DNA from: Methylobacterium sp. SyP6R
GTDB lineage: Bacteria > Pseudomonadota > Alphaproteobacteria > Rhizobiales > Beijerinckiaceae
Assembly (NCBI RefSeq): GCF_019216885.1
Contig: NZ_JAAQRC020000001.1
Location: 4,591,501 to 4,655,500 of the forward strand
DNA length: 64,000 nt
Reading direction: 5' to 3'
Under the pieces are notes generated by a model. It worked only from the letters and a program-made list of their open reading frames with translations. It had not been told where the DNA came from and did no database searches. This document shows positions 1 through 64,000 of this stretch, piece by piece; position 1 is the first letter of the stretch; the number at the start of each line of letters is the position of its first letter. The position numbers and the translations under genes were made by a program.

Positions 1-555
1 GTTCTTGAGATCGTCGGGCGTGCGGATCGGCTTGGTGCTGGTGGTGATCTGGCGAAAGCCGTTGTCCCAGGTCGTCGCGAACGGGACGAGGTTCGCCTTC
101 TCGATCGACTTGCGGATGTACCCGCCGACCTCGCCGTCCATCGCGGCCCAGACCTTGTCGTAGCTCGTGAAGGCGAAGCCGATGCCGGTGAGCGAGGTCG
201 CCGGCACCAGGGTCGAGACCACGGTGCCCGGGAAGGTCGCGAGTTCGAGCGCCCCCGAGCGGATCTGGGACAGCATGTCCGAATCGCTGCCGAGCTGGTT
301 CGACGGAAACAGGCTGATCTCGACCGCACCGTTCGTCTCCCGGGCGATGGCGGCGATCGCCTCCTTCAGCCGGACGTTGACCGGATGCGGCACCGGCAGG
401 TCGGTGCCGAGCTTGAAGGCGAGCTTGGCGCCTTGCGCCAGGGCCGGACGCGGGACGCCGGCAGCGAGGCCTGCGGCGGCACCGAGGCCGCAGGTCAGCA
501 GGTGTCGCCGGTGGAGACCTGTCCGGCGAAGCCCCCTGGGGCGGAGATCGGTCAT
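1..555 (-). CDS. TRAP transporter substrate-binding protein, DctP family (partial, C-terminus outside window)
   Basis: Periplasmic solute-binding component of a tripartite ATP-independent transporter for organic acids. The visible 185 codons start with a Tat-like leader (RRHLL near residue 17, Ala-rich core, ALAQ cleavage region near residue 41). The DctP fold follows: the strand FKLGTDLP, the helix ending in a SNQLGSD segment, and the TWDNGFRQITT stretch typical of DctP proteins. The frame stays open to base 1, so the C-terminal part and any membrane subunits lie to the left. It is divergent from a GntR regulator, with a palindrome in the shared promoter region, which suggests ligand-dependent control. 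The substrate cannot be read from the sequence. Confidence 0.85.
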   Translation of the reverse strand, partial: MTDLRPRGLRRTGLHRRHLLTCGLGAAAGLAAGVPRPALAQGAKLAFKLGTDLPVPHPVNVRLKEAIAAIARETNGAVEISLFPSNQLGSDSDMLSQIRSGALELATFPGTVVSTLVPATSLTGIGFAFTSYDKVWAAMDGEVGGYIRKSIEKANLVPFATTWDNGFRQITTSTKPIRTPDDLKN

Positions 556-618
556 GGCGTTTCTCCCTCGGGAATTCCGAAGCCGGCGGCGTTGCCCGCC
601 TTGCCGTTATTGAATTCG

Positions 619-637
619 GAATTCGAATTTCGAATTC
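619..637. promoter_or_regulatory. Perfect palindrome between TRAP and GntR genes, candidate operator
   Basis: GAATTCGAATTTCGAATTC consists of two 9-bp inverted arms around one central T. A further GAATTC half-site lies at 612-617. It sits between the divergent starts at 555 and 708, where a GntR/FCD regulator would be expected to bind. Assignment to that regulator is inferred from position. Confidence 0.55.
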
Positions 638-707
638 GGTATTGCACGGGCCTCCGGTTTGCGCAACACGTCGGTGACGAGTTTTTGGCGTGAAGGGGGA
701 TCCGGCC

Positions 708-1427
708 ATGGCCGGCGAGACGGATGACCGCAGCCCGACGCGCCACCGGCTCGTCGAACAGGTCTACGGTGCGATCTTCAGCGAGATCACCGAGGGGCGG
801 CTGGCGCCGAACACGCGGCTGATCCAGGACGAGCTCGCCGATGCCTACGGCGTGTCGCGCCAGCCGGTGCAGCAGGCCCTGCTTCTCCTACGTAACCACG
901 GCATCGTGCGCGATGCGCCGCGCCGCGGGCTGGTGGTGGCGCCGCTCGAAGCTTCGTTCGTGCAGAACCTCTACGAGGTGCGGGGCGTGCTGGAGGGCCT
1001 GACGAGCCGGCTCGCCGCCGAGCGCAACCCGGCCCGCGCCGGCCGGGAAGGCCCGCCCCTGGTGGCGGCCGGGCGCGCGGCGGCACAGGGCGGCGCGGTC
1101 GCGGAGCTGATCGCCGCCGACATCGCCTTCCACCGCTTCCTCGGCGAGATCGCCGACAACCCGATCATCGTCGAGACCGCGGCGCCGCACTTCAACCACC
1201 TGCGGCGGATCATGGGCGAGGTCCTGCGCGAGGACGAGGCGATGCCGGCTCGCATCTGGGACGAGCACGCGGCGATCCTCGACGCGATCGCGGCCGGCGA
1301 GGCCGAAAAGGCCGACCGCCTGTCGCGCCAACACATCGCCCGGGCCGCCACGATCTTCGTGGACCGGCTCAAGGCGCAGGAGGATGCCTTCGCCCAGGAG
1401 GCGCGGAGCCGGCGGGTCAGGCGGTAG
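708..1427 (+). CDS. GntR-family transcriptional regulator with FCD ligand domain
   Basis: DNA-binding regulator of the FadR/VanR (FCD) subgroup. The N-terminal winged helix covers residues 10-75 (LIQDELADAYGVSRQPVQQAL), followed by an all-helical FCD effector domain (VRGVLEG, later FHRFLGEIADNPI and the metal-site-like HAAILDAI segment). The start at 708 is preferred over an in-frame GTG at 690 because AAGGGGGA ends seven bases before it. The length, 239 residues, is normal for the family. It is divergent from the TRAP binding protein and probably represses or activates that uptake operon. The effector is unknown. Confidence 0.85.
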   Translation: MAGETDDRSPTRHRLVEQVYGAIFSEITEGRLAPNTRLIQDELADAYGVSRQPVQQALLLLRNHGIVRDAPRRGLVVAPLEASFVQNLYEVRGVLEGLTSRLAAERNPARAGREGPPLVAAGRAAAQGGAVAELIAADIAFHRFLGEIADNPIIVETAAPHFNHLRRIMGEVLREDEAMPARIWDEHAAILDAIAAGEAEKADRLSRQHIARAATIFVDRLKAQEDAFAQEARSRRVRR

Positions 1428-1448
1428 AGCCGGCCGAGCCTTCCTCCC

Positions 1449-3905
1449 TCACCCCTCGATGATCGACCGGATCTTGGTCGCCAGCCCCTCGACCGGGAAC
1501 GGCTTGGTGATCATCTGCATCCCCGGGCCGAGATGCCCGTTGCCGAAGGCGGCGTTCTCGGCATAGCCGGTCATGAACAGCACCTTCAGGTTCGGGCGCA
1601 CCAGCCGGGCCTGGTCGGCGAGCTGGCGGCCATTGAGGCCCGGCAGGCCGACATCGGTGACCAGAAGGTCGATGTGTGAGGCCGATTGCAGCAGGCGCAG
1701 GCCCGCCGGCCCGTCGCCGGCCTCGAGCGTGCGGTAGCCGAGCTCGTGCAGCACCTCGATCACCAGGGCCCGCACGGTCGGGTCGTCCTCGACCACCAGG
1801 ACCGTCTCGCCGCGCTCGGCTCGCGGCGCCTCGCCCCGGATGTCCGAAGAGGCTTCGATCTCGCCGTGGTAGCGCGGCAGGTAGAGCTTGACCGTCGTGC
1901 CCTGCCCGGCCTCCGAATAGATCTTGACGTTGCCCTCCGACTGCTTGGCGAAGCCGTAGATCATCGACAGGCCGAGGCCCGTGCCCTGGCCGATGGGCTT
2001 GGTGGTGAAGAACGGGTCGAAGGCGCGGGCGATCACGTCCGGCGGCATGCCGGTGCCGGTATCGGTCACGCCGATGCAGACATATTGCCCCGCCCGCACG
2101 CCGACCTCCCGGGCCGCATAGGCATCGTCGAGATGGGCGTTGGCGGTCTCGATGGTCAGGCGCCCACCCTCCGGCATCGCGTCGCGGGCATTGATCGCGA
2201 GGTTGAGGATCGCGTTCTCGAGCTGGTTGGGGTCGCACAAGGTCAGCCACAGGCCGCCGGCCACCACCACCTCCAGCTGCACCCGCTCGCCGAGCGTGCG
2301 GCGCATCAGCTCGTCCATCGAGCTGACCAGCCGGTTGGCGTCGACGGGCCGCGATTCGAGCGGCTGACGGCGCGAGAAGGCGAGCAGGCGATGGGTGAGC
2401 GCCGCGGCGCGCTGGGCCGAGGCCATGGCGAGGCCGGCATAGCGGGTCAGGTTCTCGGTCCGGCCCTCGTTGATGCGGGTCTGCATCAGGTCGAGCGAGC
2501 CGACGATGCCGGTGAGCAGGTTGTTGAAGTCGTGGGCAATGCCCCCGGTGAGTTGCCCCACCGCCTCCATCTTCTGCGACTGGCGCAGCTGCTCCTCGGC
2601 CCGCTCGCGCTCGGCCACCGCCTCGCGCACCCGTGCCTCCAGGGTGTCGTTGAGCTCGCGAAGGGCCACCTCGGCCTGTTTCGACTCGGTGATGTCGTAG
2701 ATCACTCCGACATGGCGCAGGCCCGAGGTCTCGGTGTCGCGGATCGCCTCGCCGCGGCGGGCGAGCCAGCGCACCTCGCCGGTATCGGCCAGCCGCACCC
2801 GGGTCTCGACCGGCGGTAATTCGCCCTCGTGGCGCTGGTCGGGCGCCAGCAGCGGCGGGTCGCCCTCGACCACCAGCGCGTTGACGGCACTCGCCGCCAC
2901 GGTGCGGGCCGGCACCAGGCCGAGCAGGCTGCAGAATTGCGGCGAGGCCGCCACGGTGGCGAAGCCCGGCACGTGCTCGAAGGCGCCGACGCGGCCCGCC
3001 GACTGGGCGATGCGCAGGCGCTCCTCGACCCGTTTCTGCTCGGTCACCTCGACCAGCACGCCGGTGAAGCGGGCCGGCCGCTCGTCGGCGCCGAAATGGC
3101 AGCGGCCGCGGGCATGGACCCAGCGCACCGAGCCGTCCGGCGCGAGCAGGCGGTATTCCTTGTCGAACACCTCGGCCCCGCCGAGGATGCCGCTCACCGC
3201 AAGCCGCACCCGCAGGCGGTCGAGGGGATGGATGCCGGAGAAGAACGCGCTCACCGGCAGCGGGCCGGGATCGAGCGGCAGGGTACCGGGCCGCGGCGCG
3301 GGAGAAAGCCCGGTGAGCGCGGCGAAGCGCCCGTCGACATGCAGGCGCTTGGCCTGGATGTCCCAGTCCCAGGTGCCGGCGATGCCGGCCGAGGAGAGGG
3401 TCAGGGAGAGCTGGCGCTGCGCTTCCGTCAAGCGCCGCTCGATGTCGGCGAGCCGCGTGCGCCCGGCCTCCGCCTCGTGGACATGCGACATGTCCACCTG
3501 CGAGGCGAAGAAGTTGACGAGGCGGCCGGCTTCGTCGTGGATCGGGCAGACGAGCAGCTGGTTCCAGAACCGGCTGCCGTCGCGGCGGTAGTTCAGGATC
3601 GTGACGCGGACCACGCGCTGCTCGCGCAGGCCCTCGCGGATCGCCGCCATCGCCCCCGGATCGGTCTCGGGCCCCTGCAGGAAGCGACAGTTGCGCCCCA
3701 GCACCTCGCGGGATTCGTAGCCGGTGAGCGTCAGGAAGGCCTGGTTGGCGAAGACGACCGGGTTGTCGGGCAGGCGGGGGTCGCTGATGAGCATCGGCTG
3801 GCGCGAATGCTCCAGGGCGGTCAGGAGCGGTCCGGCCCGTGTCCGGGCCGCCACGATGGCCGCGGCGAGCAAATCGCCGGTGCCGGTGCCGCCGGGCGCG
3901 CTCAC
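1449..3905 (-). CDS. LOV-PAS-PAS hybrid sensor histidine kinase with C-terminal receiver
   Basis: An 818-residue soluble kinase with no membrane segment. Residues about 30-140 form a LOV domain carrying the flavin motif GRNCRFLQG, with the adduct-forming cysteine at 73. A linker helix (145-165) follows, then PAS domains at about 170-290 and 295-410, and a coiled segment with the HWE-unlike H-box [11 protein letters not shown] (His458). The N-box lies near Asn572, the G-boxes at DTGTGMP and GTGLGLS, and the receiver at 700-815 has phospho-acceptor Asp751. The GTG start has GGGAG seven bases upstream. Only 28 bases separate it from the upstream cheC-like gene on the same strand, so it is probably the last gene of the chemosensory operon. 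Blue-light sensing is expected from the intact LOV motif; its phosphorylation partner is unknown. Confidence 0.9.
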
Positions 3906-3933
3906 GCTGCGTCTCCCGGATGGAGCCCGGCCA

Positions 3934-4599
3934 TCACGCGTCCAGGTCGCCGAGGGCGCGGGCGATGAACTCGTCCACCAGGAGCCGCAGGTTCTCCAGC
4001 GACGGCAGGTCCATCAGCATCGCCAGGTAACCGCGGATGTCGCGCTCGCTCACCGAGAAGTCGATGTAGAGGAACAGCACCAGGGATTCCGCGCCCGCCG
4101 CCTCGCCGCCTTGCGTCTCGAAGATCCGCGGGCCGTCCCCGCGCAGGATGCCGGGCAGCGACATGGTCAGCGTGCGCTGGAGCATGTTCGCCATGGTGGC
4201 GAGGCAGCCGTTGAGGATGATGTTGCCGGTCTCGGCCAGGGCCTCGTCCTCGAGCGCCGCGACCTCCTCGGGCGACAGTTCCTCGCCGGCGACGGCCCGG
4301 ACCAGTTCGCGGCCGTTCTCCTGCGGGAAGATCAGCAGGGCACGGCCCGCAAAGGCGCCCTCGAAATCCTGATGGACCACCACCAGCGGCGCCGCCTCGC
4401 GCTCGCCGATCAGACGCGCGGCGGACTGGCGCGAGACGATCTCGACGGAGGGCACCGAGAGCAGCACCTGGGTGCCGATCATCTGGCGCAGGCTCGCGGC
4501 GGCGCGGCTCACCCCGATATTGACGAGTTCGGTGAAGGCGTCCTGCTGCAGCTCGGTCAGGCCGACCGTCGCCCCGTCCTCCATGGCATCCCCGCTCAT
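3934..4599 (-). CDS. cheC: CheC-family CheY-phosphate phosphatase
   Basis: A 221-residue chemotaxis phosphatase. Both halves carry the CheC/CheX active-site signature. The first is D-x3-E-x2-N followed by 22 residues and P (DAFTELVN ... SVP). The second has Glu in place of the leading Asp/Ser (EALAETGN ... LP). CheC proteins remove phosphate from CheY, and both sites look intact here. The start was taken at 4599 because it forms an ATGA overlap with the stop of the receiver gene upstream, an obvious enzyme-substrate pair. No cheD is seen in the operon, although CheD often partners CheC. Confidence 0.85.
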   Translation of the reverse strand: MSGDAMEDGATVGLTELQQDAFTELVNIGVSRAAASLRQMIGTQVLLSVPSVEIVSRQSAARLIGEREAAPLVVVHQDFEGAFAGRALLIFPQENGRELVRAVAGEELSPEEVAALEDEALAETGNIILNGCLATMANMLQRTLTMSLPGILRGDGPRIFETQGGEAAGAESLVLFLYIDFSVSERDIRGYLAMLMDLPSLENLRLLVDEFIARALGDLDA

Positions 4600-5030
4600 G
4601 CCGGGCCGCCCCGGCGCAGGCGTAAGGCGGCGCCCGAGAGGAACCCCGCCAGCGCGTCGCCGGTGAGGGGCTTGGCCAGGAAGGTCGCCTGGAGCTCGCG
4701 GGCGCGGGCGATCACCTCGTCCTGGATGTTGGCCGAGATCACGGCGATCGGCATCCCCGGCCGCCCGGCGCGCAGCTCTGCCGCGAGGGCGAGACCGTCC
4801 TTGCCCGGCATGTTGAAGTCGAGGAGCGCCACGTCGACCGACCCGTCGGCCACGACGCCCAGGGCCTCCTCGGCATGGGCCGCCTCGCGCACCGCCCAAT
4901 CGGGCCTCGCCTGCCGCAGCAACCGTACGGCGACGGCCCGCGCAAGCTTGCTGTCGTCCACCACCAGGACGGTGACGGGCGCGGGGGCGGCCGGGATTTG
5001 CGGCGTCGAAGGCTGCGACATGGGCGGCAT
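4596..5030 (-). CDS. CheY-like single-domain response regulator
   Basis: A 144-residue receiver domain with acidic pocket VVDDSK, phospho-acceptor Asp71 (LLDFNMPG), a VISA segment for the Thr/Ser switch and conserved Lys in FLAKPL. There is no output domain, so it acts by protein contact like CheY. It overlaps the cheC-like gene by four bases and lies in the chemosensory operon, making it the likely target of CheA and CheC. Its start is uncertain: 5030 or the Met at 5021, neither with a clear ribosome site. A 144-base gap separates it from the STAS gene, the only sizeable gap in the operon. Confidence 0.85.
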   Translation of the reverse strand: MPPMSQPSTPQIPAAPAPVTVLVVDDSKLARAVAVRLLRQARPDWAVREAAHAEEALGVVADGSVDVALLDFNMPGKDGLALAAELRAGRPGMPIAVISANIQDEVIARARELQATFLAKPLTGDALAGFLSGAALRLRRGGPA

Positions 5031-5174
5031 CTAGGCTGTTTCTGACGAAAGGGAAATGGCTCGCGCCGGAACTCTCGGGGTCGTGACGGCGGATGCGGGA
5101 CGCGGGCGCACGACCATGCCATAGCCGAAAACTGGTATTGTCGCGCTCGGTTTTTCCGCCGGGCCCGCCATGGC

Positions 5175-5423
5175 TCAGGAATCAGCCGGCGGCACCAGCA
5201 GCGGCGCGAGCCAGCGGGCCGCGAAGGGGTCGCCGCAAGGGCCGTGGAGCGGCGGGCGCAGCCGGAGCAGCACCTGGACCACGGCCGTGTGCAGGCCGGT
5301 GCAGGCGCTCCAGTCGACGCCGCCCCCCGGATGGGCGAGGAGCAGGGCGGCGAGGGTCTCGGCTTCCTCCACCGGGCAGGCGCCTTCGAGGCGGATCAGG
5401 TCACCGTCGCGGCGCACGCTCAT
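5175..5423 (-). CDS. STAS-domain protein of the chemosensory operon
   Basis: An 82-residue protein resembling an anti-sigma-factor-antagonist (STAS) domain: an N-terminal two-stranded start (VRRDGDLIRLEG), then the VDWSACTGLHTAVVQVLL strand-helix element that corresponds to the DLS-x-IDSSG region of SpoIIAA-like proteins. The usual phosphorylatable serine is replaced by Thr in LHTAV. Its ATG overlaps the cheA stop by four bases, so translation is coupled to CheA. STAS proteins recur next to cheA/cheY genes in alphaproteobacterial chemotaxis operons and may aid phosphate drain; the role here is inferred. The domain call is moderately sure because the protein is short. Confidence 0.6.
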   Translation of the reverse strand: MSVRRDGDLIRLEGACPVEEAETLAALLLAHPGGGVDWSACTGLHTAVVQVLLRLRPPLHGPCGDPFAARWLAPLLVPPADS

Positions 5424-7465
5424 GGTGTCCTCTCCTCTCGCCCGTCATCGATCGGGGTGTCGGGCACAGTTTCAAGAAGGGTTTCAGGCAGGGTCTCAGG
5501 ATCGAGCACCAGCAGTACCCGCCCGTCGCCGGTGAGCGTGGTGCCGGCGAGGCCCGGCAGGGCGGCGAGGCTCGGCAGCGGCCGCACCAGCCCGTCGAGG
5601 CGACCGGCGAAACGCTCGACCTCGACGGCGACGCGCTCGTCGCCGAGCCGCAGCACCGCCAGGTGGGCCTCGGAAGGTGCCGCCTCGCGAGGCAGGCCGA
5701 GCAGGTCGGCGAGGTGCAATATCGGCACCGTCCGGTCGCGCAAGGCGGTGACGGCGCCGAGGCCGTGGTCGCGGATGCGCTCCCGCGGGACCCGGGCGAC
5801 CTCGTCCACCGCCTCCATCGGCAGGCCGTAGAGCTCCGGCCCGATCCCGACGAGCAGCAGCCGGGCGAGGGACTGCGCCCGGGGCAGCGCGAGGCGAACC
5901 GTGGTGCCCTCCCCGGGCCGGCTCTCGACGGTGCAGGCTCCGCCGAGGCGCGACACCGCCTCCCGGACAGCATCCATGCCGACGCCGCGGCCGGAAACGG
6001 CGCCGATCGCCGCCGCGGTCGAGAAGCCCGGGGCGAAGATCAGGTCGATCACCCCGGCCTCGTCGAGGGCCGCAAGCGCGTCGGGCGTCCTCAGCCCGCG
6101 CTCGGCGGCGCGGGCGCGGATGAGGGCGGAGTCGAGGCCGCGCCCATCATCCGAGACCGAGACGACGACCCGCTCGCCCCGGCTCTCGGCCCGCAGGCGG
6201 ATCCGGCCGGCGGCGGGCTTTCCGGTGCGAGCCCGCGCCTCGGGCGCTTCGATGCCGTGGTCGACGGCGTTGCGCAGGAGATGCAGCAGCGGCTCGAACA
6301 GCCCCTCGGCCACGTCCCGGTCGACCTCCGTCGCCTCGCCCTCCAGGCTCAAGCCCACCTCCTTGCCGAGCCCGCGGGCGAGGTCGCGCAGAGGCCGCGG
6401 GAAGCGGCGGAAGACCCGGCCGAGGGGCTGGAGCCGCAACGCCACCGCCTCGCGGTGCAGTTCGGCCGAGAGCCGCCCGATGCGCTCGTCGCCGGCGCGT
6501 AACGAGGGGAGAAGTGCTGCGAGGTCGGCACCCGCCGCTGCCTCCGAAACGACCTTGGCGACGACCGCGCCGAGGGCCGCCCGGGCGGTGGCGAGGTCGT
6601 CGGCAAGCGCCACCAGGGCGTCGATCCGGCCGGCATCGACCCGCAGGGTCCGGGAGGCCGGTTCGGGAGAGAGCGGATCGGGATCGGGAACCGGCTCGCT
6701 CCCGGGCATTGCCGCGGGCGGCGCCAGGGTTGCCACGGTGACCTGGTCGCGCACCAGGCGGAACACGGCCTCGACCTCCGCCGCCGGATCGGCGGTGAGC
6801 AGCGTCACCGCGAGGTTGCAGGCGAAGGCGTCGACGACCTGCCCCGACGGCCACGGCATGGCGGGAGCGAGATCCAGGGCGAGGAGCCTCGGCAGCCGGC
6901 GCACCAGGCCGAGGGGATCGTCACCGGCAAAGAAGCAATCGGCCCGCGGGACGTAGCGCAGGGCGGTGACGGGGCCATCCGGCCGCTCGTGCAAGGTGGC
7001 GAGGAGGCCGGCAGCCCAGTCGGGCACCGGGCCGGCCGGGACCGACGCGGGCTCGGCCGGCACCGGCGCCAACAGGCTCCGGTAGCGTTCGACGAGCCGG
7101 GCCGCTTCCGCTTCCGTGCCGGCCGGAGCTGAGCCCGTCGCGGCGATCGCCTCGGTCCAGCGCGCCGTGGCGTCGAGGGCGGCGAGCGACAGATCCACGA
7201 GGTCGGGGCCGGCGGCGTGCCGGCCGGCACGGGCGGCATCGAGCCCGTCCTCGGCGGCATGGAGCACGGCGAGCATGTCCGGCCAGTCGAACAAGGCCGC
7301 CGAGCCCTTGAGGGTGTGGAACGCGCGGAAGATTCGGTTCAGCACGGCGGCCGGGTCGGGAGCGCCGTCGAGCGCCAGCAGGTCCTCGGCTGCGGCCTGG
7401 ATCAGCTCGCGCGCCTCGGCGACGAAATCCGCCACCAGGTCGTCGGTGGAGGTTGCGTCAGTCAT
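5420..7465 (-). CDS. cheA: Chemotaxis histidine kinase CheA
   Basis: The central kinase of the chemosensory pathway, phosphorylating the CheY-like receiver and CheB. Domain order: Hpt with phospho-accepting His50 (AFHTLKG), a P2-like response-regulator-binding domain around residues 150-235, a dimerisation helix pair near 270-340, the ATPase (LLRNAVDHGIE, DDGRGL, GRGVGMD) and a C-terminal CheW-like coupling domain (QSLARLLLVGIG). The start at 7465 (681 residues) is chosen because GGAGG sits six bases upstream; an ATG two codons earlier overlaps that site. The gene overlaps cheR by eight bases and the STAS gene by four. The length is normal for CheA. Confidence 0.93.
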   Translation of the reverse strand: MTDATSTDDLVADFVAEARELIQAAAEDLLALDGAPDPAAVLNRIFRAFHTLKGSAALFDWPDMLAVLHAAEDGLDAARAGRHAAGPDLVDLSLAALDATARWTEAIAATGSAPAGTEAEAARLVERYRSLLAPVPAEPASVPAGPVPDWAAGLLATLHERPDGPVTALRYVPRADCFFAGDDPLGLVRRLPRLLALDLAPAMPWPSGQVVDAFACNLAVTLLTADPAAEVEAVFRLVRDQVTVATLAPPAAMPGSEPVPDPDPLSPEPASRTLRVDAGRIDALVALADDLATARAALGAVVAKVVSEAAAGADLAALLPSLRAGDERIGRLSAELHREAVALRLQPLGRVFRRFPRPLRDLARGLGKEVGLSLEGEATEVDRDVAEGLFEPLLHLLRNAVDHGIEAPEARARTGKPAAGRIRLRAESRGERVVVSVSDDGRGLDSALIRARAAERGLRTPDALAALDEAGVIDLIFAPGFSTAAAIGAVSGRGVGMDAVREAVSRLGGACTVESRPGEGTTVRLALPRAQSLARLLLVGIGPELYGLPMEAVDEVARVPRERIRDHGLGAVTALRDRTVPILHLADLLGLPREAAPSEAHLAVLRLGDERVAVEVERFAGRLDGLVRPLPSLAALPGLAGTTLTGDGRVLLVLDPETLPETLLETVPDTPIDDGREERTP

Positions 7466-8294
7466 GCGCATCCTCCGGACGCTGGTAGACGATCGCGTCC
7501 GGGAAACGGCGGGTGACGAACCGCGACGGGATCCGGGCCATCGATTCGGTGTGGCCGAGGCACAGGAAGCCCCCGGGCCGCAGGGCGGCGAACAGGTTGG
7601 CGGCGGCGATCTTCCGGGATTCGTCGTCGAAGTAGATCAGGACGTTGCGGCAGAACACGATGTCGAAGCGCCCTTCCTGCGCCATCCCGGGCCCGTCGAC
7701 GAGGTTGCGGCGGCTGAAGCGCACCGAGCCGCGCAGCTCCGGCAGGATGCGCCAGAAAGCCTCGTCCTCCCGGATGAAGTAGCGCGACACCAGGGGCGGC
7801 GGCAGCCGGCCGAGTGCCCGGGCACCGTAGCGCCCGGCTTGCGCCGCGGCGAGCGCCCGCGTGTCGATGTCCGAGCCGACGATCTCGATCTCCCAGTCGT
7901 CGACCGCGGGCCAGTGTTCGAGGAGCCAGAGCGCCACCGAATAGGGCTCCTCGCCGGTGGCGCAGGGCATCGACCAGATCCGGATCGGATCGTTGCGCGC
8001 CCGCCCGGCTGTCACGGCCGCCATGAGCGACTCGGTGAGGCAGTGCAGCTGGTGCTCCTCGCGGTTGAAGTAGGTCTCGTTGACCGTGAAGGCGTTGACG
8101 AAATGCTGCACCTCGCCGTCCGCGTCGGCGCGCAAGCAGGCGAGATAGGCCGGCAGGGTGGAAAGACCGGTGGCGCGCAGCCGCTCCAGCACCCGGCGCT
8201 CGACGAAGGCGCGCCGGTTCTCCGGCACCAGGATGCCGGTCTGCCGGTAGAGCAGGTCGCAGATCCGCGTCAGGTCGGGCTCGGTGAGGATCAT
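7458..8294 (-). CDS. cheR: Chemoreceptor glutamate methyltransferase CheR
   Basis: A SAM-dependent methyltransferase that methylates receptor glutamates. The 278 residues show the all-helical N-terminal receptor-binding domain (ERRVLERL, NETYFNREEHQL) and the Rossmann-like catalytic domain (IWSMPCATGEEPYSVA as the SAM loop, EIVGSDID, and FDIVFCRNVLIYFD). It lacks the C-terminal TPR extension found in some CheR proteins. Its start overlaps the cheB stop as ATGA and its end overlaps cheA, placing methylation and demethylation enzymes side by side as in classical chemotaxis operons. Confidence 0.93.
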   Translation of the reverse strand: MILTEPDLTRICDLLYRQTGILVPENRRAFVERRVLERLRATGLSTLPAYLACLRADADGEVQHFVNAFTVNETYFNREEHQLHCLTESLMAAVTAGRARNDPIRIWSMPCATGEEPYSVALWLLEHWPAVDDWEIEIVGSDIDTRALAAAQAGRYGARALGRLPPPLVSRYFIREDEAFWRILPELRGSVRFSRRNLVDGPGMAQEGRFDIVFCRNVLIYFDDESRKIAAANLFAALRPGGFLCLGHTESMARIPSRFVTRRFPDAIVYQRPEDAHD

Positions 8295-9403
8295 GCGACG
8301 AGCGCCGTCAGCTCGGCCGCGATAGCCTCCAGCGGGGCGACCACGCTGGCGCCGCCGGCCCGCACCAGCTCCCCCGGCATGCCCCAGACCACCGCCGTCG
8401 CCTCGGCCTCCGCGATGGTGCGCCCGCCCCGGGCCCGCAACGCCGCCATGGTGCGGGCGCCGTCGCGGCCCATGCCGGTCATCAGCACCCCGACGAGGCG
8501 CCGGGGCGGCATGAGGTCGAGGGCGCTCTCCACCAGGCGGTCGACGCTCGGATGCCAGGGATACTCGGCCTGCGCCGGGGCCGGCGCCGCCATCAGGCCG
8601 CCGGGCCGTCGCACGACGATCACGTCGGCATCGCCCCGCCCGACATAGACCCGCCCCGGGATCAGTGGCACCGGCGCCGTCACCTCCTGCACCGAGAGCG
8701 CGCTGAGGCCGTTCAGCCGGCGGGCGAGCGGGCCGGTGAAGGTCGCCGGCATGTGCTGGGCGATGACGATCGGCCAGGGGAAGCCGGCGGGCAACTCGCC
8801 GAGCAGGGCGGTCAGGGCCGGGGGACCTCCCGTCGAGGCGCCGACGAGGACGAGGCCGCCGGCCGGTTCCGCCGCCACGGCCGGGATCGGGGGGACATCG
8901 TCCACCGGGCCGGGGTCGACCGCCCGTGGGGCCGGGCGGGAGCCGGGAGGCGGCGCGAGGCCGGCATGGCGCGCGCGCAGTCGGGCCGCGAGGCCGAGGG
9001 CGATGCGCGGCCGGGCCCGGGCCGCCGCCCGCACCGTCCGCACCAGCGCGGGCGCGAAACGGTCGAGCGCCAGCGAGACGGCGCCGGCCGGCTTCTCGAT
9101 CACGTCGACGGCGCCCCGGGCCAGGGCATCCAGGCTCGCCTCGGCGCCCTCCCCGGTGAGGGAGGACAGCATCACCACCGGGCAGGGCCGCTCCAGCATG
9201 ATCCGGTCGAGGCAGGCGAGTCCGTCGAGGCCCGGCATAGTCACGTCGAGGGTCACCACGTCCGGCCCGAAACGGGGCAGGAAGTCGAGCGCTTCCAGCC
9301 CATCGCGGGCGAAGGCCAGCTCGAAATCGCCCTCGGCGGCGAAGATGGCGCCCAGCACCTTGCGCATCAGGGCCGAGTCGTCGACCACGAGGAGACGGAT
9401 CAT
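8291..9403 (-). CDS. cheB: Chemoreceptor methylesterase/deamidase CheB
   Basis: A 370-residue two-domain enzyme that reverses CheR methylation when phosphorylated. The N-terminal receiver has Asp53 (TLDVTMPG) and Lys in IEKPAG. A Pro/Ala-rich linker spans about 145-190. The esterase domain holds the catalytic triad regions GASTGG (Ser), AQHMP (His) and MTGMGRDG (Asp). The start at 9403 gives a receiver beginning [10 protein letters not shown] and forms an ATGA overlap with the CheW-type gene; a longer upstream reading adds no recognisable domain and was rejected. Confidence 0.93.
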   Translation of the reverse strand: MIRLLVVDDSALMRKVLGAIFAAEGDFELAFARDGLEALDFLPRFGPDVVTLDVTMPGLDGLACLDRIMLERPCPVVMLSSLTGEGAEASLDALARGAVDVIEKPAGAVSLALDRFAPALVRTVRAAARARPRIALGLAARLRARHAGLAPPPGSRPAPRAVDPGPVDDVPPIPAVAAEPAGGLVLVGASTGGPPALTALLGELPAGFPWPIVIAQHMPATFTGPLARRLNGLSALSVQEVTAPVPLIPGRVYVGRGDADVIVVRRPGGLMAAPAPAQAEYPWHPSVDRLVESALDLMPPRRLVGVLMTGMGRDGARTMAALRARGGRTIAEAEATAVVWGMPGELVRAGGASVVAPLEAIAAELTALVA

Positions 9404-10707
9404 GCCGGCGCCCTCCCGGCGGAAACCGCGCGGCCGAGGAGCGCGGCAGGTTCGATCAACCCCAGGAGCCCCTCCGGCAGTTCCGCCACACGGGTCACCC
9501 CATCGTCCCGTGCGTCCGCTACCGGCCGGATCGCCCCGGATGTCGGCCGGACCAGCCGCGCCGCGCCGTCGACCAGCAGGCCCGCCCGCACGCCGCCGGC
9601 CTCGACCGTCACGAGGCGCCGGCCACCCGCCTCGCCCCCGGGCGGCAGGCCGAGGCACCGGCGCAGGTCGATGACCGGCAGGGCTCCGCCGCGCATCGCC
9701 AGCATCCCGGCGAGGGTGTGGGGCGCCCCGGGCACCCGCGTCAGCGCCTCCGGCGCCCGCTGCACCCCGCGCACCGCCCCGGCAGGCAGGCCGTAGGCGC
9801 GCCCGGCGAGGTCGATCACCACCATCGGCTCCGCGCCGGCGACGACGGGAGCGGCCGGCGCCGGGCTCGACTCCGGGTCTTGCGCACCGGCCGGGGCCAG
9901 GGCATCGGGCGACAGGAGGCAGACGAGGGTCCCGTCGTCGAGGCGGACGAAGCCGGTCGCCGGGCCGCCGCGGCGCAGGGCCCGGGGCACCGGGTCGATC
10001 GCCTCCGGGCGCACCCGCAGAACCGGTCCGACCCCTTCGGCCACCAGCCCGATTCCGCCGAGCACCGCGACCCGGCGGCCCGGTGAGGCCCCGAGCCCGA
10101 GCCGGGCCGAGAGGCAGAGGAGCGGCAGAGCCCGCCCGCGCCAGGGCATCGTGCCGAGGTCGGCCCCGTTCGCCGGGTTCGGGGCAACGGGCTCCGGCAG
10201 GCGCGTCACCGTATCGACCGCGTCGAGCGGCAAAGCGTAGGAGCGCCCCGCGACCGTGAGCGCCATGAGGCCGACGTCCGGCCGGGGCCCCGGCTCCGCC
10301 GTCCCGGCGCGCCCGCCCAGGGCAGGTGACGCGGCCGAGCCCGCCACCCGCCGCGCAAGCAGGCCCGCGACGAGGTCCGACACATCGAGGATCGCCGCCC
10401 CGCCCGGCTCCGCCGTCAGACCGACGACGCCGGCCACGAGGAGCCCGACCGGCTCCCCCGCCTCGGCCAGCACCATCCGGCCTGGAGGCGCCGGGCGCGC
10501 GGCCGGCGCGAGCAGCCGGGCGAGATCGAGGACCGGAAGCGCCGCGCCGCGCCGGCCGGCGAGGCCGGCAAGCGCCGCCGGTGCTCCCGGCACCCGGGTC
10601 AGGGCCGGGACCGGCGCCAGGGCCCGCACCCGCTGCGCCGGGAGGGCGACGCGCGTTTCCTCCGCGTCGAGCGCGACGACGAGGAAGCGGTCCGAGGCCT
10701 CAGCCAT
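9400..10707 (-). CDS. Scaffold protein with three tandem CheW-like domains
   Basis: A 435-residue protein made of three CheW-type domains at about residues 5-135, 145-275 and 290-425. Each shows the pattern of an early strand (LVVALD, LMALTV, MVVIDL), an ALP/GLP turn, a Val-rich stretch (two of them TRVPGAP) and an LPVLDL/LPLLCL/LPVIDL strand. Ordinary CheW is about 150-180 residues with one domain. Proteins with several CheW domains can bridge receptor and kinase in larger arrays. It overlaps the receptor gene by eight bases and cheB by four. No separate single-domain cheW is present in this operon, so this protein is presumably the coupling factor. Confidence 0.85.
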
Positions 10708-12649
10708 CCGCGCCCTGCAGCTCGTCGGCGAGCAGCGCGATCTCTTCGACCGCCGCCGCCAGATCCTCGGCCCCGCGGGCCTGCTGACGGGCGGCGGTGG
10801 CGGCCTCGGTCGAGGCGCGGTCGGCCTCCTCGGCGGCCGCGGCGATCTGGCGAGCGCCCGCCGCGATGCCGGCGGCGGCGATGAGGATGTCGTCGGCCCC
10901 GCCGGCGATCTCGCGGTTCACCCGCTCCAGCTCCGCGATGTCGGCCGCCACCGCGGCGAGGCCCGCGGTCAGGGCCCGGTTCTTCGCCACCTCGGCCTCG
11001 GCCGCGGCGACCGATCGCTCGAGAGCGCGGCGCAAGGCGGCGGCGCCGTCCCGAATCGTGCGCACCGTCCCGCGGATCCGCTCGGCGCCCCCGGCGGCGT
11101 CGCGCGACAGCGCCCGGATGTCGCCCGAGACCAGGGCGAAGCCCTGACCCGCCTCGCCGGCCCGGGCGGCCTCGATCGCGCCGCTCACCGCCAGCATGCC
11201 GATCTGCACCGCCACGAGGGCGATGCCCTCCACGATCGTCTCGATCCGCCCGGTGCCGGCCTCGATCGTGCCGAGGCGGTCGAGGGAGGCCCGCATCCCG
11301 TCGAGGGCCTGGCCGACCCCGTCGGCGAGGCCCTCGAGAGTGGCGCGGGACTCGTGCAGGGTCCCGGCGAGGCCCAAGACCTGCGCCAGGGCCTGGTCGG
11401 CGCCGGTCCGGGCGCCGGCCGCCGCGCGCTCGATCTCCACCATGGCGGCGGCGGATTGCCGGGCGGCGGCGCTCTGGAGAGCGAGGCCGCGGCTGATCTG
11501 GTCGATGGCGGCCAGGATCTGGGCCGCGGCGCCGGACAATTCCTGGATCGAGGCCGAGAGCGCATCGGCGGCACCCCCGATCTCCGCCGCGCCCGCCCGG
11601 GCCGGGCCGCTGCCGCGCAGGGTCTCGGCGAGGGCCGCCAGCGCCTCGGCGGTGGTCTGGCCCTGGTCGAGGGCCTCGGTCTGCTGCGCCACGGCGCGTT
11701 GCGCCTCCTCGGCGGCGGCGGCCTGCTGCTCGGCCGCGGAGGCGACCTGCTCGGCGCCGGCTTGCGCCTCGCGGGTGGTCGCCTCCGCCCGGAGCGCCGC
11801 CGCCAGGATCCCTTGCGCCCCCTCCGCCAGGGTGCCGAGATCACCCCGGGCCGCCTCCAGCTGCCGGGCGACCCGGGCGCCGGAAGACGCCTCGGCCACG
11901 GCCCGCGCGGCGGCATCCCGGATCGCCTGCCCGAGCGCCCGGATCTCGGCCCGGATCGCCTCGGCCCGCTCCCGCACCTCCCCGGCGCCGGCCTCCGCGG
12001 TCTCGGCGAGCGTCCGGACCTCATCGGCGACGACCGAGAAGCCGCGGCCGTGCTCCCCGGCCCGTACCGCCTCCAGGGCGGCGTTGAGGGCGAGCAACCC
12101 GGTCTGGTCCGCGATCTCCCCGACCGTGCCGGTGACGTCGCCGATGCTGGCCGCGGCCCGGTCGAGCTCGTCGACGATGGCGACCGTCATCGCCTGGCGC
12201 CCGGCCTCCGCCTCGATCGCCGCGACCGACTGGGTCGCCTGGGCGCCCGCCTCCGCGAGGAGCGCCTGGAACGCGGCGGTGCGCTGGCGCGAAAGGTCGG
12301 CGCGCTCCCGCGCCGCACCGAAACGATCGACGATCGCCGCGACGGCGGAGAGGGATTCCTGCGCGGCCCCCGCGGCCTCCTCGGCCCCGCCGGCGATCTG
12401 CTCCATCGCCCGGCGCAGCTCCTCGGCCGCGGCGGAGGCTTGCGTGACCCCGGCGGCGAGTTCCTCGGTGGCGGCGCCCAGGCGCTCGGTCGCCTTCTGC
12501 CGGCGTGTCCGCGCGCCCTCGCCCGCGGGCATGCCCGTCCGGCCGCGCCGGGGTGGCGGGGCGGGCGCCTGCGCCACGTCCGGCGCCGCGGGCTCGCCGT
12601 CCCGGCCGCCCGGCGCACCCGCGAGCTTCGCCTTCTTCACCAATGCCAT
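10700..12649 (-). CDS. Soluble methyl-accepting chemotaxis protein with two signalling tips
   Basis: A 649-residue, almost entirely coiled-coil receptor with no membrane segment and no recognisable input domain; the first 50 residues are basic and Pro-rich. A canonical hairpin tip lies at about 177-216 ([16 protein letters not shown], then [15 protein letters not shown]). A second, divergent tip lies at about 472-515 ([29 protein letters not shown]). Ordinary MCPs have one. Long Ala/Glu heptad helices flank both. It is the first gene of the minus-strand chemosensory operon, so it is the likely dedicated receptor for this CheA. The second tip has lost the QTN core and may no longer bind CheA directly. 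Confidence 0.88.
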
Positions 12650-12797
12650 CGCAGCCTGAAACCCGCTCGCGCAACCGCGCTCGCGCAGGATCGGCGCGCG
12701 CGTCAGCCGGTGTGCCGGAGGCGGGCGGCGGGGGCAAGCGCGCGGGAGGTATCGGGTTGGGGAGTATCGCCTGGGTGCACGCGCCGGGCCCCCTCCA

Positions 12798-13592
12798 CTA
12801 CCCGGCCCAGCCGAGATCCCGGCTGATCGACCCGGCGACCTCCCGGACCGTCCCGGCCAGTGCCTCCATCCGGGCCTCGTCCATGTACTGCACCGTGCTC
12901 GTCACGCTGAACGCCGCGACGATCGCCCCGCCGGCGTCCCGGATCGGGGCGGCGACGCAGCGCACCTCGGGCTCGTTCTCCTCCCGGTCGTAGGCGATGC
13001 CGCGTGCCGCGTAGGTCCGCATCCGGTCGAGCCAGGTGGCGAGGTCGGGGCTATGGCCGCCCCGCGCATCGCCCAGGCGATAGAAGTCGCGCCAGCGCGC
13101 CTCGTCGAGGTCGAGGATCAGCGCCTTGCCGAGGCCCGTCGACCAGACCGGCTGGCGCTCGCCGACCCGCGAGCTGATCTCGATGCGCCGGCGCCCGGGC
13201 AGCTTGTCGAGGTACAGCGCCCAGTCGCCTTCCAGCACGCCGAGATGGATCGTGTCGCCGCATTCCGCCGACAGGCGCTCGAGATGGGGCCGCGCCACCC
13301 GGGTGACCGGTGCCTCCTGCTGGGCGCGAAACCCGAGTTCGAGGAGCTTCGGCCCGAGCCCGTAGCCCTCCCGCGGCGCGAAGGTGAGGTAGCGCTGCTC
13401 GACCAGCGCCGCGGCGAGCCGGTGGGTGGTGCTGCGGGTGGTGCCGAGCCCCGCCGACAGGGCCGCGAGGTCGCGCGCACCGCTCGCCACCGCCTCCAGG
13501 ATGGCGAGGCCGCGCAGCAGCGTCTGACTTCCCGGCGTGCCACCCGTCTCCCCGGTTGACGGCTTCGATGTCACGGGCGTATCGTCCCACAT
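12798..13592 (-). CDS. IclR-family transcriptional regulator
   Basis: A 264-residue regulator. The N-terminal winged helix-turn-helix is at about residues 20-80 ([27 protein letters not shown]). The C-terminal effector domain carries the usual [24 protein letters not shown] and [19 protein letters not shown] segments. The start at 13592 (MWDDTP) gives the normal family length; an upstream extension of 23 residues has no homology-like features. It is divergent from a fumarylacetoacetate-hydrolase-family gene and an SDR gene, with a palindrome between them, so it probably controls that pair. The ligand is probably a sugar-acid intermediate. Confidence 0.85.
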
Positions 13593-13603
13593 ACAAGAAC
13601 AAG

Positions 13604-13620
13604 ATCCCAATATATGGGAT
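13604..13620. promoter_or_regulatory. Inverted repeat between IclR gene and FAH operon, candidate operator
   Basis: ATCCCA and TGGGAT form six-base inverted arms around a five-base AT-only centre. The site lies 11 bases upstream of the IclR start and about 125 bases upstream of the divergent operon, a usual position for an autoregulatory IclR operator. A partial TCCCACATA half-site follows at 13585-13593. Confidence 0.5.
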
Positions 13621-13746
13621 TGAGTGGTGCGGCGCCAGGGCCGTGCCGGAGGAAACCGCAAACCGCCTCCGTCCCGCCCTGCCCCGCGCCCGAAAAGACC
13701 CGCGCGCCGTGAGGGGTGCGCCCGGATTCCAAGGAGGTTCGACCCG

Positions 13747-14604
13747 ATGAAGCTGTTGCGCTACGGCCCCGTGGGCCAGGAGAAGCCCGGCCTGCTCGAT
13801 GCAGAGGGCCGCATCCGCGACCTGTCCGGCCACCTGACCGATCTCGGTCCGGCGTCGCTCGGGCGTGAGGCTTTGTCCCGTCTCGCGGCGATCGATGCCG
13901 CCAGCCTGCCGGTGGTCGAGGGCTCGACCCGTCTCGGTACGCCGGTCGCGAATGTCGGCAAGTTCATCGCCATCGGGCTCAACTTCGCCGATCACGCCGC
14001 CGAGTCGAACCTGCCGGTGCCGAAAGAACCGATCGTCTTCACGAAGGCGATCACCTCGCTGTCCGGCCCGAACGACCCGGTGATGCTGCCGAAGGATTCG
14101 GTCAAGAGCGACTGGGAGGTCGAGCTCGGCATCGTGATCGGCACGCGCGCCGCCTACGTCGAGGAGGCGCAGGCCCTCGACCATGTCGCCGGCTATTGCC
14201 TGATCAACGACGTCTCCGAGCGCGAGTACCAGATCGAGCGCGGCGGCACCTGGGACAAGGGCAAGGGCTGCGACACCTTCGGGCCGGTCGGCCCCTGGCT
14301 CGTCACCTCCGACGAGGTCGGCGACCCGCAGAATCTCGACATGTGGCTCGACCTCAACGGCCGCCGCATGCAGACCGGCAACACCCGGACGATGATCTTC
14401 ACCTGCGCGCAGATCGTCTCCTATGTCAGCCGTTTCATGACCCTGATGCCCGGCGACATCATCACCACCGGCACGCCCCCGGGCGTCGGCATGGGCATGA
14501 AGCCGGACCCGGTCTTCCTCAAGGCCGGCGACGTGATGACGCTCGGCATCGAGAAGCTCGGTGAGCAGCGCCAGGACGTGACCGCCTGGCAGCGCCGGGA
14601 CTGA
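13747..14604 (+). CDS. Fumarylacetoacetate hydrolase family protein, probable 2,4-diketo-3-deoxy-sugar-acid hydrolase
   Basis: A 285-residue metal-dependent hydrolase. The small N-terminal domain (MKLLRYG to about 60) is followed by the FAH core with GLNFADHAAE, WEVELGIVIG (metal-binding Glu), NDVSERE, KGCDTFGPVGPW, NGRRMQ and GDIITTGTPPGVGMG. This subgroup includes ureidoglycolate-lyase-annotated proteins and the diketo-deoxyfuconate hydrolase of the L-fucose route. A strong AAGGAGG nine bases before 13747 sets the start. It is followed after five bases by an SDR dehydrogenase, the enzyme that would make its substrate in that pathway. Pathway assignment is inference; the fold is secure. Confidence 0.85.
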   Translation: MKLLRYGPVGQEKPGLLDAEGRIRDLSGHLTDLGPASLGREALSRLAAIDAASLPVVEGSTRLGTPVANVGKFIAIGLNFADHAAESNLPVPKEPIVFTKAITSLSGPNDPVMLPKDSVKSDWEVELGIVIGTRAAYVEEAQALDHVAGYCLINDVSEREYQIERGGTWDKGKGCDTFGPVGPWLVTSDEVGDPQNLDMWLDLNGRRMQTGNTRTMIFTCAQIVSYVSRFMTLMPGDIITTGTPPGVGMGMKPDPVFLKAGDVMTLGIEKLGEQRQDVTAWQRRD

Positions 14605-14609
14605 CCGCG

Positions 14610-15359
14610 ATGACGTTTCCCAACCGCTTCGAGGGCCGCACCGCCCTCGTCACCGGCGGCGCCTCCGGCATCGGGCTGGCGGTCGCTGCCAGGCTCAAGG
14701 CCGAGGGCGCGACGGTCTCGATCTGGGACCTGAACGAGGAGGCGCTCGCCAAGGCCAAGGCCGAGACCGGCGCCGCCGATACGCGGGCGCTGGACATCGC
14801 GGATGCAACTGCGGTCGAGGCCGCGATGCGCGAGACCCTGGCGGCGCTGGGTGGCCGGCTCGACGTGCTGGTGTGCAGCGCCGGCATCACCGGGCCGAAC
14901 ACGGTGCTCCGCGACTATCCCGTCGACGCCTGGCAACGGGTAATCGACGTCAACCTCAACGGCCTGTTCTACTGCAACCGCGCCGCGGTGCCGGCGATGG
15001 AGGCGGGCGGCTACGGCCGCATCGTCAACGTCGCGTCGATCGCCGGCAAGGAGGGCAACCCGAACGCGTCGGCCTATTCGGCCTCCAAGGCCGGGGTGAT
15101 CGGGCTGACGAAGTCGCTGGGCAAGGAACTGGCGAAGTCGGAGATTCGGGTGAACTGCATCACCCCGGCGGCGGTGCGCACCGCGATCTTCGACCAGATG
15201 ACGCAACAGCACATCGACTTCATGCTGTCGAAGATCCCGATCGGCCGCTTCGGCGCCATCGACGAGGTGACCTCGCTGATCTGCTTCCTGGCGAGCGAGG
15301 AAGCGTCGTTCTCGACGGGGGCTGTGTTCGACGTGTCGGGTGGTCGGGCGACGTATTGA
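14610..15359 (+). CDS. Short-chain dehydrogenase/reductase, probable 2-keto-3-deoxy-sugar-acid dehydrogenase
   Basis: A 249-residue classical SDR. It has the nucleotide-binding TGGASGIG motif (residues 14-21), a conserved segment NLNGLFYC, the catalytic Ser in NVASIAGKEG and the Tyr-x3-Lys pair in AYSASKAG. The C-terminus ends in the usual SGGRATY-type tail. It is co-transcribed with the FAH-family hydrolase five bases upstream. The pair resembles the two last enzymes of non-phosphorylative L-fucose/L-rhamnose catabolism (dehydrogenase, then hydrolase yielding pyruvate and lactate). A general FabG-like reductase is the alternative. A hairpin follows the stop. Confidence 0.85.
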   Translation: MTFPNRFEGRTALVTGGASGIGLAVAARLKAEGATVSIWDLNEEALAKAKAETGAADTRALDIADATAVEAAMRETLAALGGRLDVLVCSAGITGPNTVLRDYPVDAWQRVIDVNLNGLFYCNRAAVPAMEAGGYGRIVNVASIAGKEGNPNASAYSASKAGVIGLTKSLGKELAKSEIRVNCITPAAVRTAIFDQMTQQHIDFMLSKIPIGRFGAIDEVTSLICFLASEEASFSTGAVFDVSGGRATY

Positions 15360-15364
15360 GACTG

Positions 15365-15388
15365 TCGCCCTCGCTCAGGCGAGGGCGA
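15365..15388. terminator. Hairpin after SDR gene
   Basis: A perfect 10-bp stem (arm TCGCCCTCGC) with a four-base TCAG loop lies directly after the SDR stop codon. There is no T-run, so it would be a weak or bidirectional terminator. Confidence 0.5.
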
Positions 15389-15409
15389 TGCCCCACCGTG
15401 CTGCAAAGC

Positions 15410-15516
15410 TCTAGAGCACTTCACGATTGCGTTTTAATCGCGAAGCTCTCTAGGTTTTTGGTTTTGCCGCATTTTCTGCGACGAACCGGTATCCACTTCG
15501 TCGGAAAATGCTCTAG
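15410..15516. repeat. Intergenic palindromic repeat (family C, copy 1)
   Basis: The stretch starts with a short inverted repeat (AGAGC ... GCTCT) followed by a block from 15461 centred on GACGAACCGGTATCCACTTC and ends in GCTCTAG. The block at 15461-15515 resembles 30203-30255 over about 50 bases. The vapD stop codon (TAG read on the minus strand, 15513-15515) lies inside its terminal CTAG. Such elements are scattered between genes in rhizobial and methylobacterial genomes. Confidence 0.6.
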
Positions 15517-15791
15517 GCTTTTACGGTCGCCGTGAAATCAGACCACTGCTCGACCCGAAACGCCCGTATATCTCTCACGCATTGCGGGAACCACGGCAAG
15601 GCTTTGAGTGCCGTGATAGCCGCAAACAGCTTGGCCAGGTCTTCGGTCTTGCTGACATAGAGACTGCCCTGGATCCAGTCGAAGCCATGAATTGCGAGAG
15701 TGGATCGAATGTCCGCGTAGGCCTGCGCGACGCCTCGCGGGTGATGCGTCTGGGTTTCGGCCACCACGAGGTCGAACGCGATGGCAAACAT
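15513..15791 (-). CDS. vapD: VapD-family protein (Cas2-like ribonuclease fold)
   Basis: A 92-residue member of the VapD family, small endoribonucleases related in fold to Cas2. It starts MFAIAFDLVV, with the first-strand Asp expected in the family, and continues with YADIRSTLAIHGFDWIQGSLYVS and a C-terminal WFPQCVRDIRAFRVEQWSDFT element that is diagnostic. Its start codon shares one base with the stop of the upstream 71-residue gene, so the two are translationally coupled. In Haemophilus VapD works as a toxin with a partner antitoxin. The final stop codon falls inside an intergenic repeat element. Confidence 0.85.
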   Translation of the reverse strand: MFAIAFDLVVAETQTHHPRGVAQAYADIRSTLAIHGFDWIQGSLYVSKTEDLAKLFAAITALKALPWFPQCVRDIRAFRVEQWSDFTATVKA

Positions 15792-16006
15792 CAATGCTCC
15801 CTGGGATCGTCGAGAATGTCCGTAAAGCGATAATCCAGCTCCTCGCCTGTCTCGACGAGTCGCACTCGCATCAGGCAATCATCGTCGCCCAGCATCTGGC
15901 CGACATCCACGATCTCATAGACCGGGCCGGTCACGCCGAAGCGCCGCCACGTTCCGATCAGGTTCTGCGGCTGCGGCAGGGGCGAGGATCCGATGCGGCG
16001 TTCCAT
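15791..16006 (-). CDS. Small DUF5397-like protein, possible VapD partner
   Basis: A 71-residue protein starting MERRIGSSP, with the compact core GTWRRFGVTGPVYEIVDVG and ending YRFTDILDDPREH. I recognise it as DUF5397-like with moderate certainty. It is acidic in the C-terminal half and has no helix-turn-helix. The stop overlaps the vapD start by one base, the arrangement of an antitoxin-toxin operon, which is the basis for suggesting an antitoxin role. Longer in-frame readings upstream lack homology-like sequence. The ribosome site is weak. Confidence 0.65.
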   Translation of the reverse strand: MERRIGSSPLPQPQNLIGTWRRFGVTGPVYEIVDVGQMLGDDDCLMRVRLVETGEELDYRFTDILDDPREH

Positions 16007-16134
16007 GCCGCCATCGTACCCGATCGGGGCACGCGATGCCACGTCGCGGCCTGCCGAACTCAACACAACCATGCTGTCCGCATCGCCCCCGGCCCGCCCT
16101 ACGCGCCGCCCGGCGATCCATCGGGAGGACCCCC

Positions 16135-17469
16135 GTGACCACTGCATCCATGACCGCAACCGCGGGCGCCGCCGCGCCGCCGAGCGGGGACGACGCCCTG
16201 CGCCAGCGCGTCCTCGCCAAGCTCCGGCCGCGCATCGTGCTCTATTGCTTCGTCCTGTTCATCATCAACTACCTCGACCGGGTGAATGTCGGCTTCGCCG
16301 CGCTTCACATGAACAAGGATCTGGGGCTGTCGGCCACCGCCTACGGGCTCGGCGCCGGCATCTTCTTCCTCGGCTACATCGCCTTCGAGGTGCCGAGCAA
16401 CATGATCATGCACCGGGTCGGGCCCCGGCGCTGGATCGCCCGGATCATGGTGAGCTGGGGCCTCGTCTCCGGCGGCATGGCCTTCGTGCAGGGGGAGTGG
16501 AGCTTCTACGCCATGCGCTTCCTGCTTGGCCTCGCCGAAGCCGGCTTCGTGCCCGGGATCCTGCTCTACCTCACCTACTGGTACCCGGCCCGCGACCGCG
16601 CCAAGGCGACCGCCGGCTTCATGACCGCGACGGTGCTCTCGAGCGTCATCGGCGCACCGCTCTCCGGCTGGATCCTGTCGGCCAACCCGACCTGGTTCGG
16701 GCTGGCCGCCTGGCAATGGCTGTTCATCCTGGAGGCCGCGCCGGCGGTGGTGCTCGGCGTGGTGACGTTCTTCTACCTCGTCGACCGGCCCGAGGACGGG
16801 CGCTGGCTCGATGCGCAGGAGCGCACCTGGCTGATCCGCACGCTCGCCGAGGAGAACCGCCAGGTCGAGAGCGTCGGTTCGCACGAGTTCCGGGCGATCT
16901 TTCGCGATCACCGGGTGTGGCTGCTCACCCTCGTCTACATGTTCAACGCGGTGGCGGTGTACGGTGTGGTCCTGTGGCTGCCGCAGATCGTGCGCAGCAT
17001 CGGCGGCCTCTCCGATTTGCAGACCGGTTTCGTTACGGCGATCCCGTTCGTCTTCGCGGCGATCGGCCTCGTGGTGGTGGCGCGCTCCTCCGACCGCACC
17101 GGCGAGCGCAAGTTCCACACCGCCCTCTCGGCGCTGATCGGCGGCCTGTTCCTGGCCGCGAGCGCGGTGGCGCCGACGCCGTTGCTGAGCCTGCTGCTCC
17201 TCTGCGCCGCCGCCTTCGGGGTCTGGGCCTTGCTCGGCGTGTTCTGGGCCCTGCCGACCCAGTTCCTCACCGGGGCCGCCGCCGCCGGGGGCCTCGCGAT
17301 GATCAACGGGCTTGCCCAGATCGCCGGCTTCGGCGGGCCCTACCTGGTGGGCTGGATCCGCGACGCGACCCAGAGCTTCACCCCTGCCCTGCTGGCGCTC
17401 TCGGCCGGACCGGTGATCGCCGCCCTGCTGTGCCTCGCCGTGCGGGTGCGGCGCGAGCCGGCGGCCTGA
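16135..17469 (+). CDS. MFS transporter, anion:cation symporter (phthalate/hexuronate permease) family
   Basis: A 444-residue, twelve-helix inner-membrane permease. The first helix region IVLYCFVLFIINYLDRVNVG and the motif after helix 2 (NMIMHRVGPRRWIARI) are typical of the ACS family that imports sugar acids, phthalates and tartrate. The GTG start at 16135 is chosen because GGGAGGA lies five bases upstream; an ATG 99 bases earlier in the same frame has no ribosome site. The substrate is unknown, though a sugar acid would fit the neighbouring FAH/SDR genes. It stands alone and is not part of an obvious operon. Confidence 0.88.
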   Translation: MTTASMTATAGAAAPPSGDDALRQRVLAKLRPRIVLYCFVLFIINYLDRVNVGFAALHMNKDLGLSATAYGLGAGIFFLGYIAFEVPSNMIMHRVGPRRWIARIMVSWGLVSGGMAFVQGEWSFYAMRFLLGLAEAGFVPGILLYLTYWYPARDRAKATAGFMTATVLSSVIGAPLSGWILSANPTWFGLAAWQWLFILEAAPAVVLGVVTFFYLVDRPEDGRWLDAQERTWLIRTLAEENRQVESVGSHEFRAIFRDHRVWLLTLVYMFNAVAVYGVVLWLPQIVRSIGGLSDLQTGFVTAIPFVFAAIGLVVVARSSDRTGERKFHTALSALIGGLFLAASAVAPTPLLSLLLLCAAAFGVWALLGVFWALPTQFLTGAAAAGGLAMINGLAQIAGFGGPYLVGWIRDATQSFTPALLALSAGPVIAALLCLAVRVRREPAA

Positions 17470-17511
17470 CCCCCGTGCGCCGCGCGGGCTCCCGGGCCCG
17501 CGCGGCGTCTC

Positions 17512-17982
17512 CTATGCGAAAAGGTCCCGCCGCATCAGCGCGTACATCTTGTCGCGATGGGCGACCGTCTCGACCGTGCGCCAGCCGATCCGGGCGTAGA
17601 TCCCTTCGGCGGTGCGGGTATAGAGCCACAGGGTCGCGACGCCGAGGGACGCGGCGTACGCCTCGACCGCGGCGACCAGCCGGGCGGCGTGGCCCCGGCC
17701 GCGGGCATGGGGCACGACGAAGACGCCGGCGAGCCAGGGGGTCAGGTCGGGCCGCGTGTCGAGGTCGTGTGCCGCGAGGCTCGCCATGCCGACGGGCTCG
17801 TCGTCGACGAGGAGGACGAAGGTGCGGGGCATCGGCCCGGGGCCGGCGGCGCCCTCGGATTCAGCGGCCGTCACCTCGGCGAGGCTGCGTCCCTGGCCCT
17901 GCGCGAAGGCCTCCCAGCGCCAGCGCGCGGTGACGGGCATGAGGTCGGGCCGCTCGGTGTTGGTGACGATGGCATGAGGCAT
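17512..17982 (-). CDS. GNAT-family N-acetyltransferase
   Basis: A 156-residue single-domain acetyltransferase. The acetyl-CoA binding element is GVFVVPHARGRGHAARLV (residues about 92-109, R-G-R-G-H loop), preceded by the strand FVLLVDDEPVGMASL and followed by LWLYTRTAEGIYARIGW. The start at 17982 (MPHAIVTN) has GGGGAGCG upstream. An extension of 25 residues is possible but unconvincing. It is convergent with the MFS gene and tail-to-head with a small zinc-ribbon gene. The acceptor substrate cannot be inferred. Confidence 0.85.
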   Translation of the reverse strand: MPHAIVTNTERPDLMPVTARWRWEAFAQGQGRSLAEVTAAESEGAAGPGPMPRTFVLLVDDEPVGMASLAAHDLDTRPDLTPWLAGVFVVPHARGRGHAARLVAAVEAYAASLGVATLWLYTRTAEGIYARIGWRTVETVAHRDKMYALMRRDLFA

Positions 17983-18063
17983 CGGGCGCTCCCCGGGACC
18001 GGCCGTGCTTCGCCCGATCGCGTCGCGTCCGTCAATGCCGGACGTCCTCGGTGCCACCCGCCG

Positions 18064-18315
18064 CTAATGCCAGCCTTGCCCGAAGCGGCCGGTCGAGTGC
18101 AGCAGGGTGTGCCCGCATTCGAGGCAGAGGTAGCGGGTCTCGACGCCGCCGCCGAACGCCTCGACGACGGGCGTCGAGGCCACCACCATCAGGCGGGCAT
18201 GGGGCCGCTCCTGCCAATGCGCGCGCATCTGGCCGCAGCAGGCCCGGCAGGCCGCGTCGTCGGCGCTCATCGGGGGCGGTGGCCCGAACCGGGCCTGGAA
18301 ACTCTGCTGGGCCAT
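18064..18315 (-). CDS. Small zinc-ribbon-like protein of unknown function
   Basis: An 83-residue protein with two candidate zinc-binding knuckles: CRACC near residues 23-27 and CLECGH at about 63-68, joined by a short strand-rich stretch (ARLMVVASTPVVEAF). No catalytic motif, signal peptide or membrane helix is visible. Base composition matches the neighbours. It may be a small nucleic-acid or protein-binding module; I do not recognise a named family. Confidence 0.65.
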   Translation of the reverse strand: MAQQSFQARFGPPPPMSADDAACRACCGQMRAHWQERPHARLMVVASTPVVEAFGGGVETRYLCLECGHTLLHSTGRFGQGWH

Positions 18316-18663
18316 GCGGCGTCGATCTTGTGCGGTTCAAGCCGCATCCGAAACGATCCCGGATGGGAAGGTCCGTCGGCCCCACGGGATCAGCAAGAAC
18401 GGGACCGGCGGGAGCGGTGAAAACCGGGCGGGCGGCCGTCCGCTCGGGGTTGATCGGGCGGTAGCGCAGCGGCCCGACCGATACGGCCCAGCCTCATCCG
18501 CGTCACTCCGCCAATCGGACGATAGCACTGTTTCGCGGGATTGCGGCAAGACTGTGCGGAATGCAGCCCTGCACGCGGCGGCGGGTCTCCGGGAACCGTG
18601 ACGTGAGGCGCCGGTTGTCCCGCCGCCGAAGGAGCGGGCCTTCGTCGTGGAAGGAGCCGGTTC
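18316..18663. other. Intergenic region without recognised gene
   Basis: About 350 GC-rich bases lie between the divergent zinc-ribbon gene and the cytochrome gene. No open frame has convincing codon structure and no strong hairpin is seen. The last 15 bases hold the cytochrome gene's AAGGAG ribosome site (18651-18656). It presumably carries the promoter for the dehydrogenase operon. Confidence 0.5.
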
Positions 18664-19974
18664 GTGGTGCGTCGCCGGATCGCCATCGGGCTCGGAGGGG
18701 CTTTTCTCCTCGCGGCGATCGGGTTCGCGGCCGCGTCCTGGCGGCCTGCCCTCGCGCCCGGCGGGCCGACGCCGGCCGAGACCGCGCCCGAGCAGGTCCG
18801 CAAGGGCGCCGTCCTCGCCTCGCTCGGCTACTGCGCCTCCTGCCACACCGCGGAGGATGGCCGGCCCTATGCGGGTGGGCGCGGCGTCGGTACCCCGTTC
18901 GGGACCATCTACGCCACCAACATCACGCCGGACCCGGAGACGGGGATCGGCCGCTACACGCTCGCCGCCTTCACCCGGGCGATGCGCGAGGGCGTCGACC
19001 GCGAGGGGCGCCACCTCTACCCGGCCTTTCCCTACACCCATTACGCCGGCCTGACCGACCCGGACGTCGCCGCCCTCTACGCCTTCGCGATGACCCGCGA
19101 GCCGGTGCGGGCCGAGGCGAAGGCCAACGCCCTGCCCTTCCCGTTCTCCTGGCGCCCGCTCCTCGCCGGCTGGAAGCTGCTGTTCTTCCGCGAGCCCAAC
19201 ATCCCGGCCGATCCGCGCCGGGACGCGGCGTGGCACCGCGGCGCCTATCTCGCCGAGGCCCTGAGCCATTGCGGCGCCTGCCACAGCCCCCGCAACCTGC
19301 TCGGCGCCGAAGTGAGGACGAAGGCCTATTCCGGCGGGGAGGCCGACGGCTGGTGGGTGCCGCCCCTCGACCGCTCCTCGCCCGCGCCGCTCCCCTGGGG
19401 CGAGGCGGATCTCACCCGCTACCTCGCCGAGTGGGACCCGCTCCATGGCGGGGCCGCCGGCCCGATGCGCCCGGTGGTCGAGGCCCATCGGACCGTGCCG
19501 GCCGACGAGATCCGGGCGCTCGCTTCCTACGTCGCGACGCTCTATGGCCGCGGCCCCGCCGGCAGCCGCACCGGCCCTGTCGACCGGGCGATGCCGGCCG
19601 ACGATCCGGCGTTCGCCCGGGGTGCCGCGACCTATGCGGGCGCCTGCGCGGTCTGCCACGAGAGCGGCGGCGGTGCCGCCGGCGGCGTGCCCTACACCAC
19701 CTCCTCGCTCGGCCACCGCACCACCTTGCGGGCACCCGATCCCCGCAACCTGATCCTGGTCCTTCGCGACGGCATCGCCCCGCGGGAGCACGCGCCGGGG
19801 CCGATCATGCCGGCCTATGGGACGACGCTGACGCCGGACCAGACGACCGATCTCGCCGCCTATTTGCGCGCCCGTTTCAGCCCCGACGGACCGTGGCCCC
19901 GCCTCGGCGAGACGGTGCGGGACCTGATGCGCCAAGCCCCCCGCCCCGGCGCCCGGGCCGAGTCAGCGCCTTGA
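18664..19974 (+). CDS. Three-haem c-type cytochrome subunit of a periplasmic dehydrogenase
   Basis: A 436-residue electron-transfer subunit. The N-terminal signal anchor (VRRRIAIGLGGAFLLAAIGFAA) is followed by three haem-binding CXXCH motifs: CASCH, CGACH and CAVCH, each heading a cytochrome c domain. The first carries the segment GTIYATNITPDPETGIG found in alcohol and aldehyde dehydrogenase cytochromes. It starts at GTG 18664 behind AAGGAG. It lies directly upstream of 2Fe-2S and molybdopterin subunits, matching the three-subunit aldehyde dehydrogenase of acetic acid bacteria or nicotinate-type hydroxylases that feed electrons to the ubiquinone/oxidase chain. Confidence 0.9.
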   Translation: MVRRRIAIGLGGAFLLAAIGFAAASWRPALAPGGPTPAETAPEQVRKGAVLASLGYCASCHTAEDGRPYAGGRGVGTPFGTIYATNITPDPETGIGRYTLAAFTRAMREGVDREGRHLYPAFPYTHYAGLTDPDVAALYAFAMTREPVRAEAKANALPFPFSWRPLLAGWKLLFFREPNIPADPRRDAAWHRGAYLAEALSHCGACHSPRNLLGAEVRTKAYSGGEADGWWVPPLDRSSPAPLPWGEADLTRYLAEWDPLHGGAAGPMRPVVEAHRTVPADEIRALASYVATLYGRGPAGSRTGPVDRAMPADDPAFARGAATYAGACAVCHESGGGAAGGVPYTTSSLGHRTTLRAPDPRNLILVLRDGIAPREHAPGPIMPAYGTTLTPDQTTDLAAYLRARFSPDGPWPRLGETVRDLMRQAPRPGARAESAP

Positions 19975-19987
19975 CGAGGAGACGCCG

Positions 19988-20479
19988 ATGCCGATCCTGA
20001 CGGTGAACGGACGCACGCAGAAGGTCGCGGCCGAGCCCGAGACCCCGCTCCTCTACGTTCTGCGCGACGAACTGGGGCTCATCGGGGCCAAGTTCGGCTG
20101 CGGGCTCGGCCAGTGCGGCGCCTGCACGGTGGAGGTCGAGGGACGCGCGGTCCTGTCCTGCCTCACCCCGATCGGCGTGCTGGAGGGACGGTCCGTCACC
20201 ACCGTCGAGGGGCTGGGATCGCCGGAGAATCCGGGCCCGCTCCAGGCCGCCTTCATCGCCGAGAACGCGGCGCAATGCGGCTACTGCATCGCCGGCATGG
20301 TGATGCGGGCCCATGCCCTGCTGCGCTCGAATCCGCATCCGAGCGACGCCGAGATCCGCGACGGCTTGCGGCTCAACCTGTGCCGCTGCGGAACCCATAT
20401 GCGGATCCTCGCCGCCGTGCGCCGCGCCGCCGGCCGGGACGCCGGGCATCCGCCCGCCTCCACGGGAGCGACGCCGTGA
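19988..20479 (+). CDS. 2Fe-2S subunit of xanthine-dehydrogenase-family enzyme (IorA-like)
   Basis: A 163-residue small subunit. The plant-type ferredoxin cluster is held by CGLGQCGAC (about residues 38-46) plus Cys in VLSCL. The C-terminal four-helix domain binds the second cluster through CGYC and CRCG. It carries electrons from the molybdopterin subunit to the cytochrome. It lies 13 bases after the cytochrome stop with GAGGAGA as ribosome site, and its stop overlaps the GTG of the large subunit (GTGA). It has no signal peptide; export would be by piggyback on the Tat leader of the large subunit. Confidence 0.92.
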   Translation: MPILTVNGRTQKVAAEPETPLLYVLRDELGLIGAKFGCGLGQCGACTVEVEGRAVLSCLTPIGVLEGRSVTTVEGLGSPENPGPLQAAFIAENAAQCGYCIAGMVMRAHALLRSNPHPSDAEIRDGLRLNLCRCGTHMRILAAVRRAAGRDAGHPPASTGATP

Positions 20480-22662
20480 CCGCGCTCACCCGGCGCACGC
20501 TCCTCGTCGGCGGCGCGCTCCTCGTCGGGATCGGGCTGCCGCGTCAGGCCCGGGCGGCGCTTCCCGGCAGCCTGGCGCAAGCGCCGCGGATCGATGCCTG
20601 GATCCGGATCGGCGAGGACGGAGCCGTTACGGTGATGACCGGCAAGGCGGAACTCGGCCAGGGCCTCAAGACGGCTTTGATCCAGGTCGCCGCGGAGGAG
20701 CTGGGACTGGAGCCCGCCTCGATACGCCTCGTCACCGCCGATACCGAGCTGACCCCGGACGAAGGCTATACCGCCGGCAGCCACTCGATGCAGGATTCAG
20801 CCACCGCGATCCGGCACGCCGCCGCGGCCGCGCGGGCCCTGCTCCTCGACACCGCCGGGCGCCGTCTCGGCCTCCCGCCGGACGGCTTGCGAATCGACGG
20901 CGGCGCGGTGGCCGCGCCGGACGGGCGGCGCCTCCCGCTCGCCGAGGTCGCCCCGGAGGTCGAACTCGACGCACCGGTGCCCGAGAGGGTCTCCCTTCGC
21001 GATCCGGCGACTTACACCCTCGTCGGCCAGCCGCTGCCGCGGGTCGACATCCCCGCCAAGGTCGCGGGCGGCGCAGCCTATGTCCAGGATATCCGCGCGC
21101 CGGGCATGGTCCATGCGCGGATCGTGCGCCCGCCTCGCCCCGGCGCCCGGCTCGTGAACGTCGACGCGGACGCGGTCGCCTCCCGCCCCGGGGTGATCCG
21201 GGTGCATCGCGACGGCAGTTTCCTGGCGGTGCTAGCCGAGCGCGAATACGCCGCCGTGACGGCGATGCGGGCGCTCGCCAAGGGAGCGGTCTGGCAGGGC
21301 GGCACGCCGGTGCCGGAGCCGGACGCGCTCTTCTCCGACCTCGCCGGGATGCCGGCGAAGCGGACGCTCATCCACGCGGCCGGCCTCGATGCGCCGGTGC
21401 CGCCGGGACGCCGGATCGCCGCGCAGTACCGCCGGCGCTACCAGATGCACGGCTCGATCGGCCCGTCCTGCGCGGTGGCCGAATTCGACGGCAGCCGCCT
21501 CACCGTGTGGTCGCATGCGCAAGGGATGTTCCCCCTGCGCAAGGCGCTCGCCGAGATGCTGGCCTTGCCCGAGGAGCAGGTTCGCTGCATCCACGTCGAG
21601 GGTTCGGGCTGCTACGGCCATAACGGCGCCGACGACGCCGCGGGCGACGCGGCGTTGCTCGCCCGCGCCCTCCCCGGCCGGCCGGTGCGGGTGCAATATA
21701 CCCGCGAGCAGGAGCACCTGTGGGAGCCCTATGGCGGCGCGATGATGACGGAGGCCTCCGCCGTGCTGGGGCCGGACGGGCGGATCGCCGACTGGGATTA
21801 CGCGGTGCGCAGCCCGACCCACCTCACCCGCCCGCCGGGTGCGGGCCAGTTGCTCTCGGCCCGGATGCTGGAGACGCCTTTTGCCGCCCCACCCCCGAAG
21901 GCGCTGCCGCAGCCCGAGGGCGGCGGCGACCGCAACGCCATCCCGCTCTATCGTCTGCCCCGGGCCCGGGTGGCGCACGACTTCGTCTCCGACATGCCGC
22001 TCAGGGTCTCGGCCCTGCGCAGCCTCGGCGCCTACATGAACGTGTTCTCGATCGAGAGTTTTTGCGACGAACTCGCCGATGCGGCGGGCGCCGATCCGGT
22101 CGCGTTCCGCTTGAAGCATCTCGACGATCCGCGGGCCCGCGCCGTGATCGAGGCCGCCGCCTCCCGCTTCGGCTGGGGGCAGGCGCTCCCGAAGGGCCGC
22201 GGCGCCGGCTTCGCCTTCGCGCGCTACAAGAACCTCGCGGCCTATTGCGCGCTCGCCGTCGAGGTGGAGGTGACGCGCGAGAGCGGCCGGGTCCGGCTGG
22301 TGCGGGCGCAAGCTGCGGTCGATGCCGGCCAGGTCGTCAACCCCCACGGCATCCGCGACCAGATCGAGGGCGGGATCATCCAGGCGATGAGCTGGAGCCT
22401 GTTCGAGGCGGTGGCGCACGATGCGGAGGGGCCGACGAGCCGCGACTGGAGCACCTACCCGATCGCCCGCTTCCCCGACATTCCCGAGCGCCTCGACGTC
22501 CACCTGATCGACCGTCCCGGCCAGCCTTTCCTCGGTGCCGGCGAGGTCGCGCAGGGGCCGACGGCGGCGGCGCTCGGCAATGCGATCCGGCGGGCGGCGG
22601 GGGTGCGCCTGCGCGAATTGCCGATGCGACCGGAGATGGTGAAGGCGGCGATCGGGGTGTGA
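20476..22662 (+). CDS. Molybdopterin-binding large subunit, IorB-like aldehyde/heteroaromatic dehydrogenase
   Basis: The 728-residue catalytic subunit of a xanthine-oxidase-family enzyme, exported by a Tat leader (LTRRTLLVGGALLVGIGLPRQ). Molybdopterin-binding segments include GKAELGQGLKT, GSHSMQDS, GSGCYGHNGADDAAGDAALLA and the C-terminal GAGEVAQGPTAAALGNAI, whose Glu matches the catalytic base. The GTG start at 20476 overlaps the stop of the 2Fe-2S gene; an upstream in-frame extension would run entirely through that gene. Substrate is uncertain: aldehydes (AldFGH-like), nicotinate or isoquinoline types are all possible. No maturation XdhC is seen nearby. Confidence 0.9.
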   Translation: MTALTRRTLLVGGALLVGIGLPRQARAALPGSLAQAPRIDAWIRIGEDGAVTVMTGKAELGQGLKTALIQVAAEELGLEPASIRLVTADTELTPDEGYTAGSHSMQDSATAIRHAAAAARALLLDTAGRRLGLPPDGLRIDGGAVAAPDGRRLPLAEVAPEVELDAPVPERVSLRDPATYTLVGQPLPRVDIPAKVAGGAAYVQDIRAPGMVHARIVRPPRPGARLVNVDADAVASRPGVIRVHRDGSFLAVLAEREYAAVTAMRALAKGAVWQGGTPVPEPDALFSDLAGMPAKRTLIHAAGLDAPVPPGRRIAAQYRRRYQMHGSIGPSCAVAEFDGSRLTVWSHAQGMFPLRKALAEMLALPEEQVRCIHVEGSGCYGHNGADDAAGDAALLARALPGRPVRVQYTREQEHLWEPYGGAMMTEASAVLGPDGRIADWDYAVRSPTHLTRPPGAGQLLSARMLETPFAAPPPKALPQPEGGGDRNAIPLYRLPRARVAHDFVSDMPLRVSALRSLGAYMNVFSIESFCDELADAAGADPVAFRLKHLDDPRARAVIEAAASRFGWGQALPKGRGAGFAFARYKNLAAYCALAVEVEVTRESGRVRLVRAQAAVDAGQVVNPHGIRDQIEGGIIQAMSWSLFEAVAHDAEGPTSRDWSTYPIARFPDIPERLDVHLIDRPGQPFLGAGEVAQGPTAAALGNAIRRAAGVRLRELPMRPEMVKAAIGV

Positions 22663-22739
22663 TCCCAACGATCGCAAGACAACGGCCGTTGGCCGCGGTC
22701 GCGATACACGACAAAACTGGCACCGTCGCAGCTGCCTGT

Positions 22740-22878
22740 CCCACCCACGACCTCATCCTGAGGTGTTAGTGGATCGAAGATCGACTGACCTCGAAGGAGG
22801 GCTCCAGACATCTGCGAGCTTCCTGGAGCCCTCCTTCGAGGCTGCTACGCAGCACCTCAGGATGAGGTCGTGGATGGG
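22740..22878. repeat. Large nested inverted repeat (family A)
   Basis: The outer arms, 22740-22765 and 22853-22878, match over 26 bases with one mismatch. The inner arms, 22789-22807 and 22823-22841, match perfectly over 19 bases (core CGAAGGAGGGCTCC). The whole can fold into one long hairpin. It lies between convergent genes. Such nested palindromes are common intergenic repeats in methylobacteria and bradyrhizobia. Confidence 0.8.
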
Positions 22879-22957
22879 AAAACAGGTCGTGCCCGAGATC
22901 GACATCAACGCGTCGACGTCTTGGGCCGTCGGCATGACCCTCGGGCAACTCCGTCGC

Positions 22958-23581
22958 TCAATCGCGGTCCAGAACTTCCTTCGAGGCGACGGTGGTGTCG
23001 TCCTTCAGGTGGTAGACCAGCGGCACGCCGGTATGGAGTTCGAGGCCGGGAATCGTCTCGGTGGTGAGGCCGTCGAGCACCATCACCAGGGCGCGGAGCG
23101 AGTTGCCGTGGGCCGCGACCAGCACGCGCTCGCCGCGCATCACCCGAGGCAGGATCTCCCGCATCGTGTAGGGCAGCACCCGGGCCACGGTGTCCTTCAG
23201 GCTCTCGCCGCCGGGCGGGGGCACGTCGTAGGAGCGGCGCCAGACATGCACCTGCTCCTCTCCCCACTTGGCGCGGGCATCGTCCTTGTTGAGGCCCGAG
23301 AGGTCGCCGTAATCGCGCTCGTTGAGGGCGGCGTCGGCGTGGGTCGGCAGGCCGGACTGGCCGAGCTCCTCCAGGATCAGCGCGCAGGTGCGCTGGGCCC
23401 GGGTAAGGTCCGAGGTGAAGGCGACGTCGAACTGCACGCCCTTCGCCTTCAGCCGTCGCCCGGCCGCCCGCGCCTCCTCGACGCCGAGCTCGGTGAGCCC
23501 GGGATCCTTCCAGCCGGTGAACAGGTTCTTCAGGTTCCACTCGCTCTGGCCGTGGCGCGCGAGGACGAGAAGACGCTCCAT
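22958..23581 (-). CDS. gpmA: 2,3-bisphosphoglycerate-dependent phosphoglycerate mutase
   Basis: A glycolytic enzyme interconverting 3- and 2-phosphoglycerate. The 207 residues begin with the phosphohistidine motif [10 protein letters not shown] (His10). They also contain [11 protein letters not shown], the proton donor region [11 protein letters not shown] and the second active-site His in [11 protein letters not shown]. It is shorter than the 250-residue E. coli form but normal for alphaproteobacteria. It lies 37 bases downstream of dapB on the same strand and is probably co-transcribed with it. Confidence 0.93.
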
Positions 23582-23618
23582 GATGCGTATCGCTCCGTGA
23601 TCTCAAGGAAACAGGGTT

Positions 23619-24416
23619 TCAGAGGCCCAGCACGTCGTCCATGCCGTAGAAGCCGGGCTCGCGGGATTGCGCCCAGAGGGCGGCCTTGACGGCACCGGCG
23701 GCGAAGAGGCCGCGGTCGCTCGCCAGATGGGTGAGTTCGATGCGCTCGCCGGCACCGGCGAAGATCACGCTGTGCTCGCCGACCACGCTGCCGCCGCGGA
23801 GCGTCGCGAAGCCGATCGTCCCGGGCTCGCGCGGGCCGGTATGGCCGTCGCGCACCGCCACCTTGCGCTGGCTGAGCGCCACGCCCCGGCCTTCCGCCGC
23901 CGCCTCGCCGAGCAGCAGCGCCGTGCCGGAGGGCGCGTCCACCTTGTGGCGGTGGTGCATCTCCAGGATCTCGATGTCGAACTCGTCGCCGAGGGTGGCG
24001 GCCACCTTGCGCACCAGGCCGGCCAGCAGGTTGACGCCGAGCGACATGTTGCCCGACTGCACGATCCGGGCGTGGAACGCCGCCGCCTTGAGCTTGGCGA
24101 GATCGTCCGGCGACAGGCCGGTGGTGCCGACCACGTGGACGATGCGGGCCTGGGCGGCGAGTTCGGCGTAGAACACCGTCGCGGCCGGTGCCGTGAAGTC
24201 GAGGACGCCGTCGGCCTCGGCGAAGACGGGAAGCGGATCGTCGGTGACCGCGACGCCGAGCGGCGGCAGCCCGGCGAGCACGCCGGCATCCTGGCCCAAA
24301 GCCGGCGAACCCTCGCGCTCGATCGCCCCGGAGAGCGTGCAGCCCTCGGTCTCGGCCACGGCCTGGATCAGCATCCGCCCCATGCGCCCGGAGGCGCCGA
24401 CGACGACGAGACGCAT
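23619..24416 (-). CDS. dapB: 4-hydroxy-tetrahydrodipicolinate reductase
   Basis: Lysine/diaminopimelate biosynthesis enzyme, 265 residues. The N-terminal Rossmann domain has [10 protein letters not shown] (residues 5-14). The substrate domain carries [16 protein letters not shown] with the catalytic His and Lys, and the VGTTGL and SGNMSLGVN segments of the family. It starts at ATG 24416 and is the first gene of a short operon with gpmA. Confidence 0.95.
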
Positions 24417-24647
24417 GGGTCACGATCCTTGTCTTGGCGGCCTCCGGCCGCACTCGCCTCGTATGGGCGGCTCACGGCCGCACGTCCGGGCCTCGTACAG
24501 GGGTCGGCGGGTGCTGCCAAGGCGAGCCCGGAAGAAAGCGCAACCCGGCCGAAAGACCGAGAGCCGAGAAAGACGCTCCCGGGGATATGCGCCGGACCAC
24601 GATGGCCCCATCTTATCCCGCAGTGCAGCAATCGCGCCGGAGATCCC

Positions 24648-25679
24648 ATGGCCTTTCGGTTCGTTCCCGGACGCACGACCCGCCGCGCCGCCAGCGGCGC
24701 GGTGCAGGTCCTGCGCGCCACCGCCAAGGCGAATGCCGCCGCGGCGCGCCGCACCGGCGCCCTGATGCAGCGCGGCGCCGAGGCGCTGAAGAAGGACGAG
24801 CCGGCGCACAGGCCGCCGGGGCGCTTCATCGAGGTCGACGGGGTGCGGGTGCACGCGATCGTCCGCGGCAAGGGCCGGCCGGTGGTGCTGATCCACGGCA
24901 ACGGGACGATGGCGGAGGATTTCGTCATCTGCGGGCTGGTGGAGCAACTGGCCAAGCATTACCGCGTCATCGCGATCGACCGGCCGGGCTTCGGCCATAC
25001 CGAGCGGCCGCGGCACTGGGTCTGGACCGCCGCCGCGCAGGCGCGGCTCGTCGGGCACGTGCTCGCCGCCCTCAACGTCGAGCGGCCGGTGGTGGTCGGC
25101 CATTCCTGGGGCACCCTGGTGGCGCTGGCCCTCGCCATCCACGAAGGCCTCGACCTGCGCGGGCTGGTGCTGCTCTCCGGCTATTACTATCCGGGCCGGC
25201 GGGCCGACGTGGCATTGATCTCGGCCCTCGCCGTGCCCGGCCTCGGCGACGCGGCCCGCGCCCTGACGCCGGGAGCGGTCGGGCGGGCGCTGGCGCCGCA
25301 GGTCTTCCGCCACGTCTTCAAGCCGCAAGCCGTGCCGGCCCGGTTCACCGCGCGCTTTCCCGTCGCGCTCTCGCTCTCGGCCACGCAAGCGCGGGCGAGC
25401 GCCGAGGACACCGCCAGCATGAACGCCGCCGCCGCCCTGTCGCAGCCCCATTATGCGGCGCTGCGCCTGCCGGTGGCGATCCTGTCGGGGGACGCCGATG
25501 CCGTCGTCGACCCGGCCGAGCAATCCTGCCGCCTGCACGCGGAGGTGGCGGGCAGCACCCTGACCCTGCTGCCGGGCCAGGGCCACATGATCCACTATTC
25601 GGCCAAGGCCCGGATCCTGCGGGCGATCACGGCGCAGATGGCGCTCACGGGCCGGCGGCTGTCCTGGCAGTCGCGATGA
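24648..25679 (+). CDS. Alpha/beta hydrolase
   Basis: A 343-residue hydrolase. After an unusual basic, Ala-rich N-terminal helix (residues 1-55, possibly a peripheral membrane or binding segment), the fold begins at IEVDGVRVHAIVRG. The oxyanion region is LIHGNGT, the nucleophile elbow GHSWGT (Ser about 150), the acid in GDADAVVDP and the His in GQGHMIHY. The start is at ATG 24648; a much longer upstream reading overlaps dapB and is rejected. The last 35 bases overlap the convergent marC gene. The substrate is unknown. Confidence 0.88.
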   Translation: MAFRFVPGRTTRRAASGAVQVLRATAKANAAAARRTGALMQRGAEALKKDEPAHRPPGRFIEVDGVRVHAIVRGKGRPVVLIHGNGTMAEDFVICGLVEQLAKHYRVIAIDRPGFGHTERPRHWVWTAAAQARLVGHVLAALNVERPVVVGHSWGTLVALALAIHEGLDLRGLVLLSGYYYPGRRADVALISALAVPGLGDAARALTPGAVGRALAPQVFRHVFKPQAVPARFTARFPVALSLSATQARASAEDTASMNAAAALSQPHYAALRLPVAILSGDADAVVDPAEQSCRLHAEVAGSTLTLLPGQGHMIHYSAKARILRAITAQMALTGRRLSWQSR

Positions 25680-26364
25680 GCGGTCCCAGCACGTCGGTGA
25701 TTCCGGTCAGCGTGATCTGGGTGCCGACGCAGAGGAGCAGGAAGGCGGCGAGCCGCCCGAGCACCCGGGCCCGGGCGTGCCCGAGCCGCTCCACCAGCCG
25801 GTCGGCGGAGGCATAGGCCAGCAGCACCATCAGGGCGATGACCAGCGAGGCCGCCGAGGCGCCTGCGAGATAGGCGATCCGGTCGACGCCGCGATCCGGC
25901 CGGCCGGCGCCGAGCGCGATCGCCACCGCGATGGTGCCGGGCCCGGTGGTGAAGGGCAGCGTCAGGGGAAAGAACGCGATCTCGGCGAGCGCGGTCGGCT
26001 CGGGGCCGTCCTCGCTGCCCTGGACCGGCTCGGCCTGGGCGGTCTTGCGCGCCTCGCGCTGCTCGGGCGCGGCCAGAAGGCTCCAGGCCTGCGCCGCCAC
26101 CACGAGGCCGCCGGCGATGCGCAACGCCGCGAGCGAGATGCCGAAGAAGCTGAGCACCGACGCCCCGGCCCAGAGCGAGACCAGCATCACGGCGGCCGCG
26201 TAGACGCCAATGCGGCGCGACAGCCACGTGCGCTCGTCGTGGCTGCGGCCGGCCGTCACCTGCGCGAAGATCAGCGCCGCACCGGGCGGGTTGACGATCG
26301 AGAACAGGGCCGAGAAGGCCAAGAGGAAGCTCTGAGCTGCGGCCTCCGCGCCCGGAAACGGCAT
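25645..26364 (-). CDS. MarC-family integral membrane protein
   Basis: A 239-residue inner-membrane protein with six predicted hydrophobic segments (for example SFLLAFSALFSIVNPPGAALIF and the FTTGPGTIAVAIALGAG region). The NPPG in helix 1 and TGPGTIA motif are hallmarks of MarC/SNARE-associated transporters of unknown substrate. A charged cytoplasmic loop (residues about 105-130) is acidic. The start codon shares one base with the stop of the upstream methyltransferase gene, so the two are coupled. Its 3' end overlaps the convergent hydrolase gene by 35 bases. Confidence 0.85.
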   Translation of the reverse strand: MPFPGAEAAAQSFLLAFSALFSIVNPPGAALIFAQVTAGRSHDERTWLSRRIGVYAAAVMLVSLWAGASVLSFFGISLAALRIAGGLVVAAQAWSLLAAPEQREARKTAQAEPVQGSEDGPEPTALAEIAFFPLTLPFTTGPGTIAVAIALGAGRPDRGVDRIAYLAGASAASLVIALMVLLAYASADRLVERLGHARARVLGRLAAFLLLCVGTQITLTGITDVLGPLIATARTAAGP

Positions 26365-27113
26365 CACGCGCCACCCGGTACCGGGGCGGGCACCGGCACC
26401 GGCACCGGCAGCACCCGGGCACGCAGGCGCGCCGCCTTGCGGGCCTGGACCGCCACCGGACGGTGGAGCTGCTTCGTCGCCTCGACCACGTGCAGGCCGG
26501 CGAAGGGCAGCGACAGGCCGGTGCCGACCCGCTCCCAGGCGCTCGCGGTCTTCACGGTGAGCCAGCCCTCCACGGGCGGCACGTAGAGGGTCTCGGCCCA
26601 GTCCTCGGGGGAGAAGAGCGTCTCGCGCATCAGGCGTCCGAGCTGCGAGCGGCTGTAGGGCTGGCCGTGGCCGAAGGGCGTGGCGTCCCGCCGCGCCCAC
26701 AGGCCGCGGCGGTTGGGAACCGCGACGATCAGCCGGCCGCCGGGGGTGAGCACGCGCCAGACCTCCTGCATCAGCTCGGCCGGGCTCTCCACCGCCTCGA
26801 TGGCGTGGATCAAGAGCACCCGGTCGAGGGCCGAGTCGGGCAGCGGCATCATGGTGGGATCGACGAGGCAGGAGGCCGAGCGGCCGGAACCCGGCCAGTT
26901 CGTCACGCCCTGCGTCGCCGGCATGAAGGCCATGGTCCGCTCGGCGGCGTGCCGCACCGGGCCGAGATAGGGCACCGCGTAGCCGAGGCCCATCACCCGG
27001 AGTCCTGAGACCGAGCCGAGCATGCGGTGGACCGTGCGGCCGACGAGACGCTGCGCCACCGCCCCGAGGGGGCTGGCGTAGAAGGCGCGCAGGTCGGTGA
27101 CGTCGAGGCTCAT
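26364..27113 (-). CDS. Class I SAM-dependent methyltransferase
   Basis: A 249-residue methyltransferase. The glycine-rich SAM loop is VMGLGYAVPYLG, the later strand LDRVLLIHAIEAVE and the post-core PGGRLIVAVPNRRGLWAR element matches methyltransferase-11-like enzymes. The start at 27113 (MSLDVTD) is the likeliest; Met codons at 27155 and 27197 are possible. The C-terminus ends in an alternating Pro-Val tail encoded by a CACCGG hexamer repeat (about 26386-26410), unlike the rest of the protein. It is coupled to marC. The methyl acceptor is unknown. Confidence 0.82.
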   Translation of the reverse strand: MSLDVTDLRAFYASPLGAVAQRLVGRTVHRMLGSVSGLRVMGLGYAVPYLGPVRHAAERTMAFMPATQGVTNWPGSGRSASCLVDPTMMPLPDSALDRVLLIHAIEAVESPAELMQEVWRVLTPGGRLIVAVPNRRGLWARRDATPFGHGQPYSRSQLGRLMRETLFSPEDWAETLYVPPVEGWLTVKTASAWERVGTGLSLPFAGLHVVEATKQLHRPVAVQARKAARLRARVLPVPVPVPAPVPGGA

Positions 27114-27195
27114 CGGGTCTCGGGGTCGAGGGGCGGCGGGCGTGAGCGCGCTCATGCCGTGGAAACCATGAATGGGGAGTGGCGCGAAGCGCGGC

Positions 27196-27223
27196 AAGGC
27201 GTCAACCCCAAGGCGTCAACCCC
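27196..27223. repeat. 14-bp tandem duplication in promoter region
   Basis: AAGGCGTCAACCCC occurs twice in direct succession between the divergent methyltransferase and gloB genes. The function is unknown and it may be a simple slippage product. Confidence 0.6.
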
Positions 27224-27377
27224 GAGGCTTGCCCCCCGACGGCGACCCCGTGCACGCCCCGCTCTTCGCGCCGGCCCGGTCGCGCGGGCGTGGATTCGCC
27301 CTATCTCGCTGCAGGAGATTCCCGCCGGGAGCCCGGCGAAGAATCCTGTCCCGTGAATCCTTCGAGGAGGCGCCGCC

Positions 27378-28157
27378 ATGCCCGAGATCCGCCCCGAGAT
27401 CCGCACCTTCCTGTGCCGAAGCGACAATATCGGCGTGCTGATGCGCGACCCCGAGACCGGCGCCTGCGCGGCGATCGACGTGCCGGAGGCGGCGGCCGTG
27501 CTGCGCGCCCTCGACGAGACCGGCTGGCGCCTCACCGACATCCTGGTCACCCACCGTCACGGCGACCACGTCGAGGGCATCCCCGAGGTGAAGGCGCGGA
27601 CCGGGGCCCGGGTGACGGCCCCGGCGCGGGCCGGCAACGCGGTACCGCAAGTGGATGCGACCGTGCGCGAGGGCGACGTGGTGACGGTGGGCTCGCTCGC
27701 CGCCGCCGTGTGGGAAACGCCCGGCCATTGCGACGACCACGTCACCTACTGGTTCGAGGCGGCGGGCCTCGCATTCGCCGGCGACACCCTGTTCACCCTC
27801 GGCTGCGGCCGGGTGCTCGAAGGCCCGCCCCAGGTGCTGTGGCGCTCGCTGTCGCGCTTCCTGCCCCTGCCCGACGAGACCGTGATCTATTCCGGCCACG
27901 ACTACGTGCTGTCGAATGCCCGCTTCGCGCTGGCCGCCGAGCCGGGAAACCGCAACCTCGCCGACCGGGCGGCCCTGGCCGAGAAGGCCAGGGCGGAAGG
28001 GCGCTTCCTGGTGCCCACTACCCTTGGCGAGGAGAAGGCCACCAACCCGTTCCTGCGCGCCACCGAGCCGGCGCTCGCGCGTGCCGTCGGGATGGAGCCC
28101 GGCGCCGACCCGGCGGCGGTATTCACGGCCCTTCGCGAATGGAAGAACCGGTTCTGA
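27378..28157 (+). CDS. gloB: Hydroxyacylglutathione hydrolase (glyoxalase II)
   Basis: A metallo-beta-lactamase-fold hydrolase that releases D-lactate and glutathione in methylglyoxal detoxification. The 259 residues carry the metal motif THRHGDH (about residues 58-64), the GHCDDHVTYW His, FAGDTLF and the C-terminal SGHDYVLSNARFA glutathione-binding region. An AGGAGG site lies nine bases before the start. It is followed after five bases by a cupin gene, probably in one operon. Confidence 0.92.
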   Translation: MPEIRPEIRTFLCRSDNIGVLMRDPETGACAAIDVPEAAAVLRALDETGWRLTDILVTHRHGDHVEGIPEVKARTGARVTAPARAGNAVPQVDATVREGDVVTVGSLAAAVWETPGHCDDHVTYWFEAAGLAFAGDTLFTLGCGRVLEGPPQVLWRSLSRFLPLPDETVIYSGHDYVLSNARFALAAEPGNRNLADRAALAEKARAEGRFLVPTTLGEEKATNPFLRATEPALARAVGMEPGADPAAVFTALREWKNRF

Positions 28158-28162
28158 CGACG

Positions 28163-28612
28163 ATGCAAAACCTCACCGCCCGGAATCTCACCGCCCTGGA
28201 GGTCGTGCGCCTGCTCGACCTCAAGCCCCATCCGGAGGGAGGGCATTACCGCGAGACGTTCCGCGATTCCCGCGAGATCGACGGGCGTCCCGCCTCGACG
28301 GCGATCTACTACCTGCTCGATATCGGCGAGACCTCGGAATGGCACCGGGTCGATGCGACGGAGGTCTGGCTCTGGCATGCCGGGGCGCCGATGGTCATCA
28401 CCACCAGCCCCAACGGCCACGATGCCGAGGCGCGTCATCTCGGTCCCGACCTCGCCCGGGGGCAGCGGCCGCAGATCGTGGTGCCGGCCCATCACTGGCA
28501 GACCGCCACCAGCCTCGGCGCCTGGACCCTGGTGAGCTGTACCGTGGCGCCGGGCTTCCGCTTCGAGGGTTTCGAGATGGCGCCGCCGGACTGGCGGCCG
28601 ATGCCGCGCTGA
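28163..28612 (+). CDS. Cupin domain protein (DUF985 / cupin_5)
   Basis: A 149-residue single cupin. It shows HPEGGHYRETFRD, the IYYLLDIGETSEWHRVDATEVWLWHAG strand pair with metal-type His, and a C-terminal LVSCTVAPGFRFEGFEM strand, all typical of the cupin_5 family. Function of this family is unclear; some members are sugar-nucleotide or small-molecule binding. It follows gloB by five bases. An alternative ATG at 28139 lies inside the gloB end; 28163 was chosen because it gives the family's usual length. Confidence 0.82.
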   Translation: MQNLTARNLTALEVVRLLDLKPHPEGGHYRETFRDSREIDGRPASTAIYYLLDIGETSEWHRVDATEVWLWHAGAPMVITTSPNGHDAEARHLGPDLARGQRPQIVVPAHHWQTATSLGAWTLVSCTVAPGFRFEGFEMAPPDWRPMPR

Positions 28613-28961
28613 AGGCCGGACCGGGAGCCTGCAAGGCTCCCGGCCGCTCCCGTTTTCGAAAGCCGTCCCGCTTAAGGGCGAGCGACGCGGACGCGATCCG
28701 GCGCCACGAGAGCCTGCCGGGAGACGGGCCGTGAGACGGATGGTGCGGAGAATAAGACGCCGGGTACGGTATCGCTTATTCCCAATACATACAGTCTGTG
28801 CCTTGGACAAAATCACCTATTTCCAAATCGTAAACGTTTCCATCTTGTAGAGTCCAAGTCCGGCGTTTGACAAAACCGATGAGTGTTGCAGAAAAATCAT
28901 ATCGTGCCTCTGCGACATCGGGCATATTGCCGATCGTGACACTCCACTATCGGTTGTACCA
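28613..28961. other. Intergenic region with AT-rich leader upstream of the outer-membrane protein gene
   Basis: The first 130 bases are GC-rich and featureless. From about 28750 the sequence becomes AT-rich, with a TTGACA at 28867-28872 that could be a -35 element, though no well-spaced -10 follows. It probably holds a strong promoter and a long 5' leader for the porin-like gene. No ribosome site is seen next to the 28962 start. Confidence 0.45.
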
Positions 28962-29819
28962 ATGAACAAGTTCCTGGCCGGCCTGGCCGCGTTCACCGCC
29001 CTCACCTCGGCAGCCGCCGCGGCCGACCTGCCGCGCCGCGCCGCCCCGCCGCCGGTCTTCACCCCGGTGCCGGTCTTCACCTGGACCGGGTTCTACCTCG
29101 GCGTGAATGCCGGCTACGGCTTCGACGCCAACAGCCGCAGCACGTCCCGGTACAACCTTCCGGCCGGATCGGTGATCGGCTCGGAGACCACCAACGGCGT
29201 CGTCAGCCTCAACACGAACCGGACCGATAATTCCGGCTTCACCGGCGGCGCGCAGATCGGCTACAACTACCAGTTCACGCCGGGCTCGGGCTTCGTGGTC
29301 GGCCTCGAGGCCGACGCCCAGTATGTCGACTTCGCCCGTCGCACCCGGGGCACGCTGAACTACGGCTTTGCCGGCAATACCGGCCTGGCCTTCGCGCCGC
29401 CCGCGGCCACCGTCTTCACCAGCGGCAACGGCCTCGACTATTTCGGCACCGTCCGCGGCCGCCTCGGCTACGCCTTCGACCGCACGCTCGTCTACGGCAC
29501 CGGCGGCTTCGCCTACGGCTCGGGCAGCGAGGACCAGAACTTCGCCGGCGGCCGCTTCCGCGACAGCTTCCGCACCGGCTACGCGGCCGGCGGCGGCATC
29601 GAGTACGCGCTGCCCACCGACTCGTTCCTGAACTTCTTCCGCTCGAACGCCGTCACGCTGAAGGTCGAAGGCCTCTACGTGAACCTCGACAGCAAGAAGG
29701 ACGCCTTCCGCGGCTTCTACGATCTCGGCACCAACGCCGTGTACCTGCGCGGTGCCGCCGCCAACACCGAGTTCGCCGTCGTCCGCGCCGGCCTGAACTA
29801 CAAGTTCGGCTCGTACTGA
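28962..29819 (+). CDS. Outer-membrane beta-barrel protein (Omp31/porin-like family)
   Basis: A 285-residue surface protein. Signal peptide MNKFLAGLAAFTALTSAAAAAD is followed by the Pro-rich link and the FTWTGFYLGVNAGYGFD first strand diagnostic of the rhizobial Omp31/RopB-like barrel family. Alternating aromatic strands continue to the C-terminal AGLNYKFGSY strand. Such proteins are abundant, structural or immunogenic outer-membrane proteins. The leader is AT-rich and lacks a clear Shine-Dalgarno sequence. Two hairpins follow the stop. Confidence 0.9.
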   Translation: MNKFLAGLAAFTALTSAAAAADLPRRAAPPPVFTPVPVFTWTGFYLGVNAGYGFDANSRSTSRYNLPAGSVIGSETTNGVVSLNTNRTDNSGFTGGAQIGYNYQFTPGSGFVVGLEADAQYVDFARRTRGTLNYGFAGNTGLAFAPPAATVFTSGNGLDYFGTVRGRLGYAFDRTLVYGTGGFAYGSGSEDQNFAGGRFRDSFRTGYAAGGGIEYALPTDSFLNFFRSNAVTLKVEGLYVNLDSKKDAFRGFYDLGTNAVYLRGAAANTEFAVVRAGLNYKFGSY

Positions 29820-29895
29820 GACCCGGCTCACGCATCGTCCGACGCACCGGCTTCCGGTTCGTCTCAGGACTGCGGCAGGGTCGACGACGACAGAC

Positions 29896-29924
29896 CGGCG
29901 CCCGATCATCATGACCGGGCGCCG
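29896..29924. terminator. Hairpin after outer-membrane protein gene
   Basis: CGGCGCCCG and its complement form a 9-bp stem around an 11-base loop, 77 bases after the stop. No T-run follows. Confidence 0.4.
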
Positions 29925-30064
29925 CACCAAGCCCAACGATCTCCCGCCAGCTCGACGGCGAGTTGGCGGCCTTCAAGACCGGCAGGAGGGCCACGCGATC
30001 TGACCATGAGTGTCGGATCGACCTTACGGATCCCCAGCCCCGATCAACTGGCCCGCAAGGTCGC

Positions 30065-30096
30065 CCCCCGGATGCAGCCGCTGCATCCGGGGGTTT
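30065..30096 (+). terminator. Intrinsic terminator-like hairpin
   Basis: A perfect 13-bp stem (arm CCCCCGGATGCAG) with a three-base CCG loop is followed by TTT. It is the strongest hairpin in the 436-base gap between the outer-membrane protein gene and the convergent EamA gene. The rest of that gap holds no convincing gene. Confidence 0.7.
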
Positions 30097-30195
30097 GGTC
30101 GTCGGATCGGCCGCTATTCCTGAGCCCTCGGACCGGGCCCCGCCGCCCGGATCCGCTCAGCAGACCTGGCTTGGCGTGCAACGCTTCGTCCGCTC

Positions 30196-30257
30196 AGGTT
30201 CTTGTTTTATCGCAGATTTTTTCGCCGAACCGGTGACCACTCCGGCGAAATCCACTT
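30196..30257. repeat. Intergenic repeat (family C, copy 2)
   Basis: The segment contains CGCCGAACCGGTGACCACTC, matching the core of the element at 15461-15515 with scattered differences. Like that copy it ends right at the stop codon of a gene read on the opposite strand, here the EamA transporter. Confidence 0.55.
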
Positions 30258-31149
30258 AGGAACCACTCTCGACCGCCGCATCCCGCGCGTTCCCCGCCCG
30301 CGTCGCCACGAGCGCCCCCGCCACGATGAGCCCGCAGGCCAAAGCCAGCGACCAGGTCGCCGGGGCGTAGCCGGCGGCGACGAGGATCAGGGTGGAGAGC
30401 ACCGGGGCGGCGTAGGAGCCGACGCCGAGGAGGCGGATGTCGCCGCGCTTCACGCCGATGTCCCAGAGATAGAACGCCGCCCCGACCGGGCCGAGGCCGA
30501 GCGCCGCCACCGCCGCCCATTGCGCCGGATCTTGCGGCCACACCGTGCGCTCGAAGGCGAGGTGGCAGACGAGGCTCAACGCCGCGGTGGCGAGGCAGAA
30601 GCCCGCCACCGCATCGGTCGGCACCGCCCCGACCCGGCGCGACAGGACCGAGTAGCCCGACCACAGGAAGGCGCAGGCGAGCGCCGCCGCGTAGCCCGGC
30701 AGCGCGGCGGCCTCGAAGCTGAGCGACCCGCGGCCGAGGAACAGCGTGACCACCCCGGCAAGCCCGAGCAGCGCTCCGGCGAGATGCGCCGCGCGCAAGC
30801 CCCCCTCGCCCGGCAGCAGGGCGGAGAACAGCACGATCAGCAGCGGCCAGAGATAGCTGATGAGCCCGGCCTCCGCCGGCGGCGCGAGGCGCAGGGCCGC
30901 GAAGTACAGCGCGTGGTAGCCGAACAGCCCGACGATTCCGAGCGCCCAGATCGGGAGCGGCTGGCGTAAGGCGGCGAGGCCGGAGGGCCGCGCGATCCAG
31001 CTGGCGCAGCCCAGCAGCCCGCCGACCAGGAAGGTCATGGCGGCGAGCTGGAACGGCGGCACCGCGCCGGAGGCTGCGGTGAACAGGGCGAGCAGGGACC
31101 AGAGCAGGATGGCGCCGGAACCGATCAGGGTGGCGGAGCGGATCGTCAT
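30256..31149 (-). CDS. EamA/DMT-family exporter, YddG-like
   Basis: A 297-residue inner-membrane transporter with ten hydrophobic segments in two EamA repeats. The segments LISYLWPLLIVLFSALLPGE and FLWSGYSVLSRR resemble YddG-type aromatic amino-acid exporters. The C-terminus is short and charged (ARAGNARDAAVESGS). The ATG at 31149 is 83 bases from the divergent alkB gene. The substrate is inferred from family only. Confidence 0.85.
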   Translation of the reverse strand: MTIRSATLIGSGAILLWSLLALFTAASGAVPPFQLAAMTFLVGGLLGCASWIARPSGLAALRQPLPIWALGIVGLFGYHALYFAALRLAPPAEAGLISYLWPLLIVLFSALLPGEGGLRAAHLAGALLGLAGVVTLFLGRGSLSFEAAALPGYAAALACAFLWSGYSVLSRRVGAVPTDAVAGFCLATAALSLVCHLAFERTVWPQDPAQWAAVAALGLGPVGAAFYLWDIGVKRGDIRLLGVGSYAAPVLSTLILVAAGYAPATWSLALACGLIVAGALVATRAGNARDAAVESGS

Positions 31150-31232
31150 GGATGTAGCCCTACCACGGCCGGCTCTGCCGGCTCACCCGGAAATCGGATA
31201 GGACGGGCGCCGTCCGCCAGCGGAGCGCGCCC

Positions 31233-31895
31233 GTGATCGAACTCGCCCCCGGCCTGATCCACCACCCGGGCTATCTCGACGCCGCGGCGCAGGGTGCGCT
31301 CGCGGCCGACCTCGCGGCGATCTTGCGCGAGGCACCGCCCTTCACCCCGACGATGCCGCGCACGGGCAAGCCGTTCTCGGTGCGGATGTCGAATTGCGGC
31401 CCCCTCGGCTGGGTCTCCGACCGGGCCGGCTACCGCTACCAGGCGGCGCATCCGGAAACCGGCCGGCCCTGGCCTTCGATGCCGGCGGCGGTCCTGCGGG
31501 CCTGGTCCGAACTCGCCGGCTGCCCGGCCGAGCCGGAGGCCTGCCTCGTCAACCTCTACGCGCCCGGTACCCGGATGGGACTGCACCAGGACCGGGACGA
31601 GGCGGAGTTTTCGGCTCCCGTGCTCTCCCTGTCGCTGGGGGCCACCGCCCTGTTCCGCTACGGGGGGCTCCAGCGCTCCGACCCGACCCGCTCGGTGCGG
31701 CTCGCCTCCGGCGACGCCCTGGTGATCGGCGGGCCCTCGCGCCTGGTCTTCCACGGCGTCGACCGTCTCCTGCCGGCCGACCTGCTGGCATCCGCCTCGG
31801 AACCGGTCCTGCCCGAGGCCGTGGCGCCGGGCGGGCGCCTCAACCTGACCTTGCGGCGCGTCACGGAGATCCGTCGCGCTTGCGGCCGCGCTTGA
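31233..31895 (+). CDS. alkB: Alpha-ketoglutarate-dependent dioxygenase AlkB
   Basis: A DNA/RNA repair dioxygenase that removes methyl groups from 1-methyladenine and 3-methylcytosine. The 220 residues have the fold-specific VNLYAPGTRMGLHQDRDE (iron ligands His and Asp), LSLSLGATALFRYGG, and the VFHGVDRLLP His plus the LNLTLRRV arginines that hold 2-oxoglutarate. The GTG start has GGAG seven bases upstream. Methylated-base repair would be sensible in a methylotroph, but regulation by Ada is not visible. Confidence 0.92.
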   Translation: MIELAPGLIHHPGYLDAAAQGALAADLAAILREAPPFTPTMPRTGKPFSVRMSNCGPLGWVSDRAGYRYQAAHPETGRPWPSMPAAVLRAWSELAGCPAEPEACLVNLYAPGTRMGLHQDRDEAEFSAPVLSLSLGATALFRYGGLQRSDPTRSVRLASGDALVIGGPSRLVFHGVDRLLPADLLASASEPVLPEAVAPGGRLNLTLRRVTEIRRACGRA

Positions 31896-31981
31896 CAGAG
31901 CGGCGCGCACGGCCGACGCATCCGGCGACGGTCCTGCCGCCCGATCCCGGGCGGCGTCTCTTACGAACCGAGACGAGTCTG

Positions 31982-32941
31982 ATGGCGACGAGTCCCCTGC
32001 CGCTGCGCGTTGTGGCCCTTCTGTCCTGCCTTGCCGGCCTGCCGGCCGGGGCGTGGGCGGCCGATCCGGTCTATCCGCCGGGCTCGCGCTTCGGCTTCGA
32101 GCCGGCCAAGGAGATGGTGGTGTCGCGCCGCTTCACCGGTTTCGAGCGGGAGGGCGGCGGCGCCACGGTCTCGGTGGTCGAGCTGCCGGCCCAGGCCTAC
32201 AAGGACCTCACCACCAACTTCACCGACGAGAACCTGAAGAGCCAGGGCCTGGTGGTGAAGACCCGCGAGACGCTGAAGCTCGCCGACGGGCGCGAGGGTC
32301 TGCTGGTCACCGGCGAGCAGCCGATCGAGCAGCCCGCCGGCGCGCCGGCCCTGCACAAATGGGTCTTCCTCGTCTCGGATCCGACGGTCACCGGCATCGT
32401 CATCGGCCAGACCCTGCCGACGGCCGAAACCGACAATGCGATGCGCGCGATGCTGACCAGCGTGCGGGTGCGCCCGGCCCTCACCCTCGACCAGCAGGTC
32501 GCGGCCCTGCCCTTCCGGGTCGTCGACACCGCGGGCTTCCGCCCGGTGCGGGTGCTCGGCGGCAACTCGGTGCTCTATACCGAGGGGCCGAAGGACCAGA
32601 TGATGAACCTGGAGCAGCCGATCCTGGTGCTCGCCGAGGCGGTGCAGCCGGCGCCAGGCGCCGAGCAGCGCGACGCCTTCGCGAAGGCCGCGCTCTACTC
32701 GAACCAGACCATGAAGGACTTCGCGATCGAGCGCTCGCAGAGCTTCCGCCAGAACGGCGCCGACTGGCACGAGATCGTGGCCCGGGCCGTCGACGTGCCG
32801 TCGGGCACGCCCGTGGTGGTGTCCCAGACCATCCGCTTCCAGCCCGACGGCTATTTCCGTGCCGTCGGCGTGGTCCGCGCCCAGGACCGTGAGGCGATCC
32901 TGCCGCGCTTCCGCAAGGTGGTGGACGCGATCGCGTTCTGA
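31982..32941 (+). CDS. Secreted protein of unknown function
   Basis: A 319-residue protein with a clear signal peptide (LPLRVVALLSCLAGLPAGAWAAD) and no further membrane segment, so probably periplasmic. The mature part looks like two alpha/beta repeats: each has a strand with VVSRRFTGFE or FRPVRVLGG, a middle helix and a strand ending VRVRPALTL or KVVDAIAF. The halves may be paralogous. I do not recognise a named family. It follows alkB by 86 bases but has its own leader and may be independent. Confidence 0.75.
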   Translation: MATSPLPLRVVALLSCLAGLPAGAWAADPVYPPGSRFGFEPAKEMVVSRRFTGFEREGGGATVSVVELPAQAYKDLTTNFTDENLKSQGLVVKTRETLKLADGREGLLVTGEQPIEQPAGAPALHKWVFLVSDPTVTGIVIGQTLPTAETDNAMRAMLTSVRVRPALTLDQQVAALPFRVVDTAGFRPVRVLGGNSVLYTEGPKDQMMNLEQPILVLAEAVQPAPGAEQRDAFAKAALYSNQTMKDFAIERSQSFRQNGADWHEIVARAVDVPSGTPVVVSQTIRFQPDGYFRAVGVVRAQDREAILPRFRKVVDAIAF

Positions 32942-32988
32942 TCACCCTCCCGTCCGCGGCCCCTGGCGAGGCCGCGGACGGGATGCCG

Positions 32989-33915
32989 TCAGAGCCGCGC
33001 CCGCGGATCGTGCCGGGCGAGGCGATCGAGCAGGAAATCCACCTCGGCCTTCGCCGTCGCCGAGAGGCCGCCGCCGGGCTTGCGCTGGGCGTCGGAGGCC
33101 AGGATGCCGCGGCGCATCAGCACGTATTTGCGCACGGCCAGCCCGAGGCCCGGCTGCTGCTCGTAGCGTAGCAGCGGCAGGTGGGCGTCGAAGATGTCGT
33201 GGGCGCGCTCGCGCTCGCCGGCCGCGGAGAGCCGTACGACATCCACCAGCATCTCCGGGAAGGCGTAGCCGGTATTGGCGCCGTCGGCGCCGCGCTCGCA
33301 CTCGAAATCGAGGAACAGGCCGCCGTTGCCGCACAGGATCGAGAGCGGCCGCAGCGAGCCGTCGCGCTGGAAGGCCCGCAGCGCCGAGATTTTTTCCAGC
33401 CCCGGCCAGTCCTCGTGCTTGAGCATGACGCAGTTCGGGTTGTCGGTGACGATGCGGCGGATGACGCCCGGCGTCATCACCACGCTCAAGGTCAGCGGAT
33501 AGTCTTGAATCACGAACGGCACGTCCGGCCCGATCACCTCGGCGGCCTGGGCGTAGTAGCCGACGATCTGGTCGTCGGTGCGCAGGGACGAGGGCGGCGC
33601 GATCATCACGGCGGCGGCGCCCGCCTCCATCACCGCCCGGGTCAGCGACCCCATCGCGGCGAAGCCCGGAGCCGAGACGCCGATGACGACCGGGAGCTTG
33701 GTGCGCCGGATCACCCGCGAGGCCACAGCCACGGCCTCCGCGCCGTCGAGCTTGGGCGCCTCGCCCATGATGCCGAGCACGGTGAGGCCGGTGGCGCCGA
33801 TCTCGCCGTAGAAATCGGTCATCTTGTCGATCGAGGCCTCGTCGATGCGGCCGTCCGGGTGGAACGGGGTCGGGGCGATGGGGAAGACGCCCTTCGCGTC
33901 GGGGGTGAGCCGCAT
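32989..33915 (-). CDS. Dihydrodipicolinate synthase family aldolase
   Basis: A 308-residue TIM-barrel lyase of the DapA/NanA superfamily. It has KGVFPIAPTPFHPDGRID, GIMGEAPKL in place of the usual GTTGE loop, the Tyr of VIQDYP and the Schiff-base lysine in VMLKHEDW. The altered loop and the distance from dapB suggest a catabolic aldolase for a keto-deoxy acid or a related substrate, not lysine synthesis. The start at 33915 has GAGAGGAAACGAC before it. It is divergent from an aminotransferase. Confidence 0.85.
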   Translation of the reverse strand: MRLTPDAKGVFPIAPTPFHPDGRIDEASIDKMTDFYGEIGATGLTVLGIMGEAPKLDGAEAVAVASRVIRRTKLPVVIGVSAPGFAAMGSLTRAVMEAGAAAVMIAPPSSLRTDDQIVGYYAQAAEVIGPDVPFVIQDYPLTLSVVMTPGVIRRIVTDNPNCVMLKHEDWPGLEKISALRAFQRDGSLRPLSILCGNGGLFLDFECERGADGANTGYAFPEMLVDVVRLSAAGERERAHDIFDAHLPLLRYEQQPGLGLAVRKYVLMRRGILASDAQRKPGGGLSATAKAEVDFLLDRLARHDPRARL

Positions 33916-34111
33916 GTCGTTTCCTCTCGTGTTCGCCGGACGATAGGTCGTGGCTGCGGCCCCGCGCAACCGCCGCGCGCGCTCGCCGCCCGCACGAATC
34001 ATGCAAGGCCGGGGCTCCGGAATCGCGCTTGCCGCCGGGCGCCGCGCGGTGCTTCAAGGACGGCTTGTTCGTGACCGGCCGCGCCGTCGGCCCCGCGAGA
34101 GGAAGACCCGC

Positions 34112-34963
34112 ATGTCCCGCATCGTCTACGTCAACGGCCGCTTCGTCCCCTTCGAGGAGGCGACGATCCCGATCATGGACCGCGGGTTCCTGTTCGCCGA
34201 CGGGATCTACGAGGTGAGCGCGGTGCTGAACGGTCGCCTCGTCGACAACGAGGCCCACCTCGCCCGCCTCGACCGCTCGCTCTCCGAGATCGGCATCCGC
34301 AATCCCCACACCATCGCCGAGTGGACGCGGCTCGAGGAAGAGCTGGTCACCCGCAACGGGCTCAGCGAAGGCCTCGTCTACATGGAGGTCACCCGCGGCG
34401 TGGCCGAGCGCGACTTCGCCTTTCCGCCCGAGGGCACGCCGCCGACCGTGGTGATGTTCACGCAGGCCAAGACCGTCTCGTCGAACCCGCTCGCCGAGCG
34501 CGGCGCCAAGGTCATCTCGGTCGAGGATCTGCGCTGGAAGCGCCGGGACATCAAGTCGGTGGCGCTGCTGGCCCAGGTTCTGGCCAAGCAGCAGGCCGCC
34601 GCGGCCGGCGTCGCCGAAGCCTGGATGCACGAGGACGGCCTCGTCACCGAGGGCGGGTCGTCCACCGCCTTCATCATCACCGAGGATGGCCGCATCGTCA
34701 CCCGCCCGCTCTCGACGGCGCTTCTGCCCGGCATCACCCGCCGGGCGGTGATGCGGCTCGCCGAGGAGAACGGCCTGACGGTGGAGGAGCGCGCCTTCTC
34801 GATCGAGGAGGCGCTTCAGGCCTCCGAGGCGTTCTTCACCTCGGCCTCCGCCTTCGTGATGCCGGTGGTCGAGATCGACGGCCAGCGCGTCGGCGGCGGC
34901 CAGCCCGGCCCGATGACGCGGAAGTTGCGGGAGCTGTACCTCGACATGGCGAAGGCGGGCTGA
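34112..34963 (+). CDS. Class IV aminotransferase, D-amino-acid transaminase-like
   Basis: A 283-residue PLP enzyme. It opens with IVYVNGRFVPFEEATIPIMDRGFLFADGIYE, has the PLP lysine in RWKRRDIKSVALLAQVLAKQQA and the phosphate-binding TEGGSSTAFI, and ends near SASAFVMPVVEIDGQ. These fit D-alanine aminotransferase better than branched-chain enzymes. GAGAGGAAG precedes the start at 34112; a longer in-frame reading runs through the promoter region. It may supply D-amino acids for the cell wall or degrade them. Confidence 0.88.
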   Translation: MSRIVYVNGRFVPFEEATIPIMDRGFLFADGIYEVSAVLNGRLVDNEAHLARLDRSLSEIGIRNPHTIAEWTRLEEELVTRNGLSEGLVYMEVTRGVAERDFAFPPEGTPPTVVMFTQAKTVSSNPLAERGAKVISVEDLRWKRRDIKSVALLAQVLAKQQAAAAGVAEAWMHEDGLVTEGGSSTAFIITEDGRIVTRPLSTALLPGITRRAVMRLAEENGLTVEERAFSIEEALQASEAFFTSASAFVMPVVEIDGQRVGGGQPGPMTRKLRELYLDMAKAG

Positions 34964-35095
34964 GCATCCATCCGGCCGGCCGCGGATCCCTGAAGCGGTC
35001 GTTGGATCGGGGATCGAGCCGACCTCGGAATGCTCGGGATAAACCTGGGCATCTCCCTATTCGGCCATCCGCGTGAGGCGGATCGCGGTCACGTC

Positions 35096-35114
35096 GGTAT
35101 CGTTCGCCGATACC
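35096..35114. promoter_or_regulatory. higBA operator 1
   Basis: GGTATCG and CGATACC are separated by five bases. The site is upstream of a possible -35 TTGACG (35121-35126). It shares its arms with operator 2, centred 34 bases further on. Confidence 0.65.
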
Positions 35115-35130
35115 TTCCGCTTGACGGCGC

Positions 35131-35147
35131 GTATCGTTGTGCGATAC
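35131..35147. promoter_or_regulatory. higBA operator 2 overlapping the -10 region
   Basis: GTATCG and CGATAC are separated by five bases. The right arm overlaps a plausible -10 (GATACC, 35143-35148) spaced 16 bases from TTGACG, so a HigA repressor bound here would block the promoter. About 24 bases separate it from the higB start. Confidence 0.65.
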
Positions 35148-35171
35148 CAATCGCCGATAAGGGGCCGCACC

Positions 35172-35453
35172 CTGATCCGCAGCTTTGCCAATGGTCGGAC
35201 CCGAGACGTGTTCGAGGGGCGGCAGCCGAAAGGTATCCCCGCGCACATTCTCAAGACGGCACGGCGCAAGCTCAACTATCTCGACGCAGCGACCTCCCTC
35301 GATGCGTTGAAGGTTCCACCAGGCAACAAGTTGCATCCATTGCTCGACGAGCGCGCCGGGCAGCACGCCATCTGGATCAACGACCAGTTCCGCTTGTGCT
35401 TTCGCTGGACCGAGACTGGTCCGGAAGATGTAGAGATCGTGGACTATCACTGA
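35172..35453 (+). CDS. higB: HigB-like RelE/ParE-superfamily toxin
   Basis: A 93-residue ribosome-dependent mRNA interferase of the HigB (host-inhibition) type. It reads IRSFANGRTRDVFEG at the start, LNYLDAATSLDALKVPPGNKLHPL in the middle and the conserved ending QHAIWINDQFRLCFRW plus VEIVDYH. The predicted start is an unusual CTG at 35172: AAGGGG sits seven bases upstream and this matches the family N-terminus (M-IRSF), whereas the upstream ATG at 35073 would add 33 residues covering both operators. The antitoxin gene follows after 46 bases. The operon order toxin-antitoxin is usual for higBA. Confidence 0.85.
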   Translation: MIRSFANGRTRDVFEGRQPKGIPAHILKTARRKLNYLDAATSLDALKVPPGNKLHPLLDERAGQHAIWINDQFRLCFRWTETGPEDVEIVDYH

Positions 35454-35499
35454 CTACCACTGTTGGGGCTGCGCCCCGCTCCTCTGGAGACAAGGTGGC

Positions 35500-35820
35500 A
35501 TGAGCACCGAGTACGAAACCGATACCATCCTTCCGCCGATGCACCCCGGCGAGGTGCTGCGGGAGGAGTTCATGGTTCCGCTGAACCTGACGGCGTATGC
35601 GATCGCGAAGGCGTGCCGCGTGCCGCGCACCCGGATCGAGCGCATCGCCCGTGAGGAGATCGGCATCACCGCCGATACGGCCCTGCGGCTCGGGCGCTAC
35701 TTCGGCATGGACCCGCAGGTGTGGGTGAATCTTCAGAGCCGCTTCGATCTTCTGACGGCCCGCAACGCGATCGGTGCGGACATCGATGACATCCGCCCGC
35801 TGGAACGAGAGGCGGCGTGA
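35500..35820 (+). CDS. higA: HigA-like antitoxin with XRE helix-turn-helix
   Basis: A 106-residue DNA-binding antitoxin. The typical HigA motif MHPGEVLREEFMVPLNLTAYAIAKA leads into the helix-turn-helix VPRTRIERIAREEIGITADTALRLGRYFG, followed by the family-specific WVNLQSRFDLLTA helix that contacts the toxin. It neutralises HigB and represses the operon by binding the two palindromes upstream of higB. Confidence 0.92.
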   Translation: MSTEYETDTILPPMHPGEVLREEFMVPLNLTAYAIAKACRVPRTRIERIAREEIGITADTALRLGRYFGMDPQVWVNLQSRFDLLTARNAIGADIDDIRPLEREAA

Positions 35821-35918
35821 GGCGCTACCGCTGGGAGCCGAAAGGCGGCAGCGAATCAATTGAGGGTCCGGTTGCAAAGCCAAGCGGAGCCGGAACCCAC
35901 GGGTGCCGGCCCGGTTTC

Positions 35919-35941
35919 CCTGAGGAGACTCCATCCTCAGG
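35919..35941 (+). promoter_or_regulatory. Hairpin overlapping the ribosome site of the next gene
   Basis: CCTGAGGA and TCCTCAGG form a perfect 8-bp stem with a seven-base loop. Its 3' arm includes the first part of AGGAGA (35939-35944), the ribosome site of the gene starting at 35951. Folding would mask that site. Confidence 0.45.
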
Positions 35942-35950
35942 AGAACCCCC

Positions 35951-36313
35951 ATGACCAAGCTGATGCGCGGCGGGCTGGCGATGCTGGCGATCGTCGCAGG
36001 CGCGACCGCCGCCCTCGCCCAGTCGCCCGAGGTGCCCCTGAAGGGGCGCGACCGCGACCCGAACCTGCCGCCCCTCAACCAGACCATCCCCGAGAAGGTG
36101 CGGCCGGGCGACGCGACCTCGAACGCCGACAAGTCGGACACCACCGGCTCGACCCTGAGCGACAAGCTCCAGCGCTCGGACGGCGTGATCAAGCCGCCGG
36201 CCACGGGCACGCCGGACATGGCGGTGAAGCCGCCGGAGCCGACCCCGAACTCGACCCCGGTGATCAAGCCGGGCGAACTGCCGGGGCAGGGCCCGAATAC
36301 CGAGGCCAAATAA
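35951..36313 (+). CDS. Small Pro-rich secreted protein
   Basis: A 120-residue protein with a signal peptide (GLAMLAIVAGATAALAQS) and a low-complexity, Pro/Thr/Lys-rich mature part without cysteine or recognisable domain. The segments VIKPPATG and VIKPGELPG suggest an imperfect repeat. Probably periplasmic and disordered. It has its own ribosome site overlapping a hairpin. An intrinsic terminator follows before purA. I do not recognise a family beyond short hypothetical proteins. Confidence 0.72.
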   Translation: MTKLMRGGLAMLAIVAGATAALAQSPEVPLKGRDRDPNLPPLNQTIPEKVRPGDATSNADKSDTTGSTLSDKLQRSDGVIKPPATGTPDMAVKPPEPTPNSTPVIKPGELPGQGPNTEAK

Positions 36314-36405
36314 CGTTGTGCAGGGCGGTTGTTCCGGCCGTCGCTTGATTTCCCGGCCGGGATCGCCGAAGAGCGCATACGCGTGACACCATCCGCAAGC
36401 CGATC

Positions 36406-36436
36406 AGCCCCGCGCCTCACACGCGCCGGGGCTTTT
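36406..36436 (+). terminator. Intrinsic terminator between small secreted-protein gene and purA
   Basis: AGCCCCGCGC pairs with GCGCCGGGGCT through one bulged base around a seven-base loop and is followed by TTTT (36433-36436). It ends 31 bases before purA. Confidence 0.75.
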
Positions 36437-36467
36437 CGCGCGGCGGGCAGGGACGGGTATTTGTGAT

Positions 36468-37760
<1,293 letters not shown>

Positions 37761-37833
37761 GGGGAATTCGGCGCGACGTCAGGCGGGCGAAGCTTGACGC
37801 CCGCCGCCCCGCACGACAAGGCATGCGGCGACC

Positions 37834-39186
37834 ATGGCCGATTACTATCCCCTGCTCGCCCGCGCCCTCGAGGCCCTGCCCGACCGTTCGCCCGATCTGC
37901 GGCACACGGTCTATGAGCGCGCCCGCGCGGCGCTGATCGGTCAGCTCCGCTCCCTCGATCCGCCCCTGTCGGAGGCCGACATCGAGGCGGAGCGCGTCTC
38001 CCTCGACCGGGCGATCGCCCGGCTCGAGATCGAGCACGGCGGTCCTCCGGAGCCCGCGGCCCCGGAGCCGCCGCCGCGGGAAGCCCCCCAACTGCCCGAG
38101 GCCACAACGCCGCCGGGGGTGATGCCGCCGGACGCCCATGCGGCTCCGGAGACCGCCACGCTCTCGGACCCGTCCCGCGCTGCCCCTCCCGAGCCGCCGG
38201 CCCCGCACCACGCCGACGCCCTGCCGGAGGCCGGCCCGCCGGTGGAGCTGAAGCTGCCGCCGACGCGGCCGCGGAATCCGGAGCCGGTCGAGGAGCCGGG
38301 GACCACGGAGACGGGCCCTGCCGCCCCGCAGCGCCCGCGCCTCGACGTGGTGGCCCCCAAGCGCGACCGATCGCGGCTGGTGCGCAACGGCATCGTCGCG
38401 GCGGTCCTAGCGACGGTCGTCGGCGCCATCGCGGTCACCGCCTGGTCCTTGCGCGACAACCCCGCCGCCCTGCCGACGGGCTTTGCCGAGAACGGCCCCA
38501 ACCGTCCGGCCGAGGCCCAGGATTCGAAATTCGCCGACCGGGTCGGCGGCGAGCGGGTGCCCCTGGCCGCCTCGTCGCCCGCGCCGGCCCCGGCGGCCGC
38601 CGCGCCGCAAGGCAGCGCTCCCCGTCCCTCGCCGACGCCCGACATCGCGGTGGCGCAGCGCGGCACGCTCTACGAGGAGAATGGCGGCCAGGGCGCCGCC
38701 CCGAAGGCGATCCAGGCCCGGGTGGTCTGGCGCCTCGACGCCGTCAATGCCGGCCAGGGCCAGCCGCTCCAGACCGTGGTGCGGGGCACGGTCGACGTGC
38801 CCGATGCGGGCCTGAGCCTGGCGATGGTCCTGCGCCGCAACACCGACGCGACCCTGCCGGCGTCGCACATCCTCGAGCTGACCTTCACCTCGACCGACCC
38901 GAACCGCACCGTGCGCGATGTCGGCCTGATCCAATTCAAAGACGACGAATCCGGCCGCGGCTCCCCGGTCTCCGGCCTGCCGGTACCGGTGCGCGACAAC
39001 CTGTTCCTGATCGGCCTTTCGAACCTGAAGGCCGATATCGAGCGCAACACCGACCTCCTGCTCAAGCGCAACTGGATCGACCTGCCGATCCGCTACGCCA
39101 ACGGCAACCGTGCGATCCTGACCTTCGAGAAGGGCAATGCCGGCGAGAAGGTGTTGCGGGAGGCGTTTGAGCAGTGGCAGCAGTAG
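37834..39186 (+). CDS. Single-span membrane protein of unknown function
   Basis: A 450-residue protein. The cytoplasmic part (1-180) starts with a helical region (YYPLLARALEALPDRSPDLRHTVYERARAAL) that resembles a dimerisation or adaptor helix. A long Pro/Glu-rich linker (70-170), one membrane helix at about 185-206 and a periplasmic domain (270-450) with alternating strands follow. The N-terminal YERAR segment recurs in methylobacterial and rhizobial proteins of this layout, but no function is known. It follows purA closely, and base composition matches the flank. Confidence 0.78.
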   Translation: MADYYPLLARALEALPDRSPDLRHTVYERARAALIGQLRSLDPPLSEADIEAERVSLDRAIARLEIEHGGPPEPAAPEPPPREAPQLPEATTPPGVMPPDAHAAPETATLSDPSRAAPPEPPAPHHADALPEAGPPVELKLPPTRPRNPEPVEEPGTTETGPAAPQRPRLDVVAPKRDRSRLVRNGIVAAVLATVVGAIAVTAWSLRDNPAALPTGFAENGPNRPAEAQDSKFADRVGGERVPLAASSPAPAPAAAAPQGSAPRPSPTPDIAVAQRGTLYEENGGQGAAPKAIQARVVWRLDAVNAGQGQPLQTVVRGTVDVPDAGLSLAMVLRRNTDATLPASHILELTFTSTDPNRTVRDVGLIQFKDDESGRGSPVSGLPVPVRDNLFLIGLSNLKADIERNTDLLLKRNWIDLPIRYANGNRAILTFEKGNAGEKVLREAFEQWQQ

Positions 39187-39439
39187 AATTTTTTCGTCTG
39201 ATTTTGCCTCGATACCTCTCTCGCGTAAGGAATTTCGGGGCATCATACGACTTCCGGAGGATCGCTTACGGATGTCGTATCACAAGCCCGTGCGGCGTCT
39301 GAGTGAAGCCGATTTCCGCATCGCGAAGCGACCAGTCGAAAATCGTATCGCTGCGAAGGAGTAACACCTGACGAAATGTTTTGGTTTCGTCAGGCGCACC
39401 TACCTGAATTCGAGGCAAATTCAGAGGATGAAATTCAAC
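39187..39439. other. AT-shifted intergenic region with two hairpins
   Basis: Composition drops sharply after 39190. A perfect 10-bp hairpin (CCTGACGAAA, 39367-39376, with its complement at 39385-39394) and a 7-bp one (CTGAATT ... AATTCAG near 39404-39424) lie between the convergent genes and could terminate both. No gene is supported. Confidence 0.5.
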
Positions 39440-40579
39440 TTAGCATTTATCATCCCTGATTTCGGGCGCGTTGAGGCAAGCCCTGACAAATTTTCTATCT
39501 TCAATGGGTTGGTTGAAAACCAGTCCCGGACGACGTGACCAATTGATGTCATCAACAAAGCTCAATTTGACTTCGGAGTCTGCGTTGCAAGACCTCAACG
39601 GCGCTACCAACGGGCCGCTATTGTTCCAGCCTGCAAAATCGACATTAAAACAATAATTTTTTGGCATTGTCGCGGTGCTGTCATCAATAACAGCCAGAAG
39701 TGTATGTATAGTTCGAGATTTTCCCTTCCCGATCAACGTTCCACCGATCATAAGCTTGACCTGAATTCCAACGAAGAGGTCGACGGGACTGGAGCGCTTG
39801 ACATGTCCTGACCATTCTACAACAGTTCTTACACGATTGCGGCCATGATAATTTCTGTTTGCAAGCACGCCGCGCAGTTCATCCGGACTGAATACGACAC
39901 TGCGAACGTCAGAGAGAACATTCTTTTTTTCAGTTCGGCCACCCCCGTCAGCGTTCTCGATAAATATCGCTATTGTTTCCACCTGTCCCGCAGTATCCCA
40001 TTCGACTTTTAATGGATCCAAGTCTACGAGAATGCCACTCGAATCGGGGCCATTAGATGACACTGCGCCCGGCGGTCGTGGATTGACACTCAACGGCTCA
40101 GGTCTACTGGCGAAATAAATGCCGCATCCTATCAACAATGCACAAACAACAAGAACAGCAAACGTTATCGCATATTGAAGATATACTATGTGCCGTATGA
40201 CTTTGATATCTTGCTCGTTGACTGCCTTCCGCGCATCGGCATCCTCACGTAGTAATTTTTCAATGCGCGCCGGGGTCAGCGACGCATAATCCTTGACGTC
40301 CACGTTCGGGGCCGCACGCAGCTTTTCAATAATTGACTTTATTATATCTCCACCAATGCGATACTGACCAGCCCATAAATAGGCAAATAATCCCGCCACA
40401 CCCAGCACAGCGGGAAGTCCCTTTAGAAACGTAATCACGTCCATGGAATGCCCCAGAGTTGATGCGGCAGAATCGACGCATCCGAGTAGATGGTGCAGAA
40501 AAAGCGATATGACCAGCGTCCAGACGACATTTCGGCTGAAAACTCGCACCCAATAACGGACGCATGAATTTTCAAACAA
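39440..40579 (-). CDS. Orphan membrane protein of an AT-rich islet
   Basis: A 379-residue protein with three hydrophobic segments: about 15-33, 48-68 and 130-155. A charged cytoplasmic loop (75-125) and a large C-terminal domain (160-379) with several strands and five cysteines follow. No signal peptide, catalytic motif or known family is visible. Codon use is AT-richer than all neighbours, suggesting transfer. The start is taken as a TTG at 40579 with GAGGGGG very close upstream; an internal Met at residue 45 is another option. Confidence 0.65.
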   Translation of the reverse strand: MFENSCVRYWVRVFSRNVVWTLVISLFLHHLLGCVDSAASTLGHSMDVITFLKGLPAVLGVAGLFAYLWAGQYRIGGDIIKSIIEKLRAAPNVDVKDYASLTPARIEKLLREDADARKAVNEQDIKVIRHIVYLQYAITFAVLVVCALLIGCGIYFASRPEPLSVNPRPPGAVSSNGPDSSGILVDLDPLKVEWDTAGQVETIAIFIENADGGGRTEKKNVLSDVRSVVFSPDELRGVLANRNYHGRNRVRTVVEWSGHVKRSSPVDLFVGIQVKLMIGGTLIGKGKSRTIHTLLAVIDDSTATMPKNYCFNVDFAGWNNSGPLVAPLRSCNADSEVKLSFVDDINWSRRPGLVFNQPIEDRKFVRACLNAPEIRDDKC

Positions 40580-41387
40580 AACCCCCTCTACATCCGCATA
40601 ATGGCTTCATAAATTGCCGTGAGTTACATTATATTCAAAAAAATATAAATTAACCATAGATATAATAGACCAATATCACTATGATTGCGACCTTCAGGAC
40701 ATCGAGGTTCGAATTTGCCAAATCCGTCAAGGCAATCTTACCCAGCGTTAGAACGCCGCAGACAGAATTTTCGTTCCGGTTTGGCTGAAAGTGCACAGCG
40801 CGGCATGACACGCTTACTTACGGGTTCAATTTCACGGCAACCCGTTTTACCCGGACAATCTTACCTGAGGCAGCCCGCATTCGCTGCGATCCATGACTAC
40901 GCCGCTCTTCAGACCCTCCTGACAGTCGGTCTCCTCACCCCCCAGCCTTGACTTGCGCCGTCTCTGCTTCTTCGCCGGCAGCCCTGCGGCATGCCGATCG
41001 ACTTGACGATGTCCTGCTGCTACCGAGTGTGCGCTTCCGCGGCATCGCCGCTGCGCGGTCAAGGCGGTGCCGGTCGACACACTCGCCGTGACGCCAATCC
41101 TCTGGCCTCTCGTCGTCATCGGCCTCTTCCCGGTGCTAGATGTCCTGATCAGAGTCGATGAGCTTGCCGCCGATCGCAAAATCCGCGATGCGCATGCATG
41201 GCCACCTGCTTCCGGGACGGGTGGGTGAGCACGGTTCGGCATACTAAGCTGGAGCGCCGACCCGGACTCTCACGCTGGCCGGCGACGCCGATTCGTGTGA
41301 TCGCCCGCCCCACCGATGGCGGTCCCCGCCCTGACCCGCACCCCCATGACCCTCGCCCCATGACCCTCGCCCCATGACCCTCTCGCC
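40580..41387. other. Gene-poor region between islet protein and AEC transporter gene
   Basis: The first 100 bases are very AT-rich, including a run of A and T blocks near 40625-40680. From about 40900 composition returns to host GC. Several open frames exist but none has codon bias or recognisable product. The 3' end carries a 14-bp tandem repeat described separately. It may hold degraded sequence at the edge of a transferred islet. Confidence 0.5.
41346..41387 (+). repeat. Three tandem 14-bp units, each with an ATG, before the AEC transporter
   Basis: ATGACCCTCGCCCC occurs at 41346 and 41360, and a variant (ATGACCCTCTCGCC) at 41374, directly before the ATG at 41388. The unit length is not a multiple of three, so successive ATGs fall in different frames; 41346 is in frame with 41388. 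No ribosome site lies close to 41388. Confidence 0.8.
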
Positions 41388-42326
41388 ATGACCGGCGCCA
41401 TCCTGCTGGCCCTCTTGCCGGTCGTCCTCCTCACCGCCCTCGGCCTCACCTTGCGCCGCCGCCAATTCCTGGCCGAGAGCTTCTGGCCGCAGGCCGAGCG
41501 GCTCGGCTACTTCGTGCTGCTGCCGAGCCTGTTCTTCCACAGCCTCGCCACCGCGCGTGTCGAGGCGGTGCCGGTCGGCGCGCTCGCCCTGACGCTGATC
41601 CTCTCGACCGTGATCGTGGCAGGCCTCCTCCTCGCCCTGCGGCCGCTGCTCCGCGTCGACGGGCCGGCCTTCACCTCGGTGTTCCAGGGCAGCGTGCGCT
41701 TCAACAACTATGTCGGCGTGACGCTCGCCGCCGGGCTGTTCGGGACGCAGGGGATCGCGCTCGCAGCGATCTGCAACGCGGCGATCGTGCCGACGGTCAA
41801 CATCCTGTGCGTGCTGGTCTTCGCCCGGCATGGCGCGGCGCGGCTGACGCCGCGGGGCATCGCCCGGCAGCTCGCGACCAACCCGCTGATCGTGTCGTCC
41901 CTCGGCGGGATGGCGTTTCAGCTCCTCGGCTGGGGCATTCCCGTCGGCCTCGAGCCGGCGATGCGCACCCTCGGCGCCGCCTCGCTGCCGATCGGCCTGC
42001 TCTGCGTCGGGGCGGCGCTCGATTTCTCGGGTGCGCGGACTTGGCTCGGGCCGGTGGCCGCCGCTTCGGCGATGAAATTCCTCGCGATGCCGGCCGCGAC
42101 CGTGCTGGTGGCGACGGGCCTCGGACTGCACGGGCCGGCGCTCACCACGGCCCTGCTGTTCCAGGTCCTGCCCACCGCCTCCTCGGCCTACATCCTGGCG
42201 CGCCAGCTCGGCGGCGACGCGCCGCTGATGGCCGGCATCACGGCAGTGCAGACCGTGCTGGCGCTGGTGGCGATGCCGCTGGTGCTGATCGGTCTCTCGG
42301 CAGTCGGGGTCGTGCCGGCCTTTTAG
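41388..42326 (+). CDS. AEC-family permease (auxin efflux carrier type)
   Basis: A 312-residue inner-membrane transporter with ten hydrophobic segments, in two five-helix halves. The start MTGAILLALLPVVLLTALGLTLRR, the FNNYVGVTLAAGLFG and the C-terminal LPTASSAYILARQLGG segment identify the AEC family, which exports or takes up small organic acids. The last four bases overlap the convergent rpoH stop. Three ATG repeats precede the start, making the true initiation site uncertain. Confidence 0.88.
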   Translation: MTGAILLALLPVVLLTALGLTLRRRQFLAESFWPQAERLGYFVLLPSLFFHSLATARVEAVPVGALALTLILSTVIVAGLLLALRPLLRVDGPAFTSVFQGSVRFNNYVGVTLAAGLFGTQGIALAAICNAAIVPTVNILCVLVFARHGAARLTPRGIARQLATNPLIVSSLGGMAFQLLGWGIPVGLEPAMRTLGAASLPIGLLCVGAALDFSGARTWLGPVAAASAMKFLAMPAATVLVATGLGLHGPALTTALLFQVLPTASSAYILARQLGGDAPLMAGITAVQTVLALVAMPLVLIGLSAVGVVPAF

Positions 42327-43213
42327 GCCGGCACCCCCGCCCGCGGCGCCTCGCGGGTGGCAAGGTTGCGCTTGACCGCATCCTGCACCTTCTCGAAAGC
42401 CCGCACCTCGATCTGCCGCACTCGCTCGCGGGAAACGCCGAACTCGCTGGACAGATCTTCCAGCGTGATCGGGTCGTCGGCCAGCCGCCTTGCCTCGAAG
42501 ATGCGGCGCTCGCGCGGGTTGAGCACGCCGAGCGCGTCCTTGAGGGCGGCGAGGCGGTTCTGCCCCTCCTGCTCGCGGGCGAGCACGGTCTCCTGGGTCG
42601 GGCTGTCGTCGACGAGCCAGTCCTGCCATTCGCCCTCGCCTTCCTCGCGCAAGGGCGAGTTGAGCGACGCATCGCCGCCGAGGCGGCGGTTCATGTCGAT
42701 CACGTCCTGCTCGGGCACGCCGAGGCGGGTGGCGATCTGCTTGACCTGGTCGGGGCGCAGGTCGCCCTCGTCGAGGGCGGAGATGCGGCCTTTGGCCTTG
42801 CGCAGGTTGAAGAACAGCTTCTTCTGATTCGCGGTCGTGCCCATCTTCACGAGCGACCACGAGCGCAGGATGTATTCTTGAATCGCCGCCTTGATCCACC
42901 ACATCGCATAGGTGGCGAGGCGGAAGCCCTTGTCGGGGTCGAAGCGCTTGACGGCCTGCATCAGGCCGACATTGCCCTCGGACACCACCTCGCCGATCGG
43001 CAGGCCGTAGCCGCGATAGCCCATGGCGATCTTGGCCACGAGCCGCAGGTGGGAGGTCACGAGCTTGTGGGCGGCGTCACGATCGCCGTGTTCGCGCCAG
43101 CTCTTGGCGAGCATGTATTCCTGCGTCGGCTCCAGCATCGGAAACCGACGGATCTCGTCGAGGTAGCGCGACAGGCCCCCTTCGTTGGCGAGCACGGGAA
43201 GTGCAGCAGCCAT
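42323..43213 (-). CDS. rpoH: RNA polymerase heat-shock sigma factor RpoH
   Basis: Sigma-32 directing heat-shock transcription. The 296 residues contain region 2 (GNVGLMQAVKRFDPDKGFRL, YAMWWIKAAIQEYIL), the RpoH box QKKLFFNLRK (about 131-140) unique to this group, region 3 (LGVPEQDVIDMNRRL) and region 4 helix-turn-helix (LEDLSSEFGVSRERVRQIEVRAFEKV). Alphaproteobacteria often have two RpoH paralogues; only one is here. It lies downstream of rluD on the same strand with a 261-base gap, so it has its own promoter. Confidence 0.96.
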   Translation of the reverse strand: MAAALPVLANEGGLSRYLDEIRRFPMLEPTQEYMLAKSWREHGDRDAAHKLVTSHLRLVAKIAMGYRGYGLPIGEVVSEGNVGLMQAVKRFDPDKGFRLATYAMWWIKAAIQEYILRSWSLVKMGTTANQKKLFFNLRKAKGRISALDEGDLRPDQVKQIATRLGVPEQDVIDMNRRLGGDASLNSPLREEGEGEWQDWLVDDSPTQETVLAREQEGQNRLAALKDALGVLNPRERRIFEARRLADDPITLEDLSSEFGVSRERVRQIEVRAFEKVQDAVKRNLATREAPRAGVPA

Positions 43214-43474
43214 TCCAACCTCCTGAAAGCTCCCCGCGAAGACATGGGCGAGCGCGAACGACCTCCCGTTGGCCGGTCGTTCGATCTGCCATCATAGCAG
43301 AGAGCGGTCCGGCCCGGTAGCGACGGGTGTCGCCACCAACGCGTGAAGGGACGTTTTGTGCTGCCGTGGCGGTTCGCCGCGTGCGGTGCCGCACTGCCCT
43401 AGAGTGAGCCGACCTCGGCCCCCTCGTCAATGAGACGTGCGGGGTGGGCGCCGTCATCCCGGCGCGGGGCCCGT

Positions 43475-44464
43475 TTAGGGCGTCAGCGCTGCGATCAGCC
43501 GGGCCATGTCGGGCGGCGGCTGGCTCTCGAACCGCAGCGACTCTCCGGTGCGGGGATGGCGAAAGCCGAGGAGCGCGGCATGCAGGGCCTGCCGGCCGAG
43601 CGCGTCGAGGGCCTGGCGCGCCTCGGGGTCGAGGCGGTTCGCCTTGGTGCGAAAGGCCGCGCCGTAGACCGTGTCCCCGAGCAGGGGGTGGCCGCGATGC
43701 GCGAGATGCACGCGGATCTGGTGGGTGCGCCCGGTCTCGAGCCGGCAGCGCACCAGGCCGACCGGCTCCTGCATCCCGAGCATGGCTTCGATGCGGTAAT
43801 GGGTGATCGCGTGGCGGCCGCGTCCCTCGCGCACCACCGCGATCTTCTCGCGATTGCGCTCCGAGCGGGCGAGCGCCGCATCGATCGTGCCGGAGGCGGG
43901 GTCGGGGTAGCCCCAGACCAGCGCCAGATAGGCCCGCGCGAGAGGCCCGGTGCGGCCGTGATCGGCGAATTGCGCCGAGAGGTCCTGGTGGGCGAGGTCG
44001 GTCTTGGCCACCACCATCAGGCCGGTCGTGTCCTTGTCGAGGCGATGCACGATGCCGGGCCGCGCGACCCCGCCGATGCCCGACAGGCTCGCCCCGCAAT
44101 GGGCCAGCAGCGCGTTGACGAGCGTGCCGCTGTCGTTGCCCGCCCCCGGATGCACCACGAGCCCCGCCGGCTTGTCGATCACGATCAGGTCGTCGTCCTC
44201 GTAGACCACCGCGAGGTCGCGGGCCTCCGGCTCCGGCTCGGCCGGGCGCGGCGGCGGCACCGTGACAGCGACGCGCCGGCCGGGCGCGACCTTGGCGGAG
44301 GGATCGCCGATGGGCGCGTCCTCCAGGGTCACCTGGCCCTCGCGGATCAGCGCCTGCAGGCGGCTGCGCGACAGATCCGGCCACAGCCGCGCCAGCGCCC
44401 GGTCCAGCCGCTCGCTCCCCTCGCCCGACGGGATCACGCCCTCCCGCAGCTCCGCCTCGCTCAA
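43475..44464 (-). CDS. RluA-family 23S rRNA pseudouridine synthase (RluD-like)
   Basis: A 329-residue rRNA-modifying enzyme. An N-terminal S4 domain (ERLDRALARLWPDLSRSRLQALIREGQV) is followed by the catalytic domain with IVIDKPAGLVVHPG, the active-site motif GIVHRLDKDTTGLMVVAK (catalytic Asp) and ETGRTHQIRVHLA. This layout matches RluD, which modifies helix 69 of 23S rRNA. It is commonly located upstream of rpoH in alphaproteobacteria, as seen here. Confidence 0.9.
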   Translation of the reverse strand: MSEAELREGVIPSGEGSERLDRALARLWPDLSRSRLQALIREGQVTLEDAPIGDPSAKVAPGRRVAVTVPPPRPAEPEPEARDLAVVYEDDDLIVIDKPAGLVVHPGAGNDSGTLVNALLAHCGASLSGIGGVARPGIVHRLDKDTTGLMVVAKTDLAHQDLSAQFADHGRTGPLARAYLALVWGYPDPASGTIDAALARSERNREKIAVVREGRGRHAITHYRIEAMLGMQEPVGLVRCRLETGRTHQIRVHLAHRGHPLLGDTVYGAAFRTKANRLDPEARQALDALGRQALHAALLGFRHPRTGESLRFESQPPPDMARLIAALTP

Positions 44465-44580
44465 ACCGTCTCTCCTGCCGTCCCGTCTCTTTCGCCTCGT
44501 GCGAAAACCGAGCCGGAATACGATTTCGGGCTTGTGCCCGTCCAGGCCCGTGGCTATACAGCCGCCATCCCGCCCGGCAA

Positions 44581-44656
44581 GCTCCCATCGTCTAGCGGTC
44601 TAGGACGTCGCCCTCTCACGGCGAAAACAGGGGTTCGAGTCCCCTTGGGAGCGCCA
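44581..44656 (+). tRNA. tRNA-Glu (CTC anticodon)
   Basis: A 76-base cloverleaf including an encoded CCA. The acceptor stem GCTCCCA pairs with TGGGAGC, the A-box region is TCTAGCGGTCTAGGA, the anticodon loop CTCTCAC carries CTC, and the T-arm is CAGGGGTTCGAGTCCCCT. It lies between the divergent rluD and the gene at 44687. Confidence 0.96.
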
Positions 44657-44686
44657 GGGCCGGAGATTTCTTCGAGATATCTGGCG

Positions 44687-45151
44687 CTACGCTGATTGAT
44701 TGGCCGGCAGAAGCTCGAACTCTGCTTCCTTCGCGTAGCATGATCCGTAAAGGCCGATCGAGGTGCCGAAGGCGACCTCGATGTCGCCCTGAACGGGACC
44801 GTTACAGGTTAGCCATTCGGATCGGCTCGGAGTGACGGGCAGGCGCCGGATCGTCAGCTCCGAGATGATGGACCCCGCGTCGCCCGTCAGCCTCAGACCG
44901 GTGACGCGACGCAGATGGATCACCACCTGCGCGTGCCGGTCGAGGATGAAATAGCCCCTCTCGTCGGTCTGGTCCGTCATCCGGAACGCCCTGAGCGTGA
45001 GCGATGCGTTGCCGGCGGCGATGGCGACGCCGTCCAGCGTGGCGTCGTGAAAGCTCGGGCAGAACCCGAACCAGTCGATCACCGCCTGTCCACCCGGGAG
45101 GGTCGCGAAGAGCGCCTTGTCGGTGGGGTACCACGCGCGATCGTCGTCCAT
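44687..45151 (-). CDS. Imm50-like protein, possible orphan immunity gene
   Basis: A 154-residue protein. The segment WFGFCPSFHDATLDGVAI near residue 30 resembles the Imm50 immunity-family motif (PSFHDAE). The rest is predominantly strand (LTLRAFRMTDQT, HAQVVIHLRRVTGLRL). No toxin gene is present on either side, so if it is an immunity protein it is an orphan. The family call is tentative. The start at 45151 is preferred over a longer reading without clear codon bias. It lies 30 bases after the tRNA end. Confidence 0.6.
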   Translation of the reverse strand: MDDDRAWYPTDKALFATLPGGQAVIDWFGFCPSFHDATLDGVAIAAGNASLTLRAFRMTDQTDERGYFILDRHAQVVIHLRRVTGLRLTGDAGSIISELTIRRLPVTPSRSEWLTCNGPVQGDIEVAFGTSIGLYGSCYAKEAEFELLPANQSA

Positions 45152-45249
45152 GCCTGTTGCGACTCCGTCGCCTCGGATAGATTCGGAAGCTCGCAGCCTG
45201 TTTGAGCAACTGCGCCAATCGATCTGCGCACACGCGGACATCTCACCAT

Positions 45250-45389
45250 GTCATCCCAGGGCTCGTCGAAGACGAGAACCCGGGATCCATAACCGCCGAG
45301 GTGACCATAAAGAGCGATAGGCGTTCCGCCGCGTCCTGTACCGTCGGCGTTTATCGATCCCGGGTTCCGCTACGCGGCCCCGGGATGAC
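45250..45389. repeat. Intergenic inverted-repeat element (family B, copy 1)
   Basis: The 140-base element begins GTCATCCC and ends GGGATGAC. Internal arms GAACCCGGGAT (45276-45286) and ATCCCGGGTTC (45357-45367) are also complementary. It is related to the element at 48294-48430, and occupies most of the gap before otnC. Confidence 0.75.
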
Positions 45390-45428
45390 GCGGAGGCTTT
45401 GGATTGCGTCAGTCAGCTCGACAAGACG

Positions 45429-46109
45429 TCAATGCCCGTGCCCGTGCTCCGGCAGCGTCAGCCCGAAATGGCTCACCAGGTCCTGCACCTGCGCCGGGGT
45501 CAGGTGGCGCGGGTTGAGGTTGCGCAGGAGCAGGTAGAGCTTGGCGGTCTCCTCCAGTTCCTCGGTGGCGAAGACCGCGGCTTCCAGATTGTCGCCGGCC
45601 ACCACCGGACCGTGATTGGCGAGCAGCACCGAGGAATACTGCCCGGCGAGCCCCCGGATCGCATCCGCCACCGCCGGGTCGCCGGGACGGAAATACGGCA
45701 CGAGCGCCACCGCGCCGGCCCGCATCAGGCTGTAGGGGGTGAGCGGCGGCAGCACGGCACGGGGGTCGATCTCCGGCAGCATCGAGACCGCGACGGCGTG
45801 GGTGGAGTGCAGATGCACGATCGCCCGCGCCGAGGCCCGGCTGTCGTAGAGGGCGCCGTGGAGCGGGATCTCCTTGGTCGGTGTGTCGCCCGACAGGAGC
45901 CGCCCGTCACGATCGAGACGGGAGATCCGGGCCGGGTCGAGGAAGCCCAGCGAGGCATTGGTCGGCGTCACCAGCCAGCCGCCGTCGTCGAGCCGCAGCG
46001 AGATGTTGCCCGACGAGCCCGGCGTCAGGCCGCGCTCGAACAGCGAGCGGCCGAAGCGGCAGATCGCCTCGCGCAAGGCCGATTCGCTCGCACTCGATAC
46101 ATCCGTCAC
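45429..46109 (-). CDS. otnC: 3-oxo-tetronate 4-phosphate decarboxylase (class II aldolase family)
   Basis: A class II aldolase-fold enzyme, 226 residues, converting 3-oxo-tetronate 4-phosphate to dihydroxyacetone phosphate and CO2. Metal-binding histidines lie in IVHLHSTHAVA and LANHGPVV, the catalytic Glu in TKEIPLHGALY, and the phosphate loop is GSSGNISLR. The assignment over fuculose aldolase rests on the locus: OtnK-, OtnI- and LtnD-type genes sit across the divergent promoter. It overlaps the LacI-type regulator stop by four bases, so the repressor and OtnC are coupled. Confidence 0.85.
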   Translation of the reverse strand: MTDVSSASESALREAICRFGRSLFERGLTPGSSGNISLRLDDGGWLVTPTNASLGFLDPARISRLDRDGRLLSGDTPTKEIPLHGALYDSRASARAIVHLHSTHAVAVSMLPEIDPRAVLPPLTPYSLMRAGAVALVPYFRPGDPAVADAIRGLAGQYSSVLLANHGPVVAGDNLEAAVFATEELEETAKLYLLLRNLNPRHLTPAQVQDLVSHFGLTLPEHGHGH

Positions 46110-47149
46110 GCCGTCGCTCCCTCGATCAGCTCGAAGCCGAGATCCACCACCGTCGACGGCCCCCCCGCGCAGAGGAGCCGCGCCGCCGTGGCGCCGGCCT
46201 CGACCCGCGGAGTGCGGATGGTGGCGAGCGGCTGCGGCATCAACCGGCCGACATCGAGGCCGTTATAGCCGAACAGGGCCAGCCGCTCCGGCACCGCGAG
46301 GCCGCGGGCGAGGCAGTGGAAATAGCCGCCGAGCGCCATGTCGTCGTTCGAGAAATACGCCGCGTCGAGGTCCGGCACCCGGGCGAGCAGGGCTTCCAGC
46401 CCGTGCCGCCCGGCCTCGACCGAGGATGGGCTTGCCACCCGCTCCTCGCCGGCGAGCACCAGCCCGACCTCCGTAAGGCCCTCGCGGAACCCCGCGTAGC
46501 GCTTGGCGGCGCGCCTGTCCTTGGTGAGGTCGTGGCCGATATAGCCGATGCGGCGGTAGCCGCGGCCGGCGAGATGGCGGGCGCTCGCCGCGCCAGCGGC
46601 GCGGTTGGAATAGCCGACCACGATGTCGAGCCCCGGCCCGTCGATGTCGAGGAGCTCGGCCACCCGCACGCCGCTGGCGACGAGGCGGCGCCGCGTGCCC
46701 GGATTGTGCTCGAGCCCGGTGACGATCAGCCCGGCCGGGCGCCAGCTGAGCAGCGAGCCGACCACCGCCTCCTCCCGGTCCTGGTCGTAATCGGTGACGG
46801 CGATGACCGACTGGAAGCCCTCCTGGTCGAGGGCCGCGGTCGCGCCGCGCAGAAGGTCGGGGAAGACGATGTTGGTGAGCGACGGGATGACGATGCCGAT
46901 CAGCCGCGAGCCGGTGGAAGCCAGCGTGCCGGCGATGCGGTTCGGCACGTAGCCGAGGCGCGCCACCGCCTCCTCGACCCGGGCCCGGGTCTTCTCCGAG
47001 AACGAGCCGTGGCTGCGCAGAACGCGCGACACCGTGCTCTCGCCGACCCGCGCCTCGCGGGCGACGTCCGCGAGCGTGATCGGGCGCCGGGCACCGTCGT
47101 GCAGATCCTCGTCCCCGGCCGCGAAGGCCTCGTTGCCCCCCTCGTCCAT
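46106..47149 (-). CDS. LacI-family repressor of the tetronate locus
   Basis: A 347-residue repressor. The N-terminal helix-turn-helix (ITLADVAREARVGESTVSRVLRS) and hinge helix (GYVPNRIAGTLAS) are followed by a periplasmic-binding-protein-like ligand domain (LIGIVIPSLTNIVF ... YFSNDDMALGGYF). The start at 47149 is set by GGAGG four bases upstream; Met codons at 47161 and 47209 are in frame but less likely. It overlaps otnC and is divergent from ltnD-otnI-otnK, with a perfect palindrome between, so it most likely represses both operons until a tetronate or its derivative binds. Confidence 0.9.
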   Translation of the reverse strand: MDEGGNEAFAAGDEDLHDGARRPITLADVAREARVGESTVSRVLRSHGSFSEKTRARVEEAVARLGYVPNRIAGTLASTGSRLIGIVIPSLTNIVFPDLLRGATAALDQEGFQSVIAVTDYDQDREEAVVGSLLSWRPAGLIVTGLEHNPGTRRRLVASGVRVAELLDIDGPGLDIVVGYSNRAAGAASARHLAGRGYRRIGYIGHDLTKDRRAAKRYAGFREGLTEVGLVLAGEERVASPSSVEAGRHGLEALLARVPDLDAAYFSNDDMALGGYFHCLARGLAVPERLALFGYNGLDVGRLMPQPLATIRTPRVEAGATAARLLCAGGPSTVVDLGFELIEGATA

Positions 47150-47244
47150 CCGCCCTCCCATCCCCACCCGGCACCTTGTCACGGACGCTCGGGAGCGCCA
47201 CGATGTCATGGTTCCCCGGCCGGCTCAATGGATCCATGATCCCG

Positions 47245-47262
47245 ATTGGCAGCGCTGCCAAT
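47245..47262. promoter_or_regulatory. 18-bp perfect palindrome, candidate LacI-family operator
   Basis: ATTGGCAGCGCTGCCAAT is a perfect inverted repeat with the central CG expected for LacI-family operators. It lies midway between the divergent repressor and ltnD starts, 80 bases before ltnD. A second short palindrome, ATGGATCCAT, lies at 47229-47238. Confidence 0.8.
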
Positions 47263-47342
47263 TCGATGCTAGGGCGGGGACGACGGCGCGGCAGCAGATC
47301 GCGCGAGGTTCGGGCCGGTCACGGCCCGCAGGGAGGATACGC

Positions 47343-48254
47343 ATGAGCGACACACCCGCCCGCGTCGCGGTGATCGGCCTCGGCTCGATGGGCTACGGCA
47401 TGGCGCAGGCCCTGCGCCGGGCCGGCCTCGACGTCGCCGGCAGCGACGTGATGCCCGACAACGTGGCGCGCTTCGTCGCCGAGGGCGGCCGCGGCGCGAC
47501 GAGCCCGGCGGAGGCCGCGGCCGAGGCGGGAATCGTGGTTTGCGTCGTCGTCAACGCGGCCCAGACCGAGGCGGTGCTGTTCGGGCCGGACGGCGTCGCC
47601 GCGGCGATGCCGGAGGGCGCGGTGTTCGTTTCCTGCGCCACCATGGACCCGGAGATCGCCCGCCGCCTCGCGGCGAAGCTCGAGGCCACCGGCCGCCACT
47701 ATCTCGACGCGCCGATCAGCGGCGGCGCCCAGCGCGCCGCGCAAGGCGAGCTGACGATCCTGGCTTCGGGCAGCCAGGCCGCCTTCGCGCGGGCCAGGCC
47801 CGCCCTCGACGCCATGGCGGCCAAGCTCTATGCGCTCGGCGACGCCGCCGGTCAGGGCGCGGCCTTCAAGATGATCAACCAGCTCTTGGCCGGCGTGCAC
47901 ATCGCCGCGGCGAGCGAGGCGATGGCGTTTGCCGCCCGTCAGGGCCTCGACCTCAGGCGCGTCTACGAGGTCATCACGGCGTCGGCCGGCAATTCCTGGA
48001 TGTTCGAGAACCGGATGCCGCACGTGCTCGACGGCGATTACGCGCCGCGCAGCGCCGTCGACATCTTCGTCAAGGACTTGGGCATCGTGCAGGACATGGC
48101 GCGGGCCCAGAGATTCCCGGTCCCGGTGGCGGCGGCCGCCCTCCAGATGTTCCTGATGGCCGCCGGCGCCGGCATGGGCCGCGACGACGACGCCTCGGTG
48201 GCGCGGATCTACGCCCAGGTGACCGGAACGGCGTTGCCCGGTGGGGCGGGCTGA
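47343..48254 (+). CDS. ltnD: L-threonate/tetronate dehydrogenase, GarR-like beta-hydroxyacid dehydrogenase
   Basis: The first step of tetronate catabolism, oxidising L-threonate (or a related tetronate) at C2 with NAD(P). The 303 residues start with the Rossmann motif VIGLGSMGYGMA, then DAPISGGAQRAAQGELTILASG and the catalytic Lys in GAAFKMINQLLAG, the signature of the 3-hydroxyisobutyrate/LtnD family. GGGAGGATACGC precedes the start at 47343; upstream in-frame extension would cross the operator. The substrate within the family is inferred from the OtnI, OtnK and OtnC neighbours. Confidence 0.88.
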   Translation: MSDTPARVAVIGLGSMGYGMAQALRRAGLDVAGSDVMPDNVARFVAEGGRGATSPAEAAAEAGIVVCVVVNAAQTEAVLFGPDGVAAAMPEGAVFVSCATMDPEIARRLAAKLEATGRHYLDAPISGGAQRAAQGELTILASGSQAAFARARPALDAMAAKLYALGDAAGQGAAFKMINQLLAGVHIAAASEAMAFAARQGLDLRRVYEVITASAGNSWMFENRMPHVLDGDYAPRSAVDIFVKDLGIVQDMARAQRFPVPVAAAALQMFLMAAGAGMGRDDDASVARIYAQVTGTALPGGAG

Positions 48255-48293
48255 CGCGAGCCGATTTCGATCGACCGAACCGACACCCTCCTG

Positions 48294-48430
48294 GTCATTC
48301 CGGGGCCGCGGCAGCGGAGCCCGGAATCCGGAAACGCCAATGTTTCAGGACGAGCCTGCTGGCATTCCGCCTCTTCCTGCACGTCCGGCGGTTCTGGATC
48401 CCGGGATCCGCTTCGCGGCTCCGGGATGAC
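48294..48430. repeat. Inverted-repeat element (family B, copy 2) inside the tetronate operon
   Basis: The ends are GTCATTCCGGGGCCGC and GCGGCTCCGGGATGAC. The 137-base element fills the gap between ltnD and otnI and resembles the element at 45250-45389. It can fold as a long imperfect hairpin. Confidence 0.75.
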
Positions 48431-48522
48431 ACGGAGGGTCAAGCAACCGGGCGCGACCGATCGACGTGCCGCAACTCGGGCCGAGGCACCGACGCCCCCA
48501 GCCCGCTCAAGGGAGGACCTTC

Positions 48523-49308
48523 ATGCCGCGCTTTGCCGCGAACCTGACCCTGATGTTCACCGAAGTCCCCTTCCTCGACCGGTTCGCCGAAGCCGCGGCG
48601 GCCGGGTTCGAGGCGGTCGAGTTCCTGTTTCCCTACGACCACCCGCCCGAGGCGATCGGCGAGCGGTTGCGGGCGCACGGCCTGACCCAGGCTCTGTTCA
48701 ACCTGCCCCCGGGTGACTGGGCGGCCGGTGAGCGCGGTCTCGCGGCGCTGCCTGAGCGGTTCGAGGAGCTGAAGAGCGGCGTCGAGACGGCGCTGAGTTA
48801 CGCCCGCGCGACGGGGGTGAAGCGCCTGCATCTGATGGCCGGCATGGCCGACCGGACCGACCCCGAGGCGCAAGCCTCCTACCGCCGGGCCGTCATCTGG
48901 ACGGCGGAGCGCTTGGAGACGGAAGGCCTCGACCTCGTCCTCGAGCCGATCAACGCCCGCAACATGCCGGGCTACTTCCTCAACGATTTCGATTACGCCG
49001 CCGACCTGATCCGCGACTTGGGCCTGCCGAACCTGAAGCTGCAATTCGACCTCTACCACTGCCAGATCCTGCACGGCGACGTGACGACGCGGCTGCGGGA
49101 GCTGATGCCGATGATCGGCCACGTCCAGACCGCGAGCGTGCCGGAGCGGCACGAGCCCGGCAGCGGCGAGATCAACGACGCCGCCCTGTTCGCCGAGCTC
49201 GACCGGCTCGGCTATGACGGCTTCATCGGCTGCGAGTACAACCCGCGGGCCGGCACGCGCGAGGGCTTGAGCTGGTTCGCGCCGTACAAGGGAGCACGCG
49301 CATCATGA
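48523..49308 (+). CDS. otnI: 2-oxo-tetronate isomerase (hydroxypyruvate isomerase family)
   Basis: A 261-residue TIM-barrel isomerase converting 2-oxo- to 3-oxo-tetronate. The segments ANLTLMFTEVPFLDRFAEAAAAGFEAVEFLFPYD, VLEPINARNMPGYFLND (metal Glu), LQFDLYHCQI (metal Asp and His) and FIGCEYNPRAGT match the Hyi/OtnI family. GGGAGGACC before 48523 marks the start. The stop overlaps the otnK start as ATGA. It is separated from ltnD by a repeat element, so it may be transcribed partly on its own. Confidence 0.92.
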   Translation: MPRFAANLTLMFTEVPFLDRFAEAAAAGFEAVEFLFPYDHPPEAIGERLRAHGLTQALFNLPPGDWAAGERGLAALPERFEELKSGVETALSYARATGVKRLHLMAGMADRTDPEAQASYRRAVIWTAERLETEGLDLVLEPINARNMPGYFLNDFDYAADLIRDLGLPNLKLQFDLYHCQILHGDVTTRLRELMPMIGHVQTASVPERHEPGSGEINDAALFAELDRLGYDGFIGCEYNPRAGTREGLSWFAPYKGARAS

Positions 49309-50573
49309 CCCTGGCGCTGGGCTGCATCGCCGACGACTATACCGGCGCCTCCGACCTCGCCAACACCCTGACCAAGGCGGGCCTGCGCACGGTCCAGACC
49401 ATCGGGGTGCCGGCGGAGGATCTCGCGCTGCCCGAGGTCGATGCCGTGGTGGTCTCGCTCAAGAGCCGGTCGATCCCCGCCGACGAGGCGGTGGCGCGCT
49501 CGCGCGAGGCCGCCGCGTGGCTGAACGCAAGGGGCGCCGGCCACCTGATGTTCAAGGTCTGCTCGACCTTCGATTCGACCGATGCCGGCAATATCGGTCC
49601 GGTCACCGATGCGCTGCGTGCGGATGCCGGCGAGGCGATCGCGCTGGTCACCCCGGCCTTCCCGGAGACGGCGCGCACGGTCTATCTCGGTCACCTCTTC
49701 GTCGGCGCCGTGCCGCTCGCCGAAAGCCCGCTCAAGGACCATCCCCTCAACCCGATGCGGGATTCGAACCTCGTGCGGGTGCTGGCGCGCCAGAGCCGGG
49801 CGGGGGTCGGGCTGATCGACCTCGCCACGGTGGCGCAGGGAGCGCAGGCCGTGGGCGCGCGCCTCGATGCGCTGGCCCGCGAGGGCAAGGGCGCGGCCAT
49901 CGCCGATGCGGTGCTCGACCGCGATCTCGCGGTGCTGGGCGCCGGGGCGCTGACCCGCACGATCTCGACCGGCGCCTCGGGCCTCGGCCTCGGCCTCGCC
50001 CGCGCGCTCGTGGCGGCGGGCCGGGTCGCTCCCGCGGCCGCGGACACCGACCTCGGCGGCCCGATCGGCGGCCCGGCGGCCTGCCTTGCCGGCAGCTGCT
50101 CGCAGGCCACCCTCGGGCAGATCGCCCGGGCCGAGGCCGCGATGCCGGTACGCCGCCTCGATCCGGCGCGGCTGCTCGCCGGCGAGGACGAAGCCGGCGC
50201 TGCCCTGGCCTGGGCGATGGAACGGATCGGCGACGGTCCGGTGCTGATCGCCAGCAGCGCCGGCCCGGACGACGTGGCCGCGGTCCAGGCCCGCTACGGC
50301 CGCGACGCCGCCGGCCATGCCATCGAGGCCGCGATGGCGCGGATCGCCGAAGGGCTGGTGGCCCAGGGGGTTCGCCGCCTGGTGGTGGCGGGCGGCGAGA
50401 CCTCCGGCGCCGTGGTCGACCGCCTCGGGCTGCCGGCCTTCCGCGTCGGTCCCGAGATCGCCGCCGGCGTGCCGGTCCTGCGCACCACCGACCGGGACAT
50501 GTGGCTCGCGCTCAAGTCGGGCAATTTCGGCGGGCCGGACTTCTTCGCCAACGCGCTCCGGCTGATGCCGTAA
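49305..50573 (+). CDS. otnK: 3-oxo-tetronate kinase (DUF1537 family)
   Basis: A 422-residue sugar-acid kinase. The N-terminal substrate domain begins GCIADDYTGASDLANTL with the family-specific DDxTGA motif and includes FKVCSTFDSTDAGNIGPVTDAL. The C-terminal nucleotide domain carries GGPAACLAGSC and VVAGGETSGAVVDRLG. It phosphorylates 3-oxo-tetronate for OtnC. It overlaps otnI by four bases. Confidence 0.93.
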   Translation: MTLALGCIADDYTGASDLANTLTKAGLRTVQTIGVPAEDLALPEVDAVVVSLKSRSIPADEAVARSREAAAWLNARGAGHLMFKVCSTFDSTDAGNIGPVTDALRADAGEAIALVTPAFPETARTVYLGHLFVGAVPLAESPLKDHPLNPMRDSNLVRVLARQSRAGVGLIDLATVAQGAQAVGARLDALAREGKGAAIADAVLDRDLAVLGAGALTRTISTGASGLGLGLARALVAAGRVAPAAADTDLGGPIGGPAACLAGSCSQATLGQIARAEAAMPVRRLDPARLLAGEDEAGAALAWAMERIGDGPVLIASSAGPDDVAAVQARYGRDAAGHAIEAAMARIAEGLVAQGVRRLVVAGGETSGAVVDRLGLPAFRVGPEIAAGVPVLRTTDRDMWLALKSGNFGGPDFFANALRLMP

Positions 50574-50720
50574 GGGACCGATCACGCATTCCGGGGCCGC
50601 ACCGCCGGATCACGTCCGGCTTCCCCGGGATGCCGTCGGGCGATCGGCACGATCACGTCGCCGAGGTCCAGCGAACCCGCAGCCAGACCGTTCTTCCGGC
50701 GTTTGAGTGAGTGATGGCGT

Positions 50721-50768
50721 TGGTGGGCCCGGTAGGACTCGAACCTACAACCAGACCGTTATGAGCGG
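50721..50768 (-). other. Attachment site: duplicated 3' half of a CAU-anticodon tRNA
   Basis: Read on the minus strand, the segment has the anticodon loop CTCATAA, the 3' half of its stem, a variable loop, a perfect T-arm (GTAGGTTCGAGTCCTAC) and an acceptor 3' strand ending GGGCCCACCA. The 5' half is missing: the bases at 50769 and beyond do not form the needed anticodon stem or D-arm. An integrase gene begins its reading about 120 bases further in. This is the classical footprint of an element integrated at the 3' end of a tRNA gene (Met or Ile2); the intact tRNA should mark the other end, past 64000. Confidence 0.85.
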
Positions 50769-50891
50769 GTCCGCCGGACGTTCGCGCGCCCTGCGGCGCG
50801 CTCTGGCGACACCCCTCGGATGCCGCCCAATACCGCCGTTTACACCCGGTTTCCTGTCCCCCTAGAGTCCCCCTAGAACGAAACGGGTCCG

Positions 50892-52169
50892 TCACGCCGC
50901 TCGGCGGGTGAAGGCGTCCTCGATGTCGATGGTTTCGGCCTCGCGGCGACCGCCCTTGTCGAGCGCCCCGGCCGCCGCCTCCTGGAAGTCCGGGCGGTGG
51001 TGCCCGTGGACCTTCTCCAGCATCTGCACCGTCATGCCGAGGAAGGCGGCCGCCTGCCACAGGTCGACGCCGGCCTGCATCATCCAGGTCGCGCAGGTGT
51101 GGCGCAGCGTGTGGGGCGTGACGTCCGGCCCGAGCCCGGCCGCGGCGACGACGGCGGCGAAACCCTTGTTCACCTCGGCGACCGGCCGCCCCCGGAACTC
51201 GACGACGAACTCCGGCATTGTGCCGTCCTTCCGGGGCGTCCGGGCCCAGCGCCGGATGTGGGCGAGCAGCCGCTTCGGCAGGCGCACGGGCGGCTGGCGC
51301 TTCTTGGTCTCGGCCGCCCCGACGCGGCGCCGGTGGAACACCCCGCGCTTCAGGTCCACCCATCCCCGGCCTTCGGCGGGCGCGAATCCGGCCGAGCAGA
51401 TCGCGGCCGCGCGGGTGCCGGTGTAGATGCCGACCAGGAGGAAGCGGGCGAGGTGCCGGGCCGGGCGCTTCGACGTCGCGACGACCTTGCCCTTGTCCGG
51501 GCCGCGGTGGCGCGTCTGCATCTCGGGCATGTGCAGCATCGTCCGGAGCAGCCGGGCGGCCTCGTCGCGTTCCAGGTAGCGCTCCTTCGCCGGGCTCTTC
51601 TCGGGCAGCGGCACCTTCACCACCGCCCGCATGTGGCCCTCGCGCAGGTAGTGGTTCAGCGCCGCCTGCAGGTCCTCCAGTTCGCGGCGCACGCCCGCGT
51701 CGGTGACCGTGCGCGGGCGCTTGCCGGTCTTGTCGGGCTTGGCCGACTTCCAGGCGGTCTTCTTCCGCCACGTGCCGTAGGCCCGGACCGTCTTGCCGTT
51801 GACCTCGGCGACCGTCTTGCCCTGCCACCAGGCGCCAAGCTGCAGCAGCCGGGCGGCGGTCTTCTCGGGGCGCGCGTGCTTGGGCGCGACGTCCTCGCCG
51901 TAGACCGCGAGCACGTCCGTCACCAGGATCTCGCCCAGCGCCCGGTCCTCGTCGCGGGCCGGGTTGTGCTTCTTGGTCAGGTAGTCGGCGAGCGCCGGCT
52001 CAGCCGCGCCGCGATTGCGGTCAGGGAGCTCAGGGAGGACTGGGACGCCGGTGCCAACGCTGAGCGCTCCATCGCGGATGACCCAGACCGCCCGCTTCCG
52101 GAGCGACCCGGCCGGGTGGAACTCGGCTGGCTTCTCCCAGAGGCGGGCCCCGAGGGCGCGGCGCGGCAT
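50892..52169 (-). CDS. int: Tyrosine-recombinase-type integrase with apparent Tyr-to-His change
   Basis: A 425-residue phage-type integrase. The N-terminal part has LRKRAVWVIRDGALSVGTG, typical of rhizobial/methylobacterial integrases, then a SAM-like core-binding domain (about 120-210) and the catalytic domain with Arg in GIYTGTRAAAI and PHTLRHTCATWM. In this subgroup the catalytic tyrosine precedes GHHHPD (RVYGHHHPD); here the sequence is KVHGHHRPD, with His388 (codon CAC, 51006-51008) in its place. It lies next to the tRNA attachment site. The start was put at 52169; 52181 is also possible. The N-terminal coding overlaps the excisionase-like gene. Confidence 0.88.
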   Translation of the reverse strand: MPRRALGARLWEKPAEFHPAGSLRKRAVWVIRDGALSVGTGVPVLPELPDRNRGAAEPALADYLTKKHNPARDEDRALGEILVTDVLAVYGEDVAPKHARPEKTAARLLQLGAWWQGKTVAEVNGKTVRAYGTWRKKTAWKSAKPDKTGKRPRTVTDAGVRRELEDLQAALNHYLREGHMRAVVKVPLPEKSPAKERYLERDEAARLLRTMLHMPEMQTRHRGPDKGKVVATSKRPARHLARFLLVGIYTGTRAAAICSAGFAPAEGRGWVDLKRGVFHRRRVGAAETKKRQPPVRLPKRLLAHIRRWARTPRKDGTMPEFVVEFRGRPVAEVNKGFAAVVAAAGLGPDVTPHTLRHTCATWMMQAGVDLWQAAAFLGMTVQMLEKVHGHHRPDFQEAAAGALDKGGRREAETIDIEDAFTRRAA

Positions 52170-52450
52170 CCTTCTCTCCATTCCCTGATGATGCGACGCG
52201 TCACGACGATCTGCCTGCCCCACCGCTCCGGGCGCAGGTCCCCGCGCGAGATGGCCGCGCGCAGTTTGCGGACGTCGACGATGGGCCAGTACGTCGGCTG
52301 GGTGGCTCCGGGGAGCGTCACCGGCATGCACAGCGTCGGGAGCCAGACCGCCGTCTCCAGATCCAGCGGCGTATCGTCCTCGGCGGCGGCCGCCAGCGCA
52401 GGCCGGCCTTCGAAGACGTCCAGGCTGACGATGATGTCGGGAAGCGTCAT
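51977..52450 (-). CDS. Excisionase-like small DNA-binding protein
   Basis: The first 95 residues carry a compact winged-helix-like core (YWPIVDVRKLRAAISRGDLRPERWGRQIVVTRRIIREWRE), consistent with an excisionase that directs the integrase. The start MTLPDIIVSL at 52450 is clear. The open frame continues for a further 60 Ser/Arg-rich residues that overlap the integrase N-terminal coding by 193 bases, an unusually long overlap. The C-terminal part is low complexity and may not be conserved. The family call is from context and the helix pattern. Confidence 0.65.
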   Translation of the reverse strand: MTLPDIIVSLDVFEGRPALAAAAEDDTPLDLETAVWLPTLCMPVTLPGATQPTYWPIVDVRKLRAAISRGDLRPERWGRQIVVTRRIIREWREGCRAAPSGPASGRSQPSSTRPGRSGSGRSGSSAMERSALAPASQSSLSSLTAIAARLSRRSPTT

Positions 52451-52545
52451 GTGGGCACGATCGGCGGTTCGCCGGGAACGATCAACGGCCGCCGGCGCAG
52501 GTTAAGTGCGTATGGTTGATGTCGTAGCCCCGGCGGTCCCGGGGC

Positions 52546-53394
52546 TCAGACGAGCTCCGCGACGGTCACGCGCCGGCGCGGCCGGGAGGCCCATTCGGCC
52601 AGGACGGTCCGGAACTCGTCCGTGACGACGACCGTCGAGCTTGCCGCGTACCAGCCCCGCATCGAGACCTGGACGCGGACGCCGGCCCGTTCGGCGAGGC
52701 GTCGGGCGGTCGAGCGCGAGCAACCGACGGCGTGCGCGATATCGAAGAGTTCGACGCACTTGCCGGCCGGCGGCAGGCGGGCTTCGTCGATGGGCTCGGG
52801 CGGCAGCTTGGCGGAGAACACGTTGACTGCCTGAGCGAGCCGGGCAGCCCGGGCGAGCTCCAGCCGCCTCTCGAACCGTGCGCCCCGGGCGCGGCCGTCG
52901 CCCTCGCGGCGCATCTCGGCGAGGCGCTCGCCCCACCTCCATTCGTCCAGCGCCTGCGCGGTCGCGTGCGCGATCAGCTTCCCGTGCAGTTCGCCGACGG
53001 CGGGGCCGACGAGGAGCGCCCGGGCCGACCAGGCCTCACCCGTGCCCGGGTCGCTGACGTAGGCCCGGAGCGGCGCCCCGGCGTCCATGTGCGGGGCGAC
53101 CTCGCGCGCCACGCCCCGGGGCAAATGCCCGAGGCGGATGTCGTTCCTCCACCAAACTTCGACGGCGCGCGGGTCGTAGCGGTTCTCCGGCGCCCGGACG
53201 AGGACCAGGCGGTCCCCGGCGCGGGGGCGAACCGGCTCGCCGTCCAGGCCCTCCGTCGAGTAGTCGTAAAATTGGAGGCCGGCGATTTCGCACGCGGCCC
53301 ATGGCTCGCCGGCACGGATGCGGTCGGCCTCGATGGCGGCATCCGCGCCCTCCAGGAGGACGGCGCCGGGGACCTCGAAGGGGGAATCGGTCAC
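52546..53394 (-). CDS. HIRAN-domain protein of the integrated element
   Basis: A 282-residue protein. Residues about 35-125 form a HIRAN domain (IAGLQFYDYS, LVRAPENRYDPRAVEVWW, LGHLPRGVAREVAP), a module that binds unusual DNA ends in repair helicases. The middle is charged and helical. The last 80 residues contain a helix-turn-helix-like VELFDIAHAVGCSRSTARRLAERAG and end in VTVAELV. No helicase or nuclease motif is fused. It is the third minus-strand gene of the element. Function is unknown; a role in element DNA metabolism is possible. Confidence 0.75.
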   Translation of the reverse strand: MTDSPFEVPGAVLLEGADAAIEADRIRAGEPWAACEIAGLQFYDYSTEGLDGEPVRPRAGDRLVLVRAPENRYDPRAVEVWWRNDIRLGHLPRGVAREVAPHMDAGAPLRAYVSDPGTGEAWSARALLVGPAVGELHGKLIAHATAQALDEWRWGERLAEMRREGDGRARGARFERRLELARAARLAQAVNVFSAKLPPEPIDEARLPPAGKCVELFDIAHAVGCSRSTARRLAERAGVRVQVSMRGWYAASSTVVVTDEFRTVLAEWASRPRRRVTVAELV

Positions 53395-53397
53395 GGC

Positions 53398-53670
53398 TTA
53401 CCTTTCGCACTCCCGAGAGATCTGCGCGGCGTGCTTCCGCCCGCGCAGCCTCATCCAGTCGACTTCGGCTTGAGACGGGGTGCCCGGACCCTTGAGCCAT
53501 CTGCGCACGACCTGGTGGTCATGCCCCAGGTCCAGGGCAACTTTCCCAATCCAGTGCGAGCCATACATCGCCTTCCCGATGCGGCTGATGGTGTCGATGG
53601 GTCGCTCGTCCAGGGGCGGCCCCCCGTTCCCGCCCGCGGCGGGCGGGGGCGTGTCAAGGTTGCTCATCAT
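53398..53670 (-). CDS. Small HTH-like protein, paralogue of its upstream neighbour
   Basis: A 90-residue protein. After a Pro/Gly-rich N-terminus, residues 35-85 read ISRIGKAMYGSHWIGKVALDLGHDHQVVRRWLKG, a Cro/C1-like helix-turn-helix with a GSHWIGK turn. Its start overlaps the stop of the next gene as ATGA. The two proteins align over about 55 residues, so they arose by tandem duplication. Probably a DNA-binding regulator of the element. Confidence 0.7.
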   Translation of the reverse strand: MMSNLDTPPPAAGGNGGPPLDERPIDTISRIGKAMYGSHWIGKVALDLGHDHQVVRRWLKGPGTPSQAEVDWMRLRGRKHAAQISRECER

Positions 53671-53939
53671 GGCGTTTCCTCGACGGCGCGGATCACGCGG
53701 GCGACGTGGTGCATCGCCGAGAGTTTGATCGTCTTGAGGTCGTAGGCAGTGGGACTGCCCGTGCCCGCAAGCCACCGCCTGACTGTCTGGTGCGGTAGAC
53801 CGATGTCGACGGCCAGTTTTCCGACCCAGAGATCGCCATATCGCGCGCGGCCGATGCGCTCGATGGAGACGATGTATGGCTCGGTGGGAAGCCAGGCGTC
53901 TGACGCCGTCTCAACCGGCGTGAGGCGTGCCTCAGACAT
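53667..53939 (-). CDS. Small HTH-like protein, second copy of the tandem pair
   Basis: A 90-residue protein with the same layout as the downstream gene: IERIGRARYGDLWVGKLAVDIGLPHQTVRRWLAGTGSPTAYDL. The helix-turn-helix recognition helix differs (LPHQTVRRW against HDHQVVRRW), so they may bind different sites. It overlaps the upstream 392-residue gene by eight bases, so the three genes are one transcription unit. Confidence 0.72.
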   Translation of the reverse strand: MSEARLTPVETASDAWLPTEPYIVSIERIGRARYGDLWVGKLAVDIGLPHQTVRRWLAGTGSPTAYDLKTIKLSAMHHVARVIRAVEETP

Positions 53940-55110
53940 GGAGGCAGTCCTCGATTTCGAGATCCGGCAGATCCTCCCCGTCGGTCAGGGCCTGGAACCA
54001 CCGTTCGTATTGGGGCGACATGCGCGGCGCCGGAAATCCGGCGGGAGGTCTGTCGGGAACGAAGGGCGCGACCAGGACCCGGGCCCGGGCTTGTTCGACG
54101 TCGGCCCTTACGAACCGGACGGCCTCGTCCGGCGTGATCCCCTCGCGCCGCGCCAGAGCGACGGCGATGGCGAGGTTGTCGACAGACAGGCGCCCGGGCG
54201 GCGGAACAGGAGCGGGTGGACGGGCGGGCTCCGGGCGCGGCGTGGGCAGCGGCTCCGGCGCGGGCGCATCGACCTGGGCGGCCTCATCGATGCGGCGCAG
54301 CGCGGCGCGGATCGCGCTCGGCTTGACCTCCCAGTCGGATGCCATCTGCGCGACCGAGCGCCCCTGGGCGCGCTCGGCGATGAGGACGTTGTCGGTCGGC
54401 ATGCGGCTCATGCGACGCATAGGGACGGTCTCCGGGATGGGGGGCGGTTCGATGACGGTGACGGGGGGCTCGGGCTCAGGCTCGGCCGGTTCAGGCTCCA
54501 GCGCGGCGAGGCCGGGGAAGGCGAAAGCGACGGCGGCCGGGTCCTGGTCCCGGAGCGCCTCGGCCAGCGCAGCGTCGACCGGGGGTAGGACGTGACGGCC
54601 GGTGGCGGGCTGCTCGGCGACCAAGGCCAGCGCCGCGCGGATGACGGAACCGACAGCGGCCTCGAAATCGAGGCGAGCTTGCCAAGCGGCGGCCGCCTCG
54701 GCGTCGCCGCGCCGGGCGCGGGCTCCGAGCGACGTGGCGATGCCCCTCTCCTCCGACGAGATCGTCGGCGGCGTCAGGCCTCGCCTAGAGTAGAGACCCT
54801 GCGCGCCGACGGAGACGCCGGCCGCGCGGATGCCCCTCTGAGCGCTCCCCAGGACGTAGCCCGCCTCGACGGCGACCGCCGCGTCGAGCTCCGAACAGGA
54901 CAGGCCGCGGCCGCCGGTGCGTCGGGGAGCGACGTCGCCCTTCTGGGCGCGCCCCTTCTGCGCGAGGCTGCAAAGGGTCCGCTCGCCGACCCAGAACCAG
55001 CGCTCACAAGCGGCTTCCAGGCCGTGCGAATCGACGATCCCCGCGACGAGCGCCGCCGCGGGCGCCTCGTAGACATCGGCGTCGATTGAAGAAAGGGCGC
55101 CTCCTTTCAC
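53932..55110 (-). CDS. Element protein with C-terminal HTH segment, unknown function
   Basis: A 392-residue protein starting at a GTG that overlaps the stop of the upstream gene (GTGA). The first 150 residues are Ala-rich and helical (ERWFWVGERTLCSLAQKG, then SCSELDAAVAVEAGYVLGSAQRG). A Pro/Glu-rich linker (about 205-230) leads to a short HTH-like stretch MPTDNVLIAERAQGRSVAQMASDWEVKPSAIRAALRRI. A second Pro-rich linker precedes the C-terminus (LSVDNLAIAVALARREG). I do not recognise a family. Context suggests an element regulator or replication/transfer accessory. Confidence 0.65.
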   Translation of the reverse strand: MKGGALSSIDADVYEAPAAALVAGIVDSHGLEAACERWFWVGERTLCSLAQKGRAQKGDVAPRRTGGRGLSCSELDAAVAVEAGYVLGSAQRGIRAAGVSVGAQGLYSRRGLTPPTISSEERGIATSLGARARRGDAEAAAAWQARLDFEAAVGSVIRAALALVAEQPATGRHVLPPVDAALAEALRDQDPAAVAFAFPGLAALEPEPAEPEPEPPVTVIEPPPIPETVPMRRMSRMPTDNVLIAERAQGRSVAQMASDWEVKPSAIRAALRRIDEAAQVDAPAPEPLPTPRPEPARPPAPVPPPGRLSVDNLAIAVALARREGITPDEAVRFVRADVEQARARVLVAPFVPDRPPAGFPAPRMSPQYERWFQALTDGEDLPDLEIEDCLHV

Positions 55111-55394
55111 AGGAGCCTCCCCTGGGGGCGGCGGGGATCGGCCGACGGCATCCGCACCAGGCGCCGGGGCGGGACCGGCGGCGCCGCGGCCGGGACGGTG
55201 CGGACCTGGGCGACGGGGCGCGCGTCGACGGGAGCGGCCGGGGGCGCCTCGGGCGGGAGATCAGCGACCGGGGCGCGGACGGCATTCCGGTTGAATGATG
55301 GGGTGGCGGCCAGGCGCTTGTGGGCGAGGAGTTCACGGAGGAAGTCGGGCAGGTCGCGCAGATCCGCGTCGTCGAGGTGTGGGTTACGCGACAT
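55107..55394 (-). CDS. Small protein of the element, unknown
   Basis: A 95-residue protein starting MSRNPHLDDADLRDLPDFLRELLAHKR, an acidic then basic amphipathic helix pair, followed by a Pro/Ala/Arg-rich tail without domains. The start at 55394 overlaps the XRE gene by 11 bases. The disordered tail and the small size fit a phage-type early protein. No function can be assigned. Confidence 0.55.
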   Translation of the reverse strand: MSRNPHLDDADLRDLPDFLRELLAHKRLAATPSFNRNAVRAPVADLPPEAPPAAPVDARPVAQVRTVPAAAPPVPPRRLVRMPSADPRRPQGRLL

Positions 55395-55623
55395 GGGCCG
55401 CGCCCTCCATCGGCTCGACGGGAACGACCACGCGCACAAGGCCGAGCCCGGCCAGGAGCCGGTCGCCCGCGGCGCGGCGCCCGTGGCGCACGTCGATCAG
55501 GTAAGCGCACGAAACGCCGAGCTCGCGGCTTGCGGCTCGGGCGGAGCCGGCCTCCTCGATGCGAAGGCGCAGCATGTCGCGCACCTCGCAGGCTGAAACC
55601 CTTGGTCCCATCGTAGTTATCAT
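55384..55623 (-). CDS. XRE-like helix-turn-helix regulator
   Basis: A 79-residue DNA-binding protein. The segment MLRLRIEEAGSARAASRELGVSCAYLIDVRHGRRAAGDRLLAGLG is a Cro/C1-type HTH; the SCAYLIDV recognition region is similar to YdaS/phage regulators. It is the first gene of the minus-strand unit, so it may act as the element's early repressor. The start is at 55623 or a Met four codons later. A 254-base gap separates it from the divergent plus-strand genes. Confidence 0.75.
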   Translation of the reverse strand: MITTMGPRVSACEVRDMLRLRIEEAGSARAASRELGVSCAYLIDVRHGRRAAGDRLLAGLGLVRVVVPVEPMEGAAHVA

Positions 55624-55877
55624 CCTTATGGCCTAAGCAGTCCGACTGCCGCCGGCGACTCGACGCGTCGCCTGTAGCCAACAGGTTACGATGCGAGGCG
55701 CCTTTGTCCAGCGGGATGGCGCACTTTTATTTTTGGTAGAAAGTACCAAAAATCTCCCGGGCCGATCCTTCGAATTTCGAAGCTTCTTTTTGGCCTGGAT
55801 GAGCCTATCAATACTTGACCCATTCCGACGCGAGGGGGATGCTGTCCGGGGTTGCCAACGCCAGACAGGATCGCGCC

Positions 55878-56843
55878 ATGCTCTCCCTCCTCATCCTCGT
55901 CATCGCCGCCGCGGGGGTCGTCATCCCCGTTCTGGCGGCTGCCGTCGCAGCGTCCCGGGCCGCTACCGAGACGGTCCCGGCGGCTCCCGCGCCCCTCGGG
56001 GCGGCCCTGCCCGTCGCCGGCCTCGGCCTCTCGTGGCGCCGCCTTCGTGACGTGCGCACCGGCCGGGGGCCCCGGACGCTCTGGACGGGCGAAGGCGACC
56101 CCGCGCGCTATTCCCGCGCCTGGCGGCTCGTGAAGCCGGTGCTGCACGGGGCGGGCTTCTCGTGGGGGACGGTCGAGCGCACGGGCGGGGCCGTTGTCCC
56201 GCTGTGCTGGGAGGACGAGAGCCTGGGCGATCAGGCCGCCATCGACGCCATCGCCTCGGCAGAGGCCGCCCTTGCCGAGGATGACCGCCGGCTTGTCGAG
56301 GTCGAGGCCCGACGCGCCCGGGAGGCCGAACTCGAAGCCGAGCTCAACGGTGACGCCCAGCGCGCCGACATGCAGGCGTTGGAGACGTCGTTGCGAATCC
56401 GCGGATGGGCTTGGTCGCGCCGCAAGGCCGACATCGCCCGTGCCCTGCTGGCCGAGAAGCCCGGCCCCGGCGGGGCGCCCCGGGCGGCCGCGGCAAAGCT
56501 CGCACGCGAGATGACCGCCGAGGTCGATGCCGCCATCGAGGCCGTCCGTGCCAGGGTCGCGGCCAGCCCGCAGCACGACTGGCTAGCCAGGGCCGAGGAC
56601 CCCGACGTCCGCCGGGCGGTGCACTACGCCGTCCAGGTCCTGACGGACCTGGATCGCGACATGGCCACGCTCGACAACGCGCAGGGCTGGGGCCGCTCGC
56701 ACACGCACGCCGGGCACGTCCTGGCCGGGCTGCCCGAGCTCTCCGTCATAGAAGCCACGAACGCCTTGGCCGCCGTCTGGCGGCACCGGCGGCAGCTTCA
56801 GCCCGCGCTGCGCCAGCGCGTTTTCGGTTCGGAGAAGGCGTGA
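55878..56843 (+). CDS. Membrane-anchored helical protein upstream of the DNA methylase
   Basis: A 321-residue protein with one N-terminal membrane helix (LSLLILVIAAAGVVIPVLAAAVAAS, residues 2-26). The rest is mainly helical and charged, with a coiled-coil-like AEAALAEDDRRLVEVEARRAREAELEAELN near 135-165 and a C-terminal YAVQVLTDLDRDMATLDN region. No enzymatic motif is seen. An upstream in-frame Met at 55815 is possible, but 55878 places the membrane helix at the start. The stop overlaps the methylase start as TGATG. Divergent from the XRE gene. Confidence 0.68.
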   Translation: MLSLLILVIAAAGVVIPVLAAAVAASRAATETVPAAPAPLGAALPVAGLGLSWRRLRDVRTGRGPRTLWTGEGDPARYSRAWRLVKPVLHGAGFSWGTVERTGGAVVPLCWEDESLGDQAAIDAIASAEAALAEDDRRLVEVEARRAREAELEAELNGDAQRADMQALETSLRIRGWAWSRRKADIARALLAEKPGPGGAPRAAAAKLAREMTAEVDAAIEAVRARVAASPQHDWLARAEDPDVRRAVHYAVQVLTDLDRDMATLDNAQGWGRSHTHAGHVLAGLPELSVIEATNALAAVWRHRRQLQPALRQRVFGSEKA

Positions 56844-57691
56844 TGGCCGCGCCCGGAACCGTCCGCCCCCTGGTCCGCTGGTACGGCGGCAAGGCGCTCA
56901 TGAGCGCCTGGATCATCGCGAACCTCCCGCCGCATAGGACCTATGTCGAGCCATTCGGGGGCTCGGCCGCGGTGCTCCTTCGGAAGCCGCGGAGCGAGGT
57001 CGAGGTCCTCAACGACACCGACGCGGAGCTCGCGAACCTCTACCGCGTCGTCCGGGACCCGGGCCTATGCGGGCAACTCGGCATGTTGTGCGCGATGACG
57101 CCTTTCTCGGCCGCCGAGTTCCGATTGGCATGCGAACCCGTCGAGGGTGACCGCCCGGTCGAGCGCGCCAGGCGGCTGCTCGTGCGCCACTACATGGGCC
57201 GGGCAAGCGACGCCCGCCGGCCCGCTTCCCGCACGGGGTTCCGCAGCTACTCGGGCCCGGGGCGCAGCGTGCCCGCCCGTGACTGGTACACGTACAGCGA
57301 CGGCATCGGGCAGATCGGCGCCCGGCTCCGCGACGTCGTCGTCGAGAGCGCGGACGCCGTCGACGTGATGCGCCGGCACGACCGGCCGGACGCCCTGCAC
57401 TACGTCGACCCGCCCTACCTGCCTTCGACGCGGAAGGACCCGAGCAGCGGCTACCGCGTCGAACTCGACGAGGCAGGGCACGGCCGACTGCTCGACGCTC
57501 TCCTCGGCCTGAAGGGGGCCGTCGTCCTCTCGGGCTATGCCTCGCCCCTCTACGACGAGGCCCTCTCCGGGTGGCGGCGCGTCACGCGGGAGGTTCGCGA
57601 TCAGGCCATGGGCGTCCGCGAGGAAGTGCTCTGGATTTCGCCCCGTGCCGGCGCCGTCGCGCGTCAGCCCGACTTATTCAACGCGGCCTGA
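56843..57691 (+). CDS. D12-class adenine-N6 DNA methyltransferase
   Basis: A 282-residue enzyme methylating adenine in DNA, Dam-like family. The SAM-binding YGGK near residue 14, EPFGGSAAVLL, LNDTDAELANLYRVVRDPG and catalytic DPPY in YVDPPYLP are all present, in the usual order. The length is normal for D12 enzymes. There is no restriction gene next to it, so it is an orphan methylase, often found on phages and integrative elements to protect their DNA or regulate genes. Translation is coupled to the upstream membrane protein. Confidence 0.92.
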   Translation: MAAPGTVRPLVRWYGGKALMSAWIIANLPPHRTYVEPFGGSAAVLLRKPRSEVEVLNDTDAELANLYRVVRDPGLCGQLGMLCAMTPFSAAEFRLACEPVEGDRPVERARRLLVRHYMGRASDARRPASRTGFRSYSGPGRSVPARDWYTYSDGIGQIGARLRDVVVESADAVDVMRRHDRPDALHYVDPPYLPSTRKDPSSGYRVELDEAGHGRLLDALLGLKGAVVLSGYASPLYDEALSGWRRVTREVRDQAMGVREEVLWISPRAGAVARQPDLFNAA

Positions 57692-57703
57692 GGAGAGAGA
57701 CCC

Positions 57704-58480
57704 ATGCCCAAGTCCGCCGACACGCGTCAGCTTTCCCTCGTCCCGCTCCTCGACGCCGCCGGGCCGCACGTCCCGTTGCATCGCGAGCCGGCGAAGTCCG
57801 CCAGACCCGCGGTCACGCCTGAGCAGGCGCTGATCGGGGCCGGCCTCGCCGAGATGCGCGGGCTGCGGCAGGGGCGCGCCCTCTTGGACAAGACCGCCCC
57901 GTCGTCGCCCCGCTCCTTATCGCAACCGGTGCGGTTCGAGCGCGGCGCCGACGGGGTTCTGCGTCTCTACCTGTCCACGCCGGCCTGCGCCTCGTTGCCC
58001 TTTGTCGGACGCGTCGAGGCACTCACCGGCCTCGTGGCCGTCTGGGACGAGGAGCGGCGCATGCCGGCGAAGGGCTCCGGCGCGGATATGCGCTTCGCCC
58101 ACGCCTTCGACCTGGCCCGGGATGAGGACTGGAAGTGCCTCGCGGACACGCTGGAGCACACGACCGTCGAGGACGTCGAGCAGGCCGCCATCTTCACTCT
58201 TATGTCGGGAATGCTATCGCCCGAGAACGCGCGGGGGCTTCTGCTGCGCGTCGGGCTGCCCGAGCCCGATGGATGCAGCGTGGAGCATCTCAAGGGGCTC
58301 CAGCCGGTCAACGGGTGTCCGTCAGGCCTTGAGCGCCTTGGCGCTTGGGCCATCGTCCACGGGCTGGAGGATGGTTGGTACAAGCTAGAACAGCAGACGC
58401 GGGGCCGGCCACCGCTTCTGCTGTTTACGGCGGAGGGTTATCAACGGGTCGGAACGACACCGCCTGCAGTGGCGGCCTAG
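57704..58480 (+). CDS. Element protein of unknown function
   Basis: A 258-residue protein 12 bases after the methylase, with GAGGAGAGAG as ribosome site. The N-terminus is basic and Pro-rich. Residues 75-160 are strand-rich (RFERGADGVLRLYLSTP) and the middle has a helix ELEHTTVEDVEQAA-like region. It ends with the strand GRPPLLLFTAEGYQRVG. I do not recognise a family. Operon position suggests a partner of the methylase module. There is no terminator directly after it. Confidence 0.62.
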   Translation: MPKSADTRQLSLVPLLDAAGPHVPLHREPAKSARPAVTPEQALIGAGLAEMRGLRQGRALLDKTAPSSPRSLSQPVRFERGADGVLRLYLSTPACASLPFVGRVEALTGLVAVWDEERRMPAKGSGADMRFAHAFDLARDEDWKCLADTLEHTTVEDVEQAAIFTLMSGMLSPENARGLLLRVGLPEPDGCSVEHLKGLQPVNGCPSGLERLGAWAIVHGLEDGWYKLEQQTRGRPPLLLFTAEGYQRVGTTPPAVAA

Positions 58481-59179
58481 CTGTCGAAAATCTGGCAGAT
58501 GATATATCGTAATGCCGAGCCGTTCCGGGTTCAACCCACCGGGACTTGGCGCTGGGGGCAAGGTCACCACCGAGGAGATTTTTGTTTGCCTGGGACTCGA
58601 TCCGTACTGACTGAGCTAACCTTGCCGGAAGTCCAGCGGATGAGGTTGGATCTCCTACCTGGGGGTGTGCACCTTACTCTCCCGCGATGCGCTATTCCTA
58701 GAGTGTGGGTTCGCTCGTTACTTCATCCGAGAGGTATCCCCCAACCTGCCCGCCGCCCTTGCGGCTCCGCCGGCCTCGCCCCAGGGCGCCAACGCTCGTT
58801 CTGAGGCGACCGCCGTCCTGGTCCCAGCAGGCCTAAGGCCCGGACGGGCTGCACCCTGCTTCGCCTGCTGCAAGAAGGAGAGGGGCTTGGCCGGCCTGTC
58901 GCCCGGCGGTGGGCGTGGCTCTGCGGTCTGGTGGCGGACGCGTGCACTGCTCCGCTGGTTGCATTTCGGTGCTAGTCAGCTGCACGCCTTAAGGATAGCT
59001 TGTGGCACCAAGTGGGATGCATCGGAGGAGTTGGTTCTCTTGGTCAGATATTCAGCTACTTCGCACAGCGGATATTCGAGATGCTTCGGGAAAAATATAA
59101 TATAATATTATTCATATTATAATAACAGGATGATCGTTGTAAGTTGCGCACTTAGAAAGCAAGTACGGGCGAGGCACAA
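58481..59179. other. Region without supported gene, upstream of the helicase
   Basis: About 700 bases. Open frames exist on both strands but lack codon bias. A tRNA-like fragment lies near 58587-58625. From about 59090 the sequence turns very AT-rich, with a perfect 8-bp hairpin (TATAATAT, 59101-59108, and its complement at 59114-59121), probably part of the helicase promoter. A GAGG lies shortly before the start at 59180. Confidence 0.55.
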
Positions 59180-62100
59180 ATGAACGTCTTTGATCTCGAT
59201 GCAGCACTCGTCCGTGATTACGAGCAATTTGCCCGCTCGTTCACATCGATCCGAGCGCCCGATATTCGAGCTGCAATAGATGGACTGTACGAGCGTGGAA
59301 CATTTTGGCCTGAGGCGCTAATCAGCATCAACCCACATTTTGAGCAGGGTGAAACCGTTGAGTCTCTCGCGCATGAGGGATTGATTCATCCGAACACAGC
59401 CAACGTCTTCCGCGTCAGTGGCGGCCCAATCAGGCTTCACAGACACCAAACCGAAGCAGTGGCCAAGGCAGCGGCAAAGCGCAGCTTTGTCGTGACGACT
59501 GGAACAGGGTCGGGCAAGTCGCTGTGCTTCTTTGTGCCAATCATTGATGCTGCAATACGCGCTCGTGCACAAGGGGAAGCGCCGCGCACTCGAGCGATTA
59601 TTGTTTATCCAATGAACGCCCTTGCTAATAGTCAGTTGAAGGAACTAGAAAAATTCATCGGACAGTCTGGATTGTCCGACGAAATGCGTCCTACCTTTGC
59701 GCGATACACTGGGCAAGAGAACGCAGAAGAGCGTCAACGTATACGCAATGCAAAGCCTGATATTATTCTTACTAATTTTATGATGCTAGAACTGTTGATG
59801 ACTCGGCAGAATGACCTCGACCGTGCAGTCATCGGGAATGCGCACGGGCTTGAATTTATAGTCCTTGACGAGTTGCATACCTATCGCGGCCGTCAAGGCG
59901 CCGACGTTGCGATGTTAGTGCGACGTTTGCGCGACCGGCTCTGCCCCGACCGTGCGCCAATCTGCATCGGCACCTCAGCCACTATGGCTAGCGAAGGTGA
60001 CGAGACTACGCGCGCCTCTGCCGTCGCGGCCGTCGCCTCCCGCCTTTTCGGGACCCCCATCGCGGCGAGCGCAATTATTGATGAGAGCCTCGCCCGCGCA
60101 ACTAACCCGGCGCTGAATGCCGCCTCATTCGGAGATGCCCTCGGTTTTGCCGTTGATGCCGAACTACCGCTCGCACTAGACGATGCGGCGCTGGTCACGC
60201 ATCCGCTCTCTGTTTGGATCGAACTTGAGATCGGCCTCTCCGACGGCCAGACCTTTTCTCGACGCCCACCGACTACATTAAGCGAGGCAGCGGCGCGCCT
60301 GGCGGCGAAAACCGGCCGTAGCAAAGAGCGCTGCCGTGAGCAGATCGCCGCCATGCTGACGATGATGAGCCTGCCGGCCGAGACCCGAGGGGGCACCGGC
60401 GAGCGAGCCTTCCTGGCATTCAAGCTCCATCGTTTCATCTCAGGCGCAGGGCACGTTCATGCGACGCTCCGCCAGCCTGACCGCCGCATCACCCTTGACG
60501 GCCAGCTCTTCGACCCCAAGGACCCGGGCGCGCGCCTCTATGCTACGTATTTTTGCCGCGCCTGCGGCCAAGAATATCATCCAGTCGCCCGTATAGAGGA
60601 GGACGACGGCGTACGTTTCATCCCCAGGTCCATCGACGAGCCGATCCTCGCCGAGCCCGACGAAGAGGCACGTGCCGGCTACCTGATGCCGGAGCCGCAG
60701 GACGACCCAGACTTCGCCTTCGGCGGAAACGCGGAGGACTATCCGGAAGACTGGACCGAAACGCGTCCGTCCGGCCGCCGTCTCAAACCCGTCCACCGGA
60801 CCCACGCCCCCCGGCGCGTCTGCGTGAATGCGGACGGTGCGACCGGCGCAGCCGGGCGGCCTGCATGGTTCCTGCCCGGCAAATTTCGGTTCTGCCTCGC
60901 CTGCGGGGACCAACCGGCTGCGCAGGCGCGAGAAATAAACAAGCTCGCTGGGCTTTCATCTGAGGGCCGAAGTTCAGCCACGACGCTCCTGGTCTCCAGC
61001 ATGCTGCGCTGGATGAACCGCGAGAGTTCACCGCCTGCTAAGGAAAAGCGCAAGCTCCTCGGCTTTACCGACAACCGCCAGGATGCGGCGCTACAGGCCG
61101 GCCATTTCAACGATTTCCTGTTTGTGACCCTGCTGCGGGGGGCGACGCTCGCGGCGGTGCGAGCCGCAGGGCCCGAGGGTTTGGCCGAGGAAGACTTCGG
61201 GCGCAAGGTGCAGCAGGCACTCGGCTTCATCGGTGAGCGCGAGGCGTTGCGCCCGGAATGGATGTTGGACCCTGGGACCAAGGGAGCGGGCCGTCACGAG
61301 GCCGAGCGTGCGCTTGGCCGCGTCCTTGCTCACCGGGTCTGGGCCGACCAGCGCCGCGGCTGGCGCTTCACCAACCCCAACTTGGAAGATCTTGGACTCG
61401 TTCGGGTGGAGTATGTCGGACTTGACAACCTCATCGCAGATGAGCGGTTCGAGAAAGGCCCTCCTGAATTGCGCGCCGCATCGCCGGAGCAGCGGCGCGA
61501 GGCGTTGCACATCCTGCTCGACGCGCTCCGGAAGGGGCTTGCGGTCACGGCCGACGCACTCGAGGGCCAGGTCATTGAGGCGACAGCGAATGCGTCCCGG
61601 ACCTACCTCCGGGAGCCCTGGGCAATCTCGCTGCAGGAGACACCCCGACACGCGGCAGCGCTGATGCTTGATGCGCCACGCCGGGACGTCGCCGGGCTGC
61701 GCGGAGAGCCACTCATCGTGCGTGGCGGGCCACGCAGCAGTCTCGCGCGGCGGCTCGGCCGAGAGGAGATCTGGTCGAAGCGGCTCGATGGGAAAACCTA
61801 CCTCGCGGTTGTCGAGGCGCTGCTCGCCGCGGCAGACGAATACGGGCTTGTGCGGGCTGTCCCGACGAGCTTCGACGCCGAGGGATGGCGTCTTGTCTCC
61901 GGCGCCATCCGCATCGTCGTGGCGAAGGGCCGGCCCGATAGCCGGCGCCCCAACCCCTACTTCGTTGCACTCTACGAGACCCTTGCCGGATCGTTGCTCT
62001 CCGGTGAGAGCATGCTGTTCGGCTTCGAGGGCCGTGAGCATACTGCACAGGTTGACCAAACCCGGCGCCAATGGCGCGAGGCGCGCTTCCGCTGGGAGGA

Positions 62101-64000
62101 AGCGGACCGCGCGTATCTTAGTTCGGAGCTGGGCCGGCTCAAGGACGACGTGCGGGAGCCGGACGTCTTCCTGCCGGTGCTGTTCTGCTCGCCAACGATG
62201 GAACTCGGCGTCGATATTTCGGCGCTCAACGCGGTGTATCTGCGCAACGTACCGCCGACCCCGGCGAACTACGCTCAGCGGTCTGGTCGCGCCGGACGCT
62301 CGGGACAGGCGGCCCTGGTCGCCACCTACTGCGCGGCCCAGAGCCCGCACGATCAGTATTATTTCGCTAAGCCCGAGCAGATGGTCCGTGGCGTGGTCCG
62401 ACCTCCGGCCCTCGACCTCGTCAACCGGGATCTCGTCGTGGCCCATCTCCACGCCGTATGGCTGGCTGAAGCCGGCGTGGAACTCGAACCCGACATCCCG
62501 CAGGTGCTGGACCTAGCGGACGAGCGGCTGCCGGTGCGGGCGAGCATCACCATTGCCCTATCCGATCCGGCCCTGACAGTCCGCGCCGCAGCAGCAATGC
62601 GCCGCGTGCTCGATGCCATTCTGCCGGAACTTCAGGTGGCGCGGCCGGCTTGGGCTGCAGATCTCGAGGGCTTTGCGGCCGAGACCGCGGCGCAGGCCCC
62701 GCAGCGGTTTTCCGAGGCGTTCCAGCGCTGGCGCGACCTCTATGACGGCGCTCGCGCCCAGCTCATCGACGCGAACCGCCGCTCAGAGATGCACGGGCTG
62801 CGCGCCGAGGAGCGCAAGGAGGCGAAGATCCAACAAGCGCAGGCGAACGAGCAGCTCTCGCTCCTTGAGCGCGGGGCCGCAAGCGGTGGCTCGGACTTCT
62901 ATACCTACCGCTATCTTGCAACTGAGGGCTTTCTGCCTGGTTACAATTTTCCGCGCCTGCCACTCTACGCCTATATCCCGTCGGTCGGCACTGGCACCAG
63001 AGGGGCGTTCCTGCAGCGGGCGCGCTTCCTGGCCATCGCTGAATTCGGCCCGAGGAGCTTGATCTACCACGAGGGCCGCGCATACCGTGTCGCGAAGGCA
63101 AAGCTCCCGGCCGGTGTTCGCGAGGAAGGCCGCCTCGCGACCCGCACGCTCTACGTCTGCGATGCCTGCGGCGCCGGGCACGCCGAGCACGAGCAGGAAC
63201 GCTGCCATGTCTGCGCAGCGCCGATGGCAGGCACCCATCCGGTGCGCAATGTCCTGCGCATTGACAACGTCGAGACCCAGGCCGCCGAGCGTATCACTGC
63301 CAACGACGAGGAGCGCCAGCGCCAGGGCTTCGACATCCGCACCATTTTCGCGTGGCCGAAGGCGGGGGAGACGCCGGACGCTATCGAGGCTGTGGCGCAG
63401 GCCGACGATGCATCGGTGATGCGGCTTGACTACGCCCCACGCGCCAACATCAGCCGGCTAAACCTGGGGCTGAAGCGGCGCGCGGCGAAGGGCACGTTCG
63501 GCTTTGGCATCGATCCGGTCAGCGGCCGCTGGAGCCGCAGCCCGGCCGACGAAGCGGACGCGGACGGGCCGCCCGACGGTCCGTCCCTCCAAAGGGTCGT
63601 GCCGATTGTCGAGGACAACAAGAACGCCCTGTTGCTGCGCCTGCCGGAGAGCCGCATCTCCGAGACGGCGATGGCGACGCTCCAGCACGCGCTCGCGCGG
63701 GGCCTGAGCCTCGCCTTCCAGCTGGAGGAGGGCGAGGTGCTGAGCGAACCGGTGCCGCGTCGCGATGAACGCCGGGCAATCCTCGCCTTTGAGGCGACAG
63801 AGGGAGGAGCGGGCGTGCTCGGGCGCCTCGCCTCCGAGCCCGAGGCCCTCGCCCGTGTTGCTCGTACAGCGCTCACGCTTATGCATTATCCCGACCATGC
63901 GGCAGCGGTGGCGGCGCGGGATCCATTGTTGCTCGCTGAGGATGCCGAAGCCGCCTGTGTGAAGGGCTGCTACCGCTGTCTGCTTTCCTACTACAACCAG
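59180..64000 (+). CDS. Large DEAD/DEAH-type helicase with C-terminal DUF1998/MZB domain (runs off window)
   Basis: At least 1607 codons, open to the last base. Residues 85-270 form the first helicase domain: the Q-motif-like LHRHQ, Walker A GTGSGKS (108-114), the DELH box (230-233) and SAT (about 266). The second domain holds [11 protein letters not shown] and the arginine-finger SGRAGRSGQ (about 1033). Zinc-type cysteine pairs lie at about 459 (CRAC), 572 (CLAC) and 1327 (CDAC). The C-terminal end carries the DUF1998 signature [15 protein letters not shown]. This composite layout is shared by DruE of Druantia, DpdJ and MrfA-like repair helicases. GC is lower than in the host. Its system cannot be named without the genes downstream. 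Confidence 0.88.

Follow-up and report, generated by a model that had tools for sequence, protein, structure and literature searches.

The large helicase gene g1, at the right end of the window (the whole stretch of 64,000 nucleotides of Methylobacterium DNA analysed here), is by its sequence the first gene of a four-gene operon of the ARMADA kind, ending at 71822. We consider it rather likely that this operon, organised like ARMADA Type I, serves to restrict phages and that its HNH_2 enzyme cuts in trans. From the published description of ARMADA helicases it differs by an eroded Vsr domain and an added HNH gene.

A four-gene operon on a mobile element

The frame of g1 is open from the ATG at 59180 over 1607 codons up to the window end, and the original prediction saw in it an SF2 helicase of more than 1600 residues with zinc knuckles and DUF1998. 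The complete protein of 1726 residues bears out this description. It carries a DEAD domain (residues 88-272, E 8.7e-26), Helicase_C (997-1042) and the MrfA Zn-binding/DUF1998 domain (1501-1601), all above Pfam cut-offs, together with CxxC motifs at 459, 572, 1327, 1342 and 1597; its Walker A motif is TGTGSGKS at 107, and DELH lies at 230. As for ARMADA Type I, the protein is thus a YprA-family helicase with DUF1998.

The same prediction had left two possibilities, that partner genes follow after 64000 or that the system is a different one. Reading on past this position made both true: an SNF2 helicase, an N6-adenine methylase and an HNH_2 nuclease follow g1 (Table 1), in a row of ARMADA type. 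The Type I order of YprA, BrxHII-like and PglX-like genes is that of g1 to g3, and the order helicase-SNF2-methylase is found in 79 of the 79 related loci with all three genes (duplicates L051 and L117 counted). On sequence inspection the catalytic motifs of the operon proteins are intact, the eroded Vsr domain of g1 apart. In g4, H172 aligns with the catalytic H224 of VcaM4I and the protein is probably active as a DNA-cutting enzyme, while its first ~125 residues matched no Pfam family. The recognition region of g3, with a GC content of 37-43%, shares 27-31% identity with its nearest relative against 50-88% for the rest of the protein; it is a variable, cassette-like region.

Table 1. Features of the operon and of the element that carries it (positions in window coordinates)
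Feature	Position	Strand	Remarks
attL, 48-bp tRNA-Met fragment	50721-50768	.	exact repeat; other copy 95669-95716 (beyond window) inside intact tRNA-Met
Tyrosine integrase of the element	50892-52331	-	
Upstream adenine methylase	56843-57691		phrog_56; PADLOC MTase_II
AT-rich operon leader	58981-59179	+	GC 0.427
g1, YprA-family SF2 helicase with DUF1998/MZB	59180-64360 (window part 59180-64000)	+	1726 aa
g1 tail (last part of DUF1998, plus the eroded Vsr/DUF559-like domain)	63968-64357 (63968-64000 in window)	+	starts CYRC, residue 1597
g2, SNF2 helicase, BrxHII/DrmD/DpdE-like	64357-67113, beyond window	+	918 aa
g3, PglX/DrmMI-like N6-adenine methylase	67120-71055, beyond window	+	1311 aa
g4, HNH_2 endonuclease	71052-71822, beyond window	+	256 aa

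The operon is carried by a mobile element of ~45 kb inserted in tRNA-Met. That the locus lies on an integrated element had been predicted, and the exact 48-bp repeat, the intact tRNA-Met and the tyrosine integrase confirm it. Five further proteins of the element have no Pfam family, one of them matching a PHROG of unknown function. A search of phage records gave one weak partial match only. Upstream of g1, the supposed AT-rich promoter region is indeed AT-rich compared with positions 1-58480 (GC 0.711), but a promoter scan of 58981-59179 found no forward promoter. The adenine methylase that the helicase was said to follow is likewise real, but stands outside the conserved operon, whose own methylase gene lies further downstream. 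The 99 related loci, of which 60 include 3 kb or more before the helicase gene, yielded no relative of this upstream methylase.

This setting bears on the idea that g1 is nothing else than a housekeeping repair helicase of the MrfA/YprA kind. DUF1998 is common to both and sequence comparison links g1 to MrfA (PDB 6znp, E 1.2e-25), but its patchy distribution in the genus (7/111), the tRNA-integrated element and the conserved row with methylase and nuclease make such a role hardly credible. Downstream, where genes of MrfA-type repair had been proposed as the telling sign, no MrfB-like gene occurs among the six proteins scanned (59180-74255), and the conserved SNF2-methylase row is found instead.

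Vsr state and the HNH gene across related loci

ARMADA helicases of Types I and II have been described as carrying at the C-terminus a Vsr nuclease that is predicted to be active (Bell et al. 2025, PMC12458937). In g1 this domain is present, but its catalytic residues are lost. Erosion was judged by profile comparison and Pfam scans of the tails. Since residues D, D, G and H defined the intact state, only two signs of erosion are independent of that definition: the acidic E, kept in 22/22 intact tails and scattered in eroded ones, and the deletion, in 78/78 eroded tails, of the stretch with the H. DUF559 matched all 8 intact tails scanned versus none of 67 eroded ones (E <= 0.1). Eroded and intact tails still align when the Cys anchor is removed (hhalign E 2.1e-13). 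The intact tails gave no match in a sequence search of the PDB.

Vsr and HNH states could both be scored in 87 loci, and no locus combined an intact Vsr domain with the HNH gene: 21 were intact without HNH, 61 eroded with HNH and five eroded without it. Before this count, L051 (identical in sequence to L025) and L117 (a second entry of the L066 locus) were left out as duplicates, and L036, L067, L074, L085 and L171 for a split or broken helicase frame; both members of the near-identical pairs L029/L052 and L035/L054 were counted. A contig or locus end hid the HNH state in 21 rows, five of which (L152-L156) are short copies of counted loci. For ten loci (L031, L041, L045, L049, L058, L069, L075, L077, L080 and L084) the state comes from whole-genome searches, which placed the HNH gene downstream of the helicase, with contig and strand shared by both; for L164 it was read from the opposite end of the circular record (L169). 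The search for HNH at the intact plasmid loci L165, L166, L167 and L174 covered the retrieved flank only, and the L165 record stops 2 kb past the methylase. In L053, L120 and L178, all HNH-family matches lie on other contigs.

Three of the five loci eroded without HNH belong to other lineages, and McrBC-like genes adjoin two of these three. After L173 come an EVE-AAA_5 protein and a DUF2357-PDDEXK_7 nuclease, after L176 McrBC genes. Such neighbours do not prove compensation, because McrBC genes also follow the intact locus L166 and a McrB family gene is annotated near the intact L167.

A FastTree tree of 93 rows placed eroded rows to either side of the intact clade, so that the eroded label needs two changes, and suggested that Vsr loss and HNH gain had occurred together several times. 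This idea was set aside after the better tree, built with IQ-TREE from 59 chosen rows (17/21 intact, 34/61 eroded with HNH, 5/5 eroded without HNH and three outgroups), in which the HNH form falls in one clade of 36 rows. The exclusion is therefore possibly one event, and an independent-pairs test of it gave three pairs (p = 1). It may derive from a single swap, which we consider likelier, kept across at least seven phyla.

Is the HNH enzyme part of the machinery at all? It could be a co-travelling accessory, for example an independent restriction enzyme resembling type IV, beside the same ARMADA-like operon whose helicases would defend without a nuclease. Among 47 loci measured, 32 have an HNH gene that begins only after the methylase has ended, often with other genes in between, and L016 and L038, with eroded Vsr inside the HNH clade, have no HNH of the family anywhere in their genomes. 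The nearest solved relative, VcaM4I, is moreover a stand-alone modification-dependent enzyme (PMC7897488). Nevertheless, 61 of the 63 eroded loci scored outside the L173 and L176/L177 lineages retain the gene, and it is seen in none of the 21 intact ones. A sample of 385 genomes of the host's class, with at most 6 first-look candidates scored per genome, contains at least four full-length HNH matches; among the matches listed each belongs to an intact or remnant copy of the operon, three downstream of the helicase and one beside a g2 fragment. We thus regard an accessory role as rather improbable, though deserving attention.

A model with a separate cutter

We infer a defence function, with discrimination based on methylation and the HNH enzyme as cutting effector. 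The PglX-like methylase g3 would mark the cell's own DNA, its exchangeable recognition region determining the site. On unmarked incoming DNA, the YprA-type g1 with its DUF1998 and the BrxHII-type g2 would load and translocate, driven by ATP. The cut would then be made in trans by g4, where in other ARMADA helicases cutting is assigned to the fused C-terminal Vsr; g1 retains the decayed domain.

A bolder reading is possible, and we put it forward with much reserve: ARMADA would be a two-translocase chassis with an interchangeable cutter, the dead Vsr domain would serve as a docking site for HNH, other lineages would have taken McrBC-type or DUF2357-PDDEXK partners, and the HNH form would be a subtype of its own.

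A natural clade that has lost the fused nuclease but keeps a separate one suggests that ARMADA requires a nuclease. With the probable cutter as its own gene, separable from the helicase, this operon would allow a clean test of the role of the nuclease.

Comparison with known systems

The original prediction took the helicase for a hallmark of Druantia-type and related anti-phage systems, and was right in so far as it is a helicase of the defence type on an element. The top PADLOC matches of g1, a YprA-family helicase, are DruE models, and a search with the helicase alone would misfile the operon. An assignment to Druantia does not hold: DruE matches g1 in pieces (best 281 bits), while the homologue L134 is matched over nearly its full length (547 bits), and the partners are a methylase and an SNF2 helicase. 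The scan of the six proteins showed no Druantia partner and no gene of the DruH type. A similar case concerns DISARM Class 1, since g2 and g3 are relatives of DrmD (SNF2) and DrmMI (adenine methylase) and are matched by these models. However, helicase and DUF1998 form one fused protein here, unlike the separate DrmA and DrmB, neither DrmC nor a PLD gene occurs among the same six proteins, and DrmD stays below its NCBIfam cut-off (280.5 of 610 bits). That the operon is a Druantia or DISARM system is therefore very improbable. Dpd was rejected as well, DpdJ (83.7 of 800 bits) and DpdE (187.1 of 500 bits) both being under their NCBIfam cut-offs.

The HNH domain of g4 is related to that of VcaM4I, an EVE-HNH type IV restriction enzyme (PMC7897488), but no EVE match was seen in g4. 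A parallel to the fused versus separate nuclease is reported for BREX-related Type-1 systems, where the helicase has a fused active PD-(D/E)XK nuclease in 79% and the rest have other nucleases nearby, including HNH (PMC12839542); the main text of that report does not mention YprA, DUF1998, ARMADA, DISARM or Druantia.

ARMADA types are defined by tree clade and gene set (PMC12458937). In our trees, built from the related loci with three longer homologues as outgroup, g1 falls together with loci that share its gene order and have an intact Vsr, and apart from the outgroup. Type II, with BrxHII-PglX before YprA and then a RelE-GajB fusion (PMC12458937), was rejected; the gene order and the gene that follows differ here. 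In the main text of the ARMADA report HNH occurs once, in a reference title, and the mutants that one of its passages lists concern helicase and methylase motifs, none being in the Vsr domain (PMC12458937). The operon resembles Type I in its YprA-family/DUF1998 helicase followed by a BrxHII-like helicase and a PglX-like methylase, and in its mobile-element setting; it differs by the eroded state of Vsr and by the separate HNH_2 gene that closes the operon (PMC12458937).

The helicase operon

The original prediction placed at 59090-64000 a protein of more than 1600 residues with an SF2 helicase, zinc knuckles and a DUF1998 end. This is borne out by a reading frame (g1) that opens with an ATG, has no stop by 64000 and, in the sequence past the window, reaches 1726 aa. 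Its Pfam domains DEAD, Helicase_C and MrfA Zn-binding domain all score above cut-off, and a search with the protein (E <= 0.001) finds a single copy in its own genome. Partners beyond 64000 had been named as one of two possibilities, and three genes, g2 to g4, do lie directly downstream. ATGA overlaps mark the g1/g2 and g3/g4 junctions, and the order g1-g2-g3 holds in 79 of 79 loci carrying all three genes. With PADLOC, g2 scores 627 bits for DpdE, 240 for DrmD and 183 for BrxHI/II, remaining under the cut-off of the NCBIfam DrmD and DpdE models, and g3 scores 214 bits for DrmMI.

Coordinates of the operon, the element and related features (window numbering, continued past 64000; L and G prefixes, numbering of other loci and genomes)
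Feature	Coordinates	Motifs (position) or remarks
Window	4591501-4655500	6.4 Mb contig
GC ~0.50 stretch	39001-41000	
379-aa open frame	39440-40579 (-)	hydrophobic segments
48-bp repeat, left copy	50721-50768	
Adenine methylase	56843-57691	phrog_56
g1, YprA-family helicase	59180-64360	TGTGSGKS (107); DELH (230)
g2, SNF2/RapA helicase	64357-67113	GIGKT (126); DEAH (228)
g3, N6-adenine methylase	67120-71055	Pfam Eco57I, N6_Mtase; DPACGSG (507); NPPW (773)
g4, HNH_2 endonuclease	71052-71822	Pfam HNH_2; SHIVPW (171); NGLLL (189)
Cargo gene	72012-73541 (-)	past window, L003
Cargo gene	73722-74255	past window, L003
Cargo gene	74812-75885	past window, L003
Cargo gene	75915-76469	past window, L003
DDE_3 transposase piece	77150-77725 (-)	past window, L003
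48-bp repeat, right copy	95669-95716	inside intact tRNA-Met
~650-aa ATPase	L008:22396-24339	
AAA_21 ATPase and 254-aa protein	L028:22139-24161	
HNH gene with g2 fragment (L202)	G139:C1:464000-483900	

The eroded Vsr end and the separate HNH gene

Relatives of the helicase were the best 80 of 148 from one scan of the genome collection, with more loci from genome samples and plasmids. Their C-terminal tails are of two kinds. Intact ones, called by the pattern PDF/ADF...DGPxH, match DUF559, which we take to be a Vsr-like nuclease family, in 8 of 8 tails scanned, and keep a conserved E in 22 of 22. Eroded ones, among them the tail of g1, can be aligned to the intact ones from end to end of the domain (hhalign E 8.4e-38, or 2.1e-13 when the Cys anchor is left out). 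None of the 67 eroded tails scanned matches DUF559, the E is scattered, and 78 of 78 have lost the stretch holding the H.

Among 87 loci scored for both tail and HNH gene, no intact tail is accompanied by the HNH gene (21 are without it), while 61 eroded tails have it and five do not. Two of these five, L016 and L038, adjoin HNH loci in the tree, and their genomes contain no HNH-family match. The three others belong to other lineages. L176 is followed by a DpnI_C/AAA_5 protein and a McrBC-domain protein; behind L173 lie an EVE-AAA_5 protein and a DUF2357 protein that carries a PDDEXK_7 nuclease domain; the third, L177, is a close relative of L176. Thus two of these three loci also have a separate restriction-type partner, to which we attach little weight because McrBC genes lie downstream of the intact locus L166 too and a McrB family gene is annotated near the intact L167.

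Both trees, computed on the helicase minus its tail, carry long-branch warnings. With FastTree (93 rows), the intact rows then known form one clade, flanked on either side by eroded rows. With IQ-TREE (59 selected rows, wider intact set), intact rows lie towards the base, 34 HNH-bearing rows together with L016 and L038 form one clade of 36 (SH-aLRT 99), and two further Vsr losses lie outside it. We prefer the latter because of its model and sampling. Since HNH rows form a single clade there, the exclusion between HNH and intact Vsr may represent one event. Its strength is in retention: outside the L173 and L176/L177 lineages, 61 of 63 scored eroded loci keep the HNH gene (the IQ-TREE tree includes 36 of the 63 and the FastTree tree 56, and each of the 63 is in at least one of the two). 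HNH-bearing loci occur in Pseudomonadota, Acidobacteriota, Verrucomicrobiota, Myxococcota, Gemmatimonadota, Thermodesulfobacteriota and Campylobacterota.

The HNH family profile finds one PDB relative, VcaM4I (E 8.8e-36). H172 of g4 corresponds in the alignment to H224 of VcaM4I; the alanine variant of H224 is the inactive control in the available text of PMC7897488. The N-terminal part of g4 matches no Pfam family. In 385 genomes of the class, with at most six candidates scored per genome, E <= 1e-40 yields at least seven HNH matches in at least six genomes, at least four of them full-length. Three full-length matches share contig and strand with the helicase and lie downstream of it, in the own genome, in G999 (11 kb) and in G933 (7 kb). 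The fourth, in a genome without the helicase (G139), adjoins a 102-aa g2 fragment and is probably left over from an operon copy that has decayed. Because full-length matches lie at a helicase or at a g2 remnant, the full-length family looks tied to the operon, at least in the class searched.

Some HNH relatives (P0008, P0067, P0109), of 393-397 aa, carry PF11697 as a second domain. The slot between methylase and HNH behaves as if it takes cargo. A ~650-aa ATPase occupies it in L008 and 18 other loci (L014, L020 and L066 among them), with only a fragment in L038; the L008 copy matches DUF2326 weakly and PADLOC LmuB at 69 bits. This ATPase goes with a longer methylase, is found with eroded and with intact Vsr, and is absent from the window's operon. 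In L028 and L023 the slot holds an AAA_21 ATPase and a 254-aa protein without Pfam match, a presumably Septu-like pair; L022 has the ATPase only.

The element and its cargo

The integrated element of the original prediction is supported by a 48-bp exact repeat with ~45 kb between its copies and by a tyrosine integrase just within the left end. In G620, of the same genus, left flank and tRNA form one continuous match (query 1-301, 72% identity), as expected of an empty site; among the matches listed, the rest are partial. The helicase is patchy in the genus, since only 7 of 111 genomes carry it, the six others at 52-54% identity. The adenine methylase predicted upstream of it on the element is present and phage-type, with no relative in 99 related loci. 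The four cargo genes after the operon, possibly further defence genes, match no Pfam family; the second has a weak MAD8 match (E 2.1e-4). A transposase piece also lies within the element. To the left of the element, the GC ~0.50 stretch, against 0.71 in the surrounding region, looks acquired, and the 379-aa frame lies inside it.

Proposed mechanism and comparison with known systems

Compared in 100-residue blocks (the last block of 11 residues set apart), g3 and its nearest relative, L006, share 27-31% identity in residues 1000-1200 and 50-88% outside; against five other relatives the contrast is milder (30-46% versus 37-86% elsewhere). The GC of g3 drops to 0.37-0.43 at about residues 894-1193, compared with about 0.7 in the flanking parts. 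This pattern looks like that of a recognition cassette that has been swapped, and mainly because of it we propose methylation-based sorting of self and non-self. g3 would mark self DNA, as its family and the cassette pattern suggest. g1 and g2 would translocate on unmarked DNA, as suggested by their motifs and by the finding, published in the available text of PMC12458937, that ARMADA Type II depends on these motifs. The HNH enzyme would cut, given its active site, its position within the operon and its exclusion with intact Vsr. More speculatively, the dead Vsr domain could serve as a docking site.

According to the available text of Bell et al. 2025 (PMC12458937), the gene order of ARMADA Type I is YprA homologue, BrxHII-like helicase, PglX-like methylase; an E. 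coli Type II system is validated against phages, with point mutants in helicase and methylase motifs. A Druantia-type or related defence had been proposed, and the kind of system was well judged; by its sequence, the operon is ARMADA Type I-like rather than Druantia. No title or abstract among the search results listed describes an HNH partner of YprA/ARMADA systems; supplements may list such a subtype. The notable feature of the operon is its swapped nuclease: the available text of Bell et al. gives the ARMADA helicase a C-terminal Vsr nuclease predicted to be active, whereas here the Vsr domain of g1 is eroded and the operon has a separate HNH gene. A published parallel is found in BREX-related systems, in which, from the available text of PMC12839542, some loci have neighbouring nucleases, HNH included, in place of the one fused to the helicase.
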